Positions 1 to 64,000 of a stretch of 64,000 bases of DNA are shown here, piece by piece. How positions within the stretch are numbered: position 1 is the first letter of the stretch; each line of letters begins with the position of its first letter. The notes beneath the pieces were generated by a model, which searched no databases, was not told the DNA's origin, and saw only the letters and a list, made by a program, of their open reading frames with translations. Source of the DNA: Neobacillus massiliamazoniensis (GTDB lineage Bacteria; Bacillota; Bacilli; Bacillales; Cytobacillaceae). The DNA lies in the NCBI RefSeq assembly GCF_001048695.1, contig NZ_CVRB01000002.1, positions 496,001 through 560,000 on the forward strand, read 5' to 3'. The position numbers were made by a program, and so were the translations under genes.

Positions 1-81
1 TTGATGTTGTTTTTTGTAAAAAGAAAACTAGAGTTAATATCAATTTCTCAGGTATTGGTGACTGAAATCATTTTGAATTTT

Positions 82-458
82 ATGTGCCGTTTTGGCTGGG
101 ATATATGCCGTTCCATCTCGAGCACCCATTTTATCCATTAAAAAGAGCCCCATTTATTAATTTAGGAGCTCTTTTTCTAGATTTTCACCTGCAAAAAAAC
201 CGATATGTGCCATTTTTGATTTTTATGTGCCGTTTTGAGCGGGATATGTGCCGTTTTTCGATTTTATGTGCCGTTTTTCAAATTTATGTGCCATTTCATC
301 TCGAGCACCCTTTTTATCCATTAAAAAGAGCCCCGTTTATTAATTTAAGAGCTCGTTTTCTAGATTTTCACCTGTAAAAAAACCGATATGTGCCATTTTT
401 TACTTTTATGTGCCATTTTGACCGGGATATGTGCCGTTTTTCAAATTTATGTGCCATT
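82..458. repeat. duplicated 183-bp repeat with 20-21-bp phased ATGTGCC words
   Basis: The word ATGTGCC (once ATATGCC) starts at 82, 103, then 205, 225, 246, 266, 286, then 388, 408, 429, 449. Spacing inside a block is 20 or 21 bp, two DNA helical turns. The whole block recurs at exactly 183 bp (205 to 388, 225 to 408, 246 to 429, 266 to 449). Between blocks lies a conserved stretch starting CCATCTCGAGCACC. It contains an AAAAAGAGC / GCTCTTTTTC hairpin, intact in the first copy and degraded in the second. Short open frames across this region only reflect the repeats. The array lies downstream of the nitrilase gene. Function unknown. Confidence 0.85.
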
Positions 459-488
459 TCATCTCGAGCACCAATCTCAATTAGATTA

Positions 489-1352
489 TTAAATAGAATT
501 ATATGGCTCATACCTTCTATAAAGATCTCCACGACGAGTTCGATCTTTAAATGTAGTTGCTGCACCATGTTTTCGATTCAAGTAGAGCTCATCGATATTT
601 ACCGTTCCAGTAATAACAGTGTGTTTATTAGGCTCTGCTTCGATAATTATTCCATTCTCTGGCCATGCAGCGTCACATGGACTTATTATCGATGCACTCC
701 CATATCCATTTGGTAGGGGATCGCCTGGCTCACCAACAATGGGACAATGAACAAAATATACTTGATTTTCAATGGCGCGTGCATGTCCACAATGGCGTAC
801 TCGCCAAAATCCAGCCTCGGTAAAGGTAAATGAAGGACAGAAAAGGATATCTGCTCCATTTACACTTAATATCCTTGAGATTTCAGGGATCTCTGCTTCA
901 TAACAAATGGCCAAACCAATCTTGACTGGTCCTATAGAATATACTTCAAGATCGTTTCCCTCAGCTATTTGCCAACTAGCCTCTGCAGGAAAAATATGCG
1001 TTTTTTTATGTTCAATATATGAACCATCTTTATCAAAAATATAAGAAATATTGTAATAATTGTTTTCACGACGTTCAAGATGTGATCCTGCAATGATAAT
1101 CTGTTTTCTTCTTTTGGAAATAGAGCTAAAAAGATCTTTATACTGCCCAGAATATTTATCAATTTTCGATAATGAAGAAATATCAGTTTGATTAAAGCTA
1201 GCGAATAAACCAATAGTTAAAAGCTCAGGAAAAATAACGTAGTCCGAGTCTTCCGGAACTTGATTTATTAATTCTTCAACTTGTTTCTGAAAGGCATCAA
1301 AAGATGGTGATTTCTGGATACGAAATTGGCAAGCAGAAATTTTTACATCCAA
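489..1352 (-). CDS. carbon-nitrogen hydrolase (nitrilase superfamily amidase)
   Basis: A 287-residue hydrolase of the nitrilase/omega-amidase superfamily, which cleaves C-N bonds of amides, nitriles or N-carbamoyl compounds through a Cys thioester. The Glu-Lys-Cys triad is visible: E43 in FPELLT, K117 in KKTHIF and C150 in AICYEAE. It has no signal peptide, so it should be cytoplasmic. The start is TTG with GGGGG seven bases upstream. It is the last gene of a leftward cluster behind a sodium symporter, which suggests that it acts on an imported amide, ureide or carbamoyl substrate. The exact substrate cannot be read from the sequence. Family assignment is secure; specificity is open. Confidence 0.85.
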   Translation of the reverse strand: MDVKISACQFRIQKSPSFDAFQKQVEELINQVPEDSDYVIFPELLTIGLFASFNQTDISSLSKIDKYSGQYKDLFSSISKRRKQIIIAGSHLERRENNYYNISYIFDKDGSYIEHKKTHIFPAEASWQIAEGNDLEVYSIGPVKIGLAICYEAEIPEISRILSVNGADILFCPSFTFTEAGFWRVRHCGHARAIENQVYFVHCPIVGEPGDPLPNGYGSASIISPCDAAWPENGIIIEAEPNKHTVITGTVNIDELYLNRKHGAATTFKDRTRRGDLYRRYEPYNSI

Positions 1353-1387
1353 TACTATACCCCCAAATAGATTTTGTTGTTATGACA

Positions 1388-2869
1388 TTAACTTGTCTTT
1401 ACTTGAGTCAATTGTTCCTTTTCTATCGGAATATTTTTAGTAGCTATACTAACAATGATGGTAATGACAATATTTATTAATAATGCTATTGCTCCTGTGC
1501 TGATGTCGTTAATAGTGTGTGAGACAGTTGGAAAAAAGGTTGCGATTTTTATATTAAAAATCGTAGCATACAATACAATGAGTACTCCTGTAACAATTCC
1601 TGTCATTGCGCCATATTTATTTATAAAATTATTTTTGGAAAAGCTAAAGAAAAATGCTGGTGCTAATTGTGTGATCAGACTATATGACATGATGTTTAAC
1701 AGTGCAAGTGCTCCCCCACCAGATATAGTGAAGATTAAAGCAGTCAAAGAAAGGAGAATGATGAATAGTTTCGAGGCAATTAATTGTTGCTTTTCGCTAG
1801 CTTTTGGAACAATGACTTTGTAAAAACTTTTTGTTAAGCCAACAGATGCAGACATTAGCATAACAGATGCTGGTACTAAAGCCGTTAGTAAACCAGCTGC
1901 TCCAACTATCCCAACGACCCAAGGATCAAATGTTTTAATAGATAATCTTAAAAGAGAAAGATCTCCAGCTGCGCCTTGTAAACCAGGGATTTGTACGATA
2001 GCTGAAAAGCCAATAAAAAAAACAAACAGTAATAATATGGTGTATAAAGGTAGGGTAATTGCATTTTTGCGAAGTGCTTTTTCACCATTTGCTGAGAAAA
2101 CGACAGTGAAAGAAGTCGGTAATAAATAAAAACCGATTGCATTTAAAAGGATAGTAGAGATAAACCACGGTACACTTAGTCCCTGACCGGCCAACGTTAA
2201 CATTTCAGGTTTAACAGACTGAACAGACTCAAACATTTGCTGAATCCCGCCAAAATAGTGGATAGGGATGTATAGGCCTAAAAAAATAACTACTCCCAAA
2301 ATCATAATATCTTTAATCACAGCTGTCCATGCTGAGCCATGGATACCAGAGACTATTACATATGTTGTAATAACTATTGCACCAATTACACTTGCAGCCA
2401 CTGGTGAAATAGCTCCGTAAGAGGCTTCTGAAACAATGATCCCTAACCCTTTCATTTGTATACAAATATATGGGATAATCGCTAAACTTCCCACAATAGC
2501 TACTATAATCCCCATTGTACGACTATCATATTTAGCTGCAAAATAGTCAGGTTGTGAAAGAATACCATTTTCTTTACCGTATCTCCAAATTTTTGGTGCA
2601 ATCCAATAAGATAGTACATATGCCAGAAATATATACGTAGGCACATAATATGCAGCAGCCCCTTTTGAATATGCCCAGCCACTTCCTCCTAGAAAAGTAA
2701 AAGTCGTATAAACCTCACCGGCTATTAATAGAAATACGAACAAGGCTCCAAAACTTCTGCCACCAACTGCAAATTGCTGCAAATTCATATTTTTCCCTTT
2801 ACTCGCTGATATCCCTAAATAAAGAGCTAGGATTAAGAAAATGAAAATAATAAATAATGATATATTCAT
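1388..2869 (-). CDS. sodium:solute symporter (SSS family)
   Basis: A 493-residue multi-pass membrane protein of the solute:sodium symporter family (PutP/PanF type), with about 13 hydrophobic segments. The N-terminal part has the typical GGRSFG and a GEVYTTFTFLG stretch after the first helices. It should import an organic solute with sodium. Its ATG overlaps the stop of the upstream 66-residue membrane protein (ATGA-type overlap), so the two are translationally coupled. DUF3311-like protein plus SSS transporter is a recurrent pair in bacilli. The nitrilase gene follows after 35 bp. Substrate unknown; an amide or amino-acid derivative is an inference from the neighbours. Confidence 0.9.
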   Translation of the reverse strand: MNISLFIIFIFLILALYLGISASKGKNMNLQQFAVGGRSFGALFVFLLIAGEVYTTFTFLGGSGWAYSKGAAAYYVPTYIFLAYVLSYWIAPKIWRYGKENGILSQPDYFAAKYDSRTMGIIVAIVGSLAIIPYICIQMKGLGIIVSEASYGAISPVAASVIGAIVITTYVIVSGIHGSAWTAVIKDIMILGVVIFLGLYIPIHYFGGIQQMFESVQSVKPEMLTLAGQGLSVPWFISTILLNAIGFYLLPTSFTVVFSANGEKALRKNAITLPLYTILLLFVFFIGFSAIVQIPGLQGAAGDLSLLRLSIKTFDPWVVGIVGAAGLLTALVPASVMLMSASVGLTKSFYKVIVPKASEKQQLIASKLFIILLSLTALIFTISGGGALALLNIMSYSLITQLAPAFFFSFSKNNFINKYGAMTGIVTGVLIVLYATIFNIKIATFFPTVSHTINDISTGAIALLINIVITIIVSIATKNIPIEKEQLTQVKTS

Positions 2870-3066
2870 TTTGTCTCACTCCCTTGATTATCAGGATCAA
2901 ACTTATAAATAATAGTTAAAATAACCGAGGAAAATACCATCCAAAATACAATCCAAAATAAAAGAAAAGGCATTCCTAACACGTAAGGCTCTATTTTATT
3001 TGCAAATGGCAAGAATCCTACAACCCCTATAAAAGGTATTAGAAGTAAGAGTTTAATATATTTCAA
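2866..3066 (-). CDS. small DUF3311-like membrane protein
   Basis: A 66-residue protein with two hydrophobic helices (about residues 5-20 and 30-55) and a short charged C-terminus, KFDPDNQGSETK. Proteins of this size and layout (DUF3311 type) are commonly encoded directly before SSS-family symporters and probably act as a small accessory subunit. The stop codon overlaps the symporter start. The gene begins a unit separate from the upstream amidohydrolase, because a strong hairpin lies between them. Confidence 0.75.
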   Translation of the reverse strand: MKYIKLLLLIPFIGVVGFLPFANKIEPYVLGMPFLLFWIVFWMVFSSVILTIIYKFDPDNQGSETK

Positions 3067-3126
3067 AATATGCCCGACCTCCTATTTCATTGTTTGAATT
3101 TGTATGGATTAAGAACAAATATTATA

Positions 3127-3173
3127 AAAGGATTTGTTAATAGATTAATGTAAAATTTATTAACAAATCCTTT
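3127..3173. terminator. 16-bp perfect hairpin, probable bidirectional terminator
   Basis: Arms at 3127-3142 and 3158-3173 are perfectly complementary over 16 bp (AAAGGATTTGTTAATA and its complement) around a 15-nt AT-rich loop. A TTTTATAAT tract follows on the minus strand. It sits just after the amidohydrolase stop and upstream of the membrane protein/symporter unit. Confidence 0.7.
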
Positions 3174-3183
3174 GTTATTAGAT

Positions 3184-4809
3184 CTAATTTTTCATCATTA
3201 ATTCATTTTCCCTTTGATAGACAATTTCTCCATCAATAATCGTTGCCTCTACTTTCAAATCCTTAATACGGTCTGGTTTAGCTCGTAAAATACTTTCATT
3301 TAAAACAACTAAATCAGCTAATTTCCCCACCTCTAGGCTGCCTTTAATATCTTCTTCAAAACTTGCATAAGCACCATTCCATGTGTAAAGTTTAATAGCT
3401 TCTAATACACTAATGGATTGATTAGTGCCAACTTCGGCCCCAAATTGGCTTTTTCTATTAACTGCAGTATGAATTCCTAATAAAGGGTTAAAATCAGTAA
3501 CCGGCGCATCTGAACTACCTGCAGCAATAATACCTTTATCAATATAATCACGAGCAGCGTACATATAATTAACACGTTCACCATAATTGTGAACATATAT
3601 CTCGCCATATTCATATGGAAATGGTGGGTTTGGAATAGGGATAATTTCAAGTTGTTTCATTCTTTCTTGTAAATCTGGGGTTGAAATCCCGGCATGTTCG
3701 ATTCGATGACGGTGATTTTTCCTTGGAGATTCTTTTAACGCTCTTTCTACGCAATTTAAATACATTTCAATGGCTTTATCACCTTGAGCGTGTACGGTAA
3801 TTTGATAGCCCTTTTTATGTGCTTCACCTAAAACTTTGTATATTTCTTCCTCACTATAATAAAGAATTCCGGATTTGGTAGGATCGCTGGAGTATGGTTC
3901 TCGAGTTGCAATCGTTGGACCAGAGCTGCTTCCATCTAAAAATATTTTAGCCGGCCCGACTCTAAATTTCTCATCCCCTGTACCAGTGACGATCCCTGCA
4001 TTCATCATTTTATTTACAAATTTATCGGACTCATTTATAGTACCAATTATTGCATATACCCGAACACGGATTTCTTTGTTTTTTATAGCTGTTTGTAACA
4101 AACGATAACTATTAGAATCAGAAGTACCTGCTTCATGAATACTCGTGATACCACCTGAAATGAAGTGATCCGATGCGATTTTAACAGCTTTCATAAGTTC
4201 AGCATCTGTATAGCTCGCAACCTCATTCATCTTCATATTTGCAGCTTCAAATAATTTACCTGTAAGGTCCCCATGCTCATTTTTTTCAATTATTCCACCT
4301 TGAGGATTCGGTGTATTTTCGTCAAATCCAGCCTTCTCCATTGCTGCTGTGTTTACGATACAGATATGTCCACATGTACGAGAAATGATGATTGGATGAT
4401 CAGTAGAAATTGCATCAAGCTCAGCAATCGTTGGATACCGCTTTTCCATTATCGTGGTTTCATTAAACCCCCATGCTCTTATCCATTCACCTTTTGGAGT
4501 TACTAATGCTTTTTTCTTAAGATCATTCAGCAAAGCTGCAACAGAGTCGATGTGACTTTCTTTACAACTGATATTCAACTGATTAACCCCATATAAAATC
4601 AGGTGTAGGTGAGAGTCAATAAATCCAGGAAGAAGGGATTTTCCTGCTAAGTCAATGACTTCAGTCTCCTCCCCAATAAAATCCTTCATTTCTAAATTTG
4701 AACCAACTCCAATTATACGATTATCCTTTATTGCTACAGATTCTACTATTGAATTTTGTTTGTCTGCTGTAATAACTTCACCATTGATAAATACTAGATT
4801 AGCTTTCAT
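3184..4809 (-). CDS. metal-dependent amidohydrolase, YtcJ type (amidohydrolase family 3)
   Basis: A 541-residue protein of the amidohydrolase superfamily, similar in size and layout to B. subtilis YtcJ. The N-terminal beta-sandwich is followed by the metal-binding FIDSHLHL motif (H67, H69). Further histidines lie in TVHAQGD and HRIEHAG, and a late aspartate in SSDAPV. The C-terminal GKLADLVVL closing strand is typical. The ATG at 4809 is chosen over the GTG six bases upstream because of its spacing from AAGGATG. No signal peptide. The cluster suggests sequential hydrolysis of an amide-containing compound together with the symporter and nitrilase, but the substrate is unknown. Confidence 0.85.
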   Translation of the reverse strand: MKANLVFINGEVITADKQNSIVESVAIKDNRIIGVGSNLEMKDFIGEETEVIDLAGKSLLPGFIDSHLHLILYGVNQLNISCKESHIDSVAALLNDLKKKALVTPKGEWIRAWGFNETTIMEKRYPTIAELDAISTDHPIIISRTCGHICIVNTAAMEKAGFDENTPNPQGGIIEKNEHGDLTGKLFEAANMKMNEVASYTDAELMKAVKIASDHFISGGITSIHEAGTSDSNSYRLLQTAIKNKEIRVRVYAIIGTINESDKFVNKMMNAGIVTGTGDEKFRVGPAKIFLDGSSSGPTIATREPYSSDPTKSGILYYSEEEIYKVLGEAHKKGYQITVHAQGDKAIEMYLNCVERALKESPRKNHRHRIEHAGISTPDLQERMKQLEIIPIPNPPFPYEYGEIYVHNYGERVNYMYAARDYIDKGIIAAGSSDAPVTDFNPLLGIHTAVNRKSQFGAEVGTNQSISVLEAIKLYTWNGAYASFEEDIKGSLEVGKLADLVVLNESILRAKPDRIKDLKVEATIIDGEIVYQRENELMMKN

Positions 4810-4956
4810 AAACACACATCCTTCTCATATTATTTGAAAATTAAGTTAATTAATCTACTAATAATAGTATTATTTTATTAAAGCGCTGTCATTAAACAGT
4901 TGGTAAGATTTTTTTCAAGAGCTATTTCACAATCCGTAAAAAATATAAAAGTAAAC

Positions 4957-4988
4957 AAGGGCTACCTCACAAGTAGAGGCAGCCCTTT
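4957..4988 (-). terminator. intrinsic terminator after the alkaline phosphatase gene
   Basis: On the minus strand AAGGGCTGCCTC pairs with GAGGTAGCCCTT (one G-T pair) around a short loop, 26 bp after the phosphatase stop. A T-rich tail (GTTTACTTTT) follows. Confidence 0.75.
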
Positions 4989-5013
4989 TAATCTTTATCT
5001 TTATTTTCCTTTA

Positions 5014-6345
5014 TTAATCCATAATCTGAAATAGAATCTTAGCAATATCACTGTTTTCCATTCTTCCACTAAACATATGCCTATTTAGACCATACGCATA
5101 GATTGGAACATCCTCACCTGTATGCCCTTTTGTTGTCCAGCCTGTACTGGAGTAGTGATTGATGATGTCGATGAGCGTTTGCCGTGTATTTTCTACTCCC
5201 ATTTCTAATGTGGATTGAATGTTTTTCAAGTCCTCTTCTTGAAGAGGAAAATGCATGTAATTCTTTAACGTTGTTAGATCTTTTGTTTCGTGCAAACGGC
5301 TTGCAATAACAAACGGTGTAGAAGTGATGGATTTAATCACACTTGGATTCCATTTATGGTTGCCATCACGATCGATACTCATCCCTCCAGTTGAGTGATC
5401 AGCCGTCGCAATAACAATCGTATCCTCTCTACCTAGTGCGAATTGAATCGCTTCTTTAAAAGCTGCTTCAAAGTCTTTAACCTCGCTCATTGCTCCTACA
5501 ATATCATTGTCATGCCCTGCCCAATCAATTTGACTTCCTTCCACTAAAAGAAAAAATCCATTTGGATTTTGCTTCAAGCGCTTTAGTGCAGCAATTGTCA
5601 TTTGCGATAGTGACGGGATCGTTGGATCACGATCAATTTGTTTCGGGAGTTCAATCGGTGCAAATAATCCTAGTAGCTGCTTATTCTTATTCGTGACTAG
5701 CTCGTGTAAATTTGTCACATAGCCATATTCATTTTTTACAAATTCTTCGATTAAATTTCGGTCATCTCGGCAGAAATAAGAGGTTCCGCCCCCGAGCATC
5801 ACATCTATTTTATTTTTACCATCGATTCGTTCATCGAGATAATTATCGGCAATTCGATTATATTGCTCTCTAGATTCATTGTGTGCAGCAAACGCTGCAA
5901 GTGTTGCGTGATTGATTTGACTTGTCCCAACTAGGCCAGTAGATTTCCCACGAAATTTAGCATATTCTAAAACGGTGGGGACGGCTTGTTTATTTATGTT
6001 CAAGCCAATCGCTCCGTTAAAGGTTTTAAAACCGGTTGATAAAGCTGTTCCTGCAGCTGCAGAATCAGTAATATTACTTTCACTATCTAGAGAATAGGTA
6101 GATTGGGAGCCAACAAAGTATTGATCAAATATTGTGGGATTCATGATCCCTTTTTGGGAATCATGATTAAAATAACGGAGACCAGTCGTATAAGAAAACC
6201 CCATCCCATCGCCGATGAGGAAAATCACATTTTTTACTTTCTTCGTTCTATTGAAATGATTTTGAATGATAGGATTAGATTGAATGAAAGGATTCAAACT
6301 AAAATCATGTTGCAGAACGGTGGAATTGAACAAAGATAACAGCAC
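5014..6345 (-). CDS. alkaline phosphatase
   Basis: A 443-residue alkaline phosphatase of the PhoA/PhoB type. Visible active-site motifs are NVIFLIGDGMG (metal ligand D46), TDSAAAGTALS (nucleophile S95), EGSQIDWAGHDND and ATADHSTGG. It should release phosphate from organic phosphomonoesters. The annotated GTG start gives no convincing Sec signal peptide, although these enzymes are normally exported. The few codons upstream, before an in-frame TAA, read RIKRKV, like the n-region of a signal peptide without a start codon. TTG at 6333 is another possible start. It lies downstream of the phosphonate genes, but I see no Pho box directly in front of it. Confidence 0.9.
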   Translation of the reverse strand: MLLSLFNSTVLQHDFSLNPFIQSNPIIQNHFNRTKKVKNVIFLIGDGMGFSYTTGLRYFNHDSQKGIMNPTIFDQYFVGSQSTYSLDSESNITDSAAAGTALSTGFKTFNGAIGLNINKQAVPTVLEYAKFRGKSTGLVGTSQINHATLAAFAAHNESREQYNRIADNYLDERIDGKNKIDVMLGGGTSYFCRDDRNLIEEFVKNEYGYVTNLHELVTNKNKQLLGLFAPIELPKQIDRDPTIPSLSQMTIAALKRLKQNPNGFFLLVEGSQIDWAGHDNDIVGAMSEVKDFEAAFKEAIQFALGREDTIVIATADHSTGGMSIDRDGNHKWNPSVIKSITSTPFVIASRLHETKDLTTLKNYMHFPLQEEDLKNIQSTLEMGVENTRQTLIDIINHYSSTGWTTKGHTGEDVPIYAYGLNRHMFSGRMENSDIAKILFQIMD

Positions 6346-6537
6346 CTTTCTTTTTATCCTTAATTACTGTTTTATTCTGAGCTTTCCATGTTTATGAAAT
6401 GAACAGAATTAACTATTTATATTTCATATATAACATAAAAAAAGGGTAATCATGCTTGGAATACAACAATTTTACAAAAACTCTAAAAATTCTTAATAAT
6501 TCGAATGAAATTGGATATAAGACATAGGAATAAAATG
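6346..6537. other. phosphatase upstream region
   Basis: AT-rich sequence upstream of the leftward phosphatase gene, with TATATTTCATATATAA-like stretches that could hold a promoter. I looked for TTAACA-type repeats at 11-bp spacing and found none. No gene seen. Confidence 0.4.
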
Positions 6538-6577
6538 AAAAAGCCTCTGCAAATATGTGTTGCAGGAGCTTTTTTTA
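6538..6577. terminator. bidirectional intrinsic terminator ending the phn import operon
   Basis: AAAAAGCCTCTGCAA and TTGCAGGAGCTTTTTTT form a stem with A and T runs on both sides, so it can work in either direction. It lies about 115 bp past the second phnE gene. The stretch between it and the phnE stop shows nothing else. Confidence 0.8.
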
Positions 6578-6690
6578 TTAATGTTAGGAACTCATTATAC
6601 AATCTGAAATGGATCCCAGTACTTCATAAATCATTTAACAATTTGACTTCATTACTGTCTTTTCTGCTATCACACGAAAAAGCCTTTCGA

Positions 6691-7551
6691 TTATAATCCT
6701 GTTTTTAAGTTTCTTTTTACTTTAGTAGCTCCGAGCTCGAGTACAATGGCAATTATTAGGATGAAATAGGTAATCACACCCACTTCTCTAATATCATAAT
6801 AAAATCCACTTGCCATGAACATGTCGTATCCAATCCCGCCTGCACCTGCAGCAGCCCCCATTGCAACGGCGACAGCAAAGTTAATTTCAAAGCGTAAGAA
6901 AGTCCATGAGATTAAATAGGTGATGGTTGATGGAATAACAGCCTGAAAGACAATTTGCCACCAATTAGCTCCGCTTGCTCTCAGTGCTTCCATTAATCCT
7001 TCATCCACTTCCTCAAATGCCTCGGAGTAAGCTTTAATTAAATAGCCTACAGAGTGGAATGTCATTCCAATCACTGCCGCCTCACTTCCGAGGCCGGCTG
7101 CAACTGCAAATATTAACACCCATAGGACTGTCGGTACTGACCGGATGAAGGTCACGAAACCTTTAATCACTATCGAAACTTTTTTATTTGTTAAATTCTG
7201 TGCGGCACATAACCCTAAAAACAGTGCAATAATCGCCCCGAATAACGTGGTCAGAAACCCAAGCCCTAGCGTGACCATTACCTGATAGAATGCCTTGCCA
7301 AATGTGAAATGGTTAAATTTTGGTTCAGCGAACATTGTCTTCACATTATCGATTGTCATCCCAACTGCTTTAGTAAAGTTAATATCCTTATAATCAAAAC
7401 TATAGAATCCATATATAGTTAAAATCACAAGCGAAATGAGTGTCCCTGGTATTACCAAAGAAGCTTTGTTAAACATCCTTACTTTTATGAGTTTGGGCTC
7501 CCTCACTTGCAGGTTGGGGTCAGAGTCAGCAGTTAACGATTTTACTTCCAC
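6691..7551 (-). CDS. phnE: phosphonate ABC transporter permease PhnE (second copy)
   Basis: A 286-residue inner-membrane permease with about six membrane segments. It carries the ABC EAA-type loop (EALRASGANWWQIVFQAVIPS) that contacts the ATPase. With PhnC, PhnD and the other PhnE it forms a phosphonate/phosphite importer. A longer hydrophilic N-terminus (about 30 residues) distinguishes it from the first copy. Its ATG touches the stop of the upstream phnE. Two PhnE proteins in one operon suggest a heterodimeric channel. Last gene of the operon, followed by a terminator. Confidence 0.93.
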   Translation of the reverse strand: MEVKSLTADSDPNLQVREPKLIKVRMFNKASLVIPGTLISLVILTIYGFYSFDYKDINFTKAVGMTIDNVKTMFAEPKFNHFTFGKAFYQVMVTLGLGFLTTLFGAIIALFLGLCAAQNLTNKKVSIVIKGFVTFIRSVPTVLWVLIFAVAAGLGSEAAVIGMTFHSVGYLIKAYSEAFEEVDEGLMEALRASGANWWQIVFQAVIPSTITYLISWTFLRFEINFAVAVAMGAAAGAGGIGYDMFMASGFYYDIREVGVITYFILIIAIVLELGATKVKRNLKTGL

Positions 7552-8336
7552 TATAAAATCACCCTTCTAATAAAATTTGAAACCCATTCAATTATAAAAA
7601 TCGTCAAGATAATTGCGATTACCACCAAACTTGCGCTGTGATAATCAAGATTCTTATAGTACAAATTAAATGCAAAGCCAATACCAGTACCAGTTAAAAT
7701 CCCTACTATTGCAGAATTACGGATATTGGTCTCAATCATAAACAGAATCCAGCTAATTAGCTGAGGAATAGTGGAAGGAATCACAGATTGAAAGATTATC
7801 GAGAAGTATCCCGCTCCTGTAGCTCGTAACGCTTCAACCGAACTGCTGCTAACTTCATCAATCGATTCTATAAACGCCCTTGTCATAAAACCAAAGGAGC
7901 CAAAAAACAGAGCAAAATATCCTGTTAACGCACTTTGTCCAAAAGAAAATAGCAGGATCATCGACCAAGCGGCAATATCAATGTTTCGAAATATCGTTGC
8001 GATCCCTCTGCTGATTTTACTCAAGAATGGATTGAACCCCGTAGCAGTTGAACCTGCGACCGCAAAAAAGAAGGCTAGGATGGATGCAACCGTTGTTGCT
8101 GCAATGGAAACCAAAACTGTCTGCTGTAGTTTATCCATGATATTAGGTAGTTTTTTCATTGCATTAGCGTCAGGATAAAAATTGGAAAATGACCAAACCA
8201 AGGCTTTCGGAACAGAGGAAAGGCCTTTTGCAAAATTGAATTCTGTAATGACGACTGCAATAAACGTTACTGCAGCGAGCAGTAGAATAAATACAAGGGA
8301 ACGAATCTTTTTTGTTAGAAAAACATCAGCCTGCAT
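7551..8336 (-). CDS. phnE: phosphonate ABC transporter permease PhnE (first copy)
   Basis: A 261-residue permease with about six membrane helices and the coupling loop EALRATGAGYFSIIFQSVIPS. The start ATG at 8336 follows GGGGAGG with good spacing; an upstream TTG (8354) is less likely. It overlaps the 3' end of phnC by 11 bp and is followed without a gap by the second phnE. It should be the partner half of the transport channel. Confidence 0.93.
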   Translation of the reverse strand: MQADVFLTKKIRSLVFILLLAAVTFIAVVITEFNFAKGLSSVPKALVWSFSNFYPDANAMKKLPNIMDKLQQTVLVSIAATTVASILAFFFAVAGSTATGFNPFLSKISRGIATIFRNIDIAAWSMILLFSFGQSALTGYFALFFGSFGFMTRAFIESIDEVSSSSVEALRATGAGYFSIIFQSVIPSTIPQLISWILFMIETNIRNSAIVGILTGTGIGFAFNLYYKNLDYHSASLVVIAIILTIFIIEWVSNFIRRVIL

Positions 8337-9114
8337 TTCTTCCTCCCCGTTCAAAAATCAGTTCTCCCGCTTCCGAACCATAAATTTTGTGGATCGTCTC
8401 ATCGGTCAATTCTTCAGGCGATCCGTCAAAAATCACGCTTCCCTTGTTAACCCCGATAATTCGGTCCGAATATCTTAAGGCTACATCCACCTGGTGTAAA
8501 TTAACCAAGCATGTAATACCAATGGAACTTGATATATTTTTCAGGTGATCCATAATAATTTTGGACGAATTCGGGTCAAGTGAAGCAATTGGCTCGTCAC
8601 ACAAGAGCATTTTTGGCCCTTGAATTAAGGCTCTTGCAATTCCGACACGTTGCTTTTGTCCGCCGCTCAGCTGATCGGCCCGTTTATAAATCTGCTCACC
8701 TAGTCCCAAGCCTTCGAGCAGATCCAAGGCTTTTTCCTTTTCCTGCTGATTATATATTCCGAATACACCAGCAAATGTTGATTTATAGCCTAGTCTCCCA
8801 TGAAGGACATTTTCAATCGCACTCAGTCTTTTAACAAGATTGTAGTGTTGAAAAATCATCCCGATTTTTGTTCTTAGTTTCCGCAAATCCCGATTTCCAA
8901 GAGTACATACATTTTCGCCATCAAACATGATTTCTCCGCTGCTAGCATCAATCATCCTATTGATACAGCGAAGGAGAGTTGATTTCCCTGCTCCTGATGG
9001 GCCAATAATGGAAACGAACTCTCCTTCTTTCACAGAGAAATTAACATCAGATAGCGCTTTAGTATCTTTACCATATTGCTTCGATACATTTTTCAGTTCT
9101 AAAAGCACACTCAT
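8326..9114 (-). CDS. phnC: phosphonate ABC transporter ATP-binding protein PhnC
   Basis: A 262-residue ABC ATPase with Walker A (GPSGAGKST), Q-loop, signature LSGGQKQR, Walker B (MLLCDEP) and switch His (NLHQVD). It powers the PhnD-PhnE importer. The ATG at 9114 is preceded by GGGAG at 6 nt and is preferred over an ATG at 9132, which would run into the left target duplication of a small inserted element. The region between phnD and this gene is occupied by that element, so the operon is still read through but its intergenic leader has been rearranged. Confidence 0.93.
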   Translation of the reverse strand: MSVLLELKNVSKQYGKDTKALSDVNFSVKEGEFVSIIGPSGAGKSTLLRCINRMIDASSGEIMFDGENVCTLGNRDLRKLRTKIGMIFQHYNLVKRLSAIENVLHGRLGYKSTFAGVFGIYNQQEKEKALDLLEGLGLGEQIYKRADQLSGGQKQRVGIARALIQGPKMLLCDEPIASLDPNSSKIIMDHLKNISSSIGITCLVNLHQVDVALRYSDRIIGVNKGSVIFDGSPEELTDETIHKIYGSEAGELIFERGGRNAG

Positions 9115-9134
9115 TGTTAACTCCCTTTTCATTA

Positions 9135-9211
9135 GGCTGTGTTAAACTTAGGAGTTGATTTGCGCTCCAATCAGCATAGTTTCAAAATCAACAATGCCCT
9201 TTAACACAGCC
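9135..9211. mobile_element. short MITE (77 bp) with GGCTGTGTT/AACACAGCC ends
   Basis: The element begins GGCTGTGTTAAA and ends TTTAACACAGCC. It is flanked by TTTCATTA (9127-9134) and TTTAATTA (9212-9219), an 8-bp target duplication with one mismatch. On the minus strand its interior matches both ends of the 185-bp element at 48044-48228 but lacks the GC-rich core, so it looks like an internally deleted copy. It sits between phnD and phnC. No coding capacity. Confidence 0.85.
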
Positions 9212-9226
9212 TTTAATTAAAATAGT

Positions 9227-10288
9227 TTACTTAGACAATTTTCTAATTGGGTCAAAGAATTTATCATCGACCTCTACCAGATGTTCTTTTCCAGATTTCA
9301 TTTTGAACAGCCCGGAAAATTTAGAGTCAGCAGGAACAAAGATTTTTTCGTTTTGAGTAACCTTATCACTAATTAAAACATCGTGAATCTTCTTTTGATC
9401 GTCAGCAGAGAGAGTTTTTGTGTTTACAACAAATGGCGAGTTAAGCACTGGTGTAACTGAAATAAGCTCAAATTCTTTTCCAGGAAGAGTATTGAATGGC
9501 TCAGCGGCATCTTGTTTTACCTGGTATACTGCTCCAGGTGTGTTTGCTTCACCAGATGATAGTTTCACGTAGTTTGCTACACATGTATCACAAAACGCTG
9601 CAACATCTGCCTTACCTGTTAAAAGATTAACTGCAGAGCCCTGGTGAGATCCGCCAAATAGCACTTCACTGAAAAACTTGTTCTTTCCGCCTTCTTGCAG
9701 GTCTTCTGCCTTCAAATCTTTGTAGTTACTTTTCTTGCTGAAATAATCGACAATTCCCGCCGATGGAACTTTGAACCCAGAGGTGGAGCTGGTTGAAACA
9801 AATGAAAATTTCTTTCCAGCAATTTTATCAATCGAGAACTTATCACCATTTTTGTACTCATTTGCATCGCCTTTATTTACAGCAAGCCAGCTGTAATATA
9901 CAGCATCTGTAAGCGTACCTGATTCACCACTAGGAACGACCACTGGAAGGACTTTATTATTTTTATTATGGGCTTCAATATAGCCTTGGGCACCAAGGAA
10001 TGCCATATCAGCATTACCGTTAGCGATCGCTTCGATTGCGACTATGTAATCCGTTGTTGTCTTATGTTTAACTTTTTTCCCTGTTGCTGCTTCAATTTCT
10101 TTCCCTATCTCTGTTCTGGCTTCTTCTAGATCCTGACCAGATTCATTTGGCAGCCAAGCAATCGTGATGGTGTCATTTCCTTTTTTCTCTGAGGCTGAAC
10201 CTTCCGTTTTCGAAGAACATCCAGCTGCAAAAATAATTAAGGCAGATAAAAAAACTAACAATCCACTCTTTGTCAATGCTTTCTTCAT
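9227..10288 (-). CDS. phnD: phosphonate ABC transporter substrate-binding lipoprotein PhnD
   Basis: A 353-residue extracellular solute-binding protein. It has a lipoprotein signal peptide with lipobox FAAGC near residue 24. The mature domain begins with the periplasmic-binding type fold (TITIAWLPNES) and has the PhnD-type region GKKFSFVSTSSTSGFKVPSAG that holds the phosphonate. The start ATG at 10288 follows GGGAGGAG; an in-frame start six codons upstream is less likely. It begins the importer operon phnD-C-E-E and has its own promoter-like sequence upstream. The family also binds phosphite or hypophosphite, so ligand preference is open. Confidence 0.93.
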   Translation of the reverse strand: MKKALTKSGLLVFLSALIIFAAGCSSKTEGSASEKKGNDTITIAWLPNESGQDLEEARTEIGKEIEAATGKKVKHKTTTDYIVAIEAIANGNADMAFLGAQGYIEAHNKNNKVLPVVVPSGESGTLTDAVYYSWLAVNKGDANEYKNGDKFSIDKIAGKKFSFVSTSSTSGFKVPSAGIVDYFSKKSNYKDLKAEDLQEGGKNKFFSEVLFGGSHQGSAVNLLTGKADVAAFCDTCVANYVKLSSGEANTPGAVYQVKQDAAEPFNTLPGKEFELISVTPVLNSPFVVNTKTLSADDQKKIHDVLISDKVTQNEKIFVPADSKFSGLFKMKSGKEHLVEVDDKFFDPIRKLSK

Positions 10289-10356
10289 TAGTAAAACTCC
10301 TCCCAAGCGACCCTTTATTAGTATTTTTTTGAAATTATTAACTTCCGTACACTTAA

Positions 10357-10388
10357 ATTATACAAAGCCAATATTAATAGACTGTAAA
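10357..10388 (-). promoter_or_regulatory. phnD promoter with weak Pho-box-like repeat
   Basis: On the minus strand TATAAT (10357-10362) lies about 70 bp before the phnD start. TTAATA (10372-10377) and TTTACA (10383-10388) precede it at 11-bp spacing, the arrangement bound by PhoP in Bacillus. Weaker than the boxes before phnG and the PHP gene. Confidence 0.5.
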
Positions 10389-10425
10389 TTTACTATTTAA
10401 AAATTGCTAAGATTCTGTGAGGAAT

Positions 10426-11139
10426 TTATAAAGATTTTGTTGAAATTTGGAATTTACCTTCCTGGATATTGTATTCCCTGTTGCACAAATCCTTCATAAA
10501 TTCGAGATCATGAAAAATACCAAGCATCGTTGTACCTTCATTCATAAGCTGCTTGATGATCTCCTTAACTTTTTGTTTTGATGATTCATCAAGGCTGGCG
10601 GTTGGCTCATCTAAAAGTAAAAGCCTTGGCCGCTTTACCATCGCCCTTGCGATGTTAAGCCGAAGCTTCTCTCCTCCCGAAAAGGTGGCTGGATAACTAT
10701 CCCATAGTTCCCGATCAATTTCAAAATGCTCAAGCATTTTCACTGTTTCTTTTTCTGCAATTTCTTCCTGATGCCCCATTTCAATAATGGATTGCTTCAC
10801 CAGCTCTCTAGCAGTGGTTCTGGGCATCACGTTAAGAAACTGTGATACATAACCAATTTCGTGCTTCCGTAAATATACCATCTCTCGTTCGGTAGCTAAT
10901 GCAAGGTTAATGGGACCAAATTTAGTCGAGTTGTACCAAATATCACCTCCTTCAGTCAAATAGGTTCGGTAGATACATTTTAAAATCGTAGATTTTCCGC
11001 TTCCGCTTTTTCCAGTTATACCAATAAACTCGCCTTCTTTTACATACAAGCTAATGTTAGTAATGGCTTTAATCTGTTTGTTTAGATTGTGGAGGGTAAA
11101 AGATTTGGCCAAGCCTTCAATTGATAATATGTTTTCCAT
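10426..11139 (-). CDS. phnL: C-P lyase accessory ATP-binding protein PhnL
   Basis: A 237-residue ABC-type ATPase with Walker A (GKSGSGKST), signature FSGGEKLR, Walker B (LLLLDEP) and switch His (GIFHD). Members with this sequence next to phnM and phnK are PhnL. It is not a transporter component but is associated with the C-P lyase core complex. Its position after phnM and the separate importer operon support the assignment over an ordinary LolD-type ATPase. Last gene of the phnG-L unit; no clear terminator before the phnD promoter. Confidence 0.9.
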   Translation of the reverse strand: MENILSIEGLAKSFTLHNLNKQIKAITNISLYVKEGEFIGITGKSGSGKSTILKCIYRTYLTEGGDIWYNSTKFGPINLALATEREMVYLRKHEIGYVSQFLNVMPRTTARELVKQSIIEMGHQEEIAEKETVKMLEHFEIDRELWDSYPATFSGGEKLRLNIARAMVKRPRLLLLDEPTASLDESSKQKVKEIIKQLMNEGTTMLGIFHDLEFMKDLCNREYNIQEGKFQISTKSL

Positions 11140-11208
11140 TTATCCACCTTCTTTCATGAGGTTAAATTGATAAACTGTTTAGGAGATATTTCCTCACACT
11201 TTCTTATG

Positions 11209-12393
11209 TCAAATTCGATAATTTGTTTTTTGGATTAGCTTTCCATCTACCATTACAGTTGTAATCACCGGAAAATCATGCTGGATTTTCTCTATGATAA
11301 GCAGATCCGCCTTTTTCCCTTCCTTTATCGACCCAATTTCATGATCAAGCTTTACTGCCTTAGCAGGATTGATTGTTACTAGCCTGAACATTTCAGCCAA
11401 ATCCTGCCCATAGGTTTTGTTCATCTCAAAAATGGCATGGAGCATGGCAGCTGGGTAGTAATCACTGCACAAAATATCGATAGCCCCCTCCTGGATTGCT
11501 TCAGCAGCGGAAAGATTTCCACTATGAGAGCCCCCCAGCAGGACATTTGGCGCTCCTGCCAGCGTGGACATACCTTGTTCCTTTGCCTTTTTTGCTATTT
11601 CCATCGTTATTGGGAACTCGCTAATTTGAGCACCGAAGCTTTTTACCAGCTCCAGCTTTTCGATCGTATCATCATCATGCGAGGCAATAGCAATATTATT
11701 TTCCATTGCTGCCTGTGCGATATCCCGCATCGCGTCTATTGCCAGCTTCTCTTTCGTCATGTGCTTTGTTATGATTCTATCAATCTCGTCATCACTTATA
11801 CTTATATCGTTATAACCTCTCACAGTATGACGATAGACTTCCAAGTCCCGATATTGTCCCTGGCCGGGGGTATGATCCATGAATGAAATGAGGTGAACCT
11901 TGTTTTCGGCAATATAGGCCTTTAGATTATCAACCTCATTCACATTGTCGATTTCAAATCTCGCATGGAATCGATGGCGCACTAAATGACTGTTGGTATG
12001 GCTCTGTTCAATCAGATCTATAAATTTCTTGACGTTTTCAGGCTCACGAATCGGCTTATGGACGTACTCCGTAAACTTATATAAGGATAGGGAATGGTAC
12101 ATCGTGGTAATGCCATGAGCAATTAATTCTTTCTCCGCTTCCCTAAGGCTTAAGTAAAAATTCATTAAGGAAGTGGGCCTTGGTGCTGCCATATTCTCAA
12201 TATAATCAGAATGAAGATCAATGAAGCCTGGAGAAATATAGCCGCCGGCAGCATCAATGACTTCAAGCGTTTCATCGATTGGCATTTCACCCCGAAATGC
12301 AATTTTTTCGATTCTGTCATCTTTGATCAGCAGGTCGAAACCTTCCAATATCGCTGCTTCTGTAACGATATGTCCGTTTGTAATAAGGTACAT
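11209..12393 (-). CDS. phnM: alpha-D-ribose 1-methylphosphonate 5-triphosphate diphosphatase PhnM
   Basis: A 394-residue amidohydrolase-fold enzyme. In the C-P lyase pathway it removes pyrophosphate from the ribose-phosphonate triphosphate, giving the 5-phosphate substrate of PhnJ. The PhnM-type metal motif FIDLHSD follows the N-terminal strand domain. Later motifs include IASHDDD and ILCSDYYP. The C-terminal KKADLLII closing strand is normal for the fold. Full length for the family. Lies between phnK and phnL in the same direction. Confidence 0.95.
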   Translation of the reverse strand: MYLITNGHIVTEAAILEGFDLLIKDDRIEKIAFRGEMPIDETLEVIDAAGGYISPGFIDLHSDYIENMAAPRPTSLMNFYLSLREAEKELIAHGITTMYHSLSLYKFTEYVHKPIREPENVKKFIDLIEQSHTNSHLVRHRFHARFEIDNVNEVDNLKAYIAENKVHLISFMDHTPGQGQYRDLEVYRHTVRGYNDISISDDEIDRIITKHMTKEKLAIDAMRDIAQAAMENNIAIASHDDDTIEKLELVKSFGAQISEFPITMEIAKKAKEQGMSTLAGAPNVLLGGSHSGNLSAAEAIQEGAIDILCSDYYPAAMLHAIFEMNKTYGQDLAEMFRLVTINPAKAVKLDHEIGSIKEGKKADLLIIEKIQHDFPVITTVMVDGKLIQKTNYRI

Positions 12394-12417
12394 TTTGTTT
12401 CCTCCTTTTTTACAGGA

Positions 12418-13263
12418 TTAAAGAAGTGATTGAACGAGCTGCTGTGTATAAGGACCTTGAGGATCTTCAAGAATTTGATCCGTCAATCCCTGTTCAATTA
12501 CCTTCCCATCCAACATGACCAATGTTCGGTCCGCAAGCATCCTAATCACTCCAAGGTCATGGGAGACCACAATCATGCTGATATTCAGCTCATTTTGCAA
12601 ATGCTTGATCAAATCCAGAACACTTGCCTGGACTGATAAATCCAGTCCTGTCGTCACCTCATCCAAAAGCAGGATTGGCGGGTTATTAGAAAGAGCTTTG
12701 GCAATCTGAACCCGCTGCTGCATACCTCCAGAAAAATTTTTCGGTGCTTCTTTCATGCGGTAGCTTGGAATGTTCACATATTCCAGAAGTTCCTTTCCTC
12801 GTGATTCCATCTGTCCGACATTCCTGTTCCCAGCTGAAATCAGCTTTTCGGCAATATTTCCAATGGAGGAAAAATTCATTTTCAAACCAAGCAAAGGGTT
12901 TTGGTACACCTTCCCCATCAAGTGATTACGAATATATCTTTTTTTCTGCGATGATTCTTGTAAAAGATTGTTCGCACCATCTCCATAATTCTGCAGGTAG
13001 GCCTCTCCGCTCGTTACTTCTTGGTCAAAGTAAAGGCATCTCATCAGCGTAGACTTCCCGCTGCCGCTTTCGCCGACAATTCCCAGTATTTCTCCCGGGT
13101 GTAAGTTAAAACTGATATCCTGGCAGGCATAGACGGTCCCGCATACCTGACAATAGTTTTTAATAAGAACCCTGTCAGCTAAGTCCCGGCATTTACTGCA
13201 TCCTTTACCAAATTGCTTATTTAAGTTTTTAATAGATAATATGGGTGCTTCAAAGCTGCTCAT
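12418..13263 (-). CDS. phnK: C-P lyase complex ATP-binding protein PhnK
   Basis: A 281-residue ABC-type ATPase with Walker A (GESGSGKST), signature FSGGMQQR and Walker B (ILLLDEV). It binds the PhnGHIJ core. Near the N-terminus it carries an insert with two Cys pairs (GCSKC and CQVC, about 15 residues apart) that the E. coli protein lacks; this looks like a metal-binding knuckle. The ATG at 13263 follows GGGGGTG and is preferred over a start 30 bp upstream. It overlaps phnJ by 14 bp, which suggests coupled translation. Confidence 0.93.
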   Translation of the reverse strand: MSSFEAPILSIKNLNKQFGKGCSKCRDLADRVLIKNYCQVCGTVYACQDISFNLHPGEILGIVGESGSGKSTLMRCLYFDQEVTSGEAYLQNYGDGANNLLQESSQKKRYIRNHLMGKVYQNPLLGLKMNFSSIGNIAEKLISAGNRNVGQMESRGKELLEYVNIPSYRMKEAPKNFSGGMQQRVQIAKALSNNPPILLLDEVTTGLDLSVQASVLDLIKHLQNELNISMIVVSHDLGVIRMLADRTLVMLDGKVIEQGLTDQILEDPQGPYTQQLVQSLL

Positions 13264-14119
13264 TTCTTTCACCCCCTGCCATTTGTTTCTCATTCATTAG
13301 TGATAAACAATAGCTGGTATCGTTGCATTGGTAGTAAGTTTCGTCCGTTTCATTATCGAAAAGCTCATCCATGAAAACGCCTGTTGATCCACACAACCTG
13401 CAGCTTTTATCCTCAAACGATTCCACCTCAAAAGGGAAATCCTCAAAAGCTAGTGACTCAACATCCGTATAAGGAGGAACTGCGTAAATCTTTTTCTCCC
13501 GGCCTGCTCCCAGGAGGATTAATGCCTCAGACCTGTGCATTTTAGGATTATCGAATCTTGGAATCGGGCTTGGTGCCATGACATACCGATCATGGACCAT
13601 GACCGGATGATCGGCGTCTGTCGTGGTTGTACCATATTTCATGATCTGCTCAAACAGCATGACCCATGCTCCGCTGTATTCCTTTTCAGCATGAAGATTT
13701 TTCGTTTCCATTTCACTCGGTTCATAAAGACGCAATGGTTCTGGCAGTGGAACCTGTAATACCAGGATCTGATCTTTCGTTAATGGGACTTCCGGAATCC
13801 GGTGCCTTGACTGAATAATGGTTGCTTTTCCGGTTTCTTCAGTTACTTCGATTCCAGTTGTATCTGAAACAAGCCTTTTTATATTCACAGCATTGACAGA
13901 TTCATCCGATCCTTGGTCGATCACTTTTAATATATCTTTTTTACCAATAAGTGAGAGTGTTAACTGAAGCCCGCCAGTTCCCCAGCCTCTAGCAATCGGC
14001 AATTCTCTCGAGGCAAAAGGTACCTGATATCCAGGAATTGCGATTGCCTTTAACGTTGCTCTTCTTATTTCCCGCTTGGATCCTTCATCAAAAAAAGCAA
14101 AATTATATTTTAATTGCAT
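13250..14119 (-). CDS. phnJ: alpha-D-ribose 1-methylphosphonate 5-phosphate C-P lyase PhnJ
   Basis: A 289-residue radical-SAM-type enzyme that breaks the carbon-phosphorus bond. The unusual cluster-binding cysteines are present as C240-X2-C243-X21-C265-X5-C271, the same spacing as in E. coli PhnJ. The glycine used as radical relay in E. coli (G32) corresponds to G30 in IPGYQVPF. The GTGGLQLT region is also conserved. It overlaps phnI by 17 bp and phnK by 14 bp. All visible catalytic residues are intact, so the pathway should be active. Confidence 0.97.
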   Translation of the reverse strand: MQLKYNFAFFDEGSKREIRRATLKAIAIPGYQVPFASRELPIARGWGTGGLQLTLSLIGKKDILKVIDQGSDESVNAVNIKRLVSDTTGIEVTEETGKATIIQSRHRIPEVPLTKDQILVLQVPLPEPLRLYEPSEMETKNLHAEKEYSGAWVMLFEQIMKYGTTTTDADHPVMVHDRYVMAPSPIPRFDNPKMHRSEALILLGAGREKKIYAVPPYTDVESLAFEDFPFEVESFEDKSCRLCGSTGVFMDELFDNETDETYYQCNDTSYCLSLMNEKQMAGGERNEQL

Positions 14120-15248
14120 TTGTGTCTGCCTCCTTTCCGTCTGTCATCCCTTCATCTTTTTTCGTTTTTCTGACACTGTCTAGCTTCGACTGGAACGTGA
14201 CGTAATGTGGCATTTTTAAGTGTGAAATAAAACCTGTCGATTCCACAGAATCAATATGGTACAGAACAAATTCTTCGTCCTGCGTCGGATACTCGGCGTT
14301 TCCCTTTTCAAGACTGTTATCGAGAATTCCCATGGCGATTGCTTTTGTCTCGTTTTGTCCATAACAAATGCCATAACCGATTTCAAACTCAATCTCTTCT
14401 TTCCCATTTCCTTTTTGGATCGTAACAGGAATGAGCATTTCCGCTTCCGTCACTTTTATCTCACCAATATAGTAGGAATCCTCTTCTTCCTTCATCTCGT
14501 CCACCGGATCGTCAATATAAACCGGCAGGCTTCCGAGTCGAAGTTCGCCAACCGTTGGATGCAAGGCTCCATACCCGCGAATCACAGCATAAGCTAATGA
14601 GGTAACTGCACCAGTCTGACCACGGGTTAAAATTTGCAAGCGCTGGCTTCGGCTGCTCGGGAATTCCAAGCTTTTTTTCGTGACATCGTCAGGCTCCCTG
14701 TCATCATTTCTGCATTCTGCCATTAACCCTTCTTTTCGAAGATAATCAAGGACTTTAGGAAAGCGCTCTGTACGATTACTTTCATTTACTTGTTTGCTTT
14801 CAAGCAGATAGGCATTAACCCATTGCACCGCATCCTGTTCTGTTTCCGTAACAAGGTCAAAATCTAACAGACGATGGGTATAATCCGTAGTGGCCCCTAG
14901 CACCTGGCCTCCTGGTATATCTTTAAAGCTTGCTGAAATCCTTCTTTCTATCTGCATTTCCTCTGGATCTGCAATTCTTGAATAATGCTTTCTTGGAAGT
15001 GTTGAGCGGTATGCTCTCAGCAAAAATACAGCCTCTTCTGGATTCCCTTCTGCTTGTTTGATTGCTATAGCAGCAAGCATTGGTGAATAAAGGCTGCTTT
15101 CTGACATCACCTGGTCAATCAGCCCTCTCATTCCCGCTTCTATTTTTACTGTCTCAAGAACAGTCCCGGACTTTAACCTTTCAAATTTCAAGCTCTTGAT
15201 AGATTCTTTAATGGCAAGAGTTCCGCCTTTTACAGCCACATATCCCAT
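14103..15248 (-). CDS. phnI: C-P lyase core subunit PhnI
   Basis: A 381-residue protein matching PhnI, the nucleosidase-like core subunit. With PhnG, PhnH and PhnL it joins the phosphonate to ribose triphosphate from ATP. Characteristic stretches are the N-terminal MGYVAVKGG, RTLPRKHYSRI-like AYRSTLPRKHY, and LTRGQTGAVTSLAYAVIRGYG in the middle. Length is close to the usual 350-380. The C-terminal tail is rich in charged residues. Its start overlaps the phnH stop. Confidence 0.95.
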   Translation of the reverse strand: MGYVAVKGGTLAIKESIKSLKFERLKSGTVLETVKIEAGMRGLIDQVMSESSLYSPMLAAIAIKQAEGNPEEAVFLLRAYRSTLPRKHYSRIADPEEMQIERRISASFKDIPGGQVLGATTDYTHRLLDFDLVTETEQDAVQWVNAYLLESKQVNESNRTERFPKVLDYLRKEGLMAECRNDDREPDDVTKKSLEFPSSRSQRLQILTRGQTGAVTSLAYAVIRGYGALHPTVGELRLGSLPVYIDDPVDEMKEEEDSYYIGEIKVTEAEMLIPVTIQKGNGKEEIEFEIGYGICYGQNETKAIAMGILDNSLEKGNAEYPTQDEEFVLYHIDSVESTGFISHLKMPHYVTFQSKLDSVRKTKKDEGMTDGKEADTNAIKI

Positions 15249-15847
15249 TAATCTGTCACCCGTTTCCTAATTTGAGTCGTTCTTGGCAAGCAAAGAATAG
15301 AGTCGTTTGCATCTGTAAGGATGATGTCTATCCCTAACGGATACTCCTTATTTTTTTCGTTACGAATATCCAGCCATGTTTCGGCTGCAGCAATACCGAG
15401 AGCATGCTCCGCTTCAATTCCAGGACCCGTCAAAAAAAGCTCTGTGCCAGTACTCACGCTTTCCGTTTCGATAATGAAGGTCGCTGACTCGTGCGGATTA
15501 ATGAGACTGCCGAGTTTTGCTGATCTGATAGCTGCTTCAAGCCCTTTCTGATCACAATCCTTTAAGACGAAAATGAAATCAGCCTTATCTGTATCCGCTG
15601 CTTTTGCATAGGTTAGCTGATTAATCAGCCTTGTTATTTTTTCTTCACGCACTGAAACCACATTGAAGGTTACTTCCGTATCAAGAAGCATAAGTGCCAA
15701 AACTTCTATTAAAGGATTACAGCCTATATGAAAATCGGCTTTTGCGGTCACTTCATGAAGATCTGAAATTACACCAGGCCTTGACATCGAGTCAATGACC
15801 TTACGATAAGCCGTCTGTATATCATGAACTAAATCTATTTGCATCAA
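15248..15847 (-). CDS. phnH: C-P lyase core subunit PhnH
   Basis: A 199-residue protein with the PhnH hallmarks AYRKVIDSMSRPG near the N-terminus and FLTGPGIE in the C-terminal half. PhnH is a pyridoxal-transferase-like fold protein that is a structural part of the PhnGHIJ core. It sits between phnG (9-bp gap) and phnI (1-bp overlap). Length matches the family. Confidence 0.95.
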   Translation of the reverse strand: MMQIDLVHDIQTAYRKVIDSMSRPGVISDLHEVTAKADFHIGCNPLIEVLALMLLDTEVTFNVVSVREEKITRLINQLTYAKAADTDKADFIFVLKDCDQKGLEAAIRSAKLGSLINPHESATFIIETESVSTGTELFLTGPGIEAEHALGIAAAETWLDIRNEKNKEYPLGIDIILTDANDSILCLPRTTQIRKRVTD

Positions 15848-15856
15848 GTCACCCCC

Positions 15857-16282
15857 TTATTCCGTATCCATTGTTTCAAAGCTTACCTTGGTTTTAAGAA
15901 CCTGATTCATTCTTGCTGACTTTTCCTTTTTAATCATTCTATCTTCCTCTAGCAGCAATTTCTCCCAACCTTCAGTTTCCTTAAGTCCAGCCTTATAAGC
16001 TGCGTCAATGACAGCCAGATGATAGGCCAATTCCTTCTCATGCCCAGCCACAATTCCAATACCCAATGAACCGTTTATTAGGACCTTGCATTCTGTAACA
16101 AAAACCTCGCCTAGATAGAAGAGGCTTTTCTTGGCCGATTCTCTAACCTTCACCATTACAAGTCCATCATTCGGATCCTCAATCGCTGTCGCTTCATATG
16201 TATCCAGAATTTCCTTTGCCATTGCGGCAGCCAATTTTTTTGAACCGTTAATTAAAATCTCTGTTCTTCTTTTTCTTCTCAT
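15857..16282 (-). CDS. phnG: C-P lyase core subunit PhnG
   Basis: A 141-residue protein recognised as PhnG by size, position and the PhnG-type stretch GLVMVKVRESAKKSLFYLGEVFVTEC. It forms a heterodimer with PhnI at the catalytic core. The ATG follows GGAGG at 7 nt. It is the first gene of phnGHIJKML, and a three-repeat Pho box lies about 65-90 bp upstream. Confidence 0.93.
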   Translation of the reverse strand: MRRKRRTEILINGSKKLAAAMAKEILDTYEATAIEDPNDGLVMVKVRESAKKSLFYLGEVFVTECKVLINGSLGIGIVAGHEKELAYHLAVIDAAYKAGLKETEGWEKLLLEEDRMIKKEKSARMNQVLKTKVSFETMDTE

Positions 16283-16346
16283 CAGCCAGCCTCCGTTTTT
16301 GTTGTTTCTTCATACTTTCAATCTATCTTGTTGCCAAGCTGGGGAA

Positions 16347-16374
16347 TGTTAATATACTGTTAAGAGTCTGTAAA
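16347..16374 (-). promoter_or_regulatory. Pho box (PhoP site) upstream of phnG
   Basis: On the minus strand TTTACA, TTAACA and TTAACA start exactly 11 bp apart (plus-strand hexamers at 16347, 16358 and 16369). A degenerate fourth copy lies at about 16380. This matches the B. subtilis PhoP consensus TT(A/T)ACA repeated with about 5-nt gaps. A weak GATAGATT -10-like sequence follows toward phnG. Confidence 0.85.
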
Positions 16375-16413
16375 TAGTGTTTAAGCGTACATTTCTTTAA
16401 AGTTTTAAAAACA

Positions 16414-16436
16414 ATAAAAACCAGCACCAGCTGGTT
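16414..16436 (-). terminator. terminator of the PHP-gntR unit
   Basis: On the minus strand ACCAGC and GCTGGT form a 6-bp stem around a 4-nt loop, followed by TTTTTATTG. It overlaps the stop codon of the GntR gene and separates it from the phnG promoter. Confidence 0.7.
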
Positions 16437-17136
16437 AGATAACATAAGTGAATCGATCACTCCGATATATTATTTTTGTATATTCCAATACCGTTCCGCT
16501 TTCTTTGTCTAAACAGCCAGATTCCAGCACTAAGAGGGGAACAAGACTTGCGCAATCAAGTACCTCCCTTTCAAATTTAGTTGGAAAAGCAACGCTTAAA
16601 GTGCTTGGCGCTGAGAAAAAATTCAAAAAACCTTGTTTGTTATAATAATCAAACATGGACGTAATCTTTGGTCCCGCCGCTTCGATATCTTGAAACACCA
16701 CTTGGGCCACAAATGAAATATGCAAGGCAATCGGTTTTCGATCCACAAGTCTAAGCCGCCCTATTTTAAAGACCTTGTTAGTATCTTCAACACCTAAAAA
16801 TCGAAAAATTTTCTTATTATAATCTATTTCCTCACAAAAGATGGTTTTAGTTTCTAAATGATACCCCTGTTCTTGCATTTTTTTACTGAAGGATTCATCG
16901 CCGGAAAGCACGAGTGGGATTTGATTTTTCCTGTCTTTAACAAAACTCCCCTTCCCTTGTCTTGAATAAATAAACCCTTGCTCCTGCAGCCTTTCATACG
17001 CTTTCCGTATCATAATTCTTGGAACCATATACTTTTCAGCCAATTCATTTTCCGAAGGCAGCTTATCATCTGGGTCAAATTTACCTGATTTGATAACTGA
17101 AATCATTTCGTCGACAATCATCAATTCGTCCACCAT
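16435..17136 (-). CDS. GntR-family regulator with UTRA domain, PhnF type
   Basis: A 233-residue transcription factor. The N-terminal winged helix (residues about 5-75) has the typical LPSENELAEKY and YSRQGKGSFV stretches. It is followed by a UTRA ligand-binding domain ending near the C-terminus. In C-P lyase clusters regulators of this kind are called PhnF and usually repress the phn genes. It is transcribed in the same direction between the PHP gene and phnG. Dual control is therefore likely: PhoP activation at the Pho boxes plus ligand-responsive regulation. The ligand is not known. Confidence 0.85.
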   Translation of the reverse strand: MVDELMIVDEMISVIKSGKFDPDDKLPSENELAEKYMVPRIMIRKAYERLQEQGFIYSRQGKGSFVKDRKNQIPLVLSGDESFSKKMQEQGYHLETKTIFCEEIDYNKKIFRFLGVEDTNKVFKIGRLRLVDRKPIALHISFVAQVVFQDIEAAGPKITSMFDYYNKQGFLNFFSAPSTLSVAFPTKFEREVLDCASLVPLLVLESGCLDKESGTVLEYTKIIYRSDRFTYVI

Positions 17137-17217
17137 ATCAATCCTCCTGCAGCCTTCATGATCAGCTCACCTGACTATAGTTTCTCCTTTTTCGGCTGAT
17201 GAATTAAATTCCTTTAT

Positions 17218-18099
17218 TTACCGCTCTTTTTCTACTAAAATTGATGATTTTAAGAATTTTCCCCGCGCCTTTAATCCCTCAACAGCTTGAATCCCTGGAT
17301 CTTTGGAGCCAATGACCACTTCTTTTTCACCATAAAAGCCGTGGAAATCTGTGCCTCCAGTCATAATGAGGTCGAAATGGGCCGCACAAAGTTTTGCTCT
17401 TTCTTCATCCTCGGGGCCATGAAGCGGATGCCACACTTCAATTCCCTGAAGACCCGCTTCCACAAGCTCTGGTACAGCCTCAAAGCTTTTGTACTGGCCA
17501 GGATGAGCAAGAACAGGTACCCCTCCTGCCTGAATAATGGCCTGGATAGCCAAACGTGCATCGACATACTTTACAGGAATAAACGCAATTCCAGGAGCTT
17601 CGCCATTTTGCCCGCGGGAGAATAGCTTTTTATATAAATCGCCGTAGATGGAATCTGTATACCCATTTTCAATTAAGGCATGCATGATATGCTGCTTATA
17701 TACACCCGTTCCACCTTTGGCATATTCTTCTACTTGCTCCCAACTAATGGTATACCCAGCTTCTATTAAATTTTGAACCATCACATAAGAGGCATCATGA
17801 CGTCTCTCAAGAAGAGGTCTGCATAGCTTCTCAAGCGAGGGATGTCCATGTTTAATAAAGTATCCAAGAACATGGATTCTTCGTTCTCTGTTAAAATCAT
17901 AGGCAGAAATTTCTATTCCTGGGATGATCTCAATTCCTTTTTCCTTCCCCAGATGGACCATCTCTTCCAGTCCTTTTGTTGTATCATGGTTCGTGATGGC
18001 TAGGTGGCTGACATTCTCCTTCAGTGCCTTTTCTAAAATTACTTCGAAAGAAAACGAACAATCCGATATATTCGTGTGGCAGTGCAAATCAACCTTCAT
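17218..18099 (-). CDS. PHP-domain phosphoesterase, probable cyclic ribose phosphate phosphodiesterase
   Basis: A 293-residue PHP-family metal phosphoesterase. Metal ligands are visible in DLHCHTNISDC (N-terminus), AITNHDTT, GIEISAYD, LAHPGQY and GGTDFHG. In Eggerthella lenta a PHP protein next to C-P lyase genes (PhnPP) was shown to hydrolyse 5-phosphoribosyl 1,2-cyclic phosphate, the product of PhnJ. This cluster lacks phnP, so the same role is the best inference. The alternative is a generic RNase AM/YciV-like nuclease. It heads the leftward unit and has its own three-repeat Pho box, which argues for a phosphate-starvation function. Confidence 0.8.
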   Translation of the reverse strand: MKVDLHCHTNISDCSFSFEVILEKALKENVSHLAITNHDTTKGLEEMVHLGKEKGIEIIPGIEISAYDFNRERRIHVLGYFIKHGHPSLEKLCRPLLERRHDASYVMVQNLIEAGYTISWEQVEEYAKGGTGVYKQHIMHALIENGYTDSIYGDLYKKLFSRGQNGEAPGIAFIPVKYVDARLAIQAIIQAGGVPVLAHPGQYKSFEAVPELVEAGLQGIEVWHPLHGPEDEERAKLCAAHFDLIMTGGTDFHGFYGEKEVVIGSKDPGIQAVEGLKARGKFLKSSILVEKER

Positions 18100-18164
18100 C
18101 CTTTATTCCCCTATTCAAAATGGCATTCTATCATTTTTAGGTTAACTTGATACCAAGTTTAATA

Positions 18165-18192
18165 GGTTAATTTATTGTTAAAATTAGGTTAA
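18165..18192 (-). promoter_or_regulatory. Pho box (PhoP site) upstream of the PHP gene
   Basis: On the minus strand TTAACC, TTAACA and TTAACC start exactly 11 bp apart (plus-strand hexamers at 18165, 18176 and 18187), about 70 bp before the PHP start. A further TTAACC lies at 18140-18145, and GATAGAAT follows as a possible -10. Confidence 0.85.
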
Positions 18193-18251
18193 AACATTAT
18201 GAAGATACTGGAAAACAGGGTTTGTTTCAAATCGGAATGAAATTTGACAGT

Positions 18252-18629
18252 CGATAAGCTACCGTTTTTTCGTTTGTCCTTTGTTTTTGGTAGCTTAGGA
18301 CCTTTCTAAGCTACCGTTTTTTCGTTTCCCACCTGTTTTCGGTCGCTTAGAACCTCGATAAGCTACCGTTTTTTCGTTTGTCCTCTGTTTTCGGTCGCTT
18401 AGAACCTTTATAAGCTACCGTTTTTTCGTTTGTCCTTTGTTTTCGGTCGCTTAGAACCTCGATAAGCTACCGTTTTTTCGTTTGTCCTCTGTTTTCGGTC
18501 GCTTAGAACCTCGATAAGCTACCGTTTTTTCGTTTGCTTTATGTTTTCGGCGCTTAGAACCTTTATAAGCTACCGTTTTTTCGTTTGCCCTCTGTTTTCG
18601 GGCGCTTAGAACCTCGATAAGCTACCAGT
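18252..18629 (+). repeat. tandem array of about seven 52-bp terminator-like hairpin units
   Basis: The word AAGCTACCGTTTTTTCGTTT recurs about every 51-53 bp, seven times, followed by a truncated eighth copy ending AAGCTACCAG. Between copies lies TTTTCGGTCGCTTAGAACCTC. Read on the plus strand, CGGTCGCTTA pairs with TAAGCTACCG (9 of 10) and is followed by T6, so each junction has the form of an intrinsic terminator. The first unit has a perfect GGTAGCTTA arm. It lies between the Pho-box promoter of the PHP gene and the 3' end of arsR. No gene in it. Confidence 0.9.
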
Positions 18630-18661
18630 TGGTTTGATTCTTTGAATAAAAAATTAAAATG

Positions 18662-18698
18662 AAAAAAGAGAGTGAGCTATAGAATACACTCACTCTCA
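18662..18698 (-). terminator. intrinsic terminator of the SDR-arsR operon
   Basis: On the minus strand GAGAGTGAG pairs with CTCACTCTC and is followed by TTTTTTC. The upstream arm lies inside the last codons of arsR. Confidence 0.85.
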
Positions 18699-18982
18699 AC
18701 TATTTCAATCAGCCGCTTTAATTGCTCTACACTTTGAATTAGAGAAAGAGAATAATAGCGCTGGGTCCCTTTTTGTTCTATTTTTACTAATTGAATATCA
18801 CGCATGATTTTTAAATGATGCGAAATTGCCGGACGGGACAGTTTTGATTGCTCGGCGATTTCATTTACACTCAACGATTCTCTTTCTGCCAGCATAAGAA
18901 TTATATCCTGTCTTGCTGGATCACTTAAGGCGTTAAATAACGGTATACACGATCTGAATACCTCAATAGCTTGTTGTCCCAT
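18677..18982 (-). CDS. ArsR-family transcriptional regulator
   Basis: A 101-residue winged-helix regulator. The helix-turn-helix SVNEIAEQSKLSRPAISHHL and wing (KIEQKGTQRYYSL) are clear. It lacks the ELCVCD-type metal motif of ArsR/SmtB sensors; the single Cys is near the C-terminus. It therefore probably senses something other than arsenic, or acts as a simple repressor. It is cotranscribed downstream of the SDR gene (27-bp gap). It is the likely protein for the inverted repeat in front of that operon. Confidence 0.88.
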   Translation of the reverse strand: MGQQAIEVFRSCIPLFNALSDPARQDIILMLAERESLSVNEIAEQSKLSRPAISHHLKIMRDIQLVKIEQKGTQRYYSLSLIQSVEQLKRLIEIVESECIL

Positions 18983-19009
18983 ATTTCGTTTATCCCCTTC
19001 GTTCCAAAA

Positions 19010-19774
19010 TTATTTTTCCCCTGCGATATACTTGGCGATTTTAGCCGTTAGGCTTCTAGGCATAAACTTAGCCCCGAGTGTACCTGCCTTATTAAATGCT
19101 CCTGTAACAATCACACGTTTTCCGCTCATCATTGCCTCGTAACCCTTTTTCGCTACAATATCAGAAGCCATTGCTTGGCTGAACATTTTCGTACCCTCAA
19201 CATTGGCAACAGAACCGAAATTGGTCTTCGTTGGACCTGGGCAGAGAGTTGTAACCGTGACAGAACTGCCGGCTAGTTCTTCGACAAGTGCTTCTGAAAA
19301 TGAAAGGACGTATGCCTTGGTTGCATAGTACACCGCCATTAGCGGACCTGGCTGAAATGCCGCAGTACTTGCTACATTTAAAATCCTACCACTGTTCCTA
19401 TCTTTCATTTTTTGCAGAAAGTAGTAGGTCAACTCCGTCAGTGCCGATACGTTTAATTGAATCATATTTACTTGTTTTTGAATATCTAGTTCATCAAACC
19501 CACCCATTAACCCAAAACCGGCATTATTAACGAGAACATCAATATTTATTCCTTGTTTTTCAACTTCTTCAAAAACTTCCTTCGGTGAACCTAGGACGCT
19601 CAAATCCTTAAGAATAACGGTAACTTCAATATTCTTAAAGGATTGCTTGATTTCCTCCAGTTGTTTCCCGTTTCTAGCAACTAGTACAAGATTATAGCCA
19701 TCTTTAGCAAACAGCTTTACGAACTCATATCCTAAACCGCTTGATGCTCCTGTGATTAATGCAGTCTTCTTCAT
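19010..19774 (-). CDS. short-chain dehydrogenase/reductase
   Basis: A 254-residue classical SDR oxidoreductase. The NAD(P)-binding TGASSGLG motif lies at the N-terminus, NNAGFG in the middle, and the catalytic Tyr-Lys in YYATKAYVLS. The region GPTKTNFG follows. It reduces a carbonyl or oxidises an alcohol; the substrate is unknown. It is the first gene of a two-gene operon with an ArsR-type regulator. An inverted repeat sits in its promoter region. Confidence 0.92.
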   Translation of the reverse strand: MKKTALITGASSGLGYEFVKLFAKDGYNLVLVARNGKQLEEIKQSFKNIEVTVILKDLSVLGSPKEVFEEVEKQGINIDVLVNNAGFGLMGGFDELDIQKQVNMIQLNVSALTELTYYFLQKMKDRNSGRILNVASTAAFQPGPLMAVYYATKAYVLSFSEALVEELAGSSVTVTTLCPGPTKTNFGSVANVEGTKMFSQAMASDIVAKKGYEAMMSGKRVIVTGAFNKAGTLGAKFMPRSLTAKIAKYIAGEK

Positions 19775-19796
19775 AATATATGTTCCTCCATTATCT

Positions 19797-19820
19797 GTTT
19801 AAATGTTTAAGCATTTAAAC
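19797..19820. promoter_or_regulatory. inverted-repeat operator before the SDR-arsR operon
   Basis: GTTTAAATG and CATTTAAAC form perfect 9-bp arms around TTTAAG, 23 bp upstream of the SDR start. ArsR-family proteins bind AT-rich dyads of this size, so it is probably the autoregulatory site of the downstream ArsR protein. Confidence 0.65.
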
Positions 19821-19948
19821 AAATTGTATTTAAATATTTCTCTAATGTCAATTTCACTCATTTATACTTGCAAATTTTAGCGAATCCTGTCGTAATAGTC
19901 AGATTTTTTTGTATTGTCTATCAATTTATTTTACAACATAATTGAGTA

Positions 19949-19964
19949 GTACAAGTATTTGTAC
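19949..19964. promoter_or_regulatory. small dyad before the first S53 peptidase
   Basis: GTACAA and TTGTAC are perfect 6-bp arms around GTAT, 30 bp before the peptidase start and just ahead of its ribosome site. A possible operator; binding protein unknown. Confidence 0.4.
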
Positions 19965-19993
19965 AAACACTTCATAAGGAAGAAGGTAATTGG

Positions 19994-21916
19994 ATGAAAA
20001 AGATGTTAAAAAAAATTAGTACCGCTTCTCTATTAAGCTCCATGATGCTTCTCACAGCAGTACCTTCCTTAACAAATGCGGAAAGTCCACAAACAGTAAC
20101 AGTTCCACAAGGGGGAAATCCACAAGTTTTACAGAATGCTAGTGTGTTTGGAGATTTACCAGGGGATACTCAGGTCACGGTTGATATTGTGATGAAAATT
20201 GACGATAAGGACAAGCTTGCCAAGTATATTAAAGAAACTACTACTCCTGGCAGCAAGAATTATCGTCATTATCTTTCTGTTGATCAATTTAGTAAAAGTT
20301 ATGGAGTGAATCCAGAATTAATTAAAAAAGCTACGAATTATTTAAGTTCTTTCGGCATTCAATCAAAAGTTTATCCCAACAATTTAATCATTACTGCAAC
20401 TGGAACTGCTGATCAGCTTAATAAAGCTTTTTCAATCTCAATAAAAAAAGAAAAATATAATGAGAAAATTTTTCATGGTACGAAGGACACTCCAAAATTA
20501 CCGGCAAGCTTTGGTAAAGATGTTCTTTGTATTTTAGGATTAAGTGACTATTCAAATTTCACGTCACGTGCTTTAAAGCAGCCAGCTCCTTTAACAGAAG
20601 GTGAAAACACTCCAGTTGGCCCTTTAAACCTAAGCCCGAGTGATTTAATTAAGCAGTACAATGTACAACCGCTTTATGACAAAGGGGCAAACGGTGCCGG
20701 CCAGACAATTGGAATTGTAACCCTGGCAGACTTTAATCCAGAAGATGCCTATACTTTCTGGGAAAAAGCAGGAATAACTGTTAAACCAAACCGGATTACG
20801 AAAACAAATGTCGATGGCGGATCTGGATGGGACGGATATGATGAAACCACCCTTGATGTCGAGCAGTCAGGTGCATTAGCCCCGCAAGCAAATATTAATG
20901 TGTATGTCGGTCCAAATACTGATACTGGTTTTACAGACGCATTTGCACAGGCAATCAATGAAAATAAAGCCCAACAAATCTCTGTAAGCTGGGGAGAAAG
21001 TGAACCTGCTATTCAGTATTTCGTCCAACAACTAGCTGAGACTCCGCAATACGCAGAAGTGTTCAATCAGTTGTATATGCAAGCTGCGGCACAAGGCATC
21101 TCCATGTTTGCAGCTGCAGGTGACGAGGGTGCTTATGATGCCGCAAGGGAATTCGGGTTAAGCTCTACTGTTCCTAATGCTGCTTCTCTATCAGTTGATA
21201 ACCCTGCAGATAGCCCATATATTACAACAGCAGGCGGCACCACTTTACCATTCCATTTCCATTCCAATGCATATAACATCGATGTAAAGAATGATCAAGA
21301 GCGCGCATGGGGCTGGGATTACCTTTATAATTATTTTGATAAACGTGGTTTAAATAATATAGCCCAATGGCCAAACAGATATCTTGCAGGTGGTGGCGGC
21401 GGATTTAGCCTATTTTTTGCTACCCCTGATTATCAGCTTGGAGTACCAGGTGTTAACAAATATTCTGCAGTGAAACAATGGACGCCAAATGCAGACCAAA
21501 CTTCATTAACTCGTGATGCTGCTCCATCGATTGTAACAGGGACTGGAAATGGACGAAACATGCCGGACATTTCAATGAACGCAGATCCTTACACAGGATA
21601 CATGGTTTGGTTTAGTGATCCAGGTGCACCGGGTTCAAATTCTGGATATGCTACTTACGGGGGAACATCCTTTGTTTCACCACAATTATGCGGCCTATCC
21701 GCGTTAATTAATAGCGCAAATAACACGCAGGCCGGATTCTGGAACCCACAAATCTATCGTTTTGCACAGCAAGCAGACTCACCGTTACACCCTTTGAACA
21801 CAACTGGAAATTCAAACGATAACGGATTCTTTACCGGAACTCCAGGAACCATATATAATCAGGCTACAGGACTTGGTACACCAGACGTTGCTGCACTTGC
21901 TAATAAATTTAAATAA
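19994..21916 (+). CDS. secreted S53 (sedolisin) serine-carboxyl peptidase
   Basis: A 640-residue pre-pro-peptidase. Residues 1-29 form a Sec signal peptide (KKMLKK n-region, cleavage near TNA-ES). Residues about 45-190 are the pro-kumamolisin activation domain. The catalytic domain follows. By comparison with kumamolisin the triad is E284, D288 (DETTLDVEQ) and S559 (YGGTSFVSPQ). The oxyanion Asp is in AAAGDEGAYDA. The C-terminal NQATGLGTPDVAAL fits the calcium site. Such enzymes are active at acid pH on proteins outside the cell. A single gene with a long terminator hairpin. Ribosome site GGAAGAAGG. Confidence 0.93.
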   Translation: MKKMLKKISTASLLSSMMLLTAVPSLTNAESPQTVTVPQGGNPQVLQNASVFGDLPGDTQVTVDIVMKIDDKDKLAKYIKETTTPGSKNYRHYLSVDQFSKSYGVNPELIKKATNYLSSFGIQSKVYPNNLIITATGTADQLNKAFSISIKKEKYNEKIFHGTKDTPKLPASFGKDVLCILGLSDYSNFTSRALKQPAPLTEGENTPVGPLNLSPSDLIKQYNVQPLYDKGANGAGQTIGIVTLADFNPEDAYTFWEKAGITVKPNRITKTNVDGGSGWDGYDETTLDVEQSGALAPQANINVYVGPNTDTGFTDAFAQAINENKAQQISVSWGESEPAIQYFVQQLAETPQYAEVFNQLYMQAAAQGISMFAAAGDEGAYDAAREFGLSSTVPNAASLSVDNPADSPYITTAGGTTLPFHFHSNAYNIDVKNDQERAWGWDYLYNYFDKRGLNNIAQWPNRYLAGGGGGFSLFFATPDYQLGVPGVNKYSAVKQWTPNADQTSLTRDAAPSIVTGTGNGRNMPDISMNADPYTGYMVWFSDPGAPGSNSGYATYGGTSFVSPQLCGLSALINSANNTQAGFWNPQIYRFAQQADSPLHPLNTTGNSNDNGFFTGTPGTIYNQATGLGTPDVAALANKFK

Positions 21917-21922
21917 TTTATA

Positions 21923-21980
21923 AAAATAGGCTGACCTATGAGTCTAGTATTTTTTAGACTTTTAGGTTCAGCCTATTTTG
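21923..21980 (+). terminator. long terminator hairpin after the S53 peptidase
   Basis: AAAATAGGCTGA pairs with TCAGCCTATTTT, with an inner AGTCTA/TAGACT stem, directly after the stop codon. A T-rich tail follows. Confidence 0.8.
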
Positions 21981-22165
21981 TTGAATTTTTTAATATGTCC
22001 TAGTCCTTTAGTGGATCTTTCATTGTTACTTCTATCTAGTAAAAGTAGCTATTCGACAGTAAAGCCTCTCTATTCGCCAATAATGACTTTCCAGAGGCAG
22101 ACGGAAATGTTTTTCTTTCGCCTGCCTCCTCTCACTAATGTAACTATGGTGCCTGACACCATTAA
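21981..22165. other. intergenic stretch with hairpin and GGTGCCTGACACC copy
   Basis: GAGGCAGACGGAAA and TTTCGCCTGCCTC form an imperfect hairpin at about 22093-22130. The palindromic word GGTGCCTGACACC lies at 22148-22160, right beside the aldolase stop. The same word occurs at 28085, 30505 and (inverted) 48990. No gene seen. Confidence 0.6.
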
Positions 22166-22981
22166 TTATAAATAGTTTTTCAGAACCTCTTCGGTAACTT
22201 TTCGGACAATATTTCCAATTAATTCTTCTTTGCTCGAGGCTTGCTTAATTTCATCTTTTGGGTGGTTTGATTGTATCGAATCATGGGCTTCACATTTGCA
22301 TTGCGGTATTCCTCCAGTTTTTATACCCATTGCTTCCCTAAGTTTGATTAGATCCGAAACCTGTGAACTGTTTAATTCATTTGCCTTTTTAATAATATGG
22401 TTTGAATACATCAGCATGGTTGCATAGTGTTCGAGTGATTCCATTCGATAATAAGCTTCAATTAAATCTCGCCCCCATGTAAGTGCACCATGGTTTGCTA
22501 ACAGGACTGCATTGTGATCCTTACAATACGGTGCAATCGAATTTGGTACCTCCTCCGTTCCTGGCAATGCATATGGAGCAACCGGGACGGTTCCTAATAG
22601 AACAACAGCCTCTGGTAATACCGGTTTATCTAAGCTGATACCTGCAATTGCAAATGACGTTGCAACTGGCGGGTGGGCATGAACAACTGCATTCGCCTCA
22701 GGATTTTCATTGTAAACTCTGAGATGCATTTTAACCTCTGAAGAAGGCTTCATTTTACCTGAAAGAACATTCCCAGAAAGATCCATTTTCACCATCATGT
22801 CAGGAGTCATAAATCCTTTACTTACCCCTGTTGGCGTTGTCCATATCATGTTTGGACCCACTTTTACTGAGATATTGCCATCATTTGCAGCAACATAACT
22901 TCTATTATAAACTCTTCTTCCGATTTCGCAGATCATTTCCTTGGCTTCAAAATCAGTATAGTATTTTGGCTTTTCCTGCAT
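22166..22981 (-). CDS. class II aldolase, probable 5-deoxyribulose/5-methylthioribulose 1-phosphate aldolase
   Basis: A 271-residue class II (zinc) aldolase/adducin fold protein. NDGNISVK binds phosphate, E82 in KPSSE is the likely catalytic acid, and zinc ligands are H101, H103 (HAHPP) and H164 (ANHGALTWG). It follows mtnK and mtnA in the same direction. A kinase-isomerase-aldolase set is the 5'-deoxyadenosine/MTA to DHAP salvage shunt described in B. thuringiensis (DrdIAK) and Rhodospirillum. The alternative is MtnB dehydratase, but no mtnC/mtnD/mtnW is near. It is about 50 residues longer than usual. The extra C-terminus has CKC and ends in an amphipathic helix (ELIGNIVRKVTEEVLKNYL) resembling microcompartment targeting tails. 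Confidence 0.8.
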   Translation of the reverse strand: MQEKPKYYTDFEAKEMICEIGRRVYNRSYVAANDGNISVKVGPNMIWTTPTGVSKGFMTPDMMVKMDLSGNVLSGKMKPSSEVKMHLRVYNENPEANAVVHAHPPVATSFAIAGISLDKPVLPEAVVLLGTVPVAPYALPGTEEVPNSIAPYCKDHNAVLLANHGALTWGRDLIEAYYRMESLEHYATMLMYSNHIIKKANELNSSQVSDLIKLREAMGIKTGGIPQCKCEAHDSIQSNHPKDEIKQASSKEELIGNIVRKVTEEVLKNYL

Positions 22982-23121
22982 TTCATCCTGCTCCTTTGTT
23001 AAAGGTTAGTTTTAAAAAATCTACATTCATTGATAACAGTCATTCATGCAAAATTATTGGCACATCTTTGTATGTAATAATGGCAAGATTAGCCACAGTT
23101 ATTACAGGATAGAGCTTTTTG

Positions 23122-23151
23122 AAAAAAAGCCGAACTAATATAGTCCGACTA
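23122..23151 (-). terminator. terminator after mtnA
   Basis: On the minus strand AGTCGGACT and AGTTCGGCT pair with two G-U or mismatched positions, followed by TTTTTTTC. It overlaps the mtnA stop codon, so the aldolase probably has its own promoter in the 167-bp gap or depends on readthrough. Confidence 0.7.
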
Positions 23152-24213
23152 CTTTTCAAACATATTTGGAAGACTTTCATTAAATGGCGCGTAGGCAATC
23201 CCATTTTGTGTAATGATTCCGGTAATTAAGGAATGGTCGGTTACATCAAAACATGGGTTGTAAGTTTTTACATCTTCCGGCGCCATCGTTTTTTCGTACC
23301 ATTTGCTGGTGATTTCCTCGGAAGGCCTTAATTCAATATGAATATCCTCACCTGTTTTACAATCCAAATCAACTGTAGATAACGGTGCACATACATAGAA
23401 AGGAATATTATAGTGTTTCGCTAAAATAGCCACACCCGATGTGCCAATTTTATTCGCTGTATCACCATTCTCAGCAACACGGTCACACCCTACAAGCACT
23501 GCCTGTATTTTTCCTTCTTTCATAACGATTGAGGCCATGTTATCACAGATTAATGTGACGTCCACACCTGCTTGTTGCAGTTCCCAAGCCGTTAATCGAG
23601 CCCCTTGGAGTAACGGTCTTGTTTCATCCGCATATACCTTGAATTGATAACCCTTTTCCTGACCTAAATAAATCGGTGCTAACGCTGTTCCATATTTGGC
23701 AGTAGCAATCGTTCCAGCATTACAATGAGTAAGAATTCCCATACCTGGCTCTAGCAATGATAAAGCATGTTCACCAATCGCCTCGCAGATTTGTTCGTCC
23801 TCTGCGCGAATCGCTTCCGATTCCTCTTTAAGTGCAGCTAACACTTCTGAAACAGTCTTACCCTCTTCCTGCTTAAAGCGATCTTCCATACGATTTAATG
23901 CCCAGAACAGGTTAACAGCAGTTGGCCGTGATGAAGCTAAATACTCTTTCACTTTTTTAAAGTCTTCAAATAGTTCCTCATAGTTTTGAGCCGATGATTT
24001 TTTTGTTCCTAAATAAACCCCATAGGCTGCTGCGATCCCAATGGCAGGTGCTCCACGGACCTTTAATTGATAGATAGCATCCCAAACATCTTCCATTTCC
24101 TTCAATTCTAAAAAGACAGTCTCATTCGGCAATACCGTTTGATCTAGCAATACTAACGTGTTATTCTCATCATCAAGCTTTACAGATTGAATGACAGATA
24201 CTAGATTTTCCAC
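23149..24213 (-). CDS. mtnA: S-methyl-5-thioribose-1-phosphate isomerase MtnA
   Basis: A 354-residue aldose-ketose isomerase of the eIF2B-related family. Hallmarks are [15 protein letters not shown], the catalytic Cys in [10 protein letters not shown], and the catalytic Asp in [17 protein letters not shown]. It converts methylthioribose 1-phosphate to the ribulose form and, in the shunt version, probably 5-deoxyribose 1-phosphate as well. The start is GTG after AAGGAGG. It is separated from mtnK by only 15 bp, so the two form one unit. Confidence 0.95.
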
Positions 24214-24228
24214 AATACCTGCGCCTCC

Positions 24229-25452
24229 TTATACTTCTAGTTCTACTGCATGAAACACGTTTACGAAATCTTCACCTGTTTTTATTGATTCTCGGTTTAA
24301 GATAAAGTTCTTCCCAGCTGTCAAAACAAATTTCTCAGCTTGGACTCTTGCGTCAGGATTTTGAATAGAAGTAATATCTTTAACATGTGCAAGGCCAACC
24401 GTCCGGCGAAGCAACTCTAGCCCAGCAACTGCTGAAGTATCTCTTAAAACAGTATCAAGGTAATACTCTTTAAAGCCCTCATAGCGCGCTACGCGTTCCG
24501 TTGCCTTTTCATCCCAAGCAACTAAGAATTTTTGATTAAATAAATTAATTGTATCATTTATTGTTGATTCGATATAACGTAAATAATCTGTTCTAACTTC
24601 ATCATCTTCGATGGTAAATTTAGCATTAGCATAAGCAAAAATAAGGTTAGCTACCACATTTCCAATATCATAACCGGCCGGTCCATAAAATGCGAATTCA
24701 GGGTCAATTACCTTTGTAGAATCTTCTTTTATAAAAATAGATCCGGTATGAAGGTCACCATGAAGCAGAGACTGAGCATTGTTCATGAATTCAAATTTCA
24801 ATTTTGCTATCTCTAATGCTAATTTGTTGTCGCTCCAAATGGTTTCTCTAACAAATTCCTTTGAACCTTCAAAAACATCATTGCGCTGGCAGTCATAGAA
24901 CGGTTCTGTATAAACTAAGTCCTCAGAAATTTCACATAGCTCAGGATTAATGAATGTTTTCACAAGCTCTTTCTTTTCTTTATGCCCCATTACAACATCA
25001 GACGTTAATAACAGAGTGTTTACTAGAAAAGTAGAGATGTGATCGGCAAAATGCGGGAATTTCTTATGTTTCATAAGTGCCGCTCTCATGATTTCATAAT
25101 CTGATAGGTCTTCCATTGCACAACAGTTCATGATTGGGTCGTAATTATACACTATGGGTACAAAACCAGGGGCCAATTTATATTGAAACCCTAAAATTTC
25201 GCTCTCAATGCGATTGCGATCAGGAGATAGCTTAAACTCATCAGAGATGCGGGCAACCGGTCCTGCCTGTTTAATGATAACAGACATATTGTTCCTTTCA
25301 TCCACTACTTTAAACACATAGTTTAAGTTGCCATCGCCAATTTCTTTACAAGTTAATTCCGCATCTTCTTGGAAAAATTGAAGTACTATTTTTGCATAAT
25401 CAGCAGCATCCTGCTCAGTCATCGTGAAATATTCCTTCGTGAAATCTTTCAT
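24229..25452 (-). CDS. mtnK: S-methyl-5-thioribose kinase MtnK
   Basis: A 407-residue kinase of the aminoglycoside-phosphotransferase-like fold. The catalytic loop LLHGDLHTGSIF and metal motif VIDPEFAFYGPAGYDIG are clear. It phosphorylates methylthioribose at O1, using the product of MTA nucleosidase. It heads the leftward mtnK-mtnA unit. The ATG follows AGGAGG. In B. subtilis the mtnKA operon is under an S-box riboswitch; I see no S-box here. Confidence 0.95.
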   Translation of the reverse strand: MKDFTKEYFTMTEQDAADYAKIVLQFFQEDAELTCKEIGDGNLNYVFKVVDERNNMSVIIKQAGPVARISDEFKLSPDRNRIESEILGFQYKLAPGFVPIVYNYDPIMNCCAMEDLSDYEIMRAALMKHKKFPHFADHISTFLVNTLLLTSDVVMGHKEKKELVKTFINPELCEISEDLVYTEPFYDCQRNDVFEGSKEFVRETIWSDNKLALEIAKLKFEFMNNAQSLLHGDLHTGSIFIKEDSTKVIDPEFAFYGPAGYDIGNVVANLIFAYANAKFTIEDDEVRTDYLRYIESTINDTINLFNQKFLVAWDEKATERVARYEGFKEYYLDTVLRDTSAVAGLELLRRTVGLAHVKDITSIQNPDARVQAEKFVLTAGKNFILNRESIKTGEDFVNVFHAVELEV

Positions 25453-25742
25453 TGCTATCCCTCCTGATTATATCTATTTAAGTAGGACAAAAATCGCCCG
25501 ATGCTTCTAGTTTACCGTATTGTTCCATCGTAATGGGAGCAATTTTTTTATGAAAATTGGCAAGGTATTACTGATTTACGATTGTTTGTGTGTAGCGCTT
25601 GGAACCGTTTGCAATTCAGCAAGTAAAATTCTACATAAGTCAGTTCAGATTCCTGAAAAGATTACTGTCAAATGCTAAAATTACATGGAGGATGATTGTT
25701 CATACATCATGCCCAATAAACGATTCAAGGAGATGTTAAAAG

Positions 25743-26081
25743 ATGATCGTTGTTACGAATAAAATTAAAACAAAACCAGGTTTTGCCGAAAAAATGGCCC
25801 CAGCCTTCACTAGACCAGGTGCATTACAAAAAATGAAAGGCTTTGTAAAAGTAGAAGTTTTGATTAGAAAAAACGTAACAGAGCATGATGAATTAAACGT
25901 CAATACCTATTGGGAAAGCGCAGAAGACTTTTCAGCATGGAAAAACAGCGATGCTTTTAAGGAAGCACATAAGAGACCTGAACCAAGTTCTGAAGAAACA
26001 CCAAAAGAATCACCTATCTTAGGGAGCGAAATCATTATTGCAGAAGTGGCAGCAGTGTTGGAGGCTACTCTTCAATCATAG
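25743..26081 (+). CDS. IsdG-family heme-degrading monooxygenase
   Basis: A 112-residue ferredoxin-like fold protein of the antibiotic-biosynthesis-monooxygenase family. The IsdG/IsdI catalytic residues are present as N6, W66 and H76 (SDAFKEAHK), with the same spacing as staphylococcal IsdI. The insertion SEETPKESPILGSEI also resembles IsdI. It should dimerise and open the heme ring to release iron in the cytoplasm. No Fur box or heme importer is visible beside it. The ribosome site is AAGGAG. A tandem hairpin array follows. Confidence 0.85.
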   Translation: MIVVTNKIKTKPGFAEKMAPAFTRPGALQKMKGFVKVEVLIRKNVTEHDELNVNTYWESAEDFSAWKNSDAFKEAHKRPEPSSEETPKESPILGSEIIIAEVAAVLEATLQS

Positions 26082-26117
26082 AACCTTTGTAGACACACTG
26101 TTTACAACTTAATTTAT

Positions 26118-26450
26118 GGGTATTAAGGAAAAAGGATGTTCCAAATAGAGTGTCACCCCTACAACCTATATGGTCACCAAAACCATATTGGTGACCGTTT
26201 TTCCTTTTCTCTTTCGGTTTCGGTCACCAAAACCATATTGGTGACCGTTTTTCTTTTTCCCTCTCGGTTTCGGTCATCAAAACCATTTTTGGTGACCGTT
26301 TTTCTTTTTCTCTCTCGGTTTCGGTCATCAAAACCATTTTTGGTGACCGTTTTTCTTTTTCTCTCTCGGTCTCGGTCATCAAAACCATTTTTGGTGCCGT
26401 TTTTTCTTTTCTCTCTCGGTTTTTCGGTCACCAAGAGCCTTTTTCTCAAA
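26118..26450 (+). repeat. leader-plus-array element, copy 1 (about five 50-51-bp hairpin units)
   Basis: A leader of about 55 bp (from GGTATTAAGG through GTGTCACCCC to the first unit) precedes units starting near 26171, 26221, 26271, 26322 and 26373, plus a degenerate last unit near 26427 that begins GGTCACCAAGAG. Each unit is GGTCACCAAAA-loop-TTTTGGTGACC (middle copies GGTCATC) then GTTTTTC and a pyrimidine-rich spacer with TCTCTCGG. The same leader and terminal unit occur at 33111-33590. On the plus strand each unit looks like an intrinsic terminator. It lies between the heme monooxygenase and dbpA. Confidence 0.9.
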
Positions 26451-26620
26451 AAAGGTTTATTTACTAAGAACCAACATTCCTATTAATCAGTTCAAATATA
26501 AAATAAAAGCCGTTTTGGTTGTAATTCAAGTATAATAAATCTTATTCAAATGATGGATATGATCACTCTTCTAGAGAATCCTATTAGTTGAATAATAAAA
26601 TATAACGAAGAGGTTACTAC

Positions 26621-28066
26621 ATGAGCGAAAGAAGTTTTGCCGAGTACGGGTTAAGCAATGAAATAAATAGAACACTTGAGGTTTTAAAATACGAAACTCC
26701 TACAGAGGTTCAAAGTAAAGTCATTCCACTGGCACTGGAAAATAAAGATCTTGTCGTAAAATCGCAAACAGGCAGCGGCAAGACAGCATCCTTTGGAATT
26801 CCGATTTGTGAAATGCTGGAATGGGAAGAAAATCATCCACAAGCATTAGTTTTGACACCGACAAGGGAGCTTGCTGTACAGGTTCGAGAAGATATCACGA
26901 ATATAGGACGGCTTAAACGGATCAAAGCGATGGCCGTTTATGGAAAAGAGCCCTTTTCAAAACAAAAAGACGAATTAAAACAAAAAACACATGTAGTCGT
27001 TGGTACACCGGGACGAGTTATGGACCATATCGAAAAAGGGACACTCGTTTTAGATAAAATCAAGTATTTCATTATTGATGAAGCAGATGAAATGCTTAGC
27101 ATGGGTTTTATCGACACAGTTCAAACAATCATTGAGGAACTTCCTTTAAACAGAGTAACAATGGTCTTTTCAGCGACAATGCCTAAAGATGTTGAATCTC
27201 TCTGCCATCACTATATGAAAGACCCCGTTCAAATCGAGATCGCTGCTTCAGGGATTACAACGGATACAATAGAACATAGACTAATCGAAGTGAAGGAAGA
27301 AGAAAAAAATTCTCTGCTTAAAGACATAACCGTCGTGGAAAACCCTGATAGTTGTATCATTTTTTGCAGAACGAAAGAGCATGTCGATACCGTTTTTGCC
27401 GAGTTAGATGAATCCCATTATTCTTGTGAAAAACTCCATGGAGGTTTAGAACAAGTAGATCGCTTTGCGGTTATGGATGGTTTCAAAAAGGGAAATTTCC
27501 GTTATCTAATCGCGACGGATGTAGCAGCAAGAGGAATTGATATTGATAATGTAACACTTGTTATTAATTATGATGTTCCAATGGAAAAAGAAAGTTATGT
27601 GCACCGAACAGGAAGAACAGGAAGAGCCGGCAATATTGGAAAAGCCATTACATTTGCAACGCCGTTTGAAGGAAAATTCGTTAAAGCAATAGAAAATTAT
27701 ATTGGCTTTGAAATTCCTACAATAGAAGCTCCTTTGCCACAAGAAGTGGCTAATAGAAAGGCTGCATTCGAAGAAAAAATAAGCGGCCGTAGAGTGGTGA
27801 AAAATAATAAAACGGCCCGAATCAACCAAGATATCATGAAACTCTATTTCAACGGTGGGAAAAAGAAAAAGATTCGTGCTGTCGATTTTGTTGGAACGAT
27901 TGCCAAAATCCCTGGAGTAAACGCTGAGGATATCGGAATTATCACCATCCTTGACAACATGAGTTATGTGGATATTCTAAACGGAAAGGGGTCACTCGTC
28001 CTAGAAGCACTGGAGAATGCCACCATTAAAGGAAAGAAGCTAAAAGTCAGTAGGGCAAAAAAATAA
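26621..28066 (+). CDS. dbpA: DEAD-box RNA helicase DbpA
   Basis: A 481-residue helicase matching B. subtilis DbpA/YxiN in length and layout. Q motif near ETPTEVQ, Walker [13 protein letters not shown] box (IIDEADEML), SAT (VFSATMP), RGIDI and [10 protein letters not shown] are all intact. The C-terminal domain (about 405-481, [16 protein letters not shown] onward) is the RRM-like module that recognises 23S rRNA hairpin 92. It acts in late assembly of the large ribosomal subunit. It stands alone. The gene is preceded by GAAGAGG and, further up, by the terminator-like array, which could act on its leader. Confidence 0.95.
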
Positions 28067-28084
28067 TTTAAGCTGTGAAAAAAA

Positions 28085-28140
28085 GGTGCCTGACACCCCA
28101 AAAAGACATTTTACATGTTTTGTCCACGTGGGGCGGACAT
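28085..28140. repeat. dispersed palindromic repeat (GGTGCCTGACACC family)
   Basis: GGTGCCTGACACC is followed by CCAAAAAGACATTTT, then TTTTGTCCAC, then a GTGG..GGACA end. The copy at 30495-30560 has the same order of blocks. It lies directly after the dbpA stop and before the convergent CoA-transferase gene. Confidence 0.75.
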
Positions 28141-28187
28141 TGCATATTGTTCATTAAAATGCTTGGGTGGCGGACACCTTTTCAATA

Positions 28188-29705
28188 TTATTTTACATTT
28201 TGGGCAACTGGCATTAGCATTGTGCCCTGGGCGGCATAGTTTGTGTGCCATGAAAAGGCTTTTTCTAGCACATGTGGTGTTTGTCCGCCTCTTGTAAGGG
28301 CTTCTTTATAATATTCCCAGAGCTGCTCACGGTACATTGGATGAGCACAGCGTTCGATGATTAATTCAACACGCTCCCTTGGAGCCAATCCGCGAAGGTC
28401 GGCATAACCTTGCTCTGTAACGATGACATCGACATCATGTTCGGTGTGGTCAACGTGGGAAACGAAAGGAACAATACTAGAAATTTTACCGCCTTTGGCA
28501 ATCGATTTGGTTACAAAAATGGCCAAGCGGGCATTCCGGGCAAAATCACCTGAACCGCCAATACCATTCATCATTTTTGTCCCTAAAACATGCGTGGAAT
28601 TAACATTTCCGTAAATGTCCAATTCTAACGCTGTATTAATTGAAATCAACCCGAGCCGACGGATGATTTCCGGATGGTTGGAAATTTCCTGCGGTCTCAT
28701 GATTATTTGGTCACGATACTTATCAAAATCAGCAAAAACCTGCTGCATTTTTGCTTCTGAAAGCGTTATCGAACAACAGGAAGCGAAACGAACCTTTCCA
28801 GCATCGATCAAATCAAACACCGCATCCTGTAAAACCTCGGAATAAACTTCCAAATTGGTAAACTCAGAATCAAGCATTCCATGAAGAACTGCGTTGGCGA
28901 TGGAGCCAATCCCTGATTGCAGGGGAGCAAGGCTCTCAGTTAACCTGCCTGCCGCTACTTCTTTACGAAGAAATTCAATTAAATGCTTCGCCATGATGAC
29001 CGTTTCCTCATCAGGCGGGACAATTGTCGAAGGAGAGTCAGATTGGTTTGTAAATACGATTCCCCTTATTTTGCTAATATCTACAGGGATTCCGATTGTT
29101 CCGATTCGGTCTTCCGATTTGGTCAGCGGAATAGGACCTCTTTCTCCTTGCTTTCCCAAATCATAAAGATCATGCAATCCCTCGAGGTTAGCGCTATTTG
29201 CCATATTAATTTCAATGATGATTGATTTTGCATGTAAAGCAAACGTTAACGAGTTGCCAACAGAGGTTGTTGGAATCACCATCCCATCCTCAGTAATTGA
29301 TAACGCTTCCAAAATCGCGAAATCTATTGGCTCCATTACCCCTGCACGAACCAGTTCAGCCGTGTGTGACAAATGCTGGTCAACAAATAAAAGTTCGCCA
29401 TTATTAATTTTATTTCGCATCGTTGGGTCCGCTTGAAATGGAAGCCTTTTTCCAATGATGTCTGCTTCTGCAAAAAGCTTATCCACATCAGAACCTAATG
29501 ATGCTCCCGTATAGACATTTACCTTGAAGGATTCCTTCTTGGCTCGTTCTATTAACGCAAATGGAACCGCTTTCACATCTCCAGCCCGTGTAAACCCACT
29601 TAATCCCAATGTCATCCCGTCTTTGATCCAGGAGGCAGCTTCTTCCGGTGTCACGATGCGGTTCAAAAGTCGCGGATCCCTAATCCGTTCTAATTTATTC
29701 CCCAT
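28188..29705 (-). CDS. acetyl-CoA hydrolase/transferase family CoA-transferase
   Basis: A 505-residue class I CoA-transferase of the Cat1/AarC/Ach1 group, which moves CoA between succinyl-CoA or similar and acetate. The catalytic Glu is E290 in EVYSEVLQDAV. The oxyanion region GIGSIANAV and late GIGGSGDFARNA are conserved. The ATG at 29705 follows GGGAGTGGGAG and is chosen over a TTG six codons upstream. A LytTR-type regulator is encoded just upstream in the same direction. The true acyl substrate is uncertain. Full length, no defects. Confidence 0.9.
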   Translation of the reverse strand: MGNKLERIRDPRLLNRIVTPEEAASWIKDGMTLGLSGFTRAGDVKAVPFALIERAKKESFKVNVYTGASLGSDVDKLFAEADIIGKRLPFQADPTMRNKINNGELLFVDQHLSHTAELVRAGVMEPIDFAILEALSITEDGMVIPTTSVGNSLTFALHAKSIIIEINMANSANLEGLHDLYDLGKQGERGPIPLTKSEDRIGTIGIPVDISKIRGIVFTNQSDSPSTIVPPDEETVIMAKHLIEFLRKEVAAGRLTESLAPLQSGIGSIANAVLHGMLDSEFTNLEVYSEVLQDAVFDLIDAGKVRFASCCSITLSEAKMQQVFADFDKYRDQIIMRPQEISNHPEIIRRLGLISINTALELDIYGNVNSTHVLGTKMMNGIGGSGDFARNARLAIFVTKSIAKGGKISSIVPFVSHVDHTEHDVDVIVTEQGYADLRGLAPRERVELIIERCAHPMYREQLWEYYKEALTRGGQTPHVLEKAFSWHTNYAAQGTMLMPVAQNVK

Positions 29706-29831
29706 ATTACTCCCACTCCCCAATGAATATATAATAATTTTAACCGATAATACTTATCATTAAGGAATTTTTGGGATTAGTTATAGAAAATTCAGACAAG
29801 GCAGCATAATCACTAGATAAAACAGAATTTT

Positions 29832-30476
29832 TTAAAATCCTAGTAGCCTGCGAAAATAACTTGAATAAGATTGACTAACCGGTACCCGATCTCCATTATC
29901 CATCGAAAGGACAAAAGTTGAATGGGTATCAGGAAATATTTCCTTAATGTGATTAACATTAACGATAAACGAGCGATGGCAGCGAATAAAATAATCCTTC
30001 GGCAGCTGGAATTCAAATTCTTGTAGCGAGTATTTATGGATCCCGGTGTGGTTATTCGCTTTTACATATGTTTTTTTATATTTTGCCTCAAGATAAATTA
30101 CCTGCGAAAATGGTACGGGAATCCAGCCATCCTGCGTTTTGATCGTCACAACTAATTTTCCACCCGTTAATGCCGGAAAAATTGCGGTAACGCAGCCCTC
30201 AAGCTTATCTTTATGAAAAAAAGGTACTGCCTTCCCCTGATAAGAAACACCAAATACATCACGGTCAATAAATTCCGAAACCTTTTGCTTTGAGATAATT
30301 GCTTTATGAGCAATCGTACCCTCCTTCAGAGGATCACCAGGACGAATTTTCAAGTCAATTCGTTTACTCGGCCGATAATAAATATATTCACTCTTATTGG
30401 AAACTGCAATTGATATCTCCTCCGAAAACAACTCACTAATGACATCCAACAAAGAAACAACCGTAATACTTTCCAA
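29832..30476 (-). CDS. LytTR-family DNA-binding regulator with PAS-like sensor region
   Basis: A 214-residue regulator. The C-terminal half (from about GGKLVVTIKTQDGWIPV, with IYLEAKYKKTYVKA and FIRCHRSFIVNVNHI) is a LytTR DNA-binding domain. The N-terminal 100 residues look like a PAS-type sensory domain, not a receiver, so this is not a classical response regulator. The start is TTG at 30476 with GGGGGG six bases upstream. Longer versions to 30551 would include part of a dispersed repeat and are rejected. It probably controls the adjacent CoA-transferase gene. The signal is unknown. Confidence 0.8.
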   Translation of the reverse strand: MESITVVSLLDVISELFSEEISIAVSNKSEYIYYRPSKRIDLKIRPGDPLKEGTIAHKAIISKQKVSEFIDRDVFGVSYQGKAVPFFHKDKLEGCVTAIFPALTGGKLVVTIKTQDGWIPVPFSQVIYLEAKYKKTYVKANNHTGIHKYSLQEFEFQLPKDYFIRCHRSFIVNVNHIKEIFPDTHSTFVLSMDNGDRVPVSQSYSSYFRRLLGF

Positions 30477-30494
30477 TCCAATCCCCCCACATGG

Positions 30495-30560
30495 TGTCCA
30501 CTTTGGTGCCTGACACCAGAAAAAGACATTTTCTCCATTTTGTCCACCCATAGTGGACAG
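30495..30560. repeat. dispersed palindromic repeat, second full copy
   Basis: GGTGTCCAC, GGTGCCTGACACC (30505-30517), AAAAAGACATTTT, TTTTGTCCAC and GTGGACA follow each other, matching the copy at 28085. It abuts the ribosome site of the LytTR gene, so it supplies that gene's leader. Confidence 0.75.
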
Positions 30561-30911
30561 TAGTAGATTTTTGATTCTTTATTTATTCTTCTTTAATTGA
30601 CTAATTCATGATTTTGTATGTATTTCTCTGAAGTACTGCTCTATTTAATTATATACCTCATTTTGATATAGGAAAAACTAAAAAAGGCTTTTGATAACTA
30701 TATCGAGTAATGTAATGAAGTTTTTGACTGTTAGATCATCCCCGTAAAACTTATGAAAAAAGCATTTTACAGTTCATAACCTAACATTGCTTGAATGCAT
30801 CGGATCATGTGATAATTATCCTGATACTAGCTTATGTATTTTTGGGAAAGTTAAATTTACACTAAAAAAGGATAGGAAATTACACATATTACACCAGAGA
30901 GGAGACAAAAA
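30561..30911. other. AT-rich divergent intergenic region
   Basis: About 350 bp between the leftward LytTR gene and rightward nhaK, with no gene and no known riboswitch that I can recognise. Promoters for both genes must lie here. Confidence 0.5.
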
Positions 30912-32942
30912 ATGGAATTTTTTCCGCTCGTTCTATTACTTCTAGCCATCATCGGGTTGTCGAGTTTTATCAATCATTTCATACCGTACATACCAGTACC
31001 GCTTATTCAAATTGCACTGGGAGTTTTGCTTGCTTCCCTTCCCCTCGGAATTCATATCCCAATGGAGCCGGAATTATTCTTTATTCTTTTTATTGCCCCC
31101 TTGCTATTTCATGATGGAAAAAATGTTTCAAGACAGGCATTATGGAAATTACGAAAACCGATATTACTACTTGCTCTCGGTCTTGTATTTGTCACCGTAT
31201 TCGCGATCGGATACTTAATTCATTGGCTTATACCGACAATCCCATTGTCTGCATCTTTTGCGTTGGCAGCTATTCTTTCCCCTACAGATGTTGTAGCTGT
31301 AGGCGCCATTTCAAGTAGAGTGAAGATCCCGAAAACGATTATGCACATTCTCGAAGGCGAAGGACTAATGAACGATGCTTCTGGTTTGGTCGCGTTTAAA
31401 TTTGCCGTAGCAGCAACTGTGACAGGCGCTTTTTCATTAGCACAGGCAAGCTGGAGCTTTTTAGTCATTTCCATTGGCGGATTTGCCGGCGGAGCCATTC
31501 TTGCCTTCCTTATTATTCGCCTGAAAATCTTTATTCGACGGCTTGGTATGGAGGATGTGACGATTCACATGCTCATTCAGATTCTCACGCCTTTCGTAAT
31601 TTATTACATAGTTGAGCATTTCCACCTTTCTGGCATTCTATCAGTGGTCGCCGCTGGCATTGTCCATGCAATTTCTCGTGATCATGATCAATCACCTTCG
31701 ATGCGGCTTCAAGTGGTTTCACAAAGTACATGGACGGTCCTTATCTATATTTTGAACGGCTTGGTGTTCGTGCTATTAGGCTTACAAATACCAAGCGTAA
31801 TGAGTGAAATTTTTCAAGACCCGATGTTTAATAATTGGGAAGTGAGCAAGTATATTGTTATCATTACGGCTGCACTTTTACTTCTTCGCTTCATATGGAT
31901 ATATGCTGCGTGGAATGGTGGACGGCTGCTTAAAAAGCAACCACTCCCAAAGCCTACTATTAGAGGCATCGGAATTACGACCATTTCTGGTGTAAAGGGA
32001 GCGGCCACACTGGCTGGTGCCTTCACCATTCCATTTGTTGTAGCGGATGGAACTCCTTTTCCCGAACGCTCATTAATCATTTTTATTGCTGCAGGGGTTA
32101 TTTTGGTTACCTTGATAGTAGCCAGTATCTTCTTACCGATGCTTGCAAGGACTGAAAAAGCAAACACGGATGAGTTACGAAAAGAAATGGAAAGGACTGC
32201 TATGCTCCGTACGATTGATGCTGCTATCCGCTCGATTCGAGATTTAATGAATGATGACAATCATGGAGCAGCAGTGTCTGTCATTACGGCATATAATCAA
32301 ATCCGTAATCGCATTAATCATGTGGATGAAAACACTGAACAGTTGAAATTAGTGGAAACGGATATTCGGATGAAGGCTCTTGAAGCAGAGGCCAATTACT
32401 TTGAAAAATTGAAAAAAGAAGAACTGGTTGACAAGGAAACATCTTATTTGACGGAAGAACATATTCAAAGGATGAGACTAGCGATTACAAACCGGATGCA
32501 ATATAGAAGAATGTTCATTTGGACGATGATTAAAAGAAGTGTGTACAGACTTTTACAATTTTTTGTGCCGAAAAACCAAGAAAAGCTGAAACATCGTCAA
32601 GAAAAAATAAAAAAGATGATCCAGCTCAAAGTCAACATGGCCCAAGCTGCTATTCAGTATTTGAAGGATCATATGACCTCAGAAAACGAAAATATTTATT
32701 TGGTCATTATCGGAGAATATACTGAATTGATCTTGAAGTTTCAACGTGCGAAAAATGGCGAAGATTCCTACACCCACATGCAAAGAGAGCTCCGAGAAAA
32801 AGCCTTCCAAGCAGAAAGGGATGAAATTCAAAACATGTATGAAGAAGGGGAAATCACAATCGATGTCATCCGGAAAATTCGTAAGCAGATTAATATAAGA
32901 GAAGCTTATTGGATGGAAGAAAATAGTGTGCGTTCACATTAA
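30912..32942 (+). CDS. nhaK: Na+/H+ antiporter, NhaK type (CPA1 family)
   Basis: A 676-residue antiporter close to the size of B. subtilis NhaK (YvgP). Residues 1-410 hold about 12 membrane segments, with the CPA1 motifs FIAPLLFHDGKNV, LSPTDVVAVGAI (transport aspartate) and LEGEGLMNDASGLVAF. A long cytoplasmic tail (410-676) is strongly charged and helical. It exports sodium or other alkali cations in exchange for protons. It is monocistronic, with GAGAGGAG upstream and a terminator directly after it. Confidence 0.92.
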   Translation: MEFFPLVLLLLAIIGLSSFINHFIPYIPVPLIQIALGVLLASLPLGIHIPMEPELFFILFIAPLLFHDGKNVSRQALWKLRKPILLLALGLVFVTVFAIGYLIHWLIPTIPLSASFALAAILSPTDVVAVGAISSRVKIPKTIMHILEGEGLMNDASGLVAFKFAVAATVTGAFSLAQASWSFLVISIGGFAGGAILAFLIIRLKIFIRRLGMEDVTIHMLIQILTPFVIYYIVEHFHLSGILSVVAAGIVHAISRDHDQSPSMRLQVVSQSTWTVLIYILNGLVFVLLGLQIPSVMSEIFQDPMFNNWEVSKYIVIITAALLLLRFIWIYAAWNGGRLLKKQPLPKPTIRGIGITTISGVKGAATLAGAFTIPFVVADGTPFPERSLIIFIAAGVILVTLIVASIFLPMLARTEKANTDELRKEMERTAMLRTIDAAIRSIRDLMNDDNHGAAVSVITAYNQIRNRINHVDENTEQLKLVETDIRMKALEAEANYFEKLKKEELVDKETSYLTEEHIQRMRLAITNRMQYRRMFIWTMIKRSVYRLLQFFVPKNQEKLKHRQEKIKKMIQLKVNMAQAAIQYLKDHMTSENENIYLVIIGEYTELILKFQRAKNGEDSYTHMQRELREKAFQAERDEIQNMYEEGEITIDVIRKIRKQINIREAYWMEENSVRSH

Positions 32943-32963
32943 TCTGAGCTTGAAAACCAACAC

Positions 32964-33003
32964 AAAAAGCCCCTATCCAATTCTGTTTGGATAAGGGCTT
33001 TTG
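32964..33003 (+). terminator. terminator of nhaK
   Basis: AAAAGCCCCTATCCAA and TTGGATAAGGGCTTTT form a strong stem 22 bp after the nhaK stop, followed by T residues. Confidence 0.88.
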
Positions 33004-33011
33004 ATCATTGA

Positions 33012-33104
33012 TTAGCTAATACGTCCTTCTTCTCTTAATATTTTTTCAAATTGCTTTACAACTTCTTTATCATAATGAGACCCAGCAAATCTCCTAAGTT
33101 CATT
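33012..33104 (-). pseudogene. C-terminal fragment of an HD/HD-GYP phosphohydrolase
   Basis: Read on the minus strand, 30 codons ending at TAA (33012-33014) encode NELRRFAGSHYDKEVVKQF followed by EKILREEGRIS. This is the characteristic C-terminal end of HD-GYP/HDc signalling proteins, where an AGxHxDPxxV motif lies near the end. The frame is closed by a stop at 33105-33107 and no other part of the gene is present. The break coincides with the left end of the leader-plus-array element. A decayed remnant with no function expected. Confidence 0.75.
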
Positions 33105-33110
33105 TTAAGA

Positions 33111-33590
33111 GGTATTAGGTGAAAAGGATTATCCAAGTGTCACCCCCATAATCTATCCGGTCACCAAGACCCTTTTTGGTGACCGTTTTTTCTTTTCTCT
33201 CTCGGTTTTGGTCACCAAAACCATTTTTGGTTACCGTTTTTTCTTTTCTCTCTCGATTTTGGTCACCAAAACCATTTTTGGTGACCGTTTTTTCTTTTCT
33301 CTCTCGGTTTTGGTCACCAAAACCATTTTTGGTGACCGTTTTTCCTTTTCTCTCTCGGTTTCGGTCACCAAAACCATTTTTGGTGACCGTTTTTTCTTTT
33401 CTCTCTCGATTTTGGTCACCAATGCCCTTTTTGGTGACCGTTTTTCCTTTTCTCTCTCATTTCCGGTCACCAAAGCCCTTTTTAGTGACCGTTTTTCCTT
33501 TTCTCTCTCGGTTTCGGTCACCATAACCCTTCTTTGTGACCTGTTTTCCACTTTTTCTCCATTTCGGTCACCAAGAGATAAAACAATTTT
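33111..33590 (+). repeat. leader-plus-array element, copy 2 (eight 51-bp hairpin units)
   Basis: The leader (GGTATTAGGTG ... GTGTCACCCCCATAATCTAT) matches the one at 26118. Units start at about 33160, 33211, 33262, 33313, 33364, 33415, 33466 and 33517. A degenerate ninth at 33567 begins GGTCACCAAGAG, as in the other copy. Each unit has arms GGTCACCAAAA / TTTTGGTGACC followed by GTTTTTTCTTTTC and TCTCTCGGTTTT. The 51-bp length keeps all frames open, which creates spurious repetitive ORFs. The rest of the gap up to 33737 is AT-rich and holds the kumamolisin promoter. Confidence 0.92.
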
Positions 33591-33737
33591 ACCCACTCAT
33601 TGTTCTACTAGTTCAATAGTCTCTATTAATCCCTCTATATTTTATTAAAAATTCACAAAAATTAAACTATTGCTCCTTACATATTGAAATTTAACATTGT
33701 ATAATTAAATTCTAGTAAATTAAAGGAGGATGAAAAA

Positions 33738-35378
33738 ATGGAAAACAAGAATCGTTCGATAGACAGCCAAGAACTTATTAGTTACGTACAGATACCTGGA
33801 AGTGAGCGAAGCCCGTTACCTGATGCTGTTAAATCAACTCCCGTCCATCCTGATGAAGAAATGTCTGTTACTGTGCTTGTTCGTCGTCCGTCCGTTACTA
33901 GTTTTTTAGAAATGAGAAGTACTTCCCCTTTTACACTAGCACCTCATCTTAGCCGTGAAGAATTTGCAGCAGCTTATAGTGTGGATCCGAGTGACTTGGA
34001 AAAAATAAAGCAATTTGCTAATGACTTCGGCCTTTCAATTAAAGAAGTAAACGCAGCTGCTGGTACCATATTGCTTTCAGGAACAGCATCAGCTTTCAGT
34101 AAAGCCTTTAAAGTCCAGCTTACAAACTATGAAAAGCCAAACTTTACTTATCGTGGACGTACTGGACCTATTCATATTCCAAAGGATCTCGCCGATATTG
34201 TTGAAGCGGTAAGTGGACTGGACAACCGTCCACAGGTTCGGCCTCGTTTTCAAATTTTTGAGGAAATGATTGAGCCTCATAGTCCTCTAACAGCAAAGAA
34301 ATCATACACTCCTCCTCAAATTGCAAACCTTTACAATTTTCCACAGAATATTAATTGTAGTCAACAGTGTATCGGTATTATTGAATTAGGTGGTGGCTAT
34401 TCCCCCGCTGAAATGGGGCAATATTTCTCCTCTCTTGGAGTTACGCAACCAGTATTAACAGACGTATCGGTGAATGGAGCAACGAACCAGCCGACAGGCG
34501 ATCCAAGCGGTCCAGACGGTGAAGTAGCGTTAGATATTGAAGTGGCTGGAGCTGTTGCCCCAGGAGTGAGAATTGCGGTTTACTTTGCTCCCAACACAGC
34601 TGCAGGATTCCTTAACGCCATCGCGACTGCCGTTCACGACAACGTAAACAAGCCTTCAGTTTTATCAATTAGTTGGGGTGCCCCGGAAAATCAATGGACA
34701 AGCCAGGCCATGAAAGCGATGGATCGTGCCTTTCAAGATGCAGCAGCACTAGGTGTTACCATCTTTTGTGCCTCTGGAGACCGCGGCTCAGCCGATGGTG
34801 TTAATGACGGTCTTGTCCATGCTGATTTCCCCGCTTCCAGCCCAAATGTCGTTGGATGTGGCGGGACAAAACTCATTGGCTCTGGACAAACTATTACGAG
34901 TGAGGTAGTTTGGAATGAAGGTCCTGACAGCAGCACTGGCGGTGGGGTAAGTGCCGTATTTAATCTGCCAACCTGGCAAACAGCTGCTCATGTTCCTCCT
35001 TCAGCAAACAAAGGGAGCTACAAAGGACGTGGTGTCCCTGACGTTGCGGGAGATGCTGATCCGGCTACTGGTTATCAGGTCTTAGTTGACGGACATCAAG
35101 CTGTTTATGGTGGGACTAGCGCAGTAGCTCCCCTTTGGGCCGGATTGATTACGCTAGTAAACCAACAGCTTGGTCAGCCAGTTGGATTTTTGAACCCAAC
35201 TCTTTATAACCTATCTCCTAGCAGTAATGCCTTTCATGATATTACAACGGGAAACAATGTAACTAGCATTAAAAGAGGCGCTTATACGGCTCAAAAGGGA
35301 TGGGATCCATGTACGGGTCTAGGAAGTCCAAATGGAGTAAATTTATTCAATGCACTTAAAAGTTTGCAAAACACATAA
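33738..35378 (+). CDS. kumamolisin-type S53 peptidase without signal peptide
   Basis: A 546-residue precursor very similar along its length to Bacillus kumamolisin. Residues about 40-175 form the activation prodomain and the peptidase domain starts near 190. The triad is E262, D266 (GEVALDIEVAG) and S461 (YGGTSAVAPLWAG). The oxyanion Asp is in CASGDRGSADG. The calcium site is in the C-terminal DPCTGLGSP region. Like kumamolisin itself it has no Sec signal, so its export or release route is unclear. It is monocistronic. Ribosome site AAAGGAGG. Confidence 0.94.
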   Translation: MENKNRSIDSQELISYVQIPGSERSPLPDAVKSTPVHPDEEMSVTVLVRRPSVTSFLEMRSTSPFTLAPHLSREEFAAAYSVDPSDLEKIKQFANDFGLSIKEVNAAAGTILLSGTASAFSKAFKVQLTNYEKPNFTYRGRTGPIHIPKDLADIVEAVSGLDNRPQVRPRFQIFEEMIEPHSPLTAKKSYTPPQIANLYNFPQNINCSQQCIGIIELGGGYSPAEMGQYFSSLGVTQPVLTDVSVNGATNQPTGDPSGPDGEVALDIEVAGAVAPGVRIAVYFAPNTAAGFLNAIATAVHDNVNKPSVLSISWGAPENQWTSQAMKAMDRAFQDAAALGVTIFCASGDRGSADGVNDGLVHADFPASSPNVVGCGGTKLIGSGQTITSEVVWNEGPDSSTGGGVSAVFNLPTWQTAAHVPPSANKGSYKGRGVPDVAGDADPATGYQVLVDGHQAVYGGTSAVAPLWAGLITLVNQQLGQPVGFLNPTLYNLSPSSNAFHDITTGNNVTSIKRGAYTAQKGWDPCTGLGSPNGVNLFNALKSLQNT

Positions 35379-35400
35379 GAATTTCTAACTCAATATTGTA

Positions 35401-35502
35401 AAAAAAAGATGTCCCAAAACGGTCTAACCCCTCTCTTAACACTCTGCTTATTAATTGGAGGTTGAGGGGTCTGACAATTTGTTTTGGGACATCCTGTTTT
35501 TT
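35401..35502. terminator. large bidirectional terminator between S53 gene and narI
   Basis: GATGTCCCAAAAC pairs with GTTTTGGGACATC, with an inner GGTCTAACCCCTC / GAGGGGTCTGAC stem. A run of seven A precedes it and CTGTTTTTT follows, so it works for both convergent genes. Confidence 0.85.
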
Positions 35503-35523
35503 ATCTAAGGCAATTGAGAATCT

Positions 35524-36198
35524 TTAGCTAGCTCTTTTTCGATAAATAATATAACGTCGTTTGAAATAAGAAAGAGGAACACTCCACACATGCACTAGCC
35601 GAGTAAATGGCCAGATTCCGATCAAGGCGAACGAAATCAAAATATGCAGTTGAAAGCCAAGGGGTACCCCTTTCATTAAAGATGGATCCGGCACAAAAGT
35701 GAGAAGACCTCTGAACCATGGACTTATCGTTTCCCGATAATCAAAATGGGGGTGAAGCCGGTTTCCGATTAAAGTATTATAGATTCCAATCAGGATAATC
35801 AGAAAGATAAGGATCACTGTGATAAGATCACTTGTATCACTTGTAAGCCGAACCCGTTTATTTGTAAGACGGCGATTCAACAGAATGAGAATTCCTAGCA
35901 AGGTAATGATCCCGGCAAGACCGCCCCCATATACAGCTCCGGCGTGATACATTGATTCACTAACACCCAAGCTTTCCATTAGAGATTTAGGAATAAGGAG
36001 ACCGCCGACATGCCCGACGAAGACAAAAAGGATCCCTATATGAAACAACATACTGCCCCATTTTAAATGTTTTTTCTCCAAAAATTCACTGGATTTAGCC
36101 GTCCATGATAATTGGTCCACATTGTAACGGTAAATATGCCCGACAATAAAGATGGTAAGCATTAAATAAGGGAAAATCACCCATAAAAATTGTAGCAC
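35524..36198 (-). CDS. narI: respiratory nitrate reductase gamma subunit NarI
   Basis: A 224-residue membrane cytochrome b with five hydrophobic segments, same size as B. subtilis NarI. It takes electrons from menaquinol and passes them through two b hemes to NarH. Candidate heme histidines lie in LFHIGILFVFVGHVGG and near the C-terminal LHILISFALIGIWPFTRLVHVW. Last gene of the nar operon, 3 bp after narJ. Confidence 0.95.
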   Translation of the reverse strand: MLQFLWVIFPYLMLTIFIVGHIYRYNVDQLSWTAKSSEFLEKKHLKWGSMLFHIGILFVFVGHVGGLLIPKSLMESLGVSESMYHAGAVYGGGLAGIITLLGILILLNRRLTNKRVRLTSDTSDLITVILIFLIILIGIYNTLIGNRLHPHFDYRETISPWFRGLLTFVPDPSLMKGVPLGFQLHILISFALIGIWPFTRLVHVWSVPLSYFKRRYIIYRKRAS

Positions 36199-36201
36199 CT
36201 T

Positions 36202-36777
36202 CTATTCCCTCCTCCCTGATAAAATGATTTTTTCGAGTAATTCCATTCCGGACAAGCAGGCTATGATCAAGAATAGATACGGGCTGTTCAACATTTCTAA
36301 TTCATTCTTCAATTTTTCAATCGGTTCGCGCATGCTTCCGAGCAAATTAGCGGAAATTTGCAGCGGAGCAACTGAAGCAAATTCTAAGACAACAGGCAAA
36401 TAATCGGACAGCTCTTCATCTGTCATTTCATAGCCAAAATCTTTATACAATCCCTTTAATTCTACTAAAATTTGTCCTCTTTCTCGCTGTTCACCAGCTT
36501 TTAAGTAGCTCAACGAAAGGGAACAGGCAGGGTTAAAGTCAAACAAGTTAACATAATTCTGTTCCAACTCATCTAGAGAAATATCTCCAATTGCTTTTAA
36601 AAAAGAGGCGAGAGGAGTTTTGAGTGAAGGACTTTCGAATTCCTCGACCTCCTCAACCAATTCTCTCCATTGCAGCCACCTTTTATCTGGATACTGTAGT
36701 AAATAGGAAATCAATTTAAAGGAGTTGCGGACCTCATTCTCATCTTTTGAGAACATGGAATTGATCATTTGCTCCAT
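36202..36777 (-). CDS. narJ: nitrate reductase assembly chaperone NarJ
   Basis: A 191-residue chaperone of the NarJ/TorD family, needed for molybdenum cofactor insertion into NarG. It carries the family stretch YVNLFDFNPACSLSLSYL. The start is uncertain: ATG at 36777 has AGGTGG at good spacing, and GTG at 36786 is an alternative. The 5' end overlaps the end of narH, as is common in this operon. Confidence 0.92.
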   Translation of the reverse strand: MEQMINSMFSKDENEVRNSFKLISYLLQYPDKRWLQWRELVEEVEEFESPSLKTPLASFLKAIGDISLDELEQNYVNLFDFNPACSLSLSYLKAGEQRERGQILVELKGLYKDFGYEMTDEELSDYLPVVLEFASVAPLQISANLLGSMREPIEKLKNELEMLNSPYLFLIIACLSGMELLEKIILSGRRE

Positions 36778-38251
36778 CATATCCACCTACTTTACAAGTA
36801 TTACAGTCAAAGCTATACCCGATTGAACCTTGCTCGCCGTAGAGATTCTGGACGTGTTCCTTATGAGCAGGAGGAATAACAAACCTGTCTTCGTACTTCG
36901 CAATGGCAAGCAAGCGGTACATTTCTTCGATTACTTCCGCTTTCATGCCAATTTGTTTAAGCTGCTGTTCATTTGGTGCTTTCCCTAATGTTTTTGCCCG
37001 CATATACTGGCGCATGGCGACCATTTTTTCCAATACTTCCATGATGATATTTGTGTCTCCAGCTGTAAGCATATTCGCCAAATACTCTAGTGGAATCCTC
37101 ATTTGGCTGATAGCAGGAAACATCTCTTCTAACTTGCCGTTCGTATCCTTTCCCTCGAACAGCGTCGTAAATGGACTTAGCGGTGGAACATACCAAACCA
37201 TCGGCAATGTCCGATATTCCGGATGAAGCGGAAGAGCAATTTTATATTTAATCGCCAATTTGTAAATCGGTGATTTTCGGGCTGCTTCCAGCCAGTCCTC
37301 CGAAATACCATCCTTTTTTGCCTGTTCGATTACTTCTGGGTCAAAAGGGTCAAGGAACAAGCTTAACTGCTCTTTGTACAAATCTTTTTCATTAGTTGTG
37401 GATGCCACTTCCTTTACCCTGTCTGCATCATAGAGAAGAATCCCGATATAACGGATGCGCCCTGTGCATGTTTCCGAACAAACTGTTGGCAGCCCTGCTT
37501 CAATTCTTGGGAAGCAAAAAGTACATTTTTCTGCTTTTTGCGTCTCCCAATTAAAATATACCTTTTTATAAGGGCAGCCTGTCATGCAGTATCTCCAGCC
37601 TCGGCATTGTTCCTGGTCAACGAGGACAATCCCGTCTTCATCTCTTTTATAAATCGCACCAGAAGGGCAAGAGGCTACACATCCAGGATTTAAGCAATGC
37701 TCACAAATCCGAGGCATATACATCATAAAGGCTTGCTCAAACTCAAGCTTCACTGACTCCTCTAGCTTGCGAATGTTCGGATCCTTTCGGCCTGTTACAT
37801 GGGAACCGGCAAGGTCATCCTCCCAGTTTGGACCCCATTCAAGCTCCATCGTTTCACTGGTTAAGAGTGATTTCGGACGGGCAACTGGCTGATGCTTCTT
37901 CTGCGGGCTGTTTGTCAGCTTTTCATAATCGTATGTCCATGGCTCATAATATTCGTCAATGGTAGGAAGATCAGGATTGTGAAAGATTTTCCCGAGAGCT
38001 AGTTTATTCAGCTTGCTTCCAGATTTTAATTCAAGCTGATTATTTTTTAATGTCCAGCCACCTTTATGCTTCTCTTGATTTTCCCATTCAATCGGGTAGC
38101 CAACTCCCGGTTTTGTTTCCACATTATTAAACCAGATATACTCTGCTCCCGGACGGTTCGTCCATGTGTTTTTACAAGTAACACTGCAGGTATGACAGCC
38201 AATACATTTGTCTAAGTTCATTACCATTGCTACCTGTGCTTTAATCTTCAA
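36740..38251 (-). CDS. narH: respiratory nitrate reductase beta subunit NarH
   Basis: A 503-residue iron-sulfur protein that relays electrons from NarI to NarG. Four cysteine groups are visible: CIGCHTCSVTC near the N-terminus, CEHCLNPGCVASCP, CRGWRYCMTGCPYKK (the Trp-containing variant that gives a 3Fe-4S cluster) and a later CTFC/C group. The length matches NarH. It overlaps narG by 11 bp and narJ by about 38 bp. Confidence 0.96.
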   Translation of the reverse strand: MKIKAQVAMVMNLDKCIGCHTCSVTCKNTWTNRPGAEYIWFNNVETKPGVGYPIEWENQEKHKGGWTLKNNQLELKSGSKLNKLALGKIFHNPDLPTIDEYYEPWTYDYEKLTNSPQKKHQPVARPKSLLTSETMELEWGPNWEDDLAGSHVTGRKDPNIRKLEESVKLEFEQAFMMYMPRICEHCLNPGCVASCPSGAIYKRDEDGIVLVDQEQCRGWRYCMTGCPYKKVYFNWETQKAEKCTFCFPRIEAGLPTVCSETCTGRIRYIGILLYDADRVKEVASTTNEKDLYKEQLSLFLDPFDPEVIEQAKKDGISEDWLEAARKSPIYKLAIKYKIALPLHPEYRTLPMVWYVPPLSPFTTLFEGKDTNGKLEEMFPAISQMRIPLEYLANMLTAGDTNIIMEVLEKMVAMRQYMRAKTLGKAPNEQQLKQIGMKAEVIEEMYRLLAIAKYEDRFVIPPAHKEHVQNLYGEQGSIGYSFDCNTCKVGGYDGANDQFHVLKR

Positions 38252-41200
38252 GCCAAGGCACCTCCTTCATCTTCCGTACCGACACGTAAAGATCACGTTG
38301 GTTTCCAATCGGTCCATAGTAGTTAAAACCATAGCTTAGCTGCGCATAGCCGCCAATAATTTGAGTTGGCTTCACATGGATTTTTGTAGGACTGTTATGC
38401 GTTCCGCCCCGTTCACCGGTAATCGTTGAACCTGGGGTATTAATGTGTTTGTCCTGTGCGTGATACATATACAGTGTTCCTTTTGGCATTTTATGACTTG
38501 TTACGGCCCTTGCCGCTACGACGCCATTTCGGTTGTAAACCTCTACCCAATCATTATCTTGAATCCCCGCCTGCTCGGCATCCTTTTCACTCATCCATAC
38601 ATGCGGTCCGCCTCGGAAAAGTGTCAGCATCGTCAGATTATCTTGATAGGTGCTGTGAATATTCCATTTACCATGTGGCGTTAAATATCTTAGCGTGATT
38701 TCATTCTCCTGTTTCTCCGGTACCTGATCACGGCTAGAAAAAACCATTTCCGGTAATGTCGGCTTATAAATTGGGAAATTTTCCCCGTATTCTGTCATAA
38801 TTTCATGATCAAGGTAAAAATGCTGTCGTCCCGTTAACGTTCGGAATGGGACATAGCGTTCAATATTGGTCGTAAACGGTGAATAGCGTTGATTTCCTTT
38901 ATTCGATCCAGTGAAAATCGGCGTTGGAATTACCTTGCGCGGCTGAATGGTAATATCCCTGAAGGTGTGATGGACAGCTGCCTGATCTTCAGCAATGTCC
39001 TTTAAGGAAAGCCCCGTTTTGGCTTCTTCCGCTTCCCACGCCTTCATTGCCACCTTCCCATTCGTTGCACTAGATAATGTCATCATTGCTTCTGCTGCCT
39101 GTCGACCTGTCTCAATGCTCGGTAAACCATTGGAAATTCCCGTCATTTCGACCGTCCCGTTCATATCCTTTAGCTGCTGATATTGCTCGGCGACGGAAAA
39201 AGATATTCCGTGGGCGCCAACAGGATTCTTCTCAGCAAGCGGCCCAAGGGCAATAAATTTTTCGTAAATCTTGCTAAAATCGCGCTCTACATAAACCATG
39301 CGTGGCATCGTGACACCAGGCACCGCTTCTGCTTCACCTTTTTTCCAATCAAGCACTTTACCGAAAGGCTGTGCAATTTCATCAGGCGTGTCATGCTGGA
39401 GCGGAACTGTTACCAGATCCTTGATTGGTTTAGGAAAGTGCTGTTCAGCCATTTTAGAAAATGACTTGGCAATTCCTTTAAATGTGTCCCAATCCGATTG
39501 TGCTTCCCAAGGTGGATTAATAGCCGGATTGAACGGATGAACGAACGGATGCATATCTGTGCTGCTTATATCATGCTTTTCGTACCAAGTTGCTGCAGGT
39601 AAAACAATATCGGAATACATCGCATTTCCCGCCATCCGGAAATCGATGGAGACGAGGAGATCAAGCTTTCCTTCAGGACCCTCAGGACGCCATTTCATTT
39701 CCTCAGGCTTCATAGACTGATTTTCATCCCCTAGCAATCCATTGGAGGTACCAAGCAGGTGCTTTAAGAAATATTCATGTCCTTTCCCTGAGCTCGAGAT
39801 GAGATTAGAACGCCAGACGAACAAGTTCCTAGGGAAATTGACTGGATGGTCTGGATCTTCTACGGCAAATTCCATCTTGCCGGTTTTCAACTCATTCACG
39901 ACATACTTAATGGCATCCTCTGTCGTTTTAGCCCCGGCCTTTTGCGCCTCCTCGTACAGTTCAATCGAGTTTCGATTGAATTGCGGATAGGAAGGCAGCC
40001 AGCCTAAACGGGCAGCAAGAACGTTGTAATCGGCAGAATGCTGGTATCTAGCTTTTTTCACAAGTGGTGAAGCCAGTTCATTCATTTTTGTTTCTTCATA
40101 ACGCCATTGATCAGTGGCAAAATAATAGAAGGATGTGGCATTTTGCAAGCGTGGTGGCATTGACCAGTCTCGACTAAACGCAATCGTTCCCCATCCTTCC
40201 GGGACACGACATTTTTCTTGGCCGACGTAATGGGCCCAGCCGCCGCCATTAACTCCCTGTGAACCTGTCAATAACACAAGGTTTAAAATACTTCGGTAAA
40301 TGGTATCACCGTTAAACCAATGGTTGATGCCGGCCCCCATAATAATCATAGAGCGTCCCTTTGTATCAACGGCGTTTTGGGCAAATTCTCTGGCAATTTT
40401 TATAACTAACTTCTTGTCTATTCCTGTATATTTTTCCTGCCAGGCCGGTGTATATGGTTGTTGATCTTCATAGCTAAATGATTTTCCCTTACCTAGCTCC
40501 TCACGATTCACCCCATAGTGGGCGAGCATAAGGTCGAATACCGTCGTAACATACATTTCTTCTCCAGATGCTTTAACTACTTTCTTCACTGGAACAGGAC
40601 GAGAAACCGTCCTTGTTTGCTCACGGTCAAAAAACGGGAATTCGATGTCAACAATGCGGTCCTCTTGACCAAGAACCGTTAACTCTGGTTCAAAATCATT
40701 TCCATGTTCATCATTTTGCTTGAGGTTCCACTGACCTTTGTTTCCCCAGCGATGCCCAATACTACCGTTAGGAATCACAATTTTTCCTGTCTGTTGATCG
40801 ATGACAGCCGTTTTCCATTCGGCATGTGTAAGCGGCAGGCCTAAGTCACTTGCATTTAAGAAGCGGTCAGAAACATAAGATTGGCCGTTCGGTTTAAGGG
40901 TAATCAAGTAAGGAAGATCTGTATATTTTTGAGCGTATTCATAAAAGTAATCCGTCTTCTTATCGATATAAAACTCTTTTAAAATAACATGAGTCATCGC
41001 CTGGGCCAGGGCAGCATCTTCCCCAGGCTGGATTGGAAGCCAGTCATCCGCAAATTTTACATTTTCTGCATAGTCCGGGCTGACGGTAACCACTTTTGTT
41101 CCTTTATAGCGCACCTCTGTCATAAAGTGAGCGTCCGGTGTTCTTGTCATTGGCACATTTGAGCCCCACATCATGATATAGCCGGAGTTATACCAGTCGC

Positions 41201-41933
41201 TGCTCTCCGGGACATCTGTTTGTTCACCCCAAATTTGCGGAGAAGCAGGTGGCAAATCTGCATACCAGTCATAAAAGCTTAGCATTGGAGCGCCAAGCAT
41301 CGATAGGAAGCGAGAACCTGCTGCATAACTAACCATTGACATTGCTGGGATCGGGGTAAATCCAGCAATCCGATCTGGTCCGTATTTCTTCGTTGTATAA
41401 ATAAGTGACGCGGAAATCATTTCATTGACTTCTTCCTTTGTGGCTCGGATAAAGCCCCCCTTACCACGGGCTGATTTATACTCCTTTGCCTTTTCAGGAT
41501 TTTCGACGATACTTGCCCATGCTTTTACCGGATCTTTTTCCTGTTGTAACGCTTCACGATATAATTTTAGGAGAACCCCGCGAACATAAGGATATTTCAC
41601 ACGAAGCGGGCTATACACATACCAGGAAAAACTTGCCCCGCGTGGACAACCCCTTGGTTCGAATTCCGGCATATCAGGTCCACAGCTAGGATAATCTGTT
41701 TGCTGGTTTTCCCAAGTGATTATTCCTTCCTTGACAAATACCTTCCAGCTACACGATCCGGTACAGTTAACACCATGTGTTGTCCTGACAACCTTATCGT
41801 GCGCCCAACGCTGACGATAGACATTTTCCCATTCCCTGCCCCCCGCATTCAACTGGCTCCAGCCATCTGAAATGGTATCAATTGGTTTAAAATATCGAAG
41901 TTTTTTTAAAAAGTTGCCAGACTTTGTTTTCAT
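38241..41933 (-). CDS. narG: respiratory nitrate reductase alpha subunit NarG
   Basis: A 1230-residue molybdopterin oxidoreductase that reduces nitrate to nitrite on the cytoplasmic side. The FS0 cluster ligands are H53, C57, C61 and C96 (THGVNCTGSC and GCPRGA), as in E. coli NarG. The Mo-ligand region EQTDVPES is intact. Full length. It follows narK1 after about 50 bp and begins narGHJI. No frameshift is seen. Cofactor synthesis genes are not in this window. Confidence 0.97.
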   Translation of the reverse strand: MKTKSGNFLKKLRYFKPIDTISDGWSQLNAGGREWENVYRQRWAHDKVVRTTHGVNCTGSCSWKVFVKEGIITWENQQTDYPSCGPDMPEFEPRGCPRGASFSWYVYSPLRVKYPYVRGVLLKLYREALQQEKDPVKAWASIVENPEKAKEYKSARGKGGFIRATKEEVNEMISASLIYTTKKYGPDRIAGFTPIPAMSMVSYAAGSRFLSMLGAPMLSFYDWYADLPPASPQIWGEQTDVPESSDWYNSGYIMMWGSNVPMTRTPDAHFMTEVRYKGTKVVTVSPDYAENVKFADDWLPIQPGEDAALAQAMTHVILKEFYIDKKTDYFYEYAQKYTDLPYLITLKPNGQSYVSDRFLNASDLGLPLTHAEWKTAVIDQQTGKIVIPNGSIGHRWGNKGQWNLKQNDEHGNDFEPELTVLGQEDRIVDIEFPFFDREQTRTVSRPVPVKKVVKASGEEMYVTTVFDLMLAHYGVNREELGKGKSFSYEDQQPYTPAWQEKYTGIDKKLVIKIAREFAQNAVDTKGRSMIIMGAGINHWFNGDTIYRSILNLVLLTGSQGVNGGGWAHYVGQEKCRVPEGWGTIAFSRDWSMPPRLQNATSFYYFATDQWRYEETKMNELASPLVKKARYQHSADYNVLAARLGWLPSYPQFNRNSIELYEEAQKAGAKTTEDAIKYVVNELKTGKMEFAVEDPDHPVNFPRNLFVWRSNLISSSGKGHEYFLKHLLGTSNGLLGDENQSMKPEEMKWRPEGPEGKLDLLVSIDFRMAGNAMYSDIVLPAATWYEKHDISSTDMHPFVHPFNPAINPPWEAQSDWDTFKGIAKSFSKMAEQHFPKPIKDLVTVPLQHDTPDEIAQPFGKVLDWKKGEAEAVPGVTMPRMVYVERDFSKIYEKFIALGPLAEKNPVGAHGISFSVAEQYQQLKDMNGTVEMTGISNGLPSIETGRQAAEAMMTLSSATNGKVAMKAWEAEEAKTGLSLKDIAEDQAAVHHTFRDITIQPRKVIPTPIFTGSNKGNQRYSPFTTNIERYVPFRTLTGRQHFYLDHEIMTEYGENFPIYKPTLPEMVFSSRDQVPEKQENEITLRYLTPHGKWNIHSTYQDNLTMLTLFRGGPHVWMSEKDAEQAGIQDNDWVEVYNRNGVVAARAVTSHKMPKGTLYMYHAQDKHINTPGSTITGERGGTHNSPTKIHVKPTQIIGGYAQLSYGFNYYGPIGNQRDLYVSVRKMKEVPWLED

Positions 41934-41984
41934 TTCAATCCCCTTTCTTCTTCATTGCATCATTCATCATTCCAGCCGTTAGGT

Positions 41985-43208
41985 TTACATTGCTGGCATT
42001 CTAGACTTAGTTCCCTTGACATTACTGTTTTTCCAAGCGTGTTGCAGCCAAACCGTAATGAGGAGAGCTGCTATATAGGTCGCCCCAATCCACCAAAAAC
42101 CGAGTGCATAAGAGCCGGTCATTCCCTTAAAGGTTCCAAGAATGTTTGGCAGAAAGAAGCCGCCCAAACCACCTGCTGCGCCAACAAATCCTGTTAAAAT
42201 CCCTACCTCACGCGGAAATCTTGTTGGAATCACCTGAAAAATTGCTCCGTTTGCAATTCCAAAAATGAGCATTGCGATGATAAACAGCGGGAGCGTCACA
42301 TAAAGGGATGGAAGGAATCCAATAATACAAAGTACTGCTGCAGCTAAACCAAACAATCTAATCAGTAGATTGATACCGCCAAGCCGATCTGCTATATATC
42401 CGCCGATCGGTCTGATAAAGCTTCCCGCAAAGACAGTGATCGTCACAAAATCTCCCGCCATAACTTTACTAATCCCATATTGATCCACAAAGAAGATCCC
42501 AAGGTAACTAGTCAATCCAACAAAACCGCCAAAAGATAGGCTGTAAAAGAAGCTGAAAATCCATGTTTCTTTTATTTTTACAATCCCAAAGTATTGTGAA
42601 AGCTTTTGCGGCTTCGGTGCATTAGGACTGTCTTTTGCAAAAATAGTAAAGATGATAAAGGCAATAATTAACGGAATAAGAGCAAAACCGAATACACCAT
42701 GCCAACCAATCGATTGCGCAATTCGTGGGGCAAACAATGTTGCCAATACAGTACCGCTATTTCCAGCACCAGCAATCCCCATCGCCAGGCCTTGATGCTC
42801 AGGTGGATACCATCGGCTCGCAAGTGGCAGTGCAACAGCAAAGCTTGCACCAGCGATACCAAGTAAAAAGCCAAACGCTTGAACTTCCGTTAAAGAATTC
42901 CCAAACAACCATCCCCAAGTAAGCGGAAGTATTGTCAAAAGCATTCCGATCATTCCCATTCGCTTTCCGCCAAAGCGATCGGCAAGCAAACCCATTGGGA
43001 TCCTGAGTAGAGATCCACCTAAAACCGGAATCCCCACCATTAACCCTTTCTCTGCCGGCGTAAGTCCGAAATCTTGAACAATAAAAGTGGAAGTAGCCCC
43101 AACCATAACCCAGATCATGAAACTAATATCAAAATAGAGAAAGGATGAAAGTAATGTCGGCAAATGTCCACTTTTTAAAAAGTTTTTTAAATTACCCATT
43201 TGTTTCAC
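41985..43208 (-). CDS. narK: nitrate/nitrite transporter, NarK family (NarK1)
   Basis: A 407-residue major facilitator superfamily protein with 12 membrane segments. The nitrate-signature-like GxxNxxG regions are present as GIAGAGNSGTVLATLFAPR and FVGAAGGLGGFFLP. It exchanges nitrate and nitrite or imports nitrate for NarG. It lies 38 bp after the second narK gene and about 50 bp before narG, so all six genes appear to be one operon. Confidence 0.9.
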   Translation of the reverse strand: MKQMGNLKNFLKSGHLPTLLSSFLYFDISFMIWVMVGATSTFIVQDFGLTPAEKGLMVGIPVLGGSLLRIPMGLLADRFGGKRMGMIGMLLTILPLTWGWLFGNSLTEVQAFGFLLGIAGASFAVALPLASRWYPPEHQGLAMGIAGAGNSGTVLATLFAPRIAQSIGWHGVFGFALIPLIIAFIIFTIFAKDSPNAPKPQKLSQYFGIVKIKETWIFSFFYSLSFGGFVGLTSYLGIFFVDQYGISKVMAGDFVTITVFAGSFIRPIGGYIADRLGGINLLIRLFGLAAAVLCIIGFLPSLYVTLPLFIIAMLIFGIANGAIFQVIPTRFPREVGILTGFVGAAGGLGGFFLPNILGTFKGMTGSYALGFWWIGATYIAALLITVWLQHAWKNSNVKGTKSRMPAM

Positions 43209-43246
43209 TCCAAATCATTTTATACATCCTGTTCCTACACTCTGGG

Positions 43247-44599
43247 CTAACATTTCATTTCTGCATTTTTACGCGAGTAGTAGAACCAACAAACTCCAAG
43301 GCTAATTACGTAATACGCAATAAAGAGATAGAGTGCTAAATTAGCAGAGTTCGAAATTGATAGCGACCAGCTGAATACCTTTGGAATAAAGAAGGCGCCA
43401 TATGCGGCAATGGCTGCCGTAAAACCAAGCACTGGTGCCGCTTGCTTCGGTTCAAAAATAATCGGAATCATTCGGAAGGTAGCACCATTTGCGATTCCTG
43501 TTGTGAAAAAGAGAATAAGAAACATAATTAAAAATCCGGTAAAATTCTTTTCATTTAAGAAGTAAATAACTCCTGTTGTTGCCGCAATCATAATGATAAT
43601 ATCCCAGAACGTTACTTTTGCTCCGCCAATCTTGTCGGCAATCCAGCCGCCGACCGGTCTGACCGCAGCACCCACTAGAGGTCCTAAAAACGCTAGCTGG
43701 AGGGCATTTACTTCCGGAAATTCTGCTTTAATAAGTAGTGGAAATGCTGCAGCATAGCCAATAAAGGAGCCGAAACACATTGTATACAGCCATGACATGA
43801 TCCAAGTATGCTTGTTTTTGAAAATAATGGCTTGTTCCTTAAACGATTGCTTTGCATTCGGAAGATTATCCATTCCTAAAGCTGCGCAAATCATAAGAAT
43901 GACAATTGGTACTACCCAAACAAAGGCAGCATTTTGTACCCAAACTTCTTTCCCAGTCTTTAATAAATGTGAGGAACCGAATATTCCTGCAAAAGCCCCC
44001 GTCGTGATCACAAGCGGAGTTATAAATTGAACCGCACTCACGCCTAGATTTCCAATACCCGCATTCAGTCCATTCGCGGTTCCTTTTAGTTTTTTTGGAA
44101 AAAAGAAGCTTATATTAGCCATCGATGATGAAAAATTCCCGCCTCCGATTCCACAAAGAGCCGCTAAAATAGCCATTGTGGTAAAAGATGTTTCTGTGTT
44201 TTGAACAGCGAAGCCAATTCCGACGGCTGGCAGCAAAAGGGCAGCCGTACTAATCACCGTCCAGTTTTTCCCTCCAAATATTCCCGGCATAAAGGTAAAA
44301 AATATTCTCAGTGTTGCCCCGACTAGTCCCGGAAGTGCGGCCAAGGTAAATAGTTGGCTAGAAGTAAAATGAAAACCAGCGTCATTTAGTTTTACTGCCA
44401 CAATTGACCAAATTTGCCAAACGATAAATGCTAAAAACAGTGCAGGGATTGAAATCCAAAGGTTTCGTTGTGCAATACGCTTTCCTTCCGATTCCCAGAA
44501 CTGACTATTCTCTGGATCCCATTTCTTAATCCCATCAAGCGCATGATTCATACCAGCGTGCTTTTGACTATTCTCTGGGTCCCATTTCTTAATCCCCAT
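43247..44599 (-). CDS. nitrate/nitrite transporter, NarK family (NarK2), with duplicated N-terminal peptide
   Basis: A 450-residue MFS nitrate transporter with 12 segments, including GIGGGNFSSSMANISFFFP and GLNAGIGNLGVS. It is the first gene of the narK2-narK1-GHJI operon. The N-terminal tail contains GIKKWDPENSQ twice (residues 2-12 and 23-33), from an in-frame 63-bp direct duplication at 44502-44599. The second peptide leads straight into FWESEGKRIAQRN, the usual start of this family. Two diverged transporters in one operon may split symport and antiport roles, as in NarK1/NarK2 fusions. Confidence 0.9.
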   Translation of the reverse strand: MGIKKWDPENSQKHAGMNHALDGIKKWDPENSQFWESEGKRIAQRNLWISIPALFLAFIVWQIWSIVAVKLNDAGFHFTSSQLFTLAALPGLVGATLRIFFTFMPGIFGGKNWTVISTAALLLPAVGIGFAVQNTETSFTTMAILAALCGIGGGNFSSSMANISFFFPKKLKGTANGLNAGIGNLGVSAVQFITPLVITTGAFAGIFGSSHLLKTGKEVWVQNAAFVWVVPIVILMICAALGMDNLPNAKQSFKEQAIIFKNKHTWIMSWLYTMCFGSFIGYAAAFPLLIKAEFPEVNALQLAFLGPLVGAAVRPVGGWIADKIGGAKVTFWDIIIMIAATTGVIYFLNEKNFTGFLIMFLILFFTTGIANGATFRMIPIIFEPKQAAPVLGFTAAIAAYGAFFIPKVFSWSLSISNSANLALYLFIAYYVISLGVCWFYYSRKNAEMKC

Positions 44600-44688
44600 T
44601 ACCCCTCATCCTCTCTTTTTCTTGATTTATTTCTTTCATTGTAAAGGCTTTCGAAAATGGCGAATATCAGGATAACCCCTCACATTCG

Positions 44689-44736
44689 TAAGGGAAAATA
44701 CCTATTTGTATATAGTGTGTTACTCAAATGTTCACA
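44689..44736 (-). promoter_or_regulatory. candidate control sites of the nar operon
   Basis: On the minus strand an imperfect dyad TAGGTATTTTCCCTTA (44689-44704) resembles the NreC/NarL-type palindromes. TGTGA-ACATTT-GAGTA (44721-44736) has one good Fnr half-site only. Both lie 90-140 bp before narK2. Weak evidence, supported by the Nre operon next door. Confidence 0.35.
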
Positions 44737-44761
44737 ATTTTTTAACTTATGGCTATACAAA

Positions 44762-44880
44762 AAGCGCAAGCGCCCTGGTCAGCCCCGACAAGCATAAGAC
44801 GAGCCTGCAGGAAGGTTGCTTTTTGACCTTCATGGCGGATTGGCTTATGACCTCGAGGGGCTAGGCGCTGGAGCTGGATT
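44762..44880. repeat. dispersed ~115-bp imperfect palindromic repeat, copy 1
   Basis: It contains CGACAAGCATAAGACGAGCC, GGAAGGTT, ACCTT, GGATTGGCTTATGACCTCGAG and GC-rich ends with GCGC steps. The reverse complement of 52391-52510 matches it block for block. It has no coding capacity and a GC content well above its surroundings. Confidence 0.85.
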
Positions 44881-44936
44881 CAGCAACTTAATTAAAGTTA
44901 TCCACACCTAAATGAATCTATTAATTCCTAGAGTAC

Positions 44937-44970
44937 AAAAAAACCTATCCAGCAAAGTGAATAGGTTATA
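44937..44970 (-). terminator. terminator of the nre-like operon
   Basis: On the minus strand AACCTATTC and GGATAGGTT pair around a short loop, followed by TTTTTTTGT, 17 bp after the NreA-like gene. Confidence 0.8.
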
Positions 44971-44986
44971 CGAAGGATCAAGAGCG

Positions 44987-45892
44987 CTATGAGGTGCCCG
45001 TTTTAGGACGGGGATTCCAAATTTGGTCACGTAAAAGCAAGCTGAGAAAAAAGTTCATCGTTAAAATCGTCCTTCTATCGTCAAAAATCGTTTCAATACT
45101 TCCATTGATTTTTCTCACTTCATCAGCCAAGTGCGAAAACTCTTCTCTAGAAAGATCCAAATATGGATATGCTTCAATTTGAACGGCAAATTGCTGTTCA
45201 GATTTTAGTTCAATAATCAATTTGATCTTGGCATTTTTTTCCTTTTTAAATACCCGTTCAAAAAGAAAGGTAAATATTGAAATGAGGCTTTGCTGCGCCT
45301 CTTCTGACAGTAAGGTTATGCGCTGATCTAACAAAATGATTTCTAGCTTTTCTCCCCAATTTGACTTCTCTTTTACAAAGTAGCGAGAAAGGGAAGACTT
45401 TTTTGCTTCCTTTTTTTCATCTTCATTTGTTCGTTCCGCCTCTCGCTCAAGCAAATAGAAACGCACAATCTCTTCCGCAGCCATTTTCATAGATTCTATT
45501 TCAATCGCATCAAACTTTCTACATGTTCTTTGACCAATAAGCAGAACGCCAATCATCTGCGATTGAAAAAGTAACGGTATGGATGCTGCTGATTTGAGTT
45601 CTTCTATAATTAAGATTGGAAACTCTAGAGATTCATCTTGAAGTTCTTCCGGAAAATGTGTGATTATAAATTCTCGTTTTGTTTTTAACGTTCTTCCGCA
45701 AATCCCGTTTCCACTTCTAACAACAATACTGGTATAGCGGTTGTTTAGGGAACCAATGGCTAAACGCCAGCGAAATTCAAGATTAAGAGGATCATAAAAG
45801 GCAATAGCCGAAAAATCCACTTTTAATTCAGAAACTAGCGATTGAAGTTTTAAAGTTAGTAATTCTTTTAATCCTGTTTTTTGAATTGTCAT
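44987..45892 (-). CDS. NreA-like GAF protein with degenerate kinase-ATPase-like C-terminus
   Basis: A 301-residue protein. Residues about 1-155 are a GAF domain resembling NreA, the nitrate-binding modulator of NreB, with GNGICGRTL and IPLLFQSQMIGVLLIGQ stretches. Residues about 190-300 follow the order of a histidine-kinase ATPase domain (LSEEAQQSLISIFTFLFERV ... GSIETIF ... RTILTMNF). The N-box Asn and the D/G-box glycines are missing, so it cannot bind ATP in the usual way. It is the last gene of the leftward sensor operon. ATG at 45892 follows AGGTG. The fusion is unusual; standard NreA is about 150 residues. Confidence 0.7.
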   Translation of the reverse strand: MTIQKTGLKELLTLKLQSLVSELKVDFSAIAFYDPLNLEFRWRLAIGSLNNRYTSIVVRSGNGICGRTLKTKREFIITHFPEELQDESLEFPILIIEELKSAASIPLLFQSQMIGVLLIGQRTCRKFDAIEIESMKMAAEEIVRFYLLEREAERTNEDEKKEAKKSSLSRYFVKEKSNWGEKLEIILLDQRITLLSEEAQQSLISIFTFLFERVFKKEKNAKIKLIIELKSEQQFAVQIEAYPYLDLSREEFSHLADEVRKINGSIETIFDDRRTILTMNFFLSLLLRDQIWNPRPKTGTS

Positions 45893-45901
45893 CGTCATCA
45901 C

Positions 45902-46555
45902 CTAATTATCTAAAAGGCCTCTTTTTAATGCAAACTGCACTAAGTCTCTTCTTGTTGTTAGTTTAAGCTTTTCCATAATTTTAGATTTATGTGTTTCCAC
46001 GGTTCTTGGACTTATATTGAGAAGTTCTCCGGTTTCTTTGTTTGTGTAACCTTTTGCCACAAGGCTGCAAATTTCTTTTTCACGTTCAGAAAGAAGATCA
46101 AATGAATCATTATATTCCTCTCCTGTATCGTGAAATACATGCTCAATTACTCTTTTTTGAGCGCTTGGATAAAGATAGGCCTGCCCGGAATTCACCTGCC
46201 TGATAGCCGTCACTAACTCTTGCCCAAGTGATGATTTCAATAAGAAACCGGATGCCCCTGCCTTTAATGCTCTAAATAAAGAATCCGGGTCATCATGCAT
46301 TGATAGAATGAGCACTTTGATTTCAGGGAAGTTTTGAACGAGTTCACTCGTAGTTGGCAGCCCATCTCTTCCGTTTGGCATGCTTAAGTCCATGATGACT
46401 ACATCCGGGTTGACTTTAGGGATTTTTAAAAGTGCTTCATTTCCTTCAGCAGCTTCCCCAATAACAATCATATCTGATTGAGCATTTAATAATAAGTTCA
46501 GACCGTCACGAACAACGGCATGGTCATCCACTAAAAAGATCCGAATTTTATTCAT
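45902..46555 (-). CDS. NarL/FixJ-type response regulator, NreC-like
   Basis: A 217-residue response regulator. The receiver (1-120) has D10, D11, phospho-acceptor D56 (VVIMDLSMP) and the conserved Lys in FLLKSS. The LuxR-type helix-turn-helix follows (LSEREKEICSLVAKGYTNKE, SPRTVETHKSKIMEKL). It should be phosphorylated by the kinase encoded just upstream and activate nar genes. The ATG at 46555 follows AAGGTGG and is preferred over a start six codons earlier, which lies inside the kinase gene. Confidence 0.88.
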   Translation of the reverse strand: MNKIRIFLVDDHAVVRDGLNLLLNAQSDMIVIGEAAEGNEALLKIPKVNPDVVIMDLSMPNGRDGLPTTSELVQNFPEIKVLILSMHDDPDSLFRALKAGASGFLLKSSLGQELVTAIRQVNSGQAYLYPSAQKRVIEHVFHDTGEEYNDSFDLLSEREKEICSLVAKGYTNKETGELLNISPRTVETHKSKIMEKLKLTTRRDLVQFALKRGLLDN

Positions 46556-46565
46556 CTCTACCACC

Positions 46566-47201
46566 TTAACCAATCGGAATATTTACTTGAATTTGTGTCC
46601 CCTTGCCAATTTCAGAGTTAATCAAAAAATCTCCTCCTAATATGGAGGCTCGCTCTTCCATACTGTAGATCCCGACACCGTTTCGATTCGAAGGATTGAG
46701 TTCAAACCCTTTGCCGAAATCTGTAATGGTAAGGAATACTGTGTCTTTTTGCTTATCAACATCAATAACAATATCAATCCGCTCTGCACTCGAATACTTT
46801 GCTGCGTTAATCAAAGCTTCTTGAGCAATACGATACAAAGCTGTTTCAATAGAGGACGGTAGGCGCTCATTACCCCCTTTATAGGTAAAATTAATTTGCA
46901 TGCCAAATCGGTTGCCAAAATCTCGGATAAAGTTTTTTAAAGTAGCAATAAGTCCATGATCATCGAGGGTGGATGGACGTAATTCAGATGATAAGTGTCG
47001 GACATCTTCTATCGTTTGGGTAATCATTCCTTGGAGTTTTTCAAGATGTGTTTCTATTTCGTTTTCATTTTTAGGAATAGACTTGATGATATCTGATTGC
47101 AGAAGTATTCCGAATAATGATTGCCCAATTCCATCATGGAGTTCCCTTGATATAAGCTTTCTTTCTTTCTCTTGGGCTTGAAAAATGGAGTGAGTAATCA
47201 T
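46566..47201 (-). CDS. histidine kinase transmitter domain (HisKA_3/HATPase), NreB-like
   Basis: A 211-residue transmitter module. H22 in LISRELHDGIGQSL is the phosphorylation site. The N-box (EALINAAKYS), D-box (ITDFGKGF) and G-box (GVGIYSMEERA) are intact. It lacks any sensor. The sensor is encoded in the preceding frame, and the two reading frames overlap by ATGA. One extra A in either flanking A-run (6 or 8 A) would fuse them into a normal 400-residue NreB-type kinase. This is either a translationally coupled split kinase, a frameshift mutation or an assembly error. Confidence 0.82.
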   Translation of the reverse strand: MITHSIFQAQEKERKLISRELHDGIGQSLFGILLQSDIIKSIPKNENEIETHLEKLQGMITQTIEDVRHLSSELRPSTLDDHGLIATLKNFIRDFGNRFGMQINFTYKGGNERLPSSIETALYRIAQEALINAAKYSSAERIDIVIDVDKQKDTVFLTITDFGKGFELNPSNRNGVGIYSMEERASILGGDFLINSEIGKGTQIQVNIPIG

Positions 47202-47794
47202 TTTTTCAATTTTTTTTGTTCCTCTTTTCGTTTTTCGCTAATCTTTTGTAAGCCAATGACCGTCCCTTTTTCATTCTCTGGGGTTGTATAAAAAGAAACG
47301 CTCGCTTGCACTGGAATTAATGCTTTATGAGATTTAATATACAATTCTTCTGGATTTTCTTGGTCATTCATCAAAAAGCATTTCGACACTTCGCAAATTT
47401 TATTGGTCCCTGGATAAGTGGAACAAACATCACAAAAATTCACAATCTCTTTATTCCCAAGATTAAGAAGATCTTTCCCGGCATCATTTAGACTGATAAT
47501 ATTTTTATTTTTGTCGAGAATGAAGATGCTTTGTGTACTATTTTTTATGACAGCAAGAATTTGTTCTTGTCTAGACCGTAATTTTCTCTCCTGCATAAAA
47601 ATAATCATAAAAAAAGCGGTAATATTGATGAGGACGAAAAAAAATAACGGCAATTTATCTACATTATGAATGTTTACATGGAGCATAGATATTAATGATT
47701 GGACAATGATAAACGAAACAATCATGCTGATCAGCCCATTTTTCAATAGAAACAAATAAAAGGATCGGTTATTTCCCCGCTTACCTGAATGCAT
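47198..47794 (-). CDS. membrane-anchored PAS sensor with four cysteines, split from its kinase
   Basis: A 198-residue protein with two membrane helices (about 15-37 and 47-67) and a PAS domain (about 75-190). The PAS loop carries C121-X2-C124-X9-C134-X4-C139. NreB of staphylococci binds an oxygen-labile 4Fe-4S cluster through four PAS cysteines, so the same is likely here. Anchoring in the membrane is different from soluble NreB. The frame ends KKLKK at an A-run and overlaps the kinase start by ATGA. First gene of the operon, behind the Fnr box. Confidence 0.78.
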   Translation of the reverse strand: MHSGKRGNNRSFYLFLLKNGLISMIVSFIIVQSLISMLHVNIHNVDKLPLFFFVLINITAFFMIIFMQERKLRSRQEQILAVIKNSTQSIFILDKNKNIISLNDAGKDLLNLGNKEIVNFCDVCSTYPGTNKICEVSKCFLMNDQENPEELYIKSHKALIPVQASVSFYTTPENEKGTVIGLQKISEKRKEEQKKLKK

Positions 47795-47890
47795 TACACT
47801 CCCCCACCCCGTCTAGTTTCAACTCCCTGTCACTAGAGAGAAGTTAACTAGTCACTTCCTTATTCATACTATTTTGAAAGATCCCTCTTC

Positions 47891-47938
47891 TTATTATTAT
47901 CGTTTTCGGTGCTTGCTGTAACTGTGATAAAGATCACA
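47891..47938 (-). promoter_or_regulatory. Fnr-dependent promoter of the nre-like operon
   Basis: TGTGATAAAGATCACA (47923-47938) is a perfect TGTGA-N6-TCACA dyad, the B. subtilis Fnr consensus. On the minus strand ATAATAATAA (47891-47900) follows about 30 bp from its centre, so the dyad would be centred close to -41.5 of a start near 47887. It reads toward the PAS sensor gene. Confidence 0.85.
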
Positions 47939-48043
47939 TTTTATCCGTCCGATTCTTACTATCTTGTGAACATACGTGAAGGCAAGCAACCTGTATCGGA
48001 GATTGCAGAAGTCTCCCCCATTCCTGCGAATATTTTAGATAAA

Positions 48044-48228
48044 GGCTGTGTTGAAGGTCATTGTTGATTTTTGAAACTATGTTGATTGGCGCGGAAGGCG
48101 CGAGACTCCTGCGGGATTACGGGACAGGGGAGACCCCACAGGCGCTTAAGCGCCGAGGAGGCTCCCCGGAACGCCCGCGGAAAGCGAAGCGCCTGGAGAG
48201 CAAATCAACAGGCACGTTTAACACAGCC
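48044..48228. mobile_element. MITE (185 bp) with GGCTGTGTT/AACACAGCC ends and perfect 8-bp duplication
   Basis: It begins GGCTGTGTT and ends AACACAGCC, with TAGATAAA at 48036-48043 and again at 48229-48236. The interior holds a GC-rich core (GGCGCGGAAGGCGCGAGACT onward, GCGCTTAAGCGC centre) and a CAAATCAACA block near the right end. The 77-bp element at 9135 shares both ends. It carries no transposase and needs one in trans. It lies 105 bp upstream of the Fnr box. Confidence 0.88.
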
Positions 48229-48309
48229 TAGATAAATTATTTGATCGCCATGGAAACACCCACAAGAATAAGTACGAAAAGGCAGGACTATTGGAGGAAA
48301 AGGCTTTCT

Positions 48310-48948
48310 CTAATCCGGAATAATAATCTCCAGCTTTCCTTCCTGATTGGTTATTTCAATTACTTTGTCAGTAAATAAATATGGAGTATCATACTTATCT
48401 TGTTTCTTAAGATCAATATAACTATTATTCGCAGTCAGGACTGGAAAAACGGCGTTAGTTTTCTTAAATAGATTTTGTGAAACCTCTATTTCTGCCATCA
48501 AAATGATTTGTTTCTTGGAGATAGCAAAAAATAGTTTACCAATTTCCCTGTCTTGATCGATGATTCTGATCTGCTGCAGGAGGGAGATTAGACATGTGAC
48601 AAAATCATTAATCTTCTCATTTTCTAAGCCTTTCAACTGAAAATCCGCCAACACTTTGTTGATTCCAGTTTTGATTTCCTTAAAGGAAAATACATCTTCA
48701 ATCCTAAAAGCCGTTTTTGTTTTCCCGAGACTTTCAAACTTTTTCCTTATCTCAAATATGTAATCCTTGATAAAACCTTTATGTTGTCCGCGCTGAGCTA
48801 CAAAATCCGCCAGCTGATTGATACAGCGAATCTCCTTGCTTCGATTACTAATTAAAAGTAAAAAAGCATAGACATCCTTCTCATCAATAGTATTGTCGAT
48901 AAACTTATCATAATAATAATTTAGTAACGATTGTTCTTTAGTATCCAT
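48310..48948 (-). CDS. unknown cytoplasmic protein
   Basis: I do not recognise this 212-residue protein. It has no signal peptide or membrane segment. The N-terminal two thirds looks helical and charged (LNYYYDKFIDNTIDEKDVYAF ...). The C-terminal part (about 145-212) has alternating hydrophobic strands, KKQIILMAEIEVS and GKLEIIIPD. AGGAG lies 7 nt before the ATG. It stands alone between a MITE and a VOC-protein gene in the same direction. Codon use looks like its neighbours. Confidence 0.7.
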   Translation of the reverse strand: MDTKEQSLLNYYYDKFIDNTIDEKDVYAFLLLISNRSKEIRCINQLADFVAQRGQHKGFIKDYIFEIRKKFESLGKTKTAFRIEDVFSFKEIKTGINKVLADFQLKGLENEKINDFVTCLISLLQQIRIIDQDREIGKLFFAISKKQIILMAEIEVSQNLFKKTNAVFPVLTANNSYIDLKKQDKYDTPYLFTDKVIEITNQEGKLEIIIPD

Positions 48949-49011
48949 TTGCCTACTCCTAGATGAAATATTTTGAAAGAATTGCGAAGGGTGTCAGGCA
49001 CCCAAGTGTGG

Positions 49012-49824
49012 TTATTGAAATCTCCAATAGCCATTTTGCAATTCAAAAAAGGTGTTTTGCTGCGTTTCTGTTAGGTTAACTAAAAAGGGCGTTTCCCCTT
49101 TTTCCTTTAAAATATTTTGGGCCGGGCCTTCGCCATTGGGGGTACAGAATAGTAGCTTAGTGCCAGGCAATTCTAATTTTCTGCATCTGGCATTGATGGT
49201 TGGATCCATAAACTCCTCACTTGGTTTCAAATTGAATAGTTGCCCCCAAGTTGTAACTGTTTGATCTAAGTTGTTTACAACAATACTAACACTGTCCAAC
49301 TTCGGATTGCCCACTAAGTGTGTTCCTATTAATCCCTGATTCCTTAAATCTGACAATCTTTCCTCATCCGACTTTTCCCATTGGATAAAGAAAGGAAGTG
49401 AAAGCTCGTTTGCTGCGTTTTCCGGAAAAAGAAGCGACCATCTGATTACTTGGCCATCAGTACGAACTCTTTCGCCTTGAAGCGGACCAAAAACAGTAAA
49501 GCCCTCTTCTTTTAACCTTACCGCTAATTCTTCAATCTGATCTGTACGAACCGCAATTCGAGCCGGACCTTCGCCATTTTCTTTTGGCAGCTGTTCAGCG
49601 ATATGTGTTACCAATCTATTATCTTGATGTTTTTCAGCAATAGATATATTCTCAATACCCAAAAACTCAATATAACCCAACCCGAAATAAACGAGAGAAT
49701 TATAGGTTCCCCACGTTTCATGTCGGCCGCCATTGACAGCATGGATTCCTCTCTGTTTTAAAGTTAAAATCATCTCTTCAGGCTGCTTCGTAAACCAGAC
49801 TAGGTGATCAAAAGAAAATTGCAT
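49012..49824 (-). CDS. VOC/glyoxalase-like domain protein
   Basis: A 270-residue protein with two VOC half-domains. The first starts FSFDHLVWFTKQPEEM and includes HETWGTYNSLVYFGLGYIEFLG, as in the glyoxalase-like family PF13468. The second begins near KLDSVSIVVNNLDQTVTTWGQLF. Such proteins are metal-dependent lyases, dioxygenases or binding proteins; the reaction is unknown. The start ATG at 49824 follows GGAAGGAGTGA. A GGTGTCAGGCACC palindrome lies just past its stop. Confidence 0.82.
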   Translation of the reverse strand: MQFSFDHLVWFTKQPEEMILTLKQRGIHAVNGGRHETWGTYNSLVYFGLGYIEFLGIENISIAEKHQDNRLVTHIAEQLPKENGEGPARIAVRTDQIEELAVRLKEEGFTVFGPLQGERVRTDGQVIRWSLLFPENAANELSLPFFIQWEKSDEERLSDLRNQGLIGTHLVGNPKLDSVSIVVNNLDQTVTTWGQLFNLKPSEEFMDPTINARCRKLELPGTKLLFCTPNGEGPAQNILKEKGETPFLVNLTETQQNTFFELQNGYWRFQ

Positions 49825-50133
49825 AAGGGTCACTCCTTCCATTCACGTTCTTAAATGTTGTGCCCCAACTATTTATAACGGCCACCAAAATGGTCCTTGT
49901 CTGTTACTATCATGCAAGAAACAGATAACTTTTTCAATCTTCCAGATGGTTTATTTTTGTCGCTAACATTCGGAATAACCAATTTCTTAGCTTTAAGCCT
50001 CTCCTTTTCGTTCATCTCCTAAAAGTTTTCTTACTTACTACTTACAATTCCTTTTGCTTATTATAATTTTAAAAAATATTGAAATTTTCATTCTATATGT
50101 TTACTCTATATAAAAAGCAAGGGGGTATTTTAC
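49825..50133. other. intergenic region without recognised features
   Basis: About 310 bp between divergent genes (VOC protein leftward, GNAT rightward). It must hold both promoters. I see no gene, repeat or riboswitch. Confidence 0.5.
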
Positions 50134-50922
50134 GTGATAAGAAAGCTTACAGACCAAGATCATGATCAGGTCCTCGCTTTTTTAAGTGAGGAACCATCTA
50201 TTAATCTATTCATCATAGGAGATTTAGAAGCCTTCGGATACTCTTCGGAATTTCAAGAGATATGGGCAGAGTTTGATGAACAGAACACAATAAAAACCGT
50301 TCTACTAAGGTATCATCAATCTTTTATTCCATATGCTAAAGGAGAATTCGATACGAGCGGTTTTGTCTCCATTATGAAAAAGTACAACCAACCTATTTTT
50401 TTATCTGGGAAGTCCGATATAGTAGCTAAATTTGAAGCCTTCGATGACCTAATACTTGGTAAGAAACAAGTTACTTTTTTTGCAGAATGTCTCACGGATG
50501 AATTCTTGAGTGTCAATGATAATGATGTCAAGATTAAAAAGGCTAGTTTAGAGGATATAGATCAAATAATTGAACTCCGCCGTTCAATTGAAGAATTTCA
50601 TATGAGAAGTGATGCGCGAGACATATTAGTTCAGGCGATGGAATCCAACACCGCAAGAACATATTATACGGATGAAGATGGTGTTATCACTTCATGTGTT
50701 TCAACAGCAGCGGAAAATTCCCTGTCGGCCATGATTGTAGGCGTTTGTACTAGGAAGGAATATCGCCGTAAAGGTCTCGCCACTGCTATCATGCAAAAAT
50801 TATTTCAGGATGTTCTAGAAGAAGGTAAAACTCTTTGTCTTTTTTACGATAACCCTGAAGCGGGTCGCATTTATAAGAGACTTGGCTTTAAGGACATTGG
50901 AATGTGGACCATGCACCGCTAA
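50134..50922 (+). CDS. GNAT-family N-acetyltransferase
   Basis: A 262-residue protein with a C-terminal GNAT domain (about 130-262). The acetyl-CoA loop is CTRKEYRRKGLATAIMQ, followed by the DNPEAGRIYKRLGF end motif. The N-terminal 125 residues look like a second, degenerate GNAT half. It transfers an acetyl group to an unknown amine. The start is GTG after AGGGGG. A hairpin follows the stop. Confidence 0.88.
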   Translation: MIRKLTDQDHDQVLAFLSEEPSINLFIIGDLEAFGYSSEFQEIWAEFDEQNTIKTVLLRYHQSFIPYAKGEFDTSGFVSIMKKYNQPIFLSGKSDIVAKFEAFDDLILGKKQVTFFAECLTDEFLSVNDNDVKIKKASLEDIDQIIELRRSIEEFHMRSDARDILVQAMESNTARTYYTDEDGVITSCVSTAAENSLSAMIVGVCTRKEYRRKGLATAIMQKLFQDVLEEGKTLCLFYDNPEAGRIYKRLGFKDIGMWTMHR

Positions 50923-50939
50923 ACTGACCGAATATGAGG

Positions 50940-50985
50940 TTGTCCAACACAGAGTCAGACTCTTTTGGGACATCTTATTTTCGTT
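50940..50985 (+). terminator. probable terminator after the GNAT gene
   Basis: TGTCC pairs with GGGACA outside an inner AGAGT/ACTCT stem, followed by TCTTATTTTCG. Confidence 0.5.
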
Positions 50986-51005
50986 TTATCCTAAATTATG
51001 TTAAG

Positions 51006-51242
51006 GGTTATACACTCCATTAAAAAGTGCCTTTGGAGAGAATTTCCGGAACAGAATATGGAAAACAAGTAACCATTGGTGATAATGTTTGGATAGGCGG
51101 ACGAGCAGTAATAAATCCAGGTGTGAAAATAGGAAATAATGTTGTTGTTGCATCTGGAGCAGTCATAACAAAAGATGTACCTGACAATGTGGTTGTTGGC
51201 GGAAATCCTGCAAGAATCATTAAACATATAGATGTAAATTAA
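51006..51242 (+). pseudogene. C-terminal remnant of a maltose/galactoside O-acetyltransferase
   Basis: From a GTG at 51027 the frame encodes 71 residues with left-handed beta-helix hexapeptides ([15 protein letters not shown] [44 protein letters not shown]), the C-terminal third of Maa/LacA-type enzymes. Upstream in the same frame GYTLH precedes an in-frame TAA at 51021-51023, where intact proteins read YTATHP. The first two thirds are missing. A decayed gene. Confidence 0.8.
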
Positions 51243-51378
51243 AATATACCAATGGAACTGGGAAGAAAACGAGCAAACACTGGAAATACCACTTTTACTC
51301 TCCACTAAATTCAAATTGCTTCAATTCTACATCCGTGATACTCTTATGATTATGTAATGGGGATTGGGGGGGGAATTT

Positions 51379-52314
51379 TTGAACATTAGAGCATTTAGCA
51401 TGGCCCTTTTTTCGGTGATCATATGGGGATCCTCTTTTGCTTCGATTCGTGTTGGATTGTTGGGCGGCATTTCTCCAGGCCATATGGTTCTCGCTCGTTA
51501 TTTAATCGCCTCTGGCATGTTTATCGTGTATGCACTTTTGCCTGGTGTTAAATTTCGCTTACCAAAAAAAGAAGATTCATTGAGAATTGTACTGCTTGGT
51601 TGGATTGGAATTAGTATCTATCATATCGGGGTAACCTTTGGTGAACAAACTGTTTCAGCTGGGACTGCAGGAATGCTGATTGGATCAGGACCCATTTTTA
51701 CAGCACTCCTTGCTGTGCTTATATTAAAAGAACGCATGGGAAAATGGGGATGGATAGGGTTATCAATCGGTTTTATTGGAATCGTCGTCATTACTTTAGG
51801 AAGCAGCGGACCTTCGTTTGAAATATCGAAAGAAGCCTTTTTCATTTTAGTAGCTGCTTTTGTTACATCTGTTTTATTTGTTTATCAAAAACCACTGTTG
51901 AAACGTTATTCTTCCATTGAATTAACCGCTTATTTTACATGGGCTGGCACCTTGCCGTTCTTTTTGTTCTTCCCAGGGTTCATTCAAAATCTACAGCAAT
52001 CAACAATGGAAGCAAATCTAGCATGTTTGTACATTGGGATTTTCCCGACAGCCATAGCTTATGCAACTTGGGCATACGCCATGTCAACCGGAAAAGCCAG
52101 CACCATTTCGAGCATGTTGTATATCGAACCGGTAGTAGCCATCCTCGTTGCCTGGGTTTGGCTCCATGAGTGGCCACATACCCTTTCGATTATTGGCGGT
52201 ATCATTGCCATTTCTGGTGTTATTGTTGTCAATTTGTTTGGAAAAGAGCAAAACCAACAGCTAGAAAAATATCAAAATAACACCAATCAGAATTTTGAAG
52301 AGTTGGATCTATAA
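51379..52314 (+). CDS. EamA-family (DMT superfamily) exporter
   Basis: A 311-residue protein with ten hydrophobic segments in two EamA repeats, beginning MALFSVIIWGSSFASIR. Members export metabolites or amino acids; the substrate is unknown. TTG at 51379 is preceded by GGGGGGGG at 5 nt and is preferred to a TTG inside that G run. ATG at 51400 is a further alternative. The hydrophilic C-terminal tail is Asn/Gln-rich. A dispersed repeat follows. Confidence 0.88.
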   Translation: MNIRAFSMALFSVIIWGSSFASIRVGLLGGISPGHMVLARYLIASGMFIVYALLPGVKFRLPKKEDSLRIVLLGWIGISIYHIGVTFGEQTVSAGTAGMLIGSGPIFTALLAVLILKERMGKWGWIGLSIGFIGIVVITLGSSGPSFEISKEAFFILVAAFVTSVLFVYQKPLLKRYSSIELTAYFTWAGTLPFFLFFPGFIQNLQQSTMEANLACLYIGIFPTAIAYATWAYAMSTGKASTISSMLYIEPVVAILVAWVWLHEWPHTLSIIGGIIAISGVIVVNLFGKEQNQQLEKYQNNTNQNFEELDL

Positions 52315-52390
52315 TTAGGTTGAAGGGTGAAATCGAAAACGATTTCGCCTTTTTTATATGATAAGTATATAAAAACTGACTTCGAGAATT

Positions 52391-52510
52391 GTCCAGCTTC
52401 AGGCGCCATCGGCTCGAGGTCACAAGCCAATCCGTCAAGAAGGTTAAAAGGCAACCTTCCTGCCGGCTCGTCTTGTGCTTGTCGCCGATAGGCAGGCGCC
52501 TTACGCTTTT
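52391..52510. repeat. dispersed ~115-bp imperfect palindromic repeat, copy 2 (inverted)
   Basis: The reverse complement reads CGACAAGCACAAGACGAGCC, GGAAGGTT, ACCTTCTTGACGGATTGGCT and GTGACCTCGAG, matching 44762-44880 over more than 100 bp. The two copies are in opposite orientation, 7.5 kb apart. Confidence 0.85.
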
Positions 52511-52577
52511 CTAATATCCCTCTCCTCCTATGGCAAAAAGGAATTTTTTCCTATAAAATGAGAGTATTAGAAAAAGT

Positions 52578-53285
52578 GTGGTGAAACAGTTGTTTAAAAT
52601 CTTATTAATCGAAGATGATGTCACCTTGTTTCAAGAAATCAAGGATCGGTTAACAGGGTGGTCTTATGATGTTTATGGAATTACCGATTTTAGTCAAGTC
52701 TTTACAGAATTTACGGCTGTGAAGCCTGATTTAGTTATTATTGATATTCAACTTCCAAAATTCGATGGCTTTCATTGGTGCCGGATGATTCGGGCCCATT
52801 CGACGGTTCCGATTCTATTTTTATCTTCCCGTGACCATCCTACCGATATGGTCATGTCGATGCAGCTTGGAGCAGATGATTTTATCCAAAAGCCATTTCA
52901 TTTTGATGTGCTGATTGTAAAGATACAGGCCATCTTGCGCCGCATTCATCAATACAATACAAGCGAATCAATAGATCTGAAAACATGGTGTGGGGCCACA
53001 GTGGATTATCAAAAGAATACCGTTACCAATGAAATAGGCTCTATTGAGCTAACCAAAAATGAAATGTTTATCTTAAGGGTATTGATCGAGCATAAAAATA
53101 AAATCGTCAGCCGGGAAGAATTAATGAAAAGCTTATGGGATGATGAACGATTTGTCAGTGATAATACATTAACTGTGAATGTCAATCGGCTCCGGAAAAA
53201 ACTAGACGAGATTCACATAGGTCACTTTATTGAAACAAAGGTTGGCCAGGGATATATCGCGGTGGAAGAGGATCACTCACTATGA
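52578..53285 (+). CDS. bceR: response regulator of a Bce-type module (OmpR family)
   Basis: A 235-residue regulator. The receiver has E12-D13-D14 and phospho-site D56 (VIIDIQLP). The C-terminal winged helix (about 135-235) has LTKNEMFILRVLIEHKNKIVSREEL. With the adjacent kinase and ABC transporter it forms the BceRSAB-type peptide-antibiotic response. It would activate the bceAB promoter. It starts at GTG and overlaps the kinase start by 4 bp. Confidence 0.88.
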   Translation: MVKQLFKILLIEDDVTLFQEIKDRLTGWSYDVYGITDFSQVFTEFTAVKPDLVIIDIQLPKFDGFHWCRMIRAHSTVPILFLSSRDHPTDMVMSMQLGADDFIQKPFHFDVLIVKIQAILRRIHQYNTSESIDLKTWCGATVDYQKNTVTNEIGSIELTKNEMFILRVLIEHKNKIVSREELMKSLWDDERFVSDNTLTVNVNRLRKKLDEIHIGHFIETKVGQGYIAVEEDHSL

Positions 53286-54289
53286 TAAAAAGATATTTAC
53301 TTGAACGGTCCAGCTGGATTCTACTCTTTTTATTCCTGCAATTTCTTGTCATCTCTGTTACTTTCCTTGATACAGCCATCCCGCTATCGGCCATGCTCTA
53401 TATCGTTTTTTTATCGATGTTGATCTTTACGATTTTTCTAATCGTCCGTTATTACCGAGAAACAAGATTTTATAAAAACTTGGAAAAATGGGATATCAAA
53501 CTAGATGTATCAGGGATTGTGGATACAGAAAGTCCTTTTGAAAAATTGATTATAGATTGTGTTACCAACCAGACAGAATGGCTGAAACAAGAGGCTGCTA
53601 GAAATCGCTTGGCTTTAGAACAAGAGAAGGATGAACTGTTAGCGTGGATTCATGAAATAAAGACGCCTCTTACAGCTATCAATCTTATGATTGACCGCAT
53701 TGATGATAAAAAAATGAAAGCGGATTTGAATTATGAATGGTTAAGAATTCATCTCCTGCTAGATCAACAACTTCATCAAAAGCGGATCCCATTTATGGAA
53801 AATGATTTGTACATTGAAAATACCCAGTTAAAATCCATCATTTTTCATGAAATTAAAACATTACAGTCGTGGTGTATCCAAAAAGGGATCGGTTTTGATG
53901 TAGAATTAGAGGTTACGGAAGTGCTGACGGATGCGAAATGGGCAGCATTCATCATCAGACAGCTGTTAACAAACGCTGTAAAATACAGTGATGAAGCCTC
54001 TGATATCATCATCCAAAGTTACCAAAAGGAACAGCAAACGATCCTTGAGATACAAGATTTTGGCCGGGGAATTGACTCCAAGGATCTGCCGCGCATCTTT
54101 GAAAAAGGCTTCACCTCAACGGCAATGCACCATGATAATAAAGCGACAGGCATGGGATTATACTTAGCAAAGAAAGCAGCACTTCCCTTATTAATCCATA
54201 TTGATGTTTCCTCAAAATGGGGAGAAGGAACGACGTTTACATTAACCTTTCCCAAAAGAAATGAATTCGTACATATTACTGGCATGTGA
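53282..54289 (+). CDS. bceS: sensor histidine kinase of a Bce-type module (intramembrane-sensing)
   Basis: A 335-residue kinase with two membrane helices (about 11-30 and 36-56) and almost no external loop, the hallmark of BceS-type kinases that read the transporter rather than the peptide. H124 in WIHEIKTPL is the phospho-acceptor. Downstream are the N-box (LLTNAVKYS), DFGRGI and GMGLYLAKKAA. The stop codon lies inside a palindrome in front of bceA. Confidence 0.9.
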   Translation: MIKRYLLERSSWILLFLFLQFLVISVTFLDTAIPLSAMLYIVFLSMLIFTIFLIVRYYRETRFYKNLEKWDIKLDVSGIVDTESPFEKLIIDCVTNQTEWLKQEAARNRLALEQEKDELLAWIHEIKTPLTAINLMIDRIDDKKMKADLNYEWLRIHLLLDQQLHQKRIPFMENDLYIENTQLKSIIFHEIKTLQSWCIQKGIGFDVELEVTEVLTDAKWAAFIIRQLLTNAVKYSDEASDIIIQSYQKEQQTILEIQDFGRGIDSKDLPRIFEKGFTSTAMHHDNKATGMGLYLAKKAALPLLIHIDVSSKWGEGTTFTLTFPKRNEFVHITGM

Positions 54290-54305
54290 CGAAATTGTCA
54301 CATGC
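54282..54305. promoter_or_regulatory. palindrome before bceA, candidate BceR site
   Basis: GCATGTGAC and GTCACATGC are perfect 9-bp arms around GAAATT. A TATAAT at 54354-54359 has no good -35, as expected for an activated promoter, and the palindrome is centred about 70 bp before the inferred start. It could also act as a weak terminator of bceRS (TTTTATT follows). Confidence 0.55.
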
Positions 54306-54385
54306 TTTTATTGTTTGTTCGTTGATTCGAAGGAAAAGATTAGGAATCCCTTTTATAATAAAGCTATCAAATAAAGGAGCGGATC

Positions 54386-55150
54386 GTGATGAATATATTA
54401 GAAGCAACGAAAATTTATAAAAGTTATGGGAATAAATTCAATATGCAGGAAGTATTGAAGGGTTTGGATTTGACGATCACAAAAGGTGAATTCGTTAGTA
54501 TCATGGGAGCTTCCGGTTCAGGGAAAACAACGTTACTTAATGTCCTTTCCTCTATCGATAAGGTAAGCAACGGTTCTATAAAAATTCAGGGAAACGAAAT
54601 GACAAGAATGAAAGAAAAACAGCTGGCAGAATTCCGCAAGAATCATTTAGGTTTTATCTTCCAGGATTATAATCTATTAGATACATTGACCGTAAAGGAA
54701 AATATTCTTTTACCATTATCCATTTCCAATACATCGAGAAAAGTAGCCAATCAAAAATTTGAAGCTGTCGCGAATGAACTAGGGATTTATGAAATTAAAG
54801 ATAAATATCCAAATGAAATTTCCGGCGGTCAAAAACAAAGGACCTCTGCAGCGCGGGCTTTTATTCATGACCCAAGTATTATTTTCGCTGATGAACCAAC
54901 CGGTGCCCTTGATTCCAAATCGGCCTCCGATTTACTAAACAAATTGAGTCAATTAAATCAAAAACGGTCTGCAACGATTGTGATGGTTACACATGATCCG
55001 GTTGCCGCCAGTTATTGCAACAGAGTCATCTTTATCAAAGATGGACAAATTTATACCCAATTAAATAAAGGAGAAGAATCACGCCAAACCTTCTTCAAAG
55101 ACATAATGAAAACCCAAGGAGTATTAGGCGGGGTGCAAAATGAACATTAA
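54386..55150 (+). CDS. bceA: Bce-type ABC transporter ATP-binding protein
   Basis: A 254-residue ATPase of the MacB/LolD branch. Walker [11 protein letters not shown]-loop FQDYN, signature ISGGQKQR, Walker [13 protein letters not shown] and switch VTHD are all visible. It drives the large permease next to it to free cell-wall targets from peptide antibiotics such as bacitracin. AAAGGAG precedes GTG/ATG at 54386/54389. Its end overlaps bceB by 11 bp. Confidence 0.92.
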
Positions 55151-57086
55151 TCAACTCATCCTTCGAAACCTAAAGAAGAATTTAAAAAATTATTATTTGT
55201 ATGTGTTTGCGTTAATCTTTAGTGTCACTCTATATTTCGCCTTTGTGACACTGCAATATGACCCTGCCATGGATTCAACAAAAGGATCCGTGAAAGGAGC
55301 TGCAGCCATTAAAGCTGCCTCGGTCTTACTGATTGCGATTGTCTCAATCTTTCTACTCTATGCCAATACGATTTTTATTAAACGGCGAAGCAAGGAGATA
55401 GGTTTATTTCAATTAATTGGCATGACAAAGAATCGGATTTTCCGCATCCTTAGTGCCGAAAACTTTATTCTTTATTTCATTTCCGTTATCATCGGAATCT
55501 TTATTGGCTTCTCAATTTCTAAATTAATCATTATGATTTTATTTAAAATTACGAAGGTCCAAGCCATTGCCACTCTTCACTTCTCATCACAGGCATTGAT
55601 CCAAACTCTTATCGTCTTTGGTGTCATCTATCTATTGATTATGTTGATGAATTTTCTATTTATAAAAAAACAGAGTATTTTAGCGTTATTTAGAGTCCTT
55701 TCATCGACTGAAGGAAAAATGAAAAAGATATCTGTATGGGGTATGATTATAGGCATATCCGGACTAATTTTAATCTCTGTTGGTTACTATGTTTCATCGA
55801 GACTATTTAGCGGTGATTTTGTCACGATTTCAGCACTTTTCACGGCCATGATCGTGATTCTAGCATCTGTCATTATTGGAACTTATCTTTTTTATAAAGG
55901 CTCTATTAGTTTTATTTTCCACCTTATTCGCAAAAAGAAAGATGGCTATTTATCTATAAACGAGGTATTATCGCTTTCGTCAATCATGTTTCGGATGAAG
56001 TCAAATGCCTTATTATTAACGATTATTACGACTGTTTCCGCACTTGCCATCGGTTTATTATCGTTAAGCTATATTTCCTATTACTCCGCAGATAAAATGG
56101 CTAAAACTTGGGTAGCGGGTGACTTTTTTTTCACAAATCCACAGGAATCTGAGACATTTGAAAAAGCTTTAGCGGACAATAAAATCACTTATAGTGAAAA
56201 AAAGATGGAAGTCATTCAAGTAAATGCCAACCTTAAACAGATTATGGATTCAAATTTAAAAGAGATGAAAGTGGACCCAAATAATATGCAAACTGCGGTC
56301 ATTAGCGACAAATCCATTAGTGGGATCCAAGTATCTCCGCAGGAAACCGTTTTTTCGGGTTATAATGATTTGCTGCAAAAATTTATGCCTTTTAAAGATT
56401 CTGGTCAAATCGAATTAAAAGGGCATAAAGAAGTAATTCCTCTCCACTATTTAGGATTAAGAAAGGAATCCGTTGTCCCATCGTATTTTACAGGTGGCGG
56501 ATCTCCTGTAGCCATTGTCGATGATAGCGTCTTTACACGCTTAAAGAATGATCTTGATCCAACTATTCAAAAAAAATCATCCTTATTTATCGGAATCAAT
56601 TTAAAGGATGAGGCAAAATTAGAAAAAGCCAATGAAATTTTTAAACAAATGAACTTTACCAGTGAAGATTCTCATGATTCCCGCCTTGAAACAAGTAATT
56701 TTCAGAAAAGAAATATGGGTCTCGTCATGTTTATCGTCGGTTTCTTAGGATTGACTTTCCTAATTACCTCAGGCTGTATCCTTTATTTTAAACAGATGGG
56801 TGAGAGCGAAGAGGAAAAGCCAAGTTATACGATTTTAAGAAAGCTTGGTTTCACCGAAAACGATTTACGCAAAGGCATTCAATTCAAACAACTATTTAAT
56901 TTCGGGATTCCTTTAGCGGTTGGCCTATGCCATGGTTATTTCGCTGTCAAATCCGGTTGGTTCCTCTTCGGGACAGAGCTTTGGACACCGATGATAATAG
57001 TCATGTTATTATACGCCGCCCTGTACTCTATTTTCGGTATACTCTCTGTCCTCTATTACAAGAAAGTGATTAAAGAAGCCTTATAA
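55140..57086 (+). CDS. bceB: Bce-type ABC transporter permease
   Basis: A 648-residue FtsX-like permease with ten membrane segments. A large external domain of about 200 residues lies between segments 7 and 8 (about 325-530), the part that determines peptide specificity in BceB proteins. [22 protein letters not shown] is the conserved FtsX-type stretch. The size matches BceB. The specific antimicrobial peptide cannot be inferred. A strong terminator follows. Confidence 0.92.
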
Positions 57087-57088
57087 TC

Positions 57089-57138
57089 GCAAAACGGTCA
57101 GACTCCTCGTTTAGTTGAGAGTCTGACCATTTGCTTTT
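57089..57138 (+). terminator. terminator of the bce module
   Basis: AAACGGTCAGACTC pairs with GAGTCTGACCATTT, followed by GCTTTTA. It also touches the end of the convergent add gene. Confidence 0.85.
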
Positions 57139-58129
57139 ATATATACTTTTTCAGCTTTTCTTTTGTTTCTATATCTGCGAAAGATGCTTCAACACTATTA
57201 TGATAGATTTGTTTATAATCTTCATAACTAATGTTAAATTCTTTAGCTATGATATTGCATTCATTTGCCATAGTTGTATCTGAAACAGTTCTGTTGTCCG
57301 TATTAACGGTTACTTTTATTCCATCCTTGTGAAAGTCATAAATCGGGTGTTCACTAAAATGATTCACTGCTTTTGTTTGTACGTTACTTGTTGGGCACAT
57401 TTCAAGCACCACTTGTTTTTCCTTAACGATGTTATAGGCTTCAACACAATCCTTAATAAAAACGCCATGTCCAATTCTTTCAGCACCTAAAAGTTCAACG
57501 GCTTCTAATACATTTTTTCCAATTCCAGTTTCTCCAGCATGTATCGTTACTCGGTAGCCATATTCTCGAGCTAATGCAATCGGTTCTACGAAGTTTCTAC
57601 AAAATCCTTCTACTTCAGATGCACATAAATCAATAGCTACAACTCCTTTTCCAAGGAATTGTTTACCCTTTTCTACGACCTCAAATGCGCGATCTGCAGA
57701 CATCGTTCTCATACATGACAGAATCAAGTTTCCTTTAATATCGTACTGATTTTCGGCATCCTTCATTCCATCCAAAACGCTTTGGATTATTTCTTCTACA
57801 TCTAATCCCTTAGCAGTGTGTAATAAAGGAGCAAAGCGAACCTCCATATATTTCACATTTTCAAGTGCAGCATCTTCAAAAAGCTCAAATGTAATTCTTC
57901 TTAGATTCTCCTTTGATTGCATGACTAAATTTGGTATAGCGAATTTTTCCAAATATTCATTAAGGGATTCGCATTCTAATGGAGCCGTGATTTCTTTTTT
58001 AATCTCTTCTATATCAAAAGAAGGTAAACTGATGCCCTCTCTTTTTGCAATATCAATGATTGTTTCTGGTCTAAGACTTCCATCTAAATGAACATGAAGC
58101 TCTATTTTAGGTAACGTTGAAAAATTCAT
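57137..58129 (-). CDS. add: adenosine deaminase
   Basis: A 330-residue zinc deaminase that converts adenosine to inosine. H12 and H14 (ELHVHLDGSL), HAGETG, and late TVNTDNRTVSDT carry the expected catalytic and metal residues. It is full length. A purine riboswitch with a terminator lies directly upstream, so expression should rise with adenine. It may also deaminate 5'-deoxyadenosine or MTA, linking it to the mtn genes, but this is only inference. Confidence 0.94.
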   Translation of the reverse strand: MNFSTLPKIELHVHLDGSLRPETIIDIAKREGISLPSFDIEEIKKEITAPLECESLNEYLEKFAIPNLVMQSKENLRRITFELFEDAALENVKYMEVRFAPLLHTAKGLDVEEIIQSVLDGMKDAENQYDIKGNLILSCMRTMSADRAFEVVEKGKQFLGKGVVAIDLCASEVEGFCRNFVEPIALAREYGYRVTIHAGETGIGKNVLEAVELLGAERIGHGVFIKDCVEAYNIVKEKQVVLEMCPTSNVQTKAVNHFSEHPIYDFHKDGIKVTVNTDNRTVSDTTMANECNIIAKEFNISYEDYKQIYHNSVEASFADIETKEKLKKYI

Positions 58130-58182
58130 ATGTTAATCCTCCCTAAATTTATGTTTTATTACAAAGCAAAAAGATAAAAAAA

Positions 58183-58238
58183 AATTCCTGATTACGAAGA
58201 AAATACAAATCTTTGCATCTTCTTCGTAATCAGGAATT
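58183..58238 (-). terminator. expression-platform terminator of the adenine riboswitch
   Basis: On the minus strand a perfect 19-bp stem (arms 58220-58238 and 58183-58201, AATTCCTGATTACGAAGAA) is followed by nine T. The upstream arm includes the 3' side of aptamer helix P1, so ligand binding should prevent the terminator: an ON switch. Confidence 0.9.
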
Positions 58239-58288
58239 ATTGGTTCCTGGTAGAGACCTCCAAACCATATTATTGGAGTTATACGAAA
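58221..58288 (-). promoter_or_regulatory. adenine-type purine riboswitch aptamer upstream of add
   Basis: The minus strand reads TTCGTATAACTCCAATAATA, then TGGTTTGGAGGTCTCTACCA, then GGAACCAATAATTCCTGATT, then ACGAA. This matches the purine riboswitch consensus (TATAA..., ATATGG, TCTACC, CTGATTA). P1 is TTCGTA/TACGAA. The specificity base is T (GATTA), not C as in guanine aptamers, so it should bind adenine. Same gene context as the Vibrio vulnificus add switch. Confidence 0.93.
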
Positions 58289-58348
58289 TGGTTTATGTCA
58301 TCATTTTTTAAAAGGATAATAGAATTTATTTTTTTTGTCAAGTAGGTT

Positions 58349-58387
58349 AAAAGGGGCATGCCCTAGATATGAAGGCTGCCCCGTTTT
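58349..58387 (-). terminator. terminator of sdhCAB
   Basis: On the minus strand GGGGCA and TGCCCC pair around an 18-nt loop with further partial pairing, followed by TTTTAACC, about 60 bp after the sdhB stop. Confidence 0.65.
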
Positions 58388-58445
58388 GTTAATATATGGT
58401 TAATCCCCTTAAATGACCTGCACTTCTGAGATAATTTGCAACTGC

Positions 58446-59204
58446 CTACCCAAAAAAGCTTTTGAACGACTGGAGTGTGACCTGTCGGTTTACCTGGGCA
58501 ATAGAGGTGGTTAGTGGGATTCCTTTTGGACAAACCTCTACGCAGTTTTGCGAGTTCCCGCAGGAAGTGATTCCTCCTTCTCCCATAAGAGCTTCAAGCC
58601 GCTCTTCCTTATGCATGGCACCGGTTGGATGGGCGTTGAACAAACGAACCTGTGACAACGGTGCTGGGCCAATGAATGGCGATTTTGCATTTACGTTTGG
58701 GCACGCTTCAAGGCAGCAGCCACATGTCATACACTTCGATAATTCATATGCCCATTGTCTTGTTTTTTCGGGCATCCTTGGACCAGCCCCTAAATCATAT
58801 GTTCCGTCAATCGGAATCCACGCTTTTACCTTTTTAAGAGCATCAAACATCCGCTGCCGATCGACTTTTAAATCGCGATCCACAGGAAAGGTCGAAAGCG
58901 GTGCCAGTTGAATAGGTTCTGTAAGCTGATCGATTAATGTTGAGCATGCTTGGCGCGGTTTTCCGTTTATCACCATTGAGCAGGCGCCGCATACTTCCTC
59001 TAAACAAACGGATTCCCAAATGACGGGCGTTGTTTTTTTCCCGTTAGCATTCACCGGCTTTCTTTGTATCTCTATTAGAGCCGAGATGATGTTCATGTTC
59101 GGTCGATAAGGAACGAGGAATTCTTCTTTATACGGTGCTGATTTGGCATCCTTTTGCCTTGTAATAATGAGGTGAATTTTTCTGTCCGTTCCTGCCATCG
59201 TCAT
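58446..59204 (-). CDS. sdhB: succinate dehydrogenase/fumarate reductase iron-sulfur subunit
   Basis: A 252-residue subunit matching B. subtilis SdhB. The 2Fe-2S cysteines are in CLEEVCGACSMVINGKPRQAC, the 4Fe-4S in CMTCGCCLEACP, and the 3Fe-4S in CVEVCPKG. It transfers electrons between SdhA flavin and the SdhC hemes. Its start overlaps the sdhA stop by 4 bp. Last gene of sdhCAB. Confidence 0.95.
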   Translation of the reverse strand: MTMAGTDRKIHLIITRQKDAKSAPYKEEFLVPYRPNMNIISALIEIQRKPVNANGKKTTPVIWESVCLEEVCGACSMVINGKPRQACSTLIDQLTEPIQLAPLSTFPVDRDLKVDRQRMFDALKKVKAWIPIDGTYDLGAGPRMPEKTRQWAYELSKCMTCGCCLEACPNVNAKSPFIGPAPLSQVRLFNAHPTGAMHKEERLEALMGEGGITSCGNSQNCVEVCPKGIPLTTSIAQVNRQVTLQSFKSFFG

Positions 59205-60964
59205 TTGGCTCCTTTCTTCGCTTTTGTGTAATCCCGTTTACGAGGAGTAATTAAAGAAACATCTACTTCCTCATAGTAAAGCTCCGGCAACTTGGTAGTT
59301 GGATTATACCTTGCCATTGTGGTTTTAAGCCATTCTTCGTCATTCCGGTCAGGAAACTCCGGCTTGTAATGCGCCCCCCGACTTTCATTACGTTGATAGG
59401 CACCAAGGGTAATGACATGGGCAAGATTGATCATACCTTCTAGTTGGCGAACAAAGGAAGCACTAGAGTTACTCCATTTAGCTGTATCTTCCATATTGAT
59501 ATTTTTATAGCGTTCTGAAAACTCTTGAAGCTTCTCATAGGTTTGTTTCAATTTCTTATTTTCGCGGACAACCGTCACGTTTGCCGTCATTAATTCGCCC
59601 AGTTCCTTATGAAGTAAGTAGGCATTTTCCGTTCCGTTCATCGTAAGTACCGATTCATATCGACCAATATCTTCTTTCACTTGTTTTTCAAAAATTGAAG
59701 ACCGAACCGCGTCACTCGATATTTCTTGTCCATGAATATATTCCAATGCTTTTGGACCGGCAACCATCCCTCCGTAAACAGCAGACAATAATGAGTTGGC
59801 TCCAAGCCTGTTGGCACCGTGCTGCGAGTAATCACATTCGCCAGCAGCAAATAATCCTTTAATATTCGTTTGCTGACCAAAATCAACCCATAAACCACCC
59901 ATTGAATAGTGAACCCCAGGGAATATTTTCATTGGAATCTTTCTTGGGTCTTCGCCCACAAACTTTTCATATATTTCCATAATCCCGCCGAGCTTAATAT
60001 CTAATTGTTTTGGATCAATATGGGTTAGGTCAAGATAGACTTTATTTTCTCCATCAATACCAAGCTTTTGATTGATGCATACATCAAAGATCTCTCGTGT
60101 TGCAATATCTCTTGGGACAAGGTTGCCGTATGCAGGATACTTTTCTTCTAAAAAGTACCAAGGTTTCCCGTCTTTATAGGTCCACACTCTGCCACCCTCG
60201 CCGCGAGCTGATTCACTCATAAGTCGATTTTTATCATCGCCAGGAATAGCCGTTGGATGAATTTGAATAAACTCGCCATTCGCAAAAATAGCTCCCTGTT
60301 GATAAAGCCGCGATGCTGCATAGCCGGTATTAATCGTGGAGTTAGTTGATTTCCCAAAAATCACTCCCAACCCACCTGTTGCAATAATCACTGCATCAGC
60401 AGGAAAAGATTGAATTTCCATTGATCGAAGATTTTGCGCCGTAATCCCGCGGCATACTCCCTTCTGATCAATCACCGCTGAAACAAACTCCCAGCCCTCA
60501 TGCTTTGTTATTAATCCTTTCACTTCATAACTGCGAACCTGTTCATCGAGTGCGTACAAAAGCTGCTGTCCGGTTGTTGCTCCGGCAAAAGCTGTACGAT
60601 GGTACTGCGTGCCACCGAAACGGCGAAAATCAAGCAGACCTTCAGGTGTGCGGCTAAACATAACCCCCATCCGGTCAAACATATGAATGATTTTTGGAGC
60701 CGCCTCACACATCGCTTTGACCGGCGGCTGGTTCGCAAGGAAGTCTCCCCCGTAAACTGTATCATCAAAATGCTCCCAGGTAGAGTCATTCTCTCCCTTT
60801 GTATTGACCGCCCCATTGATGCCGCCTTGAGCGCAGACGGAATGGGAGCGTTTCACTGGAACAACAGAGAATAATTCAACATTTGTTCCTGCTTCTGCGA
60901 TTTTAATTGCAGCCATCAAGCCGGCTAAACCGCCTCCTACGATTACAATGTTACCCTTGCTCAT
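59201..60964 (-). CDS. sdhA: succinate dehydrogenase/fumarate reductase flavoprotein subunit
   Basis: A 587-residue flavoprotein. The dinucleotide-binding GGGLAGL is at the N-terminus. H41 in RSHSVCAQGG is the covalent FAD attachment site. HPTAIPG, SESARGEGGRVW and HGANRLGANSLLSA are conserved. It is highly similar in pattern and length to B. subtilis SdhA (586). It oxidises succinate to fumarate or runs in reverse with menaquinol. Operon order sdhC-A-B. Confidence 0.96.
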   Translation of the reverse strand: MSKGNIVIVGGGLAGLMAAIKIAEAGTNVELFSVVPVKRSHSVCAQGGINGAVNTKGENDSTWEHFDDTVYGGDFLANQPPVKAMCEAAPKIIHMFDRMGVMFSRTPEGLLDFRRFGGTQYHRTAFAGATTGQQLLYALDEQVRSYEVKGLITKHEGWEFVSAVIDQKGVCRGITAQNLRSMEIQSFPADAVIIATGGLGVIFGKSTNSTINTGYAASRLYQQGAIFANGEFIQIHPTAIPGDDKNRLMSESARGEGGRVWTYKDGKPWYFLEEKYPAYGNLVPRDIATREIFDVCINQKLGIDGENKVYLDLTHIDPKQLDIKLGGIMEIYEKFVGEDPRKIPMKIFPGVHYSMGGLWVDFGQQTNIKGLFAAGECDYSQHGANRLGANSLLSAVYGGMVAGPKALEYIHGQEISSDAVRSSIFEKQVKEDIGRYESVLTMNGTENAYLLHKELGELMTANVTVVRENKKLKQTYEKLQEFSERYKNINMEDTAKWSNSSASFVRQLEGMINLAHVITLGAYQRNESRGAHYKPEFPDRNDEEWLKTTMARYNPTTKLPELYYEEVDVSLITPRKRDYTKAKKGAK

Positions 60965-60988
60965 TTGTTTGTCCTCCCTATCTAGCTC

Positions 60989-61603
60989 TTAAGCAAATGC
61001 CAAGATGGCCCTGATTCCGACGAAGGCTAATATGAAAAACAATCCAATTGCTATATACTCTGTCACCTTCTGTGATTTTGGTGAAGCTGTAATTCCCCAT
61101 GTAATAAGGAATGTCCAAATTCCGTTAACAAAATGGTAAACACAAGAGAGAATACCAATGATATAAAGCGTTAGTCCGATGCTATTGTGGACAATCCCTG
61201 CAATTAAATTATAATTTGCTTCGACACCATTAAACTCCACTTGGACTTTTGTTTCCCACACATGCCAAATGATAAAAGCAAAGGCCAACAAACCAGTAAT
61301 CCGCTGGAAGAAGAACTTCCAATTGCGAGGATAGCGATACGAGCCAACATTGTTTTTTGCCTGGCGAGCAATGAACAGCCCATAAATTCCGTGGAATAAT
61401 AACGGAATAAAGATGACAAACATTTCAAGAAAGTATTTAAACGGCAAATTCACCATAAAATTAGCGGCCTTATTATACGATTCGACTCCCCATACGGCCG
61501 AATAGTTCACGCACAGATGAACTGTCATAAATACCCCAACCGGAATGATTCCCGATAGCGAGTGCAGTTTACGGTAAAAGTGCTGATTATTTCCAAGCCC
61601 CAT
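60989..61603 (-). CDS. sdhC: succinate dehydrogenase cytochrome b558 subunit
   Basis: A 204-residue membrane anchor with five helices, like B. subtilis SdhC (202). Histidines in FYRKLHSLSG, MTVHLCVNY, FHGIYGLF and IIWHVWETK are the expected ligands of two b hemes. It links the enzyme to menaquinone. It is the first gene of the operon, with AAGGAGG before the ATG. Confidence 0.95.
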   Translation of the reverse strand: MGLGNNQHFYRKLHSLSGIIPVGVFMTVHLCVNYSAVWGVESYNKAANFMVNLPFKYFLEMFVIFIPLLFHGIYGLFIARQAKNNVGSYRYPRNWKFFFQRITGLLAFAFIIWHVWETKVQVEFNGVEANYNLIAGIVHNSIGLTLYIIGILSCVYHFVNGIWTFLITWGITASPKSQKVTEYIAIGLFFILAFVGIRAILAFA

Positions 61604-61729
61604 TTGGTTTAAACCTCCTTCGATGCTAATAGAATGTGGAACATGGTTCCTTCAGATAAACCTTATCAGGAGTGGCTGATCTGCAAATCAAATTTCTTCA
61701 ACTAAATCTACTTAACGTCAACTCTATTA

Positions 61730-61772
61730 AAAAACAGGCAGGCATCAAGCCCGATAGCTAGGTGCCTGTTTG
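61730..61772 (-). terminator. terminator after aspA
   Basis: On the minus strand AACAAACAGGCA and TGCCTGCCTGTTTTTT pair (inner and outer registers possible) and end in T6, just after the aspA stop. Confidence 0.8.
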
Positions 61773-61777
61773 TTCTT

Positions 61778-63232
61778 CTATACTAAAGCTAATTCTTGTT
61801 CACGATGCTTTTTCTCGATTAATTCCTTACCAGCAATACCTGGTTTCGTCATTTCGAACGGATGCAAAATGATATCTAATTCTTCAGCCGTTAAAACACC
61901 TCTTTCAAGGACAATCTCTCTGACCGGTCTTTTTGACATAATAGCTTCTTTTGCAATCGATGCGGCAGTTTCATAACCAACGTGTGGATTGATGGCGGTT
62001 ATGATACCGACACTATTATTCACGTAATCTTCCATTCTTTCTTTGTTAGCGGTAATGCCGCTTAAGCAATGCGTACGGAATACTGTAAACACATTGGTCA
62101 TAATTTTGATCGATTGCAATAGGTTAAATGCGATGACAGGTTCCATAACGTTAAGCTCGAATTGGCCTGCTTCAGATGCCATACTAATGGTCAAATCATT
62201 TCCTACCACTTGGAAAGCACTTTGGTTTAAGACTTCCGCCATTACCGGATTTACTTTACCAGGCATGATTGATGAACCTGGTTGGCGTGGAGGAAGGTTA
62301 ATTTCTCCTAAGCCGTCGCGTGGACCAGATGTCATCATCCGCAAATCATTAGCCACCTTAGACATGTTTAACATACAAACTTTAAGAGCGGCTGATACTT
62401 CTATATAAGCGTCGGTATTTTGGGTTCCATCTACAAGATCTTCCGTTCCTGTTATTGGTAATCCAGATATTTCAGCCAGATGCTTCACACAAATTTCAAT
62501 ATATTCAGGATCAGCATTCAAGCCGGTTCCAACAGCTGTTGCCCCCATATTAACAGCATATAAATTCTCCCGAGTTGCTTTGATTCGTTTTATATCCCTT
62601 CTTAACACCCTTGCGTATGCTTCGAATTCCTGGCTTAGTAGAATAGGAACAGCATCTTGCAAGTGAGTCCGTCCCATTTTTATAATTCCATCAAACTCAT
62701 TCGCCTTTTTCATAAATTCTAAATGCAACTCTTCCATTACCTTGATTAAGTTTTCTAATGTCATCAGCGTAGACAAATGGATAGCCGTAGGAAAGGAATC
62801 ATTCGTGGATTGCGCCATGTTAACATGGGAATTCGGGCTGATGACCTTGTAATTTCCTTTTTGCTCACCGATCATCTCGAGGGCACGGTTTGCTATGACT
62901 TCATTAGTATTCATATTAATCGAAGTTCCTGCTCCCCCTTGAATCGGATCCACGATAAATTGATCATGCAGCTCTCCTTGGATTACTTCATCGGCTGCTG
63001 CCATGATGACCTTGGCTATTTTTTGATCCAATTGGCCGATTTCCCCATTGGCAAAAGCGGCTGCCTTTTTGACCATTGCCATTGCTTTGATTAAGGACTG
63101 GTCAATCCGATATCCTGTAATCGGAAAATTTTCAACGGCACGCATTGTTTGTACACCATAAAGCGCATCGATCGGAACCTGTTTTTCCCCAAGGAAATCT
63201 TTTTCAATACGGAAATTCTCTGAATAACTCAT
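61778..63232 (-). CDS. aspA: aspartate ammonia-lyase
   Basis: A 484-residue member of the aspartase/fumarase superfamily. Aspartase-type features are IQGGAGTSINMNTNEVIANRA, NSHVNMAQSTNDSFPTA and the signature GSSIMPGKVNPVMAE. Class II fumarases differ in these stretches, so aspartase is preferred. It makes fumarate and ammonia from aspartate. ATG at 63232 follows TTGGAG; other in-frame starts lie at 63241 and 63247. It lies downstream of a Dcu transporter and upstream of sdhCAB. Confidence 0.92.
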   Translation of the reverse strand: MSYSENFRIEKDFLGEKQVPIDALYGVQTMRAVENFPITGYRIDQSLIKAMAMVKKAAAFANGEIGQLDQKIAKVIMAAADEVIQGELHDQFIVDPIQGGAGTSINMNTNEVIANRALEMIGEQKGNYKVISPNSHVNMAQSTNDSFPTAIHLSTLMTLENLIKVMEELHLEFMKKANEFDGIIKMGRTHLQDAVPILLSQEFEAYARVLRRDIKRIKATRENLYAVNMGATAVGTGLNADPEYIEICVKHLAEISGLPITGTEDLVDGTQNTDAYIEVSAALKVCMLNMSKVANDLRMMTSGPRDGLGEINLPPRQPGSSIMPGKVNPVMAEVLNQSAFQVVGNDLTISMASEAGQFELNVMEPVIAFNLLQSIKIMTNVFTVFRTHCLSGITANKERMEDYVNNSVGIITAINPHVGYETAASIAKEAIMSKRPVREIVLERGVLTAEELDIILHPFEMTKPGIAGKELIEKKHREQELALV

Positions 63233-63334
63233 TCTTGTCATCTCCAATTTTATTTTTAAAAAAGGCTGATCCTAAGAAGTGGTACCCGAAGCAGCCATGT
63301 GACTGCCTCGAACACCTTTCAATAACCTTTTCCG

Positions 63335-64000
63335 TTACAAAATAATTGTGCTTAGCAAAATACCAATTGCGACGGCACCAACTGTGGCGATTAACCCTGG
63401 CAACATAAAGCTGTGGTTCAATAGATATTTACCAATTCCCGTTGTACCTGTACGGTCAAAGTTGATCGCAGCGACAACAGTTGGATAGTTTGGAATGAAG
63501 AAATATCCATTTACTGCAGGGAACATCGCAATCAATAAAGCTGGGCTAATTCCTAGTGCGATACCAAGCGGCATTAAGGTACGAACCGTTGCGGCCTGGC
63601 TGTAAAGCAAGATAGAAAGAGCAAATAAGGCAACAGCAAATAGCCAAGGTGCTGCTGTTACTAATTCAGAAATAGAACCAGAAATTAATTTCATATTTCC
63701 TTGGAAGAAAGTGTCCCCCATCCAAGCAATACCAAAGATTGCTACAACTGCAGTGGCACCTGATTTAAAGACATTGCCATTGACAATATCGTCCACTTTA
63801 GGTTTGCAGAAGATGATAATTAAAGCAGCTATCATTAACATGACAATTTCGATGGCGACCGGCATTGTCATTCTTGTAAAGGTGCCGTTAATGACCCAGC
63901 CTGGGCGTAATTTTTCAAAAGAACCTAGTGCAACTACGAGAACAGCAGACACCAAGAACAGTATGACTGAAAGCTTTGAACCTGTTGTTGCGACGAATTC
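63335..64000 (-). CDS. anaerobic C4-dicarboxylate transporter, DcuA/DcuB family (partial)
   Basis: The C-terminal about 221 residues of a Dcu-type antiporter; the frame stays open to the window edge, so the start lies outside. FIPNYPTVVAAINFDRTGTTGIGKYLLNHSF is the conserved late motif of the family, and about six membrane helices are visible. It exchanges aspartate, fumarate or malate for succinate. Gene order dcu-aspA suggests aspartate uptake feeding fumarate production. Confidence 0.9.
   Translation of the reverse strand, partial: EFVATTGSKLSVILFLVSAVLVVALGSFEKLRPGWVINGTFTRMTMPVAIEIVMLMIAALIIIFCKPKVDDIVNGNVFKSGATAVVAIFGIAWMGDTFFQGNMKLISGSISELVTAAPWLFAVALFALSILLYSQAATVRTLMPLGIALGISPALLIAMFPAVNGYFFIPNYPTVVAAINFDRTGTTGIGKYLLNHSFMLPGLIATVGAVAIGILLSTIIL

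Follow-up and report, generated by a model that had tools for sequence, protein, structure and literature searches.

The window, a stretch of 64,000 nucleotides from the draft genome of Neobacillus massiliamazoniensis (G000; 5.6 Mb), contains three tandem arrays of an intergenic hairpin repeat, which we read, with a probability of about one half, as a replication-polar hairpin satellite at the DNA level that would grow and spread via single-stranded DNA at the fork. This reading rests on a 51–52-bp unit, stem arms that covary between arrays and a 10.4-bp component of GC content, and on the finding that the arrays are oriented by replichore and seldom lie between divergent genes. What is new is the joint set: near-fixed length without fixed sequence, covarying stems, helical GC content and replichore orientation occur together in no repeat class known to us. 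A preliminary description had proposed an undescribed leader-plus-array element. Its novelty stands, in that no description of these arrays was found in the open-access literature and the available parts of PMC4060949, PMC3733652, PMC2817692 and PMC6006769 do not describe them; its leader-plus-array form had to be given up.

Tandem arrays in the window

The arrays and their adjoining features are as follows.

18251..18651, plus strand: array 3, 52-bp units of another stem family (GGTCGCTTA..TAAGCTACC) of the same class (TRF)
26118..26171, plus strand: "leader" before array 1, the left-hand half of a palindrome that occurs dispersed as a separate element, outside the array
26172..26423, plus strand: array 1, five units of 50–51 bp, each a hairpin GGTCAYCAAAACCAT..GGTGACC and a T-rich linker of about 25 nt (TRF)
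26426..26437, plus strand: terminal half unit GGTCACCAAGAG of array 1 (read from the sequence)
33111..33158, plus strand: second copy of the leader-like half palindrome, before array 2
33159..33566, plus strand: array 2, eight units of 51 bp (TRF and eight matches of covariance model R1)
33566..33577, plus strand: terminal half unit GGTCACCAAGAG of array 2, identical to that of array 1 (read from the sequence)

The two arrays of five and eight units first reported were recovered from the sequence, by TRF and by the covariance model, whose matches in array 1 lie at 26172, 26222, 26272, 26323 and 26374. Array 3 gave seven R1 matches (18289–18651), and its pyrimidine strand is opposite to both flanking genes. 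Two unit hairpins from arrays 1 and 2 folded at -14.3 and -16.4 kcal/mol, each beating 200 of 200 shuffles, which bears out the proposed hairpin; the stem length of 11 bp does not apply throughout, several window units having 9–10 pairs or a mismatch. The sole match of the window to Rfam at gathering score was a purine riboswitch (RF00167, 58207–58306, minus strand), and the arrays gave none.

As first described, a similar leader-like stretch precedes arrays 1 and 2 and the same half unit follows both. The claim of an element with fixed ends failed by the test that its proposer had set: the leader gave 20 genome matches at E ≤ 5, and 18 of these have no adjoining array, the exceptions being the two window copies. 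One further match (L044) has an array about 1.4 kb off, and 17 of the 20 have none within 1.5 kb. Because leader matches elsewhere stand without an adjoining array, the leader is part of a separate element. Both palindrome halves (AAAAAGGATGTYCC...GGRACAYCCTYTTT) occur at L019, L044, L048 and L049, and L046 has the same half as the leader; these dispersed AAAAAGGATGTYCC... palindromes are terminator-like and lie near position 1500 of the five loci. As to the suggested role as a regulated leader for dbpA, 1 of 29 other dbpA loci (L075) had an array in the 1.5 kb upstream, and that array belonged to another family and was oriented the other way. Palindromes of a further dispersed repeat, GGTGCCTGACAC, were seen upstream of dbpA in L066, L071 and L079.

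Unit length

In a sample of G000 (the window and 40 stretches of 20 kb at even distances, 864 kb in total), the period was exactly 51 or 52 in 19 of 44 intergenic tandem arrays and in 0 of 22 tandem arrays within ORFs; the latter, including one of period 54 (L136), were left out of the intergenic period count. Extrapolation from the 19 arrays gives about 120 array loci per genome for G000. Across 2.56 Mb from G000 and other genomes, 45 of the 46 intergenic arrays with periods of 45–58 had a period of 51 or 52, five of the 45 being orthologous copies of one array; period 51 was confined in this sample to G000 and G054. The spacings of individual units vary more widely: in G000, 165 of 185 are 51 or 52 and the others 48–60. 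A TRF-independent self-similarity scan, reporting lags with two or more segments, returned lags of 51 and 52 (12 segments each), 50 (three), 21 and 42 (two each) and 101–104 in G000, and 51/52 and 103/104 plus 21, 77 and 55 (two segments each) in other genomes.

Arrays with shorter units were also seen. The window has 20-bp-unit arrays (TATGTGCCGTTTTT...) at 102–459, one of several 20–24-bp families in G000, and L286 of genome G053 has 16 copies of the 20-bp unit GTTCGGTCGCTTTCGCCGAA at 4689–5040.

Hairpin anatomy and covariation

On its pyrimidine strand, the unit mostly reads GG-K-C-R-N5-loop-N5'-Y-K-A-CC (24–27 nt), followed by a pyrimidine-rich linker of about 25 nt, in which T-tracts lie around positions 3–6, 11–13 and 22–24. 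A second stem class, TGTCC..GGACA, was also observed. Units of 52 of 77 arrays (49 distinct arm pairs) were aligned, anchored only on the outer motif, which the other 25 arrays lack; 26 of the 77 had been chosen for likeness to the window array, and 24 of these have period 52 and two 53.

The alignment revealed that arm positions 6–9 are Watson-Crick paired in 169 of 196 cells across the 49 arm pairs (mean 91.7 and maximum 116 in 5000 shuffles, which ignore the relatedness of the arrays). Positions 5–9 covary between arrays, while positions 3–4 stay at shuffle level though restricted to K and M. Cells with changes on both arms numbered 75, compared with 23.9 when shuffled and at most 21 when slid, in units picked for best pairing. 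Within single arrays, stem pairing did not exceed the within-array shuffle (2185 vs 2179, sd 4.9), giving no excess of compensation; in 22 of 24 arrays, the linkers have diverged faster than the stems (11.8% vs 6.9% of cells off the array consensus).

We take the unit to be a hairpin with a tolerated mismatch step at the K/M positions. Selection seems the likelier cause, because correction by template switching would be expected to act on the K/M step as well. On the pyrimidine strand, G-T mismatches exceeded A-C mismatches by 48:22 among related units (per array, the unit with most pairs) and by 8:5 between consensus units, an excess that would favour folding of the strand other than the lagging template. 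At L004 (1200–1900), an array lies beside a 5S-rRNA-like sequence, and its stems shift from GGTAGCTTA to GGTAACCAA unit by unit.

Helical component of GC content

GC content within the unit showed an excess at 10.4 bp, a period that fits five times into the unit; across 59 distinct units, its z was 10.3. This excess appeared separately in the 38 class-A units (those with the outer motif) and the 21 non-A units, each above 1000 of 1000 control samples, and 10.4 bp was the strongest of harmonics 1–13 in only 6 of the 38 class-A and 10 of the 21 other units. A second peak at 6.5 bp was present in class A (z=4.7 over all 59 units); for GC dinucleotides, this peak (z=7.0) was higher than that at 10.4 bp (3.3). 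The helical component suggests that some protein reads the duplex.

Orientation and gene context

Among the matches listed for five single-contig chromosomes, 53 of 56 array loci, clustered by hand, were oriented opposite to the GC-skew leading strand (p=8e-13); a sixth genome, G010, had no match. Under strict assignment, which set aside 22 of the 56, the figure was 32 of 34 listed loci. Within G000, 16 of 18 loci were oriented by replichore, a count that leaves out C1 972300, C1 997400, C3 1013850 and contigs C7, C8 and C9 and that draws partly on the same arrays as the comparison with locus majority given below. The polarity of arm mismatches, which is independent of linker composition, was non-zero in 22 of 48 arrays and agreed with the orientation in 15 of the 17 of these with |GC skew| ≥ 0.04. 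GC skew and gene bias in G000 turn from minus to plus twice, at C1 ~1.0–1.1 Mb and at C2 ~0.77–0.85 Mb, where one origin is expected.

Gene direction was compared for 25 arrays, leaving out the weak single match L176 (E=0.05). The pyrimidine strand was opposite to the locus majority gene direction (at least 70%) in all 19 arrays for which there was such a majority (17 loci, three of the arrays lying in the window); of the six in loci below 70%, five were opposite and one (L132) was the same. Adjacent genes gave no such rule: with co-directional neighbours, the pyrimidine strand was the same as the genes in four arrays and opposite in 12 (p=0.08), and a wider set scored by AT skew had 14 same and 15 opposite. 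Window arrays 1 and 2 follow the locus majority, not their adjacent genes. The indifference to adjacent transcription together with the orientation to replication points to function or spread at the DNA level, at the fork, and argues for a fork-polar DNA-level element and against a terminator array or an RNA leader.

Firmicute leading strands are purine-asymmetric, and the leading strand here was purine-rich, which could contribute to the orientation of the arrays. The asymmetry was weak in control intergenic DNA: mean AT skew was +0.248 in the arrays (23 of 28 positive) against +0.022 in 536 control windows.

Arrays were rare in gaps between divergent genes (3/43 vs 99/391 in the background, p=0.007; G000 alone, 2/18 vs 70/296, p=0.38) and somewhat commoner between convergent genes (11/43 vs 55/391, p=0.07). 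In the 29 co-directional cases, they lay closer to 3' ends (median 92 vs 176 bp).

Distribution and spread

Model R1, built from 34 units and searched in 150 relatives, matched 80 of them at E ≤ 0.001. These comprise 58 of 61 Neobacillus genomes, G000 among them (three of the 58 gave a single match), 15 of the 29 genomes from the family's other genera, and 7 of the 60 genomes left, of which five gave one match each that may be due to chance; the kinship of 50 unlisted genomes in these counts was taken from sort order. G053 and G054 carry 52- or 51-bp arrays by TRF but are not among the R1 matches listed, which shows that the class extends beyond what the model captures. G000 has at least 143 units at E ≤ 0.01 (150 candidates scored), nearly always in arrays. 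Outside these groups, 574 kb of sequence from other genera, mostly Paenibacillus (59 named loci), contained no such arrays, and plasmids (two queries) and phages (one query) gave no array match.

Five relatives share an array upstream of an antiporter gene, flanked by a terminator-like stem on one side and a second palindrome on the other, and by eye L192 has the same flanks without the array. Unit number differs between orthologous arrays, in agreement with the variable unit number initially proposed. In three orthologous arrays, identity was 0.89–0.92 within and 0.89–0.91 between arrays, which gives no sign of homogenisation. In N. rhizosphaerae (L182), a diverged array lies downstream of the antiporter gene, as does window array 2; its two model matches are separated by 105 bp, a third unit was read by eye in the interval, and each has another stem.

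The 54 flanks of 27 arrays gave four matches between arrays: three spanned 21–30 bp and the fourth, at 86%, spanned 42 bp; with so few, there is no general array boundary. Flanks are shared by two array pairs, L004/L013 (right flanks, 42 bp) and window arrays 1 and 2, and arrays may sometimes be copied with flanking DNA, to judge from these sequences.

Comparison with known repeats

Mycobacterial MIRU/VNTR minisatellites are likewise intergenic tandem arrays with units of about 50 bp and variable copy number; neither hairpin covariation nor a helical rhythm or a polarity relative to replication is known to us for them. CRISPR arrays likewise have partly palindromic repeats at regular spacing, but the linkers here are conserved rather than unique (11.8% of cells off the array consensus in 24 arrays) and Cas1 (PF01867) had no match in G000, which upholds the initial exclusion of CRISPR. 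The bcr1 element of Bacillus cereus and other MITE-like repeats are similarly small, dispersed and structured; they are 70–300-bp elements with terminal inverted repeats, according to the available part of PMC3733652, whereas the arrays here consist of 52-bp tandem units. REP/BIME elements are the closest known kind and are considered below.

Interpretation and alternatives

As a fork-polar satellite, the unit would form its hairpin in the single-stranded DNA of the fork; for that reason the complementarity of the arms, not their sequence, would be kept. Unit number would change at the fork by slippage or template switching. The process would use one fork strand, so that new loci would be seeded, or would survive, in a single orientation. 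Single-stranded folding alone leaves the helical phasing unexplained; the register is probably maintained for a protein, to which the five-turn spacing would present successive units on one helix face. The search for a partner among Y1 transposases and Cas1 in G000 found none.

The main rival is a static architectural site. Units in duplex or cruciform form would be bound in register by a nucleoid or topology protein, which would insulate transcription units, and the hairpin symmetry would reflect dimer binding or cruciform extrusion. It would account for the five-turn spacing with its 10.4-bp GC component, the restriction of the K/M positions, and the placement near 3' ends and away from divergent gaps. 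A precedent is gyrase, which binds BIME-2 (available part of PMC2817692). A dimer site nevertheless leaves arbitrary yet complementary arms unexplained, and a symmetric site is not expected to be oriented by replichore, so we regard this explanation as rather unlikely.

Movement of REP/BIME-like non-autonomous hairpins by a Y1 (HUH) transposase on lagging-strand DNA is improbable. According to the available part of PMC2817692, REP/BIME elements are intergenic imperfect palindromes, many per genome and clustered, and the arrays share these traits with REP/BIME/REPIN elements and their TnpA-REP (RAYT), with more than 100 imperfect intergenic palindromes in G000. Single-strand Y1 transposases use the lagging-strand template, which their elements insert into and leave (available part of PMC6006769); we would expect such use to orient elements, as the arrays are oriented by the fork. 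Presence or absence of an array at one site also fits, as does the distance of some 4 kb that separates one Y1 gene from an array (C1:993012 and C1:997241). The arrays differ from REP/BIME in being head-to-tail, 51–52 bp in period, free in arm sequence and replichore-oriented. Neighbouring units lie on one strand rather than alternating, opposite-strand R1 matches being overlapping and lower except at L156 (a near-symmetric unit, both strands alike), and only one clear solitary unit was found (C1:972294). No GTAG or CGTC tag occurred within 6 nt of the hairpin foot (0/34 units), and the 2.2–3.4 kb around each of the seven Y1 (PF01797) matches in G000 held no R1 match or 45–58-bp array. The Y1 loci read (L020–L022, L024, L025 and most of L023; L026 overlaps L025) were IS200/IS605-like, with TnpB or its remnants.

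The preliminary description named a transcription barrier among the possible roles of the terminator-like units. The terminator form that it noted is seen in the sequence of arrays 1 and 2, where hairpin and T-run passed a simple terminator scan in 9 of 13 units (4/5 and 5/8; 0.6–0.7 per region in shuffles), and terminator function may apply to single arrays, not to the class. As a general account, the barrier is very improbable: orientation follows replication rather than adjacent genes (4 vs 12, or 14 vs 15 by AT skew), array 3 opposes both neighbours, in several families no T-run follows the stem, and a terminator-like stem (about 32960–33005) already precedes array 2.

Neutral minisatellites from replication slippage, oriented as a by-product of purine asymmetry, would fit the varying unit number, the purine-rich leading strand and the within-array pairing at shuffle level, but are already disfavoured and scarcely credible, as slippage gives dissimilar sequences no single period, inter-array covariation or helical GC component, and control intergenic DNA is nearly without AT skew.

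The satellite reading has a possible wider meaning, which we put forward tentatively. The arrays could be a bacterial counterpart of eukaryotic satellite DNA, in which the sequence of the unit would be almost free and selection would see length (five turns), dyad and fork polarity. Recognised by a candidate fork or chromosome protein, they would help to replicate, segregate or compact the chromosome in Neobacillus and related bacteria. The arrays offer a testable handle on the birth and upkeep of repeats at replication forks and on a possible chromosome-organising factor in Bacillaceae.
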